Below are positions 1 through 27,973 of a DNA stretch of 27,973 nt, piece by piece. The position numbers and the translations under genes were made by a program. The notes beneath the pieces were generated by a model. It saw only the letters and a program-made list of their open reading frames with translations, had not been told where the DNA came from and did not search any database. Within the stretch, counting starts at the first letter, position 1; every line of letters begins with the position of its first letter. Origin of the DNA: a virus; IMG/VR virus record IMGVR_UViG_3300025889_000741, positions 1 through 27,973 of that record; one strand, given 5' to 3'.

Positions 1-948
1 CATAACTTAACTGGTGCTGCAATCAATAAAGGAGACGCAGTCTATATCTCTGGGACCGCACACGGTAAACACCCACAGGTGTCCCTTGCACGTGCAAATG
101 TTTCGACAACAGGTAATCCAACAGGTCTTGCGACTATGGATATTCCTGACGGTGCTCACGGTTGGGTGACTCGATATGGTATAGTCCGTGATGTAAACAC
201 TGGTGATTTTGCTGCTGGGTCAACTTTATATTTGTCTGCTGATTCCGCTGGTAAGTGGACATCTACTGAAGTCACTGTTGATACTGGTTATCCATTTCAT
301 ATTGGTATAGTTTTAACCTCTGATTCAACTGCCGGAACAATTCTTGTAGATGGGTTTAGTGAACACTACGAATATCTGCGTATCGAAGACAGACTGAAAG
401 TCTCAGGTAGACTTGAAGCTGACTCTGCGTCACTTCTGAATGTGCAGTTTGACACCACAAGGTTTGATTCACACCAACCATATAGTGAAGGTCTCTTATT
501 CTACGATAACAAACACAAAACGTTAAACTATTTTGACGATATTACGGATATGAATCACGAGATTGGTATCCAAGAACACCAACGTGTGTGGAATAACACT
601 GGTTCGACAATTAAGAAAGGACAACCACTATACTTTAGTGGCAACTATACTTCAGGTACTATTGATGTTCCTACGGTTGGTCTTGCAGACGCAACAGACG
701 TAAACGCATATAACGCTCAAGGTATTGCCGCTCAAGATATTCCAAACAACTCTTATGGTCACTGTTTGATTGCTGGTCAATTGACCGAAGTTAATACAAC
801 AGGTCTGTCAGACGGTACAAACTTCTTCGTGGGTCTTGGTCCTGGATTAACTCAGAACGCATCTCCGACATATCCAAACTACCCTATGTGTTTGGGTTGG
901 GTTGTTAAGACTGGTGATTCAGATAATGGTATCTTACTTGTCAATCAA
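1..948 (+). repeat. Duplicated protein module within the fibre-like gene
   Basis: Two copies of an approximately 120-residue module lie at about 1-354 and 589-948. Both begin with an 'N-T-G-x-x-I-x-K-G' motif followed by a hydrophobic strand ending in 'SG'. Both contain a 'DIP' turn midway and end in 'G-I-L-V'. They are similar in protein but diverged in DNA, so this is an old internal duplication, not a recent repeat. Confidence 0.55.
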
Positions 949-2040
949 CAGAACCATTCAGTTAACTCATTCCGTGTAAGAACTTCTGCACACATTGGTA
1001 CAGACTTACAGGTTGACGGTAACTTAACTATTTTAGGCAGTACGACTACTGTAGGTACATCTAACGTAACTCAGGGTGCACCGTTCTATCGATTGAACGA
1101 AGGTGATGCGATTGGTGAAGCAGGAACAGTCTTCACTGGTACTGGACTTGACGATGCATTCTTTGCAGGACACTTTACAGGAACTACGCCTACTACATAC
1201 TATGTTCGTATTGATGGTGTGGGGACAGGGCCAAGCGGTGTTGACACATTTGAGTGGGATACTGACAGTGCGTTTGGTTCCCCCGAAGCAACAAAGGTTC
1301 CTATCACTGGAAGTCCACAACTCATTCATTCTGCTGATAATATATCAGTTGAGTTTGGGGCGACCACAGGTCACGATTCAGGTGATACATGGGAAGGTAC
1401 TGCATCTCCCGTAAACGTAGATACTGGTTTCTTCACAAACCGAAACACTGGTACAAGTGGTGTTGGTTATACTCATATGGGCATCTTCTTTGATGTCACC
1501 GATGAAAAATGGAAACTAGTAGACGAATATGATTCAACTCCAGCAGGTACAATCAACGTTAGTGATCCTTCATTCAGTCTTGCAACTCTAGTTGCCGATA
1601 CATTCGAAGGTAACTTAATTGGTGATGTAACAGGTAAAGCACTTACAGCAAATGCTCTTGATTCGGGACAAGATTTCTCAATCACAGGCGACATTACCGC
1701 TGCGGCTATAACCTTTGATGGAACAAGTGGTGTTGCACTGAATGCCTCAATCACCGCCGGTTCTATTGTCAATGCAGACATCAATGCAACTGCTGCGATT
1801 GCGGATACAAAACTCGCAACGATATCGACTACAGGTAAAGTTCAGAATAGTGCAACAACTGCAACCGACTCGAACACTGGTTCTACGATTGTTGCCCGTG
1901 ACGTATCTGGCAACTTCTCTGCTGGAACAATTACTGCTACCCTAACAGGTACTGCTTCAAATGCTAGTCAATTGAACAGTCAATCGCCAAGTTACTACCG
2001 CATAGATGTTTATGACAGGAACGGCACTCTCTTGAATTGA
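1..2040 (+). CDS. Fibre-like virion structural protein, C-terminal part (5' end outside window)
   Basis: The frame is open from base 1, so the gene starts upstream; a GTG at 79 is only an internal codon. About 680 residues are visible. The composition is rich in Gly, Thr, Ser, Asn and Asp, with almost no charged helices. Two similar modules (about bases 1-354 and 589-948) share the pattern 'NxTG..I.KG...Y.SG' followed by a long beta-rich stretch. Further on there are short repeats of the type 'GNLIGDVTG', 'FSITGDITA' and 'GNFSAGTITATLTG', typical of beta-helical or triple-stranded tail-fibre regions. No catalytic motif was seen. It is probably a virion appendage (tail fibre, whisker or neck decoration) placed just before the neck genes. 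The exact role and any receptor specificity cannot be read from the sequence. Confidence 0.75.
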   Translation, partial: HNLTGAAINKGDAVYISGTAHGKHPQVSLARANVSTTGNPTGLATMDIPDGAHGWVTRYGIVRDVNTGDFAAGSTLYLSADSAGKWTSTEVTVDTGYPFHIGIVLTSDSTAGTILVDGFSEHYEYLRIEDRLKVSGRLEADSASLLNVQFDTTRFDSHQPYSEGLLFYDNKHKTLNYFDDITDMNHEIGIQEHQRVWNNTGSTIKKGQPLYFSGNYTSGTIDVPTVGLADATDVNAYNAQGIAAQDIPNNSYGHCLIAGQLTEVNTTGLSDGTNFFVGLGPGLTQNASPTYPNYPMCLGWVVKTGDSDNGILLVNQQNHSVNSFRVRTSAHIGTDLQVDGNLTILGSTTTVGTSNVTQGAPFYRLNEGDAIGEAGTVFTGTGLDDAFFAGHFTGTTPTTYYVRIDGVGTGPSGVDTFEWDTDSAFGSPEATKVPITGSPQLIHSADNISVEFGATTGHDSGDTWEGTASPVNVDTGFFTNRNTGTSGVGYTHMGIFFDVTDEKWKLVDEYDSTPAGTINVSDPSFSLATLVADTFEGNLIGDVTGKALTANALDSGQDFSITGDITAAAITFDGTSGVALNASITAGSIVNADINATAAIADTKLATISTTGKVQNSATTATDSNTGSTIVARDVSGNFSAGTITATLTGTASNASQLNSQSPSYYRIDVYDRNGTLLN

Positions 2041-2055
2041 TATACATATTATATT

Positions 2056-2586
2056 ATGAAACCCCTTATAATATGTGCTCTTCCTCGATCAAGAACCTTC
2101 TGGTTGCACAAATATTTTGCTTGCTACGAAAATATTGATTCTCACCACGAGTTGACCGCAAAGGTCGATTCTGTTCAACAATTCTTCGACTCTTTATACC
2201 CTCCAGGAAAACAGTTTATTAATGTAGACGCATTCTCTGTTATGACCTTTCCTTGGGAAATAAAAGAAGTAGCAAATTTGGTGTTTATAAAAAAAGATAT
2301 TTCTCGCTGCGTTGAATCAACTTTAGAAGTTTTTTCAGAAGATCACTGGGTCCATCAGAAGGGGTTTAACTACTTGTACACTTGGTATGAAGATATGTAT
2401 GAACAGTATATGGATAATGCAGATATTGTGATTGAATATAAAGACTTAGACCATGATCTGGAACTCCTTCATGAGTTTACAGTTGAAAAGTATAATAAAG
2501 AAATTCACAAAAGAATGATAGATAAAGTGTTAAATGTGGAAAAGCAATATATTTCTTTTGAAAAATTCTTTATCTGGCAACGATGA
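2056..2586 (+). CDS. Sulfotransferase-like protein
   Basis: 176 residues. Near the N-terminus, after a short hydrophobic strand, is 'LPRSRTFWL' (residues 9-17). This resembles the 5'-phosphosulfate-binding loop of PAPS-dependent sulfotransferases (PRSGTTWL-type). A second strand, 'LVFIKKDISRCVES', sits where the family has its 3'-phosphate-binding Arg/Ser element. The protein is short for a sulfotransferase (usually 250 or more residues), so it is a compact or reduced member; activity and acceptor are unknown. The gene lies 15 nt after the fibre gene in a very AT-rich junction without a clear ribosome-binding site, and its last bases overlap the next start (ATGA). Base and codon use are more AT-rich than in the structural genes, suggesting accessory origin. 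A role in sulfating a phage or host surface molecule is speculation. Confidence 0.6.
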   Translation: MKPLIICALPRSRTFWLHKYFACYENIDSHHELTAKVDSVQQFFDSLYPPGKQFINVDAFSVMTFPWEIKEVANLVFIKKDISRCVESTLEVFSEDHWVHQKGFNYLYTWYEDMYEQYMDNADIVIEYKDLDHDLELLHEFTVEKYNKEIHKRMIDKVLNVEKQYISFEKFFIWQR

Positions 2587-3110
2587 GTATAGAATACACG
2601 CATCGCGAAAAAGATGTTACTCTCTACGATTTCATAGAGAAAACAGGACAAAAAAAGTGGTTTAGCAAATCTTCTCCTATCTTCTATCATGGTATAGAAT
2701 ATGACGGAATATTGGGTGTTGCCACGGTCGAACTAGAGAGAGTGCAGCACAAAGGTTTGGAGTGGGTTCCTCTATGTATGATTGTAGACCCTAAAGTTTT
2801 TAGAAAAGAAATTCTGAGAAAGTATCCAAAAAGAATTATCCACAAAACAAGAATAATAAGTACATACAAAATAGGACACCAATTGTTTGAGGTAGAAGAT
2901 ATATCTGGCGGTGCTTTCACTATAACTCCTTCTGACAATACAATAGCACTAAAACACATGAGCGAGTGGCTAGACCCGTACAACAGAATACAAAAAACAG
3001 AGCATAAAAACGCTGAAGGCAACAGTTTGTTTCGTTGGCATTTTTCTAGAGAAGATTGGTATTCCGGCATACTTCAAAAGCAAGCGCAAGAAGCGATAGA
3101 GGAATTGTAA
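2583..3110 (+). CDS. Hypothetical protein, paralogue of the next gene
   Basis: 175 residues; the family is not recognised. It starts at the ATGA overlapping the stop of the sulfotransferase-like gene and ends in TAATG shared with the next gene, so the three genes look translationally coupled. Residues about 55-105 and the C-terminus ('WHFSREDW' then a helix) align by eye with the following protein ('WQFPRSDW' then a helix), indicating an old tandem duplication. No signal peptide, membrane segment or known catalytic motif was seen. The sequence is AT-rich and uses AGA and ATA codons freely, unlike the capsid genes. It is probably an accessory protein. Confidence 0.7.
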   Translation: MSIEYTHREKDVTLYDFIEKTGQKKWFSKSSPIFYHGIEYDGILGVATVELERVQHKGLEWVPLCMIVDPKVFRKEILRKYPKRIIHKTRIISTYKIGHQLFEVEDISGGAFTITPSDNTIALKHMSEWLDPYNRIQKTEHKNAEGNSLFRWHFSREDWYSGILQKQAQEAIEEL

Positions 3111-3634
3111 TGATCGGCGATCTTACTTTTGATCACGGAGAGTGGAATGATGAGGTTTATTCTTGGGTAAAATCTCAAGGATGGACACACTGGGATACCG
3201 CAAAGAGATATTCTGCCATGCGTTGGAACACTCATATCCTGTTTCTTTTGATACATAATGATTACACTAAAGATTATTTTAAAAAAGGAGAAACTTGGGT
3301 AGAGGTTAGTACACTCGCAGACTACTCTTTTCTTAAACGCGGTGCATTTAAATCCCTAGACAAAAAACAGAGAAAGATGGTTAGGGACTTTGGAATATAC
3401 AAAGCAGGCACGTATATTTTCGACACCCTTGGATTGGACGGACTTTATGGTGTTATAGAGGAAGATAATGGAACCGTTCATAAAATAACTGACAGAATAA
3501 ATGGCATTAAAAAAGTCAAGATTGATAAAACAACGTCAGATGGGGTACAACTATATCACTGGCAGTTCCCTCGTTCTGATTGGGAAGAAAGTTTCATACA
3601 AAACAGGGCATTAACAGCAGCGTTGGATATTTAA
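3110..3634 (+). CDS. Hypothetical protein, paralogue of the previous gene
   Basis: 174 residues from the ATG at 3110, which overlaps the preceding stop by one base (TAATG). An in-frame ATG at 3056 lies inside the upstream gene and is unlikely to be used. The family is not recognised. It shares with its neighbour an aromatic-rich N-terminal third, a 'KG-x-x-WV' strand, a 'Y-K-x-G-x-x-x-F' strand and the C-terminal 'W-x-F-x-R-x-D-W' motif followed by a helix. It ends just before a late promoter, so it closes the accessory cassette. Function is unknown; the conserved W/R/D motif could be structural or catalytic. Confidence 0.7.
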   Translation: MIGDLTFDHGEWNDEVYSWVKSQGWTHWDTAKRYSAMRWNTHILFLLIHNDYTKDYFKKGETWVEVSTLADYSFLKRGAFKSLDKKQRKMVRDFGIYKAGTYIFDTLGLDGLYGVIEEDNGTVHKITDRINGIKKVKIDKTTSDGVQLYHWQFPRSDWEESFIQNRALTAALDI

Positions 3635-3637
3635 AAG

Positions 3638-3645
3638 TATAAATA
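3638..3645 (+). promoter_or_regulatory. T4-type late promoter (TATAAATA)
   Basis: An exact TATAAATA octamer lies in the short gap between the accessory cassette and gp13, 27 nt before the gp13 ATG at 3673. This is the consensus recognised by a gp55-type late sigma factor, which is encoded in this window at 20187-20774. It would drive the neck and packaging genes. Confidence 0.75.
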
Positions 3646-3672
3646 GATGTAAATGCTTTTAGGGAAAAAACA

Positions 3673-4062
3673 ATGGCAGTCATTACCACAAGACAAGGAC
3701 TAATCGACTACTGTCTCCGTCGCCTTGGTGACCCAGTTATAGAGATAAATGTCGATGAAGATCAAATTGAAGATAAAGTCGACGACGCACTACAAGTGTA
3801 TCAAGAGTTTCATCATGATGCCACTATTCGAGTTTACTATGAGCATCAACTAACCGCTGATGACATAACAAACAAGTACATCACTCTGCCTACAAACATC
3901 TTGTATGTCACTAAGATGTTTCCTATCTCAAGTACAATTATCAACAGTTCTAACTTCTTTTCCTTTAATTATCAGTTCGCTATGAGCGACTACCATCATT
4001 TGTCTGACGTTGGTGCTAGTGGTTTGTCGTACTATGAGCAATGCGACAGTATATGGAATTGA
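3673..4062 (+). CDS. 13: Neck protein gp13, N-terminal part (frameshifted)
   Basis: 129 residues covering the first half of a T4-like gp13 neck protein. It begins 'MAVITTRQGLIDYCLRRLG' and continues with 'VDEDQIEDKVDDALQVYQEFH', characteristic of this family. The neck protein closes the head after packaging and joins it to the tail. The frame runs into TGA at 4060 just after 'SYYEQ'. The family's C-terminal half continues in the -1 frame from about 4038. Inserting one base near 4038 (GAG-GCA-ATG) would join the two halves without loss, so this is one gene with a single-base deletion or a sequencing or assembly error. The start is the only ATG after the late promoter. Confidence 0.8.
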   Translation: MAVITTRQGLIDYCLRRLGDPVIEINVDEDQIEDKVDDALQVYQEFHHDATIRVYYEHQLTADDITNKYITLPTNILYVTKMFPISSTIINSSNFFSFNYQFAMSDYHHLSDVGASGLSYYEQCDSIWN

Positions 4063-4430
4063 TTGATATGAAAGTAAACGGACTGCCTTTGATAACTTTT
4101 TCTAGAAAACAAAACCGTTTATATATTCACAGCGACATTGAGGACGGAGTGTTAACTTCTGGTAGTTATATCGCTTTAGAAGTTTATCAAACTGTAGACC
4201 CAACAGCACATACTTCAGTATTCAATGATATGTTCATGAAAGACTATACCACTGCCCTAATTAAAGAGCAGTGGGGGCAAAACATGTCAAAGTTTGAAGG
4301 CATGCAACTCCCTGGAGGAGTAACAATTAGCGGAAGAACTATGCTCGAGGAAGCAAAAGAAGAAATTAATAGTTTGCGAGAACGTATGCGTCTTGAGCAA
4401 GAAGTTCCCCCAGACTTTTTTGTAGGTTGA
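4041..4430 (+). CDS. 13: Neck protein gp13, C-terminal part (frameshifted)
   Basis: This is the continuation of gp13 in another frame. It contains the conserved 'DMFMKDYTTALIKEQWG' and 'KFEGMQLPGG' blocks and ends in the usual acidic helix with 'RMRLEQE'. The ATG at 4041 is probably an internal codon of the full gene rather than a real start: no ribosome-binding site precedes it, and the family has about 260 residues in one chain. Only 4 nt separate its stop from gp14. If the shift is real, the phage would lack full-length gp13, which is essential in T4. An assembly or sequencing error, or an unrecognised recoding event, is therefore more likely. Confidence 0.8.
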   Translation: MRQYMELIDMKVNGLPLITFSRKQNRLYIHSDIEDGVLTSGSYIALEVYQTVDPTAHTSVFNDMFMKDYTTALIKEQWGQNMSKFEGMQLPGGVTISGRTMLEEAKEEINSLRERMRLEQEVPPDFFVG

Positions 4431-4434
4431 TATC

Positions 4435-5334
4435 ATGGCGACCTCTCCTTATTTTCGTCAAAACGTTCGCTCAGAACAAAACTTATACGAGGACTTGATT
4501 GTAGAGTCCTTGAAGTTTTATGGAAACGACATTTATTACATACCACGAGAAGTTGTTTCTCGTGATATGGTGTTCAACGATGCAGAACTTTCTCGGTTTG
4601 ATTATGCATACAAATTAGAAGTCTATATCGAAAACGTTGAAGGGTTTGACGGAGAAGGAGACCTTTTCCAAAAGTTTGGGGTTGAGATAAGAAACTCTGT
4701 AAACTTTATTATGTCTCGTCGTAGATGGAATACTGAAATCCGTTCCTATGAAGAGACCCCTCAAAACAAGTATTATCGTCCTAGAGAGGGTGATCTGATT
4801 CACCTTCCTTTATCTGGTTCTACTTTTGAGATAATGAGTGTCCGTGACGAAAGTCCTTTCTATCAGTTAGGGCAACTTCCAACATTCAACCTTCGTTGCG
4901 AGTTGTTTGAATATAGTGGTGAAGACTTCGATACTAGTGTTGCTCAAATTGACGATATTGAATCCTTTGCTGCGTATCAGTACCAACTCACTATGGACTC
5001 TTCCTCTATCGGTTATGAGGCAGGAGAGACTGTAACACAAACGTTTGACGACTATGTGATAACAGGAGAAGTTGTAAATTGGAATGATTCTGATAACGTC
5101 ATGAGTCTTGCTCATGTTGGCAATACCTCTGGTGAATACAAGGTGTTTACAACTACTGCTCAAGTAGTGGGAGATAATTCTGGAGCAATTGCCACCCCAA
5201 CTTCTGTTGCCGAACTACAAGAGATACAACCAGGAAGTCCAGGTGGAGCAGACGGAAACGTAACAAGTTTTGATATTTCTGCTTTTGAGTTCCTAGACTT
5301 CAGCGAGTCTAATCCGTTTGGAGACCCACAATAA
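4435..5334 (+). CDS. 14: Neck protein gp14
   Basis: 299 residues, similar in length and pattern to T4-like gp14, the second neck protein that sits with gp13 at the head-tail joint. Recognisable features are the N-terminal 'SPYFRQN..SEQNLYEDLIVES' block with 'YYIPRE', the 'FGVEIRNSVNFIMSRRRW' segment and the 'YYRPREGDLI..P' segment followed by 'FEI..V....PFYQLG'. The C-terminal third (Asp/Ser/Gly-rich) is less conserved. It lies between gp13 and gp15 and shares TAATG with gp15. Confidence 0.88.
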   Translation: MATSPYFRQNVRSEQNLYEDLIVESLKFYGNDIYYIPREVVSRDMVFNDAELSRFDYAYKLEVYIENVEGFDGEGDLFQKFGVEIRNSVNFIMSRRRWNTEIRSYEETPQNKYYRPREGDLIHLPLSGSTFEIMSVRDESPFYQLGQLPTFNLRCELFEYSGEDFDTSVAQIDDIESFAAYQYQLTMDSSSIGYEAGETVTQTFDDYVITGEVVNWNDSDNVMSLAHVGNTSGEYKVFTTTAQVVGDNSGAIATPTSVAELQEIQPGSPGGADGNVTSFDISAFEFLDFSESNPFGDPQ

Positions 5335-6137
5335 TGTTTGGTACACATTTCTATAATGAGCGTGTTAGGAAATCTGTAGCGATTTTCGGATCTCTTTTTA
5401 ACAATCTTTATATGATCAGAAAATCTGGAAGCACCGTTTATGAGCAAATGAAAGTTCCTTTGGCGTATGCTCCGCAAAGGAAATTCCTCGAGCGTATAAA
5501 CGAGATGAACGACGGAGAAGATAACGAAAGGCAACTCGCTATCAAGTTGCCTCGTATGTCTTTCGAGATCTCTGCTATATCTTATGATGCTCAGCGTCAA
5601 CTACCAAAGATGAATTACTTTTCTAAAACTGGTGCTGAAGACAATCAAAAGGCAACCAAGTTTTATGCCGCAACTCCATATATTATAACCTTTGAGTTGA
5701 GTGTTTACGCAAAGCAGCATGACGACGCATTACAAGTAGTTGAACAAATCCTGCCATACTTTGCTCCGCAGTATACTGTTTCTGTAAAACCAGTAGCAGA
5801 CTATAACAGCATTGTCGAAGATGTTCCTGTTATTCTTCAATCTGTTGTCTTCACAGACGACTTTGAGGGTTCTATGGAAAACCGTAGAACTATCATATAT
5901 ACATTGACCTTTGATATGAAAGTTGCTTTCTATGGACCGAAACCAGCAGAAAGCGAAATTATCACTCGTGTTGACCTTGACCTCTTTAATATGGATGTAG
6001 ACTCTGCTGGAACCGACCTGCACCTAGAAACCGTGCGCGTAGAAACTAACCCAAGACCAGTTTCTCAAGATTCGGATTATTCTTTGGTCACTTCAGTTCT
6101 AGACAGCGATACATATGTGCCGCATGACTATACCTGA
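5334..6137 (+). CDS. 15: Tail sheath stabiliser/completion protein gp15
   Basis: 267 residues. It opens with 'MFGTHFYNERVRKSVAIFG' and 'LFNNL', the signature start of T4-like gp15, followed by 'VPLAYAPQRKFLERI' and a central 'LPRMSFEI' motif. In T4, gp15 caps the head-proximal end of the contracted-tail machine and connects tail to neck. It starts on the last base of the gp14 stop. Its 3' end overlaps the next gene by up to 23 nt. Length and order agree with the family. Confidence 0.9.
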   Translation: MFGTHFYNERVRKSVAIFGSLFNNLYMIRKSGSTVYEQMKVPLAYAPQRKFLERINEMNDGEDNERQLAIKLPRMSFEISAISYDAQRQLPKMNYFSKTGAEDNQKATKFYAATPYIITFELSVYAKQHDDALQVVEQILPYFAPQYTVSVKPVADYNSIVEDVPVILQSVVFTDDFEGSMENRRTIIYTLTFDMKVAFYGPKPAESEIITRVDLDLFNMDVDSAGTDLHLETVRVETNPRPVSQDSDYSLVTSVLDSDTYVPHDYT

Positions 6138-6798
6138 GCATCATTATTTTTTTAAAATCCCAAACATTGAATTGCCCGAAGAAACTAGAAACCACCTTAT
6201 AAAAAGGGCAAAGCAGAAAAAAGATATTCCTATAGAACAGTTCCGAAAAGTAACTTTGAAGGGATACGATGGTGTAGCTTCCCAATTAATGTTCGGTACT
6301 GTTAAAGCAGGTCAATCAACTGCTCATAATGTTAGTTCTTCGGTAGCGAACGAGGGGTTGCGATATAATTGGGTGGGAATGTATGGTCTCCATGGATTGA
6401 AAGATGTCATTCCTGATTATGACCCTGTTGTAGATTCTATTTACAATATGTTTACCGAAGAAGCAAAAAAACATCTGTTTTATTTTATTGTAAGTAGCAC
6501 AGAACCATATGGATATATGTCTCCTCATATGGATCAACGCACTTTCGGTAAACATAGAGAATCTGTCATATTCTTTCCCCTTGAACCATATAATGAAAAG
6601 GATTGGGCACCCTTAACATACTACACACCAGAAGGAAAAACTATTCCTATTAATTTCTATCATTGTTATGCTGGTAATACAGAAGCGGTTCATGGTTACG
6701 AAAACAACGAGCACCCTAGATATCACCTACAGATTTCTTTTCTACAACCAATGGAAGTGCTATATAAGTTGCACACAGAAAATAGGTTGTTCAAATGA
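6115..6798 (+). CDS. Putative 2OG-Fe(II) oxygenase
   Basis: 227 residues from the ATG at 6115; the in-frame ATG at 6124 is an equally good start. A double-stranded beta-helix iron site can be read as H138-x-D140 ('PHMDQR'), H193 ('AVHGYE') and a possible 2-oxoglutarate-binding R202 followed by the strand 'YHLQISF'. This H-x-D...H...R spacing is that of 2OG-dependent dioxygenases. The substrate is unknown; it may be a protein side chain or a small molecule. It is inserted between gp15 and gp16, overlaps gp15, and ends in an ATGA shared with gp16, so it will be expressed late with the virion genes. It is less certain than the other two oxygenases in the window because the N-terminal half is unrecognised. 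Confidence 0.55.
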   Translation: MCRMTIPEHHYFFKIPNIELPEETRNHLIKRAKQKKDIPIEQFRKVTLKGYDGVASQLMFGTVKAGQSTAHNVSSSVANEGLRYNWVGMYGLHGLKDVIPDYDPVVDSIYNMFTEEAKKHLFYFIVSSTEPYGYMSPHMDQRTFGKHRESVIFFPLEPYNEKDWAPLTYYTPEGKTIPINFYHCYAGNTEAVHGYENNEHPRYHLQISFLQPMEVLYKLHTENRLFK

Positions 6799-7160
6799 GC
6801 GACGAAGAAAAAGACAACGACTTTGAGTTTACTCGAGAAACCTTGTACGACCTGATATGCAAAGGAAGGGAAGGGGTGGAGGAGATGATCGAGGTCGCTA
6901 AAAGTAGCGAACACCCTCGTGCCTATGAAGTCCTTTCCAAGTTGATAAAAGATACAGCAGACACCTCCTCTCAACTTTTAGACCTTCACAAGAAAATGAA
7001 GGATATAGAAAAGAAAGACAAACCTGCTCTTCCTCAAGGGCAGACTACCAATAACGTCTTTATCGGTTCCACCACAGACCTTCAGCGCATGTTGAAAGAC
7101 ATGAACGAAAAGGACGTTACACCAGACTATGACAGAATTGACGATTCAGGACACGACTAA
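6795..7160 (+). CDS. 16: Terminase small subunit gp16
   Basis: 121 residues, highly charged and mostly helical. The 'FEFTRETLYDLICKGREGVEEMIEVAKSSEHPRAYEVLSKLIKD' region fits T4-like gp16, which forms a ring and controls the large terminase at the start of DNA packaging. It starts in the ATGA overlap with the oxygenase gene. Its last 32 nt overlap gp17. The order 16-17 is conserved in T4-like phages. Confidence 0.85.
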   Translation: MSDEEKDNDFEFTRETLYDLICKGREGVEEMIEVAKSSEHPRAYEVLSKLIKDTADTSSQLLDLHKKMKDIEKKDKPALPQGQTTNNVFIGSTTDLQRMLKDMNEKDVTPDYDRIDDSGHD

Positions 7161-8742
7161 GTTTAGGTCGGACACCCATTATCTTGGCAACCCTCATGTA
7201 AAAAGAGATGGGGTAGAAGAGGAATGGACTCAAGAAAAAGTAGCAGAATATGCCAAGTGTATGGCGGATCCTGCTTATTTCGCTAGAACTCATATCAAAA
7301 TCATAAACCTGAACGACGGTCTAGTGCCCTTTGAGTTATATCCATATCAAGATGAGATGTTTACTCATTTCAATTCTAACAGGTTTTCGGTCGTACTAGC
7401 ATGTCGACAGTCTGGTAAGTCTATCTCTTCAGTAGCATATCTTCTTTGGTATGCTATATTTCACCCAGAAAAAAACGTGGCAGTCCTTGCCAACAAAGGT
7501 GCTACTGCCCGAGAAATGTTATCGCGTGTAACTCTGATGCTTGAAAACCTGCCCTTTTACCTACAACCAGGATGCAAAGTTCTGAACAAGGGCAGTATAG
7601 AGTTTAGTAATAATTCAAAGATCTTTGCCGCTGCTACTTCTGGTTCTTCTATTCGTGGTCAGTCTGTAAACTTGCTGTTCCTTGATGAGTTTGCTTTTGT
7701 AGAAAGAGCAGCAGAGTTCTATACCTCAACTTATCCTGTAGTCACCTCTGGTAAAGAGACAAAAGTGATTATTACCTCTACTGCGAATGGTATCGGTAAT
7801 CCTTTTCATAAAATATGGGAAGGTGCTGTACAGGGTGTAAATGAATATAAACCTTTCCGTGTTGATTGGTGGGACGTTCCTGGAAGAGACGAGGCATGGA
7901 AAGAAGAAACAATAAACAACACCTCACAGATCCAGTTTGATCAGGAATTTGGCAACACCTTCTTCGGAACAGGGAACACTCTCGTAAACGCTGAATGCCT
8001 ATTAAATCTAAAGGCGGCGAGACCAAAAAGAATATTAGAGGGCGGAGACCTTTTAATATATGACGAACCAAGAAAGGGTTCTCAATATGTTATGTGCGTT
8101 GACGTAAGTAAGGGTCGAGGGCAGGATTACAGCACATTCACTGTCATTGATATAAGCAGTCGTCCTTTTAGGCAAGTTGCTACTTATCGTAACAATTTAA
8201 TATCTCCTTTACTTTACCCAAATATAATTTATAAATGGGCAAATAGTTTTAATGAAGCATATGTTGTCATAGAATCGAATGATGCTGGTGCTGTTGTTTG
8301 TAACGGATTATACCACGAATTAGAATACGAAAATGTGCATATGTCTTCTACTGTCAAGTCTAGCGGTATCGGCGTTGAGATGACTAGGAGAACCAAACGA
8401 ATAGGTTGCTCTGGATTCAAAGATCTAATGGAGGAAAATAAACTTGAGGTGGTTGACGAAAACACCATCCTTGAGATAAGCACCTTCGAAGCAAAGGGTG
8501 CCTCCTATGAAGCATCAGATGGAAACCACGATGATTTAGTGATGAATCTGGTTATGTTTGGTTTCTTCGTTCAAACTACCTTCTTTGCTGAAATGACAGA
8601 TATAGACGTTCGTAAGATGATGTTTGATCAAAGGATGAAAGAGATCGAAGAAGATGTCCCTCCTTTCGGGTTTAAATCACAACCTGAAGAAGAAATAACA
8701 TATGACGAAAAGATGAACCCTTGGAGTTTGCTCGAACTATAG
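7129..8742 (+). CDS. 17: Terminase large subunit gp17 (packaging ATPase/nuclease)
   Basis: 537 residues. The N-terminal ATPase has a Walker A-type loop 'ACRQSGKS' (residues 91-98), a Walker B 'LLFLDE' (182-187) and a 'TSTANG' coupling motif (about 216-221). The C-terminal RNase H-fold nuclease has 'CVDVSKG..QDYS' (Asp325, Asp333), 'VIESNDAG' and 'NHDDLVMN', supplying the acidic metal ligands. It translocates DNA into the prohead and cuts headful ends. The start at 7129 gives a 32-nt overlap with gp16; the next in-frame Met is far inside the conserved region. It is followed by the palindrome-rich gap before gp18. Confidence 0.95.
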   Translation: MTELTIQDTTKFRSDTHYLGNPHVKRDGVEEEWTQEKVAEYAKCMADPAYFARTHIKIINLNDGLVPFELYPYQDEMFTHFNSNRFSVVLACRQSGKSISSVAYLLWYAIFHPEKNVAVLANKGATAREMLSRVTLMLENLPFYLQPGCKVLNKGSIEFSNNSKIFAAATSGSSIRGQSVNLLFLDEFAFVERAAEFYTSTYPVVTSGKETKVIITSTANGIGNPFHKIWEGAVQGVNEYKPFRVDWWDVPGRDEAWKEETINNTSQIQFDQEFGNTFFGTGNTLVNAECLLNLKAARPKRILEGGDLLIYDEPRKGSQYVMCVDVSKGRGQDYSTFTVIDISSRPFRQVATYRNNLISPLLYPNIIYKWANSFNEAYVVIESNDAGAVVCNGLYHELEYENVHMSSTVKSSGIGVEMTRRTKRIGCSGFKDLMEENKLEVVDENTILEISTFEAKGASYEASDGNHDDLVMNLVMFGFFVQTTFFAEMTDIDVRKMMFDQRMKEIEEDVPPFGFKSQPEEEITYDEKMNPWSLLEL

Positions 8743-8758
8743 TGTAGATCTACTATAG

Positions 8759-8766
8759 TATAAATA
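8759..8766 (+). promoter_or_regulatory. 18: T4-type late promoter (TATAAATA) before gp18
   Basis: An exact TATAAATA octamer, 73 nt before the gp18 ATG, in the longest gap of the virion block. It matches the consensus for gp55-directed late transcription and would give strong expression of the sheath, tube and head genes. Confidence 0.8.
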
Positions 8767-8772
8767 AATACA

Positions 8773-8800
8773 TTGAACGCCTAAGCGTCGACCTTATAAT
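8773..8800 (+). promoter_or_regulatory. Possible sigma70-like promoter before gp18
   Basis: TTGAAC (8773-8778) and TATAAT (8795-8800) are separated by 16 bp, downstream of the late promoter. A second TATAAT at 8808-8813 lacks a good -35 partner. The region is AT-rich and palindromic, so chance is possible. Confidence 0.35.
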
Positions 8801-8839
8801 GCTAGCATATAATTTTTCGATCGAAAGAGGAAAACAAAA

Positions 8840-10636
8840 ATGGCACTGACTACACCTTCTGTCTCTCCTGCTATTGTTGTGAAAGAAATCGACCTTACTG
8901 GTGTTGCACCTAATGTCGAGACTTCACTAAGTGGTATGGTTGGGGCATTTAAGTGGGGTCCAGTAGACGTTCCTACCCGCATTGAGAACGAGGCAAAACT
9001 CGCCGAAGTATTTGGTACTCCAGATACCTCTCGCGCTGTTGACTACTTCTCTGCTGCGCAGTATCTGCGTTATTCTGGAAACCTTATCGTAAACCGACAA
9101 ACCAGTCAAACAGCTGGTGCAGATTCTGCTCATAACTCTTACTTTGGTAAGAATGCGCTTTCACAAGAACTTCATATCGGAAATGAAGATCAATTTGAAA
9201 GAAGCACTTTTACTTCTGAAGATTTCATGTTTGTCGCCAAATACCCAGGAGCAATGGGTAACTCACTCAAAGTTTCTTTATTGGCAACCAAGTCTGGTGA
9301 CTCTGCTGGCTCCCGTGCTCAAACGGAAGCAGCATTTAATTCTTGGTCATATAAGTCTGACTTTGACGGAGCTCCAGGAACTTCTGACTGGGCAAGCAAG
9401 CAAATTGGATCAGTATCTAACGACGAAGTTCACGTTGCAATCATCGATTCTGATGGTCTTGTCTCAGGAACAAAAGGCACTGTTCTCGAAACATTCCCTT
9501 ATGTCTCTGTAGCACTTGGTGCAAAGACTGAAGACGGTGGAGATAACTATATCAAAACTGTTTTGAACAATGGTTCGAACTACGTCTGGTTTGGAGAATT
9601 TGGTGGCGACAGCGTAATTATCAATGGCACAAACTGGGGCAGTGCTCCAAGCGGTAGTGTCACAGATTATGCTGACGGAGTAACCTACTCTAGTGAAGAT
9701 TCAGCAGAAGCATCACTTAGTGGTGGTGCAGATGGTGCTGCTCTTGCTGTTGCAGATTACCAACTTGGTTTCGATAACTTCGAAGATAAAGACGAAATCG
9801 ATGTTCAGATCTTAATTGCTCCTGGACTGGCTAACGCTGACGACCAAGTAACGATTGTAAACGATCTTGTGGGAATTGCTGGAACCACCCGAAAGGACTG
9901 TGTTGTAGTAACTTCTCCAGACCGTGCAGCAGTTGTTAACAACATTAACCCAGTTACTGATACAATCACCACGACTGATCGGTTTACTGGTTCTAACTAC
10001 TTGATTGTTGACAACAACTATCTTCGAGTTTACGATAAGTATAACGACAACTACATTTATATCCCTGCTGCTTCTACCACTGCAGGTCTAATGGCTGCTA
10101 CTGACGCAAACTTTGGACCATGGTATTCCCCTGCTGGTGAGCGACGTGGATTGTATACTGGTGTCACTAATCTCGCATATTCTCCTTCTAAAGCAGAACG
10201 CGATACTCTGTACAAAGCAGGTGTAAACCCGATTGTACAATTTGCTGGTCGAGGCATCATTTTGTTCGGTGATAAGACTAAGCAATCTCGTCCATCTGCC
10301 TTTGATAGGATTAACGTGCGACGTTTGTTCCTTGCTCTCGAAAAATCAATTTCGCTGGCAGCTCGTAACTTTATGTTCGAATTCAATGACGACTTTACTC
10401 GATCAGAGTTTGTTGCTATTGTTGAACCTCTGTTACGAGAAATTCAAGCTAGACGTGGTATTGAAGATTTCTTCGTTCAGTGTGACGAAAGAAACAATAC
10501 TCCAGAAGTAGTTGCTCGCAACGAATTGGTCGCGTCTATTTTCATTAAACCTGCATACTCCATCAACTTCATCACTCTCAATTTCGTCGCTGTACGTGGC
10601 GGTATTGACTTTGAAGAAGTTATTGGTACTGTGTAA
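8840..10636 (+). CDS. 18: Tail sheath protein gp18
   Basis: 598 residues. The N-terminus 'MALTTPSVSPAIVVKEIDLTGV' and 'SGMVGAFKWGPVD' is typical of T4-like gp18. The middle is variable and Asp/Gly/Ser-rich. The C-terminal domain ('FAGRGIILFGDKT', 'RINVRRLFLALEKSISLAARNFMFEFND', 'RSEFVAIVEPLLREIQARRG') is the conserved sheath handshake region. The protein polymerises around the tube and contracts on infection. An AGAGGA ribosome-binding site lies 10 nt before the ATG. Late-promoter control is shown by TATAAATA upstream. Confidence 0.95.
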   Translation: MALTTPSVSPAIVVKEIDLTGVAPNVETSLSGMVGAFKWGPVDVPTRIENEAKLAEVFGTPDTSRAVDYFSAAQYLRYSGNLIVNRQTSQTAGADSAHNSYFGKNALSQELHIGNEDQFERSTFTSEDFMFVAKYPGAMGNSLKVSLLATKSGDSAGSRAQTEAAFNSWSYKSDFDGAPGTSDWASKQIGSVSNDEVHVAIIDSDGLVSGTKGTVLETFPYVSVALGAKTEDGGDNYIKTVLNNGSNYVWFGEFGGDSVIINGTNWGSAPSGSVTDYADGVTYSSEDSAEASLSGGADGAALAVADYQLGFDNFEDKDEIDVQILIAPGLANADDQVTIVNDLVGIAGTTRKDCVVVTSPDRAAVVNNINPVTDTITTTDRFTGSNYLIVDNNYLRVYDKYNDNYIYIPAASTTAGLMAATDANFGPWYSPAGERRGLYTGVTNLAYSPSKAERDTLYKAGVNPIVQFAGRGIILFGDKTKQSRPSAFDRINVRRLFLALEKSISLAARNFMFEFNDDFTRSEFVAIVEPLLREIQARRGIEDFFVQCDERNNTPEVVARNELVASIFIKPAYSINFITLNFVAVRGGIDFEEVIGTV

Positions 10637-10662
10637 TCGAAGACATCTAAGGAGAAAGAAAA

Positions 10663-11202
10663 ATGGCAATTTTGCGCGTAGATGACTTCAAAGGTAAACT
10701 AACTGGTGGTGGCGCACGTGCCAACATGTTCGAGGTCAATGTTAACTTTCCAGGTTATACTGGTGGTAACAAAGAACAGACCAACTTCATGTGCCGTGCT
10801 GCTCAACTCCCAGCGTCCACTGTTGCTACTGTCGAGGTTCCATTCCGTGGACGTATCGTCAAGTTAGCAGGTGACCGCACCTTTGAACCATGGACAATTA
10901 CCGTCTACAACGATATCAACTTTGGTATTCGTGATGCCTTCGAAGCATGGATGGATGGAATGAACTCTCATGAAGGTAATTTAGGTACTCAATCCAACAA
11001 TGCTGGTTTTGGAACTTATGCTACTAACATGGAAGTTATTCAACTCGATCAGACGGGTCGCGGTGTCAAGACTTATTTCTTGAGAAACTGTTTCCCATCA
11101 AACGTTTCAGCGATCGACCTTGATTACTCTCAGGTAGGAGAAATCGAGCAGTTCACTGTAACTATCGAGTACGACTACTGGACAAACTCCAACACCAACT
11201 AA
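10663..11202 (+). CDS. 19: Tail tube protein gp19
   Basis: 179 residues, close to T4 gp19 (163 aa). Family segments include 'ANMFEVNVNFPGY', 'MCRAAQLPASTVATVEVPFRGR', 'DRTFEPWTITVYND' and a C-terminal 'FTVTIEYDYW'. It builds the inner tail tube through which DNA passes. A strong AAGGAG site precedes the ATG. It lies 26 nt after gp18 and is followed by a terminator, so sheath and tube form a unit. Confidence 0.93.
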   Translation: MAILRVDDFKGKLTGGGARANMFEVNVNFPGYTGGNKEQTNFMCRAAQLPASTVATVEVPFRGRIVKLAGDRTFEPWTITVYNDINFGIRDAFEAWMDGMNSHEGNLGTQSNNAGFGTYATNMEVIQLDQTGRGVKTYFLRNCFPSNVSAIDLDYSQVGEIEQFTVTIEYDYWTNSNTN

Positions 11203-11216
11203 GGTTGAAATTGTCG

Positions 11217-11224
11217 TATAAGTA
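11217..11224 (+). promoter_or_regulatory. Variant late-promoter-like octamer (TATAAGTA)
   Basis: One mismatch from TATAAATA, between gp19 and the terminator that precedes gp20. Transcripts from here would run directly into that terminator, which argues against a functional promoter. Confidence 0.2.
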
Positions 11225-11230
11225 GTAACA

Positions 11231-11257
11231 GGAGGGGAGTTCTGCTCCCCTCCTTTT
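11231..11257 (+). terminator. Rho-independent terminator after gp19
   Basis: A perfect 9-bp stem GGAGGGGAG / CTCCCCTCC (11231-11239 and 11245-11253) with a 5-nt loop, followed by TTTT. It separates the very abundant sheath and tube messages from the portal gene and allows partial read-through to gp20. Confidence 0.85.
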
Positions 11258-11279
11258 CCTGTAAATAAAGGACCGAATA

Positions 11280-12845
11280 ATGGCAGAAGGCATTAAACTT
11301 TTTGGTTTTGAGATAAAGCGAGCAAAGAAAGACGAAGAGGCAGTAACTCCTATTCCTGCTGCTTCAGTAGTTGCTCCTACTGATGATGATGGTGCAAGTT
11401 ATGTGACTTCTCCTTCGTACCACTTTGGTACACATATGGACATTTATGCTGATCTTCAAGTAAAAGATCAAGCAGACTTGATTCGTAAGTACCGCACCGC
11501 TGCTACTCATGCCGAAGTAGACATGGCGATTGAAGAAATCGTCAACGAAGCAATAGTACAACCACAAGATGATGATAACATCGTAGAATTGAACCTTGAT
11601 GCTGTGGAACTATCAAAGGGCATTAAGAATAAGGTTCATGAAGAATTCCAAAATGTTTTGAATATGCTCACGTTTAACGAGCGTGCTCATGACATATTTA
11701 AATCTTGGTACGTCGATGGTCGACTGTATCACCACTTGGTTGTTGATAAGAACAACCTGAAGCAAGGTATTCAGGAAATTCGTTATGTCGACTCAACCAA
11801 AATTCGCAAAGTAAAAAATGTAAAAAAGAAAACTGACCCAGCAACTGGTGTTTCTCTAGTTGACAAGGTTGAAGAGTTTTACATCTACTCAGAAAAATCA
11901 GTTTCTGATAAAAAAGGAACGACTTCTCATAACATAGACCCAAAGAACAGTGCTGTACGTTTGAGTAACGACTCTGTTGTTTATGTTACTTCTGGTCTGT
12001 TAGACGAAACCAAAGCAAAGGTTGTTTCCCATCTACACAAGGCACTGCGTCCAATCAACCAGTTGCGTATGATGGAAGACTCCCTGATCATCTATCGTCT
12101 GGCGCGTGCACCAGAGCGTCGTATATTTTACGTTGACACTGGTAACTTGCCAAAGGGTAAGGCAGAAGAGTATCTAAACTCTTTGATGACTCGTTACAGA
12201 AACAAACTGGTATACGACCAAGCAACTGGCGAACTGAAGGACTCTCGTAAGCATATGTCTATGCTTGACGACTTCTGGTTGCCTCGTCGTGAAGGTGGTC
12301 GTGGTACTGAAGTGACCACACTTCCAGGTGGACAGAACCTCGGTGAGATCGATGACGTTCGCTACTTCCAGCGCAAGGTCTATCAGGCACTCAACGTACC
12401 AGTATCTCGTCTTGAGCAGGAGCAAGCATACTCCCTCGGTCGTGCTACTGAAATCAATCGTGAAGAAATTAAGTTTCAGAAATTTGTTACTCGTTTGCGT
12501 TCGCGGTTTTCAAAACTATTTACTCAAATTCTTCGACAACAGTTGGTGTTGAAAGGTGTTATTACTGACAGCGACTGGGTTGAATTGTTCCATAATAGAA
12601 TTAGAGTAGACTTTTACAAAGACAATCACTATACCGAACTAAAAGATGCAGAGGTTATGGCGCAGCGTTTGCAAACTATGGACCAAGCATCACAATATGT
12701 TGGTGAATACCTATCTAAAGATTGGGTAATGAAAAATATCTTCCGCTTTACTGAAGAAGAGTCGGAAGAGATGCTAAATCAAATAAGTCAAGAAATCGCT
12801 TCTGGTGAAGTCGACTCTGGCGAAGATGAAGAACAATCCTCATAA
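11280..12845 (+). CDS. 20: Portal vertex protein gp20
   Basis: 521 residues, matching T4 gp20 (524 aa) in length. Conserved stretches include 'SYHFGTHMDIYADLQVKDQADLIRKYR', 'ATHAEVDMAIEEIVNEAIV', 'LRMMEDSLIIYRLARAPERRIFYVDTGNLPK', 'MSMLDDFWLPRREGGRGTEV', 'TLPGGQNLG' and 'YQALNVPVSRL'. A dodecamer forms the DNA gate at one capsid vertex and the docking site for terminase and neck. The acidic C-terminal tail is usual. An AAGGA site lies before the start. Initiation of prohead assembly depends on it. Confidence 0.95.
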   Translation: MAEGIKLFGFEIKRAKKDEEAVTPIPAASVVAPTDDDGASYVTSPSYHFGTHMDIYADLQVKDQADLIRKYRTAATHAEVDMAIEEIVNEAIVQPQDDDNIVELNLDAVELSKGIKNKVHEEFQNVLNMLTFNERAHDIFKSWYVDGRLYHHLVVDKNNLKQGIQEIRYVDSTKIRKVKNVKKKTDPATGVSLVDKVEEFYIYSEKSVSDKKGTTSHNIDPKNSAVRLSNDSVVYVTSGLLDETKAKVVSHLHKALRPINQLRMMEDSLIIYRLARAPERRIFYVDTGNLPKGKAEEYLNSLMTRYRNKLVYDQATGELKDSRKHMSMLDDFWLPRREGGRGTEVTTLPGGQNLGEIDDVRYFQRKVYQALNVPVSRLEQEQAYSLGRATEINREEIKFQKFVTRLRSRFSKLFTQILRQQLVLKGVITDSDWVELFHNRIRVDFYKDNHYTELKDAEVMAQRLQTMDQASQYVGEYLSKDWVMKNIFRFTEEESEEMLNQISQEIASGEVDSGEDEEQSS

Positions 12846-12861
12846 TTAAATGGAGAATGAA

Positions 12862-13320
12862 ATGAGCGAAGTACTGGAAAACGAAAACGAAGTCGAAGAG
12901 GTAGAAACTCCACAGATTTCCTCTGAAGACTTGTTAGATGCTATCTCAGCAGAAAAGGCACTGGATGCATCTAAGATCTTCAGCGACCTGATGGCAACCC
13001 GAGTGCAAGACGCACTTGATGCCGAGAAGATCAGACTTGCAGGACAAATCTTCAACGGCGAAGAAGAACAAGAGATTTCCGACGAAGAAATCGAAGACGC
13101 TGTTGCTGAAATAGAATCTGAAGAATCTCCTGAAGTTGAAGAACCAGTCGCCGAAGTAGAAGTTGAAGAACCAGTCACCGATATTGGTGCTGAAGAAGAA
13201 CACCAAGAACCAGAAGACGATCTTGGTCTGTACTCTGACGAACAGGCAGAGGCAGATGTAGAAGAAATTCTTTCTCAAGAAGATGAAAATAATTCAGAAA
13301 TAGAAGTAACCGAAGAGTAA
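12862..13320 (+). CDS. 67: Prohead core protein gp67-like (acidic)
   Basis: 152 residues from the ATG at 12862, which has GGAGA 5 nt upstream; the ATG at 12850 (4 residues longer) lacks a ribosome-binding site. It is extremely acidic, with Glu-rich C-terminal repeats ('EPVAEVEVEEPV'-type). There is one more ordered helical block (roughly residues 23-65) containing 'EKALDASKIFSDLMATRVQDAL'. Its position between gp20 and gp21 and its acidity match the T4-like prohead core protein gp67, which fills the scaffold and is later degraded by gp21. It is longer than T4 gp67 (80 aa), as in marine relatives. Confidence 0.75.
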   Translation: MSEVLENENEVEEVETPQISSEDLLDAISAEKALDASKIFSDLMATRVQDALDAEKIRLAGQIFNGEEEQEISDEEIEDAVAEIESEESPEVEEPVAEVEVEEPVTDIGAEEEHQEPEDDLGLYSDEQAEADVEEILSQEDENNSEIEVTEE

Positions 13321-13326
13321 TATTGG

Positions 13327-13334
13327 TATAAATA
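13327..13334 (+). promoter_or_regulatory. T4-type late promoter (TATAAATA) before the gp68-position ORF
   Basis: An exact TATAAATA octamer in the 20-nt gap after gp67, ending only 6 nt before the next ATG. The expected start of transcription falls at or very near that ATG, so the first ORF would have almost no leader. The main purpose may be to express gp21 and the genes after it. Confidence 0.65.
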
Positions 13335-13340
13335 TACTCT

Positions 13341-13541
13341 ATGAAAACTTTTTCTGAAGTAAGAAATAGTAAAATTAAAGGCGATCTTGTGTACAACAAG
13401 AAGCATAAGCGTATTGCCACCCAAGTTTATAAGACTAGGAAAGGGTATTCTGCTTATGTCGACGGAGATTTGCTAGACAACTTCAGATCTGAAAAAGATG
13501 CTGTCAAATCTATAGAAACTGCTATCAAGGAACTGACATGA
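13341..13541 (+). CDS. Small basic protein in the gp68 position
   Basis: 66 residues, Lys-rich, with one likely beta-hairpin ('KRIATQVYKTRKGYSAYVDGDLLDNF') and a C-terminal helix. Small proteins at this place between gp67 and gp21 are usually called prohead core protein gp68 in marine T4-like phages, but T4 gp68 is about twice as long and I cannot show homology. No ribosome-binding site precedes the ATG. A GTG at 13389 with AAAGG upstream is a weaker alternative start. It ends in ATGA shared with gp21. Confidence 0.6.
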   Translation: MKTFSEVRNSKIKGDLVYNKKHKRIATQVYKTRKGYSAYVDGDLLDNFRSEKDAVKSIETAIKELT

Positions 13542-14203
13542 AACTTATTGCTGAATACAACGAGAATTCTTTGCAATGCCTCGTTGAAGAGAAAAAAGAC
13601 GGTGGTAAGAAGTATGTCATTGAAGGTGTTTTTGCTCAGGCAGAAACCAAGAACCGTAATGGTCGGATTTATCCAAAGGCAATTATGGAAAGGGCAGTTG
13701 AGAAGTATGTTGATGAACAAGTATCTAAAAGTCGAGCAGTTGGTGAATTGAATCACCCTGACGGTCCAACCGTAAACCTCGACAAAGTTTCTCACCTCAT
13801 CACTGATCTTCGTTTCGAAGGCAATGATGTGGTAGGAAAGGCATCAATACTAGACACTCCTATGGGTAAAATCGTTCAAGGTTTGCTTGAGGGCGGTGTC
13901 AATCTTGGTGTCTCAACTCGTGGAATGGGTAGTCTTGAGCAGCGTGATAATGCCACGTATGTCAAAGACGACTTTGTTCTCAGCACGGTTGACATCGTGC
14001 AAGATCCATCAGCACCGAATGCTTTCGTAAATGGTATCATGGAAGGTGTAGACTGGATTTGGAACAATGGCGTACTTGTCGCTCAAGAAATATGTGAAGA
14101 TAAAGAGACTGAAATCGTTACTCCTTCTGCACCTGTATATTCGTATGCAGAGCAGACTCGTGAGTTCAAAAATTTCCTCTCATCTATAAAAGAAAACTTT
14201 TGA
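13538..14203 (+). CDS. 21: Prohead core protease gp21
   Basis: 221 residues, the usual length of T4-like gp21. It is a serine protease of the herpesvirus-assemblin type. Catalytic candidates are His73 in 'GELNHPDG' and Ser126 in 'GVSTRG'; 'AETKNRNGRIYP' is a family block. In T4 the enzyme cleaves the scaffold and head proteins after [L/I]-x-E and then itself, making room for DNA. The start is in the ATGA overlap with the small upstream ORF. It is followed by gp22, one of its substrates. Confidence 0.93.
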   Translation: MKLIAEYNENSLQCLVEEKKDGGKKYVIEGVFAQAETKNRNGRIYPKAIMERAVEKYVDEQVSKSRAVGELNHPDGPTVNLDKVSHLITDLRFEGNDVVGKASILDTPMGKIVQGLLEGGVNLGVSTRGMGSLEQRDNATYVKDDFVLSTVDIVQDPSAPNAFVNGIMEGVDWIWNNGVLVAQEICEDKETEIVTPSAPVYSYAEQTREFKNFLSSIKENF

Positions 14204-14216
14204 CAAGGAGTCCATT

Positions 14217-15272
14217 ATGGATTTAGAGCAAAATGTAGAACTCCGCGATGAGACGGAAATTGCGGAAGGGAAGCACGATATGAAAAATGCTGAGGCACAG
14301 TCAGTAGCATCTGTCGATAAGGCATCTGATGCGACAGGTCAGTCACCACACCCGACTGAACCTGGTGCGACTGCAAAGCATAACACCAAAAAAGACCCAA
14401 TGCCAAAGACTAAGGCAGGTATGATCAACGCCATGTATGGAAAACTGAATGCTATGAGGAAGGGTGACCTTCAAGTAGCATACGGTAATATGATGGGCGA
14501 GGAAGTCGAGATCGAAGAGGAAGATATGGTTGCTGAGGCAGACGTTTCTTCATACTCAGAAGATCTAGACGCGTTGGTCGAGTCTGAAGCAACTCTTTCT
14601 GAAGAGTTCAAGCAAAAAACTGCTATCATCTTTGAAGCAGCATTGAAGTCGAAGCTCGCTGAAGAAGTCGAGCGAATTGAGTCATCCTACGAAGAAAAAC
14701 TTGCTGAAGAAACTGCTGCGCAGAAGAGCGAGTTGGTCGAGAAGGTTGATTCCTACCTAAACTACGTGGTTGAGCAGTGGATGGAAGACAACAAAGTCGC
14801 TGTCCAGAATGGTCTGCGTGCTGAGATTGCTGAGAACTTCATGGAGAACCTCAAGGTTCTTTTTGCAGAATCTTACATCGAAGTACCAGATTCTAAGGTT
14901 GACCTCGTTGACGATCTAGCAGATCAAGTTGAGGAACTCGAAGAGGCACTTAACAAGACTACTGCTGACGCAATTGCTCTGAGCGAGCAGGTTGAAGTAA
15001 TGAAGCGCGAGGCGATTGTCTCCGAAGCAGTTGCTGATCTTGCTGAAACTCAAGCAGAAAAGTTTAAGAAACTCGTTGAAGGTGTTGACTTCGAAGATGC
15101 GGAAACGTTTGCATCTAAAGTTGCCACTGTCAAGGAATCTTTCTTTGCTAAGCAAAGCAACGTTGTCGAAGAAGAAGTGATTGCTGAAGAGACTGCTCCA
15201 GAAGCAGACGCTGAAGTTGCACCTTCTATGGAACGATATCTTAATGCTATTCGCAAAACTACTCTTAAATAA
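14217..15272 (+). CDS. 22: Prohead scaffold/core protein gp22
   Basis: 351 residues, rich in Glu, Ala and Lys, largely helical or coiled coil from about residue 110 to 320, as expected of the major scaffold that guides capsid assembly and is destroyed by gp21. An N-terminal 'GMINAMYGKLNAMRKGDLQVAYG' block is characteristic of marine relatives. It is longer than T4 gp22 (269 aa). A strong AAGGAG site lies 7 nt before the ATG. Its position between gp21 and gp23 supports the call. Confidence 0.88.
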   Translation: MDLEQNVELRDETEIAEGKHDMKNAEAQSVASVDKASDATGQSPHPTEPGATAKHNTKKDPMPKTKAGMINAMYGKLNAMRKGDLQVAYGNMMGEEVEIEEEDMVAEADVSSYSEDLDALVESEATLSEEFKQKTAIIFEAALKSKLAEEVERIESSYEEKLAEETAAQKSELVEKVDSYLNYVVEQWMEDNKVAVQNGLRAEIAENFMENLKVLFAESYIEVPDSKVDLVDDLADQVEELEEALNKTTADAIALSEQVEVMKREAIVSEAVADLAETQAEKFKKLVEGVDFEDAETFASKVATVKESFFAKQSNVVEEEVIAEETAPEADAEVAPSMERYLNAIRKTTLK

Positions 15273-15295
15273 TCCATTACTCTAGGAGAATAACA

Positions 15296-16651
15296 ATGGA
15301 ACTTAACTACGAATCTCTGGTTGCCAAGTGGTCACCAGTACTCAACGAAGAAACAGCAGGTACGATTTCTGATCGTCACCGTCGCAATGTTACTGCTGCT
15401 GTTTTGGAGAACCAAGAGAAGGCAATGATCGCTGAAGGCGCACAGTCTGCTTTCCTTACTGAAACTCCAACCAACACTAACGCTGCTGTAACTGGTGGTC
15501 CAGGTCAAGCAAACTGGGATCCAGTACTGATCTCTCTCGTCCGTCGCGCAATGCCTAACCTGATGGCATACGACGTATGTGGTGTTCAGCCAATGTCTGG
15601 TCCTACTGGTCTCATCTTCGCGATGAAGTCTCGTTACAAGACCACTCGTGGTGGTGCTACTGCTAACGACGAAGCACTGTTCAACGAAGCAGTTGTGCCA
15701 TTCTCTGGCGACTCTTCTGTAACTCAGTCTGGCGGTCCATCTGGTCTGTCTGGTGTAACTGACTCAAACGGCGACAGCACTATCAATGACGACCGTTCTG
15801 GTCCTACTCTTGGCGGTGGCATGACTACTGCTCAAGCAGAAGCACTGGGTGACGGAACTCACACTGACTTCGCTGAAATGGGTTTCACCATCGAGAAGTC
15901 AACTGTAACTGCTAAGAGCCGTGCGCTGAAGGCAGAATACACCATCGAACTCGCTCAAGACTTGAAAGCAATTCATGGTCTTGACGCTGAGTCTGAGTTG
16001 GCGAATATTCTGTCTACGGAAATCCTCGCGGAAATCAACCGTGAAGTAATCCGTACTATCAACAGCCAAGCAAAGACTGGTGCTAGCACTGCTAACACTG
16101 CTGTAAACGGTATCTTTGACCTGTCTACGGACGCTGATGGTCGTTGGTCTGTTGAGAAGTTCAAGGGTCTCCTTGTTCAACTCGATCGCGAAGCGAACAC
16201 CATTGCTAAAGAAACTCGTCGCGGTAAGGGTAACGTTGCAATCGTCTCTTCTGACGTTGCTACTGCTCTTGTTGCTTCAGGTATGCTTGACTACGCTCCT
16301 GCTCTGAGCACTAACTTGCAGGTTGACGACACTGGTAACACTTTTGCTGGTGTACTGAACGGACGTATGCGCGTCTACATCGACCCATATGCGGTTGCTG
16401 ACTATGTAACTGTTGGTTACAAGGGCACTAACCCATATGACGCAGGTGTATTCTACTGCCCATATGTACCACTGCAAATGGTTCGCGCTGTAGGCGAGAA
16501 TGACTTCCAGCCACGTATCGGGTTCAAGACTCGTTATGGTATGGCGTCTAACCCATTCGTAGGCAACACGCCTGCTGATGGTCTTGCTGCTGCTAAGAGC
16601 AACCAGTACTACCGCATCTTCCGTGTAGACAACCTGATGGTTTCTGCATAA
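15296..16651 (+). CDS. 23: Major capsid protein gp23
   Basis: 451 residues. Typical gp23 blocks include 'WDPVLISLVRRAMPNLMAYDVCGVQPM', 'GPTGLIFAM', 'TVTAKSRALKAEYTIELAQDLKAIHGLDAE' and 'EILAEINREVIRTI'. The end is 'RYGMASNPF' then 'YYRIFRVDN'. It forms the hexamers of the head. A candidate gp21 cleavage site, I-A-E then G at residues 45-48, would remove the N-terminal delta peptide; in T4 the cut follows residue 65. A TAGGAG site precedes the ATG. Synonymous codon choice is visibly more uniform than in the accessory genes, consistent with high expression. A strong terminator follows. Confidence 0.96.
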   Translation: MELNYESLVAKWSPVLNEETAGTISDRHRRNVTAAVLENQEKAMIAEGAQSAFLTETPTNTNAAVTGGPGQANWDPVLISLVRRAMPNLMAYDVCGVQPMSGPTGLIFAMKSRYKTTRGGATANDEALFNEAVVPFSGDSSVTQSGGPSGLSGVTDSNGDSTINDDRSGPTLGGGMTTAQAEALGDGTHTDFAEMGFTIEKSTVTAKSRALKAEYTIELAQDLKAIHGLDAESELANILSTEILAEINREVIRTINSQAKTGASTANTAVNGIFDLSTDADGRWSVEKFKGLLVQLDREANTIAKETRRGKGNVAIVSSDVATALVASGMLDYAPALSTNLQVDDTGNTFAGVLNGRMRVYIDPYAVADYVTVGYKGTNPYDAGVFYCPYVPLQMVRAVGENDFQPRIGFKTRYGMASNPFVGNTPADGLAAAKSNQYYRIFRVDNLMVSA

Positions 16652-16697
16652 GATTAGGTAATACCCAAAAAACACATAAGAATAAATGGGTTTTTGA

Positions 16698-16723
16698 GGG
16701 CATCTCCGGATGCCCTTTTTTTT
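16698..16723 (+). terminator. Rho-independent terminator after gp23
   Basis: A 7-bp stem GGGCATC / GATGCCC (16698-16704 and 16709-16715) with a TCCG tetraloop, followed by eight T residues. It closes the head operon. Confidence 0.9.
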
Positions 16724-16728
16724 GCCTA

Positions 16729-16757
16729 TTGTCTTTTGAGACTAAATAGAGTATAAT
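16729..16757 (+). promoter_or_regulatory. Sigma70-like promoter after the gp23 terminator
   Basis: TTGTCT (16729-16734), a 17-bp spacer and a perfect TATAAT (16752-16757), right after the gp23 terminator and 24 nt before the next ATG. A CTAAATA element (16742-16748) inside the spacer resembles the relaxed late motif of marine T4-like phages, so the site may serve both classes. Confidence 0.6.
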
Positions 16758-16781
16758 ATAGACCTTACACGGGAAACTATA

Positions 16782-17294
16782 ATGAGCAGCAATCTAACAA
16801 GTAATATCAACCTTTTTCAACCTACTGGATTCCAGGTCATAATTGACAGGAAGAACTATGGTAATTTGCAGTTCTTCGTTCAGTCTGTGGATCATCCAGG
16901 CGCAGCAAACCCAGCAATTGAAACTGCTTTCAAAAAGATTCAAAGTGTTCCTATGCCTGGAGGTCAGATGGAATATGGAGAATTAAATATGGAAGTGTTG
17001 TTGGACGAGGACTTGAATGCATATACAGAAATGTATAACTGGTTATTGCGTCTGGTAAACACCGAGCAGATTCAGAGAAGAGATAACTTCGGAGGAAACA
17101 CTTCTGATCAACCAACATATGCTGATATCATCATTACTGCCTTGACCAGTCACAATAATAAGAACAAGAAGTTCAAGTATGTTGATTGTATCCCTGTTGC
17201 TGTTGGTAACATTAGGTTTGAAGCGCAGAATCAATCTGTGGAATATATAACCTTTCCCGCTTCTTTTAGGTTTTCTTATTTTGAAATAGAGTAA
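16782..17294 (+). CDS. Tail-tube-fold protein (gp19/gp54-like; gp3 position)
   Basis: 170 residues with the same overall pattern as gp19. An N-terminal 'FQVIID' strand is followed by 'FFVQSVDHPG', a loop to 'ETAFKKIQSVPMPG', 'YGELNMEVLLDEDLNAYTEMYNWL', a variable middle and a final 'FPASFRFSYFEIE' strand. It is therefore probably a tail-tube-fold protein such as a baseplate-tube initiator (gp54 type) or tube terminator. In marine T4-like genomes the gene between 23 and uvsY is often labelled gp3 (tail completion), a label I cannot confirm. It sits at the head of a group otherwise devoted to recombination, under its own promoter. Confidence 0.6.
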   Translation: MSSNLTSNINLFQPTGFQVIIDRKNYGNLQFFVQSVDHPGAANPAIETAFKKIQSVPMPGGQMEYGELNMEVLLDEDLNAYTEMYNWLLRLVNTEQIQRRDNFGGNTSDQPTYADIIITALTSHNNKNKKFKYVDCIPVAVGNIRFEAQNQSVEYITFPASFRFSYFEIE

Positions 17295-17297
17295 TAT

Positions 17298-17738
17298 ATG
17301 AATTTAGATGATATTCTTGCGCAGTGGTCGCAAGATTGTGAGATTGGTCATAGACTAGATGATAGTTCCAGAGAGACCCCAAAACTGCATGCTAAATACC
17401 TTGGATACTTGGTACAAGCAAAACTGCTTTTAAAGAGAGCAGAGGACAAGCAACAAATTCTTCTAAAAAACAAATTCCTTTGGTATAATGGAAAACTTTG
17501 CCAAGAGGAAGTCAACGAGTTAGGTTGGGAACCAGATCCATTTAACGGGTTGAAGATAATGAAAGGCGATCTCGATCACTATTACAATAGCGATCCAGAG
17601 ATACAAGAAAGCGAAGCAAAGATAACCTACTATAAAACAATGGTAGATACGTTAAAGGAAATTATCGACACGTTGAAGTGGAGACACCAAACAATCGGTA
17701 ATATGATCAAATGGAAACAATTCGAGGCAGGAGTATGA
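17298..17738 (+). CDS. uvsY: Recombination mediator UvsY
   Basis: 146 residues, close to T4 UvsY (137 aa). It is helical and charged, and ends with 'IKWKQFEAGV', closely matching the T4 C-terminus (RAFEAGK). UvsY loads the UvsX recombinase onto ssDNA coated with the gp32 protein. It starts 3 nt after the preceding stop, and its stop overlaps the ATG of the next small gene (ATGA). Placement next to uvsW, as in T4, supports the call. Confidence 0.85.
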   Translation: MNLDDILAQWSQDCEIGHRLDDSSRETPKLHAKYLGYLVQAKLLLKRAEDKQQILLKNKFLWYNGKLCQEEVNELGWEPDPFNGLKIMKGDLDHYYNSDPEIQESEAKITYYKTMVDTLKEIIDTLKWRHQTIGNMIKWKQFEAGV

Positions 17739-17941
17739 ACCACTTACTAAAAGCATTAGTCAAGAAACTCGAGGGCGAGATAGCAGTCGCTCAGGCAAAC
17801 GTAGAAGTTTATCTAAAGAGTTCTGTTGGTATCGGAGAACATCCTGATATAGTTGAGGCAATCGAAACTCAAGTAACTAAGATCGCCGAAGCAGAAGAAA
17901 AGATAGACACCATCTATAAGCACTTTCCAGGCGATGGTTGA
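17735..17941 (+). CDS. Small helical protein between uvsY and uvsW
   Basis: 68 residues from the ATG at 17735 in the ATGA overlap with uvsY; a longer frame from 17711 lies inside uvsY and has no ribosome-binding site. It is mostly helical ('LLKALVKKLEGEIAVAQANV', 'EAIETQVTKIAEAEEKIDTI') and probably a short coiled coil. T4 also has small ORFs between uvsW and uvsY, but I cannot show homology. Function is unknown. It overlaps the next gene by 8 nt. Confidence 0.65.
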   Translation: MNHLLKALVKKLEGEIAVAQANVEVYLKSSVGIGEHPDIVEAIETQVTKIAEAEEKIDTIYKHFPGDG

Positions 17942-18287
17942 TAGTTCTAGTTTACTTCCTTATGGAATAACTTCCTCAGCACCAGCAATAGTATTACCTG
18001 ATGTAGATCTTTTCAAAAGCGAAAGAGGTGCGCAAGCAGCAAACTTCTTTGAAGGAAAGTTTCAAGAACTACAGAAGCAGTACGAAAGTTTAGTCAAACT
18101 CGCTAACGAAACCGACATTGTTTACAAGTCCACATATGGATTTGAACCAAAAGTTGGTAAGATATATCACCTATACAGAAAAGAAGGTGGACATTTCCTT
18201 AGTATTATCTCTCCTTCGGAATGGGATAAATACGAATTTATTGGAAGTTATCGGTTTACCGCTGATGCTGTTTGGGAAAATGTCTAA
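17934..18287 (+). CDS. DUF2452-like protein
   Basis: 117 residues. The C-terminal half, 'PKVGKIYHLYRKEGG' then 'FLSIISPSEW' then 'GSYRFTADAVWE', matches my memory of the DUF2452 pattern (Y-x-LY, FLS-hydrophobic-hydrophobic-SP-x-EW, aromatic-rich end). The N-terminus contains 'LPYGITSSAPAI', also family-like. Biochemical function is unknown. It overlaps both neighbours by 8 nt and precedes uvsW, so it will be made together with recombination proteins. Confidence 0.65.
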   Translation: MVDSSSLLPYGITSSAPAIVLPDVDLFKSERGAQAANFFEGKFQELQKQYESLVKLANETDIVYKSTYGFEPKVGKIYHLYRKEGGHFLSIISPSEWDKYEFIGSYRFTADAVWENV

Positions 18288-19746
18288 TATAACCATTCAA
18301 ATGCAAAATCATTCTATGATGGCAGTAGTCTGTGATCCTTCTGTTCGCGCAGAACTCAAAGAATACTTTTCTTTCTATGTTCCTGGATATAAATTTATTC
18401 CTTCTTATCGCCGAAAGCAATGGGATGGAAAGATTCGTTTGTTCAATCCAGTTACCTGCGAACTCAATGTAGGGTTGTATGCCAAACTCTGTCGCTTCGC
18501 AGCAGACAGACACTACCATATGCAAATGGAGCATTCTCCATATGGTCTACCGAATGCGACTAATAAAGTTGATCACCAGAAACTAGTATCCTCGCAAGCA
18601 CTTTGGAAAATGCCATTTCCTCCTCGTGATTATCAGTACGATGCTATCACGCATGGAATACAGAGAAAGAGAGCAGTGCTGCTCTCTCCTACTGGCTCTG
18701 GCAAATCTTTCATAATATACAATCTTATGCGTTGGTATCTGGAGAACAACGATAAGTCTGTGTTGATTGTAGTGCCCACGACCTCTTTGGTTGAACAGAT
18801 GTACAAAGATTTTAAAGATTATGGGTTTGATGCAGAGAATGAATGTCACATAATCTACTCAGGCAAAGACAAGAAAACAGACAAAAGAATAGTGATCACA
18901 ACTTGGCAATCGGTTTACAGACTAGGCAAAGATTGGTTTGATGTGTTTGGTTGCGTGTTTGGCGACGAGTGTCATCTATTTAAAGCAAAGTCCCTCACCA
19001 CCTTAATGAATAAGTGTACGGAAGCAGAGTATAGATTCGGAACTACAGGAACGCTAGACGGGTCTCAGGTACACAAACTTGTTCTTGAAGGTTTATTTGG
19101 TCCCACTAAAAGGGTTACTTTTACTAGAGACCTACAGGACAAAGGAACCCTCGCTAAACTAAAGATAGACATGTTATTACTTGACTATTCAGAAGAAACC
19201 CGTATAATGAATAAAGAGTTGACATACCAAGAAGAAGTAGATTTTCTTGTGACATATGAACCTAGAAATAAGTTTATACGAAATTTGGCAGTAACTCAAA
19301 AGGGGAATACTCTCGTGCTTTTTCAGTTCGTGGAGAAACATGGAGAAATACTTCACAAAATGATTAAAGAAGTACAAAGCGATAAAGTCTATTATGTTCA
19401 CGGTGGGACTGATACCTCAGACCGCGAAGCAATACGAGGTATCGTGGAGAAACAAGACGGAGCAATTATCGTCGCCTCTCTTGGTACATTTAGTACTGGG
19501 ATTAACATTAGGAATCTGCATAACATTATTTTTGCTAGTCCTTCAAAATCCCAAGTCAAAGTCCTCCAATCAATCGGAAGAGGATTGAGGAAAGCAGATA
19601 ACGGACAGGACACAAAACTATACGATCTTTCCGATGATATGCAGTATCATTCTAGGCAAAACTTCACCCTGAAGCATGCTGGGGAAAGAATCAAAATGTA
19701 TACCAAAGAAAAGTTTGACTTCGAACTACATAAGGTGGTTTTATGA
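18280..19746 (+). CDS. uvsW: Recombination helicase UvsW
   Basis: 488 residues from the ATG at 18280; the open frame begins at 18118 but that part is out-of-frame read-through of the DUF2452-like gene. The N-terminal domain has 'YFSFYVPGYKFIPSYRRKQWDGKIRLF', very like T4 UvsW. Superfamily 2 motifs are Walker A 'SPTGSGKS' (136-143), motif II 'DECH' (229-232), motif III 'TGTLDG' (256-261) and motif VI 'QSIGRGLRKAD'. It unwinds branched DNA and R-loops, and in T4 switches replication from origins to recombination. Length agrees with T4 (503 aa). Confidence 0.93.
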   Translation: MSNITIQMQNHSMMAVVCDPSVRAELKEYFSFYVPGYKFIPSYRRKQWDGKIRLFNPVTCELNVGLYAKLCRFAADRHYHMQMEHSPYGLPNATNKVDHQKLVSSQALWKMPFPPRDYQYDAITHGIQRKRAVLLSPTGSGKSFIIYNLMRWYLENNDKSVLIVVPTTSLVEQMYKDFKDYGFDAENECHIIYSGKDKKTDKRIVITTWQSVYRLGKDWFDVFGCVFGDECHLFKAKSLTTLMNKCTEAEYRFGTTGTLDGSQVHKLVLEGLFGPTKRVTFTRDLQDKGTLAKLKIDMLLLDYSEETRIMNKELTYQEEVDFLVTYEPRNKFIRNLAVTQKGNTLVLFQFVEKHGEILHKMIKEVQSDKVYYVHGGTDTSDREAIRGIVEKQDGAIIVASLGTFSTGINIRNLHNIIFASPSKSQVKVLQSIGRGLRKADNGQDTKLYDLSDDMQYHSRQNFTLKHAGERIKMYTKEKFDFELHKVVL

Positions 19747-20132
19747 AAAAAGAAGATATTGTACAATTTAAGTTGTGTAACGGGCAAGACGTTATTGCTT
19801 GTGTTATTGAACAATCTGAAGACAGTTTTATTGTTAACTTCGCTTTAGACATGATCCCTATTGAGAATATAGAAGATGATTATGATAACGGTAAGTCTTA
19901 TTACATACTTCGTCCTTATATTCAATACACTGAAGATTTGGAAAGGAATGTTTCGATAAACCCTTTCTCTGTTATTTCTATTCATACTCCCTCTGACACA
20001 GTCATCGAGCAGTACTCAAACTCTGTGGTCTCCATACAAGAACACTTAGGAAAGGGTGGGTCTGAGGTTGAGTGTAAGACCAGCAATGTTTTGTCATTTC
20101 CTTCCAAGAAAGGACTTCTTACAGAAGATTGA
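19743..20132 (+). CDS. Putative Sm-like small beta-barrel protein
   Basis: 129 residues. The first 35 residues ('VQFKLCNGQDVIACVIEQ' then 'FIVNFALDMIPIE') follow the strand pattern and the central Asn-Gly turn of Sm/LSm folds. The middle contains 'YYILRPYIQYTED' and a 'FSVISIHTPSD' strand. A low-complexity acidic tail follows. Similar small proteins are common near uvsW in marine T4-like phages. RNA binding is possible but not shown. It overlaps uvsW by 4 nt (ATGA), and the gp55 promoter overlaps its stop. Confidence 0.55.
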   Translation: MKKEDIVQFKLCNGQDVIACVIEQSEDSFIVNFALDMIPIENIEDDYDNGKSYYILRPYIQYTEDLERNVSINPFSVISIHTPSDTVIEQYSNSVVSIQEHLGKGGSEVECKTSNVLSFPSKKGLLTED

Positions 20133-20157
20133 CTTTTCATTCTATTTGTTGTATAAT
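20129..20157 (+). promoter_or_regulatory. 55: Sigma70-like promoter for gp55
   Basis: TTGACT (20129-20134), a 17-bp spacer and a perfect TATAAT (20152-20157). The -35 covers the stop codon of the preceding gene. It is 29 nt before the gp55 ATG, which has GGAG. Expression before late transcription is what a late sigma factor needs. Confidence 0.8.
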
Positions 20158-20186
20158 AGTTCTTTACTTATTGAATTGGAGTTGTT

Positions 20187-20774
20187 ATGAAACCAAATGA
20201 ACGTCCACATTATGTGAACAATGCCGACTTCTCGCAAGCAGTCGTCGACTATGTTCGCACTGTTCGTGATGCTGAAGCAGCAGGCAAACCTGCACCTGTC
20301 ATGCCTCGTTACGTTGCTGAATGCTTCCTGAAGATCGCTGAAGGTCTGTCGCACAAGTCTAACTTCGTGCGTTACACCTATCGTGAAGAGATGGTAATGG
20401 ATGCTGTTGAGAACTGTCTTCGTGCAGTCCAGAACTATGACATCGACGCAGCAACACGCAAGGGAAAACCAAACGCATTTGGTTACTTCACCCAGATTTC
20501 TTGGTATGCGTTTCTTCGACGCATCCAGAAAGAAAAGAAACAACAAGATGTTAGATTGAAGTTCTTATCAGAATCAGCAATAGAAGAATTTATGATTGAC
20601 CCTGATGAAGACCCTCAAGTGGCAAAAGCAGTTCAGTCTTTTGTGGATAACCTTCGCAGAAGAATTGATGACGTTAAAGAGAAAGATGAAAAGATCAAAC
20701 ATTACAAGAAAACTCTTTCTAACAAAAGATCAATTTCTATAGACTCAGACCTTTCAGATTTTCTTGAGGAATAA
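20187..20774 (+). CDS. 55: Late transcription sigma factor gp55
   Basis: 195 residues, near T4 gp55 (185 aa). The region 'YREEMVMDAVENCLRAVQNYDIDAA' followed by 'PNAFGYFTQISWYAFLRRIQKEKKQ' corresponds to sigma region 2 (core binding and -10 recognition). There is no region 4, as in T4. It directs RNA polymerase to TATAAATA promoters, three of which occur in this window. An acidic C-terminal tail, 'DSDLSDFLEE', is present. It abuts gp47 without a gap. Confidence 0.93.
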   Translation: MKPNERPHYVNNADFSQAVVDYVRTVRDAEAAGKPAPVMPRYVAECFLKIAEGLSHKSNFVRYTYREEMVMDAVENCLRAVQNYDIDAATRKGKPNAFGYFTQISWYAFLRRIQKEKKQQDVRLKFLSESAIEEFMIDPDEDPQVAKAVQSFVDNLRRRIDDVKEKDEKIKHYKKTLSNKRSISIDSDLSDFLEE

Positions 20775-21836
20775 ATGCGCATAGCAATATTAAACGATAC
20801 CCATTGCGGTATTCGTAATTCGTCTGATATTTTTATTGAGTATCAAGAACGCTTCTACACTGAGGTGTTCTTCCCTTATTTGAACAAAAATAATATCAAA
20901 CACATTATACATCTTGGTGATTACTATGAGCATCGTAGATTTATAAACTTTAAAGCACTGAATAGTAATCGAAAAGTTTTCTTAGAAAGACTTCGCTCTG
21001 ATGGAATTACTATGGACATTATTCCTGGTAATCATGACACATACTACAAAAACACAAATGATCTAAACTCCCTCAAAGAGTTGCTTGGTCATTATATGAA
21101 CGAAGTCAATATTGTGATGGACCCTAGTGTTCTGGAATATGATGGGTTGAAGATTGGATTGGTTCCTTGGATTTGTCAAGACAACGAACAAGAAGTGAAC
21201 GACTTTTTGATTAATTGTAAGGCAGATGTTATCGGAGGGCACTTCGAACTAAACGGATTTGATATGATTCGCGGAGTTCCTTGTACTCATGGTATGTCTG
21301 CTGATAACCTTCGCAGGTTTGAGTTGGTTCTATCTGGGCATTACCATTGTAAGTCAAGTCAAGACAATATTCATTACCTTGGTTCTCAAATGGAGTTCTT
21401 CTGGAACGACGCACATGATGATAAGTTCTTCCATATTCTAGACACTGACACCAGAGAACTTATACCTGTTCGCAATCCATTGACTCTCCATGAGAAAATC
21501 TATTACGATGACGAGAAAACCGATTATAATACTTTTGATCTCGGTTATCTTGATCAGAAGTTTGTGAAGGTTATAGTCGTCAATAAGAATGATACTTTTA
21601 CATTTGATAGATTTCTAGACCGCGTACAACAAAAAGAAATTTATGATTTAAAAGTTCAAGAGGACTTCTCTGAATTTGTAGGGGAGAACGTAAACGATGA
21701 TGGACTTGATGTAGAAGATACTTCTGTTCTTTTGGGTTCTTACATAGACAATGTTGAAACCCTTTTAGATAAAGAAAGAATTAAAAAAGAAGTTTCAGAC
21801 TTAATGAGAGAAGCACAATCTTTGGAGGTTGTGTAG
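20775..21836 (+). CDS. 47: Recombination endonuclease subunit gp47 (SbcD/Mre11-like)
   Basis: 353 residues, close to T4 gp47 (339 aa). Calcineurin-like metallophosphatase motifs appear in order: 'NDTHCGIRN', 'HLGDYYEHRRF', 'PGNHDTYYK', 'GGHFE' and 'LSGHYHCK', which supply the two-metal site. With gp46 it resects DNA ends to start recombination-dependent replication and degrades host DNA. It begins directly after the gp55 stop (TAA-ATG). It is followed by a glutaredoxin-like gene and then gp46, a common arrangement except for that insertion. Confidence 0.95.
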   Translation: MRIAILNDTHCGIRNSSDIFIEYQERFYTEVFFPYLNKNNIKHIIHLGDYYEHRRFINFKALNSNRKVFLERLRSDGITMDIIPGNHDTYYKNTNDLNSLKELLGHYMNEVNIVMDPSVLEYDGLKIGLVPWICQDNEQEVNDFLINCKADVIGGHFELNGFDMIRGVPCTHGMSADNLRRFELVLSGHYHCKSSQDNIHYLGSQMEFFWNDAHDDKFFHILDTDTRELIPVRNPLTLHEKIYYDDEKTDYNTFDLGYLDQKFVKVIVVNKNDTFTFDRFLDRVQQKEIYDLKVQEDFSEFVGENVNDDGLDVEDTSVLLGSYIDNVETLLDKERIKKEVSDLMREAQSLEVV

Positions 21837-22067
21837 GTGTCTTTGTTTCCAGAAGTTGTTATCTTTGGATATGCATACGATGGTTATTTTCAGCGTTGCA
21901 TTTCGCATATGGATTGTGTTGGTATCAATGGCGCAAAATTTCTAGATCTTAGAAAAGATTCTAGTAAAAAAGAACCATATCAACCAAAAATTAAAACGCC
22001 ACAAGTGTATGTTAACAATGAGTACATTGGCGGATTTGAAGAATTAGTTGAGAGATTCCCGCTTTGA
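21837..22067 (+). CDS. Degenerate glutaredoxin-like protein between gp47 and gp46
   Basis: 76 residues, starting with GTG directly after the gp47 stop. An initial 'VVIFGYAY' strand is followed by 'TPQVYVNNEYIGGFEEL' (residues 54-70), the cis-Pro loop and Gly-Gly turn of the glutaredoxin fold. The usual C-x-x-C is missing at the expected place. The only cysteines are Cys21 and Cys27, spaced differently. It may bind glutathione or a protein without being a normal dithiol reductase. It ends in TTGA shared with the gp46 start, so it is embedded in the nuclease operon. Confidence 0.7.
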   Translation: MSLFPEVVIFGYAYDGYFQRCISHMDCVGINGAKFLDLRKDSSKKEPYQPKIKTPQVYVNNEYIGGFEELVERFPL

Positions 22068-23782
22068 TAAAGTTTAAAACAATTCGTTATAAAAATTTCC
22101 TTTCTACTGGTGATAACTGGACCGAACTCCAATTAAACGCAAGCAACCACACGCTTATTGTAGGGCAAAACGGTTCTGGTAAGTCAACGATGTTGGATGC
22201 TATTTCCTATGCATTGTTCGGTAAGTCTCATAGAAATATAAACAAAGCACAACTTATCAACTCTGTTAATCAAAAAGCGATGAGAGTTGAAGTAGAGTTT
22301 TCTATTGGGAGTAAAAAATATAAAGTTGTCAGAGGATTAAAACCAGTAAAGTTTGAGATATATGTTGACGGGGTTCTTATGAACCAAAACTCACACAACA
22401 AAGAGTATCAGAAGATTCTTGAACAGAACATACTTAAATTAAACCACAAAACCTTTCATCAAGTTGTTGTTCTTGGTTCTTCTTCGTTCATACCCTTCAT
22501 GCAATTGTCTGCATTCAATCGAAGAGAAGTTATCGAAGATTTGCTAGACATTAATGTTTTTTCTAAAATGAATTCTCTTCTAAAAGAAAAGAATGCTACG
22601 TTACGAGAGAAAATAAATCAAACGTTACACGACATTGAAATAAACGAAACCAAAACGGAAGCACAAAAAAAGTACATCCGTGATATATCTAAAATAAAAC
22701 ATGATGAAAAGAAAAAGATTGAAGAACAGATCAAGCAGAAGCAGGATTTGATTGACGATCTTCAAAAGGACAATAACGAGAAAAGAAAGTATCTTCAAGA
22801 GTTTTCTGACAATACTGCTGAAAAGCGCAAAAATGCATACTCTTTGGTTTCAGAATTACAGAATTCTAATACTGAAATCCTCACTAAAATAAAAGCATTG
22901 GTAAAAGAGACCAAATTCTATGAGAAAAACGAAACGTGCCCGACCTGCGAGCAAGACATCGACGAACAACTCAAGAAGAGTAAACTCGAGCAAGCAAAAG
23001 TCTCAGCGTCAGAGTTTCAATCATCTCTTACTGAAATCACAGAGAAACAAGCAGAAGCAACAAAAGAATTAGATCATTGGGTAGAAAAGTCACAAGAACT
23101 GGTTGAAGTTAGTCGAAAGATGTTTGATAACGATGAAAACATCGAAAGGATAAAATATGATATTGAAGAACTTGAATGGGACATAAAAGATCTTAGTGAC
23201 GAGAAGTCAGATCTTGCAAAAGCAAACGACGACTACGATGTTCTGGTGAAAGAATATCATGAATTGATGCAAACGAAAAATAAACAGAATGATCAGGCAG
23301 CATACAATACTGTCATATCAGAGATGCTAAAAGATACTGGTATCAAAACCAAGATCATTAAACAATACCTTCCAGTGATCAACAAATTGGTCAACCAGTA
23401 TTTGTCTATTCTTGACTTCTATGTTCACTTTGACCTAGACGAATCTTTTTCAGAAACAATACGTTCTCGCCACCGTGATTCATTTTCTTACGATTCTTTC
23501 TCTGAAGGCGAGAAACAGAGAATAGACTTAGCACTTCTTTTTACTTGGCGTCAAGTTGCCAAGATGAAGAACTCGATCAGCACAAATCTTTTGATACTGG
23601 ACGAGACCTTCGACTCTTCACTTGACGAAGCAGGTATTGAAAACCTAATGAAGATAATACATACCCTTGGAGACGATACAAACGTCTTTATCATTTCTCA
23701 TAAGGGTGATATTCTAGATGGCAAGTTTGACGCTAAAATAGAATTCGTCAAAGATAAAAACTTCTCTAAGATCAAGAAATGA
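22064..23782 (+). CDS. 46: Recombination endonuclease subunit gp46 (SbcC/Rad50-like)
   Basis: 572 residues, near T4 gp46 (560 aa). The start is TTG at 22064, overlapping the previous stop as TTGA. It gives the family N-terminus 'MIKFKTIRYKNFLSTGDNW'; no ATG lies upstream in frame. The Walker A motif is 'GQNGSGKST' (34-42), followed by long charged coiled coils. A zinc hook C-P-T-C lies at residues 292-295. The ABC signature 'SFSEGEKQRIDLALLF' and Walker B 'LLILDETFDSSLD' complete the ATPase. It is the partner of gp47. Confidence 0.95.
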   Translation: MIKFKTIRYKNFLSTGDNWTELQLNASNHTLIVGQNGSGKSTMLDAISYALFGKSHRNINKAQLINSVNQKAMRVEVEFSIGSKKYKVVRGLKPVKFEIYVDGVLMNQNSHNKEYQKILEQNILKLNHKTFHQVVVLGSSSFIPFMQLSAFNRREVIEDLLDINVFSKMNSLLKEKNATLREKINQTLHDIEINETKTEAQKKYIRDISKIKHDEKKKIEEQIKQKQDLIDDLQKDNNEKRKYLQEFSDNTAEKRKNAYSLVSELQNSNTEILTKIKALVKETKFYEKNETCPTCEQDIDEQLKKSKLEQAKVSASEFQSSLTEITEKQAEATKELDHWVEKSQELVEVSRKMFDNDENIERIKYDIEELEWDIKDLSDEKSDLAKANDDYDVLVKEYHELMQTKNKQNDQAAYNTVISEMLKDTGIKTKIIKQYLPVINKLVNQYLSILDFYVHFDLDESFSETIRSRHRDSFSYDSFSEGEKQRIDLALLFTWRQVAKMKNSISTNLLILDETFDSSLDEAGIENLMKIIHTLGDDTNVFIISHKGDILDGKFDAKIEFVKDKNFSKIKK

Positions 23783-24288
23783 AATTAGCAACTTATTTTC
23801 CGAATTTTATAGAGAAAGAAATCGCCGAGAAGCACGCTTCTCGTATGGACGATAATAAGGTGATTTCTAGGACAGACGATACTCAAGTTCCTAATTCTTG
23901 GGCATGGTATGGGTTACACTGGGACTTACTCGAAGACTGTTGTGATAAGATGTCTGAAATAACTGGCATAGAATTGATACCCACATATGATTATTGTAGG
24001 ATATATAAAAAAGATAATATCCTTCACCGTCATGCCGATAGACCTTCTTGCGAAGTTTCAGTTACCATAAACCTAAAAAATGTGCAAGTTCCTTGGGAGT
24101 TTTTCTGGGAGGGAGGTTCTGTTTTGATGAACCAAGGAGACGCAGTGATTTATCGTGGTTGTGATGTTGAGCATTGGAGAGAAGAGAACCCTGCTGACTT
24201 TGTATATCAGTCTTTCCTCCACTATGTTGATGCCAATGGTCCATATGCCTCACACGGGAACGAATACTTGACTAAAAAAAGAAAATAG
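23779..24288 (+). CDS. 2OG-Fe(II) oxygenase (prolyl-hydroxylase-like)
   Basis: 169 residues. The iron site is readable as H85-A-D87 ('HRHADRPS') and H132 ('VEHWRE'), in the context 'SCEVSVTINL' and 'GDAVIYRGCDVEHW'. A C-terminal 'QSFLHYVDANG' follows. This pattern is common in 2OG oxygenases of marine T4-like phages. The substrate is unknown. It starts in ATGA overlapping the gp46 stop, so it belongs to the end of the recombination operon, just before the TET/JBP cassette. A promoter covers its last codons. Confidence 0.8.
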   Translation: MKLATYFPNFIEKEIAEKHASRMDDNKVISRTDDTQVPNSWAWYGLHWDLLEDCCDKMSEITGIELIPTYDYCRIYKKDNILHRHADRPSCEVSVTINLKNVQVPWEFFWEGGSVLMNQGDAVIYRGCDVEHWREENPADFVYQSFLHYVDANGPYASHGNEYLTKKRK

Positions 24289-24296
24289 GTTATAAT
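24268..24296 (+). promoter_or_regulatory. Sigma70-like promoter before the TET/JBP cassette
   Basis: TTGACT (24268-24273), a 17-bp A-rich spacer and a perfect TATAAT (24291-24296); both hexamers and the spacing equal those of the gp55 promoter. It lies within the 3' end of the 2OG oxygenase gene and the 7-nt gap after it. The expected start of transcription is near 24303, upstream of the modification enzymes. Confidence 0.75.
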
Positions 24297-24478
24297 TGGT
24301 GCACAAGTTAAAAAGAAAAAGGTACAACTCTCTTGTAGAGTTGAAGAAAGAAATACAAGATAAAGGAAAAGAAAAGGTTCTTGATTTTAACGGTTATTCA
24401 TTAGTAACTAACAAGAACAAATACACGATGGTAGATAGTATGATATATGTGAATGGTGTTCTTCATGGAGTTGATTAA
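24296..24478 (+). CDS. Small basic protein ahead of the TET/JBP gene
   Basis: 60 residues if started at TTG 24296 or 59 from GTG 24299. There is no in-frame ATG before 24428. It is Lys-rich at the N-terminus ('HKLKRKRYNSLVELKKEIQ') and then forms a likely beta-hairpin ('GYSLVTNKNKYTMVDSMIYV'). The composition looks like a real small phage protein. Its start coincides with the -10 of the promoter, so from that promoter it would be nearly leaderless; it may instead be read from upstream transcripts. Its end overlaps the next gene. Function is unknown. Confidence 0.5.
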   Translation: MVHKLKRKRYNSLVELKKEIQDKGKEKVLDFNGYSLVTNKNKYTMVDSMIYVNGVLHGVD

Positions 24479-25856
24479 TATTGCAGGTCGCCAATGGAAG
24501 AAATACAAAGGCGATCAAGGTCAAGATGTTTATGTCGCACAGTTTCTTGAATCAGATGATGCTGTTCTTGGTACATATGCAGATGAGAACTCTTATGATC
24601 TTCTTATAGAAGATGATGCTGATTTTTATTTGCCTTCTAATGATTTGACAAACGATACTCACGAAGAAGATCTCGTTGCTTTCAAGTTCCGTAAAAATGT
24701 TTTCACGCAAGCAGAACAAGATGGTGCGTTTGAAGGTTTGTATGGTGCTGCTGTTGAATCAAATAACCGTGGACTAGCAGCTGGACCAAGAGAAGAAACT
24801 CAGGGTGGAAGAGATTGGGTTACTTTATATCAGTCCAGTGTCCTTGGTTGGTACGAAGAGGGGCAACCCCCAAGCATCGATGGTTCTGACCCACTCGTTA
24901 AATTTGCTAATATAAATAAAGATGAGATCCGTGGTGGTGTTTGGTTACGCACCAAAGTGGAACCAGAGTTTGGAGACTATAAAAACTTCTTCCCTAAACT
25001 AGAGGAGAAGTTGAAGTCTATGCCTCTTGAAGAGGCAAAATCATATGCTAAAACAATTAGAAAAGATTTTATATCGGACACTTCTTACGCCACTGCTATT
25101 TGGAGTGGTATTGCTGGGTTCTATGGTCGTTATCCTCGCATACCTTATGGTCGCGCTACAGCGTATACTGATCACCATAGAGAAACGTTTGAAAAGTGCT
25201 ATCCGTTCGCAAGGAAACTAGAAAAAACTTTCGCAGAATTACTCCCTGTTCGTCATTCTCGTCAAAAGAAATGGGCGGATAAAGTTGACCCAAAGTTTCT
25301 GATTGGCGAAGATACTACTTTCACCACAATCACTGTCAATACTACCACCAAAGATCGCAATGCTCGTATGGCATGCCATCGAGATGCTGGTTCTTTGAAC
25401 GAAGGTTATTCTAACTTGACGGTAGTCAGTGATGGCAAGAAAAACTGGAAAGGCGGATACCTCGTTTGCCCTGAAGTTCGTGCTGCTATTAATGTCCGAC
25501 CTGGTGACCTATTGCTCGTCGACAACATGCGAGTTATCCACGGTAACACTCCAATCGAAGCACCTGATACTGGTGAAGATGACCTGATGCGTATGTCTCT
25601 CGTATTTTATTTCCGTGAGGATATGGCGAAGTTGGGTAGTTGGGAGTATGAGCACCTGCGTCGTGCCTATGTTGACGCCCGCCGCAAGAATGAAGAACAC
25701 CCACTGTGGCGTCCATATTGGAATGGTGTATCGCCTTCCATGTGGGACGAACAAGAGTGGTATGATTGGTTGACTGTTGAAGGCGGCGAGTCGATGGTTC
25801 GTCAGTATCATCCTAAAGCATTTGAAGTTGCTGGTTCTTTGGAGGATTTCTTTTAA
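24465..25856 (+). CDS. TET/JBP-type 2OG-Fe(II) dioxygenase
   Basis: 463 residues from ATG 24465 (467 from ATG 24453; neither has a good ribosome-binding site). The C-terminal half carries the TET/JBP core. Iron ligands are H305-R-D307 ('MACHRDAGS') and H359 ('VIHGNTP'); the 2-oxoglutarate arginine is R376 ('RMSLVFYFRE'). 'GYSNLTVV', 'GGYLVCP' and 'VRPGDLLLVDN' are typical connecting strands. The superfamily oxidises the methyl group of 5-methylcytosine or thymine in DNA; phage members are known to make 5-hydroxymethylcytosine. Residues 1 to about 275 form a long, unrecognised N-terminal region that may bind DNA or a partner. The substrate here is inferred. The gene shares one base (TAATG) with the amidotransferase gene. 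Confidence 0.82.
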   Translation: MELINIAGRQWKKYKGDQGQDVYVAQFLESDDAVLGTYADENSYDLLIEDDADFYLPSNDLTNDTHEEDLVAFKFRKNVFTQAEQDGAFEGLYGAAVESNNRGLAAGPREETQGGRDWVTLYQSSVLGWYEEGQPPSIDGSDPLVKFANINKDEIRGGVWLRTKVEPEFGDYKNFFPKLEEKLKSMPLEEAKSYAKTIRKDFISDTSYATAIWSGIAGFYGRYPRIPYGRATAYTDHHRETFEKCYPFARKLEKTFAELLPVRHSRQKKWADKVDPKFLIGEDTTFTTITVNTTTKDRNARMACHRDAGSLNEGYSNLTVVSDGKKNWKGGYLVCPEVRAAINVRPGDLLLVDNMRVIHGNTPIEAPDTGEDDLMRMSLVFYFREDMAKLGSWEYEHLRRAYVDARRKNEEHPLWRPYWNGVSPSMWDEQEWYDWLTVEGGESMVRQYHPKAFEVAGSLEDFF

Positions 25857-26527
25857 TGTGCGGAGTGATTGGTGTCTACCTCACTGATGTTACTCCTGCT
25901 GATTGCGGATTAGTTAGTAACCTTTTCTTAGAATCAATGATTCGCGGGAAACATGCCACTGGCGTCACCTTTTTCAAAGACGGTAAATTCAATACAATTA
26001 AAGAACCAACTTCCTCTTACCTTTTCCTTGGCAGACATACTACGGTTGAAGATTGGGTTGACGGAGATACTCTATTGTGTATAGGGCATACTCGATACTC
26101 TACTTCGGATCTACGTTACAATCAACCGTTTCAAGGCAAAGAAATTTCTATTGCACATAATGGAGTTATCTCTCAAGACCCAGACATTTGGGAATACGAA
26201 ACAGAGACTTTGAATGATTCTGAATTGATACTTCGATGCATTGAGGCAGGTGATACTCCTCTTGAAGTTTACAAACACCGAAGTATGGCATGCGTCGCTA
26301 TAGAAGATGGAGTTCTACATGGTTGGAGAAATCATGAACGTCCTCTTTGGATGGCACCAAGAGATAACGGTCTTATCTTTGCTTCAACAGAAGATATAAT
26401 TAGAAGGTCTCGCATCGAAGGTCATGTAGAAAAATGCGAACCTCTTGTGAAATACACTTACAGTAATTATGGTGGGTTATACGAAGATAGGAGATTCTTC
26501 GACCCCGACTTGGAGGACTTGCAATGA
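25856..26527 (+). CDS. Class II glutamine amidotransferase
   Basis: 223 residues, an Ntn-hydrolase. Met1 is followed by Cys2, the nucleophile once Met is removed ('MCGVIGVY'). Also seen are 'GHTRYST' (78-84), 'RYNQPF' (87-92) and 'IAHNGVI' (99-105). 'NDSELI' near residue 120 is the usual acidic element. It releases ammonia from glutamine. There is no attached synthase domain as in PurF, GlmS or AsnB, so it must serve a separate partner, most likely the amidoligase that follows. A GGAGG site precedes the start inside the TET/JBP gene; the 3' end overlaps the amidoligase as ATGA. Confidence 0.88.
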   Translation: MCGVIGVYLTDVTPADCGLVSNLFLESMIRGKHATGVTFFKDGKFNTIKEPTSSYLFLGRHTTVEDWVDGDTLLCIGHTRYSTSDLRYNQPFQGKEISIAHNGVISQDPDIWEYETETLNDSELILRCIEAGDTPLEVYKHRSMACVAIEDGVLHGWRNHERPLWMAPRDNGLIFASTEDIIRRSRIEGHVEKCEPLVKYTYSNYGGLYEDRRFFDPDLEDLQ

Positions 26528-27399
26528 AGTATAATCCAAAAGACTTTACTTATGGATATGAGATTGAATGGGGTGACATTGATCGAACTCTGCAAATTCC
26601 AGAGCACCTTGGGTCATGGGAACATGCAGAAACGGATATTGTAAACGTTCATGAACCATACAGGTTTGTTGCTTGTGACCCTCTTGGGTTAGAACCACCT
26701 GTTGGCGGAGAAGTCAATACAAAACCTACAAGCACTTGGCAAGAACAAGTAGATCGAATCATGGAGATACATGATTTGTTTGTTGCGAATGGAGACAAAC
26801 CATCTGCCTCTTGCGTCAATCATGGACACCTTCATGTTTATGTCCCTGGACTGAAAGAAGATGTTGACGGTTTAAAGCGACTGATTGCATACATAAAAGA
26901 GAATCAAGAACTAACCGTTGAGTCTTGTTACCAATTTGGTCAGAGACCAGAGATGAAGATACTCAAAGGTTCAAAGACTTACTTGAAGTATGATGGCGGT
27001 CGACTAATGCCAGAATATATGTGTGACAACATCATAAACCTTGCAGAAGATTTTGACCATTTCATTAAACTTCATGCAGCAGGTAAAGATGGAGTTTCAA
27101 TGGGTCGTCCATTCCGCCATGCAATCAACACCTATTGCATGAAGCACACTGGTACTATCGAGTTCCGTTGCTTCAGGTCTACAACTGATCGCAAACAGAT
27201 TGAAGATCAGTTTATATTTGCTGAAGCATTTATTGATGCTGCTCTGAATGACGGACCTAGTGTTGAAGAGATCCTAGATTCTAGAAACTTCAACTTCCCT
27301 CCTTTCGTTTGGAATCCAGGAGAGTATAAAGGTTGGATGAATACAAAGTACGATAAGTCTCGCGGAGAGAAGAAAAGAGAATTTCATGAAGTTGCGTGA
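26524..27399 (+). CDS. Amidoligase (glutamine-synthetase-fold COOH-NH2 ligase)
   Basis: 291 residues. The motifs fit the Amidoligase_2 pattern. They are 'YGYEIEWGD' (10-18, Glu13/Glu15 as metal ligands), 'GGEVNTKP' (61-68) and 'NHGHLHVYVPG' (99-109, His100/102/104). Then come 'GRPFRHAINTY' (194-204) and 'TIEFRCFRST' (211-220, Glu213/Arg215/Arg218). Such enzymes use ATP to join a carboxylate to an amine. In phages they are known to occur with class II amidotransferases, as here. The carboxylate substrate is unknown; candidates are a DNA base carboxyl made by the TET/JBP enzyme, a peptide or a metabolite. GGAGGA lies 9 nt before the ATG. Confidence 0.8.
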   Translation: MKYNPKDFTYGYEIEWGDIDRTLQIPEHLGSWEHAETDIVNVHEPYRFVACDPLGLEPPVGGEVNTKPTSTWQEQVDRIMEIHDLFVANGDKPSASCVNHGHLHVYVPGLKEDVDGLKRLIAYIKENQELTVESCYQFGQRPEMKILKGSKTYLKYDGGRLMPEYMCDNIINLAEDFDHFIKLHAAGKDGVSMGRPFRHAINTYCMKHTGTIEFRCFRSTTDRKQIEDQFIFAEAFIDAALNDGPSVEEILDSRNFNFPPFVWNPGEYKGWMNTKYDKSRGEKKREFHEVA

Positions 27400-27928
27400 A
27401 TGTTCTGCTGAACAATTTAAAAACGCAATAACCGATGATCCTGCTGACAAGTTTGCAAAAACTTTTGTCGCTAAGGCAAATATGCAGGAGCAATGGAGTT
27501 TTTGTATAGGTGCTTGGGATGAGGATGATTCTCTTCTAGGTGCAATCATTACAACAATAAGCAAACGTTCCCCAAAAGTAGCAAACCTACAACTTCTTCA
27601 CACCTTTGCTAAACACAGAGGCAAGGGAGTTGGTCGTATTCTCTGCGAGGACTCCCTCCGCTTTGCGAGACAGAACGGTGCTGTGTACTTCCGAGTATCT
27701 GCTGAACCTGACGCTGTAAAGTTCTACGAGAGAATTGGGTTCACTATGCTCGGAAAGCAAAAGAGTGGGTGTCAATTATCCATGTTTAGGATTACTGGTG
27801 ACACCTTCTTTGACGGCGATTATAGTCTGGAAAATAAACCGATCTATGAAGCAGTACACAAAAAAGGCAAGGGAGGATGTGTTGAAGTATTCGCTGACGA
27901 ACCCCTTGGACTGGAAGGGTTTCTGTAA
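27386..27928 (+). CDS. GNAT-family acetyltransferase
   Basis: 180 residues. The acetyl-CoA-binding motif is 'HRGKGVGRIL' (77-86), followed by the helix 'CEDSLRFARQNGA' and the motif B segment 'AVKFYERIGF' (110-119). The acceptor is unknown. It starts 14 nt inside the amidoligase gene, so it is probably coupled to it, with a weak purine-rich ribosome-binding site. The last 50 residues after the GNAT fold ('DGDYSLENKPIYEAVHKKGKGG') are an extension of unknown role. It is the last complete gene of the window, and the cassette may continue to the right. Confidence 0.85.
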   Translation: MKLRECSAEQFKNAITDDPADKFAKTFVAKANMQEQWSFCIGAWDEDDSLLGAIITTISKRSPKVANLQLLHTFAKHRGKGVGRILCEDSLRFARQNGAVYFRVSAEPDAVKFYERIGFTMLGKQKSGCQLSMFRITGDTFFDGDYSLENKPIYEAVHKKGKGGCVEVFADEPLGLEGFL

Positions 27929-27957
27929 GTTGTTGATCTAGAAGCAAAAAAAAGGTG

Positions 27958-27963
27958 TTGACA
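27958..27963 (+). promoter_or_regulatory. Probable -35 box cut by the window edge
   Basis: A perfect TTGACA in a short non-coding tail after the acetyltransferase. With the 17-bp spacing seen at the other promoters, its -10 would fall at about 27981, outside the window. Confidence 0.4.
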
Positions 27964-27973
27964 AATACACCGA

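Follow-up and report, generated by a model that had tools for sequence, protein, structure and literature searches.

Tandem genes with a predicted GNAT fold lie in a variable cassette at the fibre-neck junction of T4-like phages

Marine T4-like phages vary strongly in the block of genes that recognises the host. In pelagimyophages and cyanomyophages, a host recognition cluster is described as spanning VrlC to the neck gene (PMC7029224); it is presented as a hypervariable, fibre-bearing block that ends at the neck genes and holds non-fibre enzymes, features shared by the locus analysed here. Neither an acetyltransferase nor a sulfotransferase is mentioned in that paper's main text. Metaviromic islands are reported to occur at fibre genes (PMC3909814, PMC7468147), and the location described below fits that picture. 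Fibre chaperones of about 20-22 kDa, such as T4 gp38, Mu Tfa and V22 gp27, are described as often being encoded right behind fibres (PMC7289586). They resemble in position and size the gene pair reported here, although the pair gives no match to a chaperone family and its predicted fold is GNAT. T7 gp13 is a proposed GNAT-domain protein thought to act in virion morphogenesis, and the T7 gp13/cobavirus pc40 case likewise places a GNAT-domain protein beside structural genes of a marine phage (PMC6775973). However, that case concerns a podovirus internal-virion locus, whereas the pair occupies a T4-like fibre-neck junction. A GNAT-sulfotransferase cassette behind a T4-like fibre is not named in the portions of the literature searched.

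The virus record analysed, 27,973 bases long, is referred to as a whole as the window. Its gene order is fibre, P0003, copy A, copy B, gp13, gp14, gp15, an ORF starting at 6115, gp16, gp17, gp18, gp19 and gp20, where P0003, A and B make up the cassette. This order is based on the ORF list, family matches for the fibre and gp13, a terminase search and the annotated relative Phage C48C1 (terminase 69.6% identical, record placed in Kyanoviridae); the names gp14-gp16 and gp18-gp20 were assigned from order and from reading of the sequences. The relevant features are as follows.

79-2040, plus strand: tail-fibre or minor tail protein (PHROG minor tail protein, E 5e-7), C-terminus ...YYRIDVYDRNGTLLN
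2056-2586, plus strand: P0003, sulfotransferase-like, first cassette gene, with a 4-base overlap with P0001
2583-3110, plus strand: P0001, copy A of the tandem family with predicted GNAT fold, diverged branch, 175 aa
3110-3634, plus strand: P0002, copy B of the same family, nearer the family consensus, 174 aa from the ATG at 3110
3638-3645, plus strand: TATAAATA, late-promoter sequence of T4 type that immediately precedes gp13 and marks where the cassette ends downstream
3673-4430, plus strand: neck gene gp13 (head-tail adaptor), conserved downstream flank, in frames 3673-4062 and 4041-4430

The cassette sits directly behind the fibre C-terminus YYRIDVYDRNGTLLN, on the same strand as the structural genes, and the start of P0002 overlaps the stop of P0001 by 1 base. 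The first part of gp13 matches the PHROG head-tail adaptor Ad2 (E 1.3e-14). In the window this gene is split by a single-base frameshift relative to the related loci L003 and L004, which is either a sequencing error or a real lesion; intact copies exist elsewhere, and one gp13 ORF of at least 250 aa is present in all 80 of the gp13 loci fetched (the best 80 of at least 600).

Several other window genes deserve mention. The block at 24453-27928 encodes a TET/JBP-type 2OG oxygenase (PF12851, E 2.5e-15), a GATase_6 glutamine amidotransferase, an amidoligase-like protein that scores just below the cut-off and an ordinary GNAT, and is possibly a base or peptide modification set. The ORF at 6115-6798, between gp15 and gp16, looks by eye like a 2OG oxygenase and has no Pfam or PHROG match at E<=0.1; locus L102 has an ORF at the same place. 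The ORF at 23779-24288 matches PHROG 2954 (E 3.1e-43), whose label 'ferrochelatase' seems ill-suited to a sequence that by eye appears oxygenase-like.

An earlier note, made from the sequence alone, had pointed to two neighbouring genes, at 2583-3110 (175 aa) and 3110-3634 (174 aa), that align with each other and end in WHFSREDW and WQFPRSDW followed by a helix. Its coordinates and lengths are correct, and the similarity proves significant. BLASTP aligns P0001 with P0002 at E 4e-10 (29 of 121 columns identical, 24%), a P0001 query recovers P0002 in the window's own record at E 6.1e-9, and none of 2000 shuffles (mean 31.5, sd 5.2, maximum 63) reaches the Smith-Waterman score of 107 for the pair. 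The BLASTP value and the shuffles rule out chance similarity, and P0001 and P0002 are, beyond reasonable doubt, homologues and tandem paralogues. Both endings are present, and AlphaFold2 models predict C-terminal helices after them at residues 156-160 and 163-174 of P0001 and 155-160 and 162-173 of P0002. Among the 298 window ORFs of at least 40 aa, the two genes alone carry W.F.R.DW. The full motif is not a family signature: when W-x-F-x-R-x-D-W is followed across 14 aligned members its first W alone is invariant, and distant members carry WDYSKEEY or WRYTRQEF in its place.

The two proteins belong to a small phage family that has no Pfam or NCBIfam model and is unnamed in the libraries searched. 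Including the window, 24 family genes are known on 16 contigs. The gp13 loci surveyed are the best 80 of at least 600 candidates, a sample biased to close relatives, and further loci were collected through family sub-alignments; an iterated profile search placed members at E < 1e-13 and everything else at E >= 0.09. The family is present in 6 of these best 80 gp13 loci, and 74 have no member in the stretch examined; more than 2,000 bases upstream are available in 57 of the 80, and 5 of those 57 hold the family. Alignments A7 and A8 include 14 of the 24 genes. Of the 10 omitted, some duplicate or nearly duplicate another gene, some are cut or broken, and one is the second L102 copy.

Downstream of the family genes stands gp13 in all 16 contigs. 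A tandem pair occurs on eight of them and a single copy is seen on the other eight, although single-copy status is uncertain in L092 and L097, where the contig starts near or inside the gene. The contig listed as L101 is the same as L089. In L098 the family gene (4407-5029) is broken by a frame change, and the near-identical L019 and L096 copies are whole. A P0003 homologue precedes the pair in five of the eight pair contigs (the window, L003, L006, L089 and L090). In L015, which lacks P0003, a fibre stands where P0003 stands elsewhere; L102 has no P0003 homologue within the short stretch upstream of its pair; and the L004 contig ends before the P0003 position, its first family copy being cut by the contig end. 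Because L018 and its relatives have one family copy, L015 lacks P0003 and L102 has none in its short stretch, neither the pair nor the sulfotransferase-like gene is obligatory.

Searches beyond these loci returned little. With P0001, P0002, the L018 copy and the first L015 copy as queries, tblastn against 50,697 sequenced phage records gave nothing at E<=1 other than a lone match of E 0.6 over half of the query. Two short-pattern scans of bacterial genomes built from sub-alignments A3 and A6, which reach close relatives only, found no relatives, and single-protein scans of viral contigs with P0001 and P0002 found none. When the profile was run against 47 whole records (3 family contigs, 9 named phages and 35 of the 74 member-less gp13 contigs), the three known family contigs were recovered; a match in P-HM1 (E 0.0115) has an internal stop and was taken as chance. 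The Pfam models 53-BP1 Tudor, HEPN, DUF4278, DUF3977 and FilR1 (E 0.025 or worse, one or two members each) were rejected. A PDB sequence search with the family profile returned one unrelated match (E 0.57 and 0.78). Family members gave no match to fibre-assembly models (PF16778, PHROG fibre assembly).

The GNAT fold has the order beta1-alpha1-beta2-beta3-beta4-alpha3-beta5-alpha4-beta6-beta7. AlphaFold2 models of P0001 and P0002, built with a 14-row alignment, have pLDDT values of 83.4 and 83.5, respectively, and a pTM of 0.79 each. They predict a strand, a helix, three long strands, a helix, a strand, a helix and two strands; a further short helix separates strand 4 from helix 3, and two helices follow at the C-terminus. 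This is the GNAT order, and fold searches of the PDB agree with it: the best Foldseek E values are 6.7e-6 (P0001) and 6.1e-7 (P0002), and nearly all of the 50 PDB matches listed per model are acetyltransferases, other GNAT-fold enzymes (EsaI included) or the structural-genomics protein PA3270. The exceptions by title among the matches listed, one per model, are 7byy ('bacterial toxin') and 2vzy (Rv0802c). TM-scores on the query are moderate, at 0.41-0.61 for P0001 and 0.36-0.62 for P0002 among the matches listed. VIA-align Z reaches 11.4 for P0001 (LasI, 3.2 A, 151 residues; EsaI scores 11.3 and FeeM 10.6) and 11.9 for P0002 (SpeG, 3.0 A, 140 residues). The comparison groups of the superfamily (SpeG, PA3270-type, Ard1/Naa50, EsaI/LasI, FeeM) lie within about 1 Z of each other against the pair models, and since rows within 1 Z are ties, no GNAT subgroup is assignable; the AHL synthase and FeeM matches are tied with many other GNATs for P0001 and P0002 alike.

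Both proteins thus share a strand-helix order and predicted fold with this superfamily and almost certainly have the GNAT fold, a confident prediction from the models. In a search of viral predicted structures (BFVD), a RimL-type acetyltransferase ranks first (E 3.2e-7); further matches include a DUF2824 protein and, at E 6.4e-4, the Vibrio phage N4 'Internal virion protein A'. In agreement with the fold, PHROG 4470 (acyl-CoA N-acyltransferase) matches weakly in 2 of the 10 members scanned (P0002 E 0.0026, best 0.0019), and this profile also matches in 8 of 14 cellular control genomes. No Pfam GNAT model matches at E<=1 among 10 members. PF13302 (Acetyltransf_3) gives nothing at E<=10 in 16 records and misses the window's ordinary GNAT too. 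The earlier note had recognised no family for either protein, which holds for Pfam and NCBIfam, where neither has a convincing match, and does not hold for the fold, which is predicted to be GNAT. The pair nevertheless differs from known GNATs in its low identity (4-15% among the matches listed), its extra short helix, its lack of a Pfam GNAT match and the absence of [RQ]xxGx[GA].

In standard GNATs, [RQ]xxGx[GA] before helix 3 is the acetyl-CoA pyrophosphate loop. This sequence is absent in all 14 members tested; as a control, the ordinary GNAT at 27386-27928 of the window has the loop RGKGVG. Because the loop is missing, the pair is not classed as canonical GNAT acetyltransferases, and that identity was rejected. 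The family does retain invariant residues, namely (in P0002 numbering) Tyr34, Arg92, Tyr97, Phe104, Trp151 and Ala167. A strand-4 Glu serves as general base in several GNATs, and a Tyr on helix 4 is often kept as general acid. Once three near-duplicates are removed from the 14 rows, Glu65 on predicted strand 4 is conserved in 8 of the 11 that remain; its position is Pro in the A copies of the window and L003 and Lys in L019. No conserved Tyr on helix 4 is found among the aligned family members. In addition to having Pro at the position of Glu65, P0001 has lost Gln87. From the pattern of Glu65 conservation, B would be the likelier catalyst and A a diverged partner. We lean slightly towards B being an enzyme.

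The first cassette gene, P0003, appears sulfotransferase-like from its sequence. P-loop sulfotransferases have a 5' PAPS loop like PRSGTTWL, and the loop PRSRTFWL, which resembles it, is invariant in the three aligned P0003 homologues. Matches to Pfam Sulfotransfer_3 (E 0.021 in the window, 0.0095 in L003, 0.016 in L006) all fall below the cut-off, with 15.5-16.6 bits against a curated value of 27. In the PDB, a profile of three P0003 homologues matches two sulfotransferases and nothing else at E<=10; their values, E 0.21 and 0.27, fall short of significance, and P0003 alone finds no sulfotransferase there. Relatives of P0003 were found neither in phages at E<=1 nor in a single-protein pattern scan of viral contigs; the homologues known came from the gp13 and family loci.

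Other genes occupy the same slot between fibre and gp13 elsewhere. We surveyed 10 ORFs of 6 loci, 5 of which had no Pfam match at E<=0.01 or only a doubtful one. They include a nucleotide-sugar epimerase in L035, Phage_tail_APC in L043 and L073, and a cupredoxin-like protein that scores below the cut-off. In the four contigs of the L019 type, gp13 is separated from the family gene by an extra ORF of about 460 aa (6527-7945 in L019), which in L097 is split over three frames. The LSEGIDSA loop of this ORF recalls by eye the ATP loops of asparagine-synthase-type enzymes, a reading unsupported by Pfam, PHROGs, PDB or NCBIfam.

The cassette and the fibre end stand apart from the flanking late genes in their divergence. 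Relative to L003 and L004, dS is 1.43-2.63 for the fibre end (54 alignable codons), P0003, A and B, versus 0.18-0.84 for gp13, gp14, gp15, ORF 6115, gp16, gp17, gp18, gp19 and part of gp20; for gp13 against L003 it is 0.21-0.27. In 100-base bins, identity to L003 is 91% at 2000-2099, 57-82% across 2100-3599, 95-100% at 3600-3899 and 77-99% thereafter to 5999. As these comparisons suggest, the cassette appears to have been exchanged together with the fibre end as one module, putatively by recombination. Since the block has diverged from its nearest relative much further than the late genes beside it, it fits a swappable part of the host recognition cluster: a fibre precedes it, gp13 follows it and dS contrasts with that of its flank. 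The cassette very likely belongs to the host recognition module, at whose downstream edge it sits; the window begins at the fibre, without the VrlC end.

The fibre end itself recurs among the gp13 loci. A C-terminus of YDxxGTLLN or close to it (1990-2040 in the window) is found in 21 of the best 80 of at least 600. In 17 of these 21, gp13 follows within 2-30 bases with no cassette; in the other four (L003, L006, L015 and L018) a cassette lies between fibre end and gp13, and in L018 a 113-aa ORF precedes the family gene. The motif was not found upstream in L019, and L004 is cut. The shared C-terminal peptide occurs on fibre ORFs of very different lengths and perhaps acts as an attachment or assembly tag and as a homology arm for fibre exchange. 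Among named phages, C48C1, S-H38, S-CREM1, P-HM1 and P-TIM40 have no annotated gene between a fibre, structural or hypothetical gene and the neck gene, and in S-SRM01 a 'baseplate wedge subunit' precedes the neck gene; the junction is not covered in S-H25 and Syn33, and AG-345-L05 is unannotated.

The downstream border carries TATAAATA, a motif described as a T4-type late promoter (PMC2984593). It occurs four times in the window against 1.07 expected, a number reached in 3 of 100 shuffles. In 43 of 79 loci, including all six family loci among them, it stands no more than 100 nt before gp13. The other window sites are at 8759, 13327 and 24911; those at 8759 and 13327 precede a gp18-like ORF (8840) and a gp21-like ORF (13538), a late-promoter-like placement. 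As no TATAAATA was found upstream of P0003, late expression of the cassette would come from read-through.

The history of the pair can be partly traced in a midpoint-rooted tree. One clade (100/99) unites the A copies of the window, L003 and L006, and the duplication behind A therefore predates the split of these three. B copies are not shown as one clade: those of the window and L003 group together (99/98), and that of L006 falls, weakly supported (82/84), with the rows of L015 and of the single-copy loci. The two L015 copies group together (97/95), with a program warning of long branches meeting there, and a second tandem duplication may have occurred in L015. Between the window and L003, dN/dS is 0.095 for A, 0.075 for B and 0.18 for P0003, values that are rough because dS, at 1.55-2.63, is near saturation. 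Retention of two diverged copies, noted earlier in the window, extends to L003/L004 and L006/L089/L090, with dN/dS of 0.075-0.095 between the window and L003 (dS near saturation). An A-B heteromer is possible; the 1-base stop/start overlap and the tandem pairs perhaps formed twice are pointers to it.

We tentatively prefer, at somewhat less than even confidence, a reading in which the cassette is exchanged with the fibre end, B is a non-canonical acyltransferase and A its diverged partner, and these together with P0003 tailor a surface product. B would transfer an acyl or similar group through a non-canonical donor site without [RQ]xxGx[GA], with Glu65 on strand 4 as a possible catalytic base, and A would be a diverged, perhaps non-catalytic, partner. 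P0003 would add sulfate, and A/B acyl groups, to a surface-facing product; the neighbouring fibre, or else a different component of the virion, is the most plausible substrate. Such a target, fibre or exposed part of the virion, is suggested by the place of the genes in the late run and by their variation with the fibre; whether the target lies on the virion or host surface at all is an even call. A bolder version is improbable: in it, a swappable set decorates the fibre, made up of a sulfotransferase and a heteromeric transferase of GNAT fold that pairs a catalytic with a non-catalytic subunit and uses a donor other than standard acetyl-CoA.

A strong rival to tailoring, though on the unlikely side of even, is that the pair are non-catalytic GNAT-fold assembly factors suited to the preceding fibre, acting as its chaperone, as a tip cap or in morphogenesis. 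The absence of the acetyl-CoA loop in 14 of 14 members, the position behind the fibre and the co-divergence with its end all fit this idea, as do Phage_tail_APC, a chaperone family that fills this slot in L043 and L073, the BFVD matches to 'Internal virion protein A' of Vibrio phage N4 and a DUF2824 protein, and the precedents described for T7 gp13 (PMC6775973) and downstream fibre chaperones (PMC7289586). However, the sulfotransferase-like gene that accompanies five of eight pair contigs suggests chemistry, the family has no match to fibre-assembly families, and the 17 gp13 loci with the same kind of fibre C-terminus and no cassette indicate that such fibres do not generally need it. The chemistry might instead be directed at the host: acyl and sulfate groups could be added to a glycan of its surface, which would block superinfection or reuse of the receptor, or a host protein could be acylated during takeover. 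Structural matches to SpeG, which acts on polyamines, and to two sugar N-acyltransferases, PseH and FdhC, are compatible with this, and there are described parallels in the LPS-type glycosyltransferases of the pelagimyophage host recognition cluster (PMC7029224) and in phage GNATs such as Rac that modify host proteins (PMC7824862). We nonetheless regard host-directed enzymes as unlikely: the cassette is embedded among the late structural genes, which is late for a takeover role, its divergence follows the fibre end, and no sugar-pathway gene was recognised among the scanned subset of window genes. Mom enzymes are described as GNAT-superfamily phage proteins (PMC7824862), and a TET/JBP-type oxygenase is encoded at 24453-25856 of the window; even so, a Mom-like role in modifying phage DNA bases is very improbable, as the pair lies about 21 kb from the oxygenase gene, in the fibre region rather than a DNA-modification cluster, and has no Pfam match to a DNA-modification family.

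We view the family as an unusual GNAT-fold cargo of the host recognition cluster, with a fold that is clear in prediction. Recurring behind the fibre gene and diverging with it, the family offers a concrete candidate for proteins that would act on the fibre, whether as enzymes or in its assembly. If the genes do encode a swappable set of fibre-decorating transferases, host recognition in these phages would be altered by covalent modification as well as by fibre sequence.
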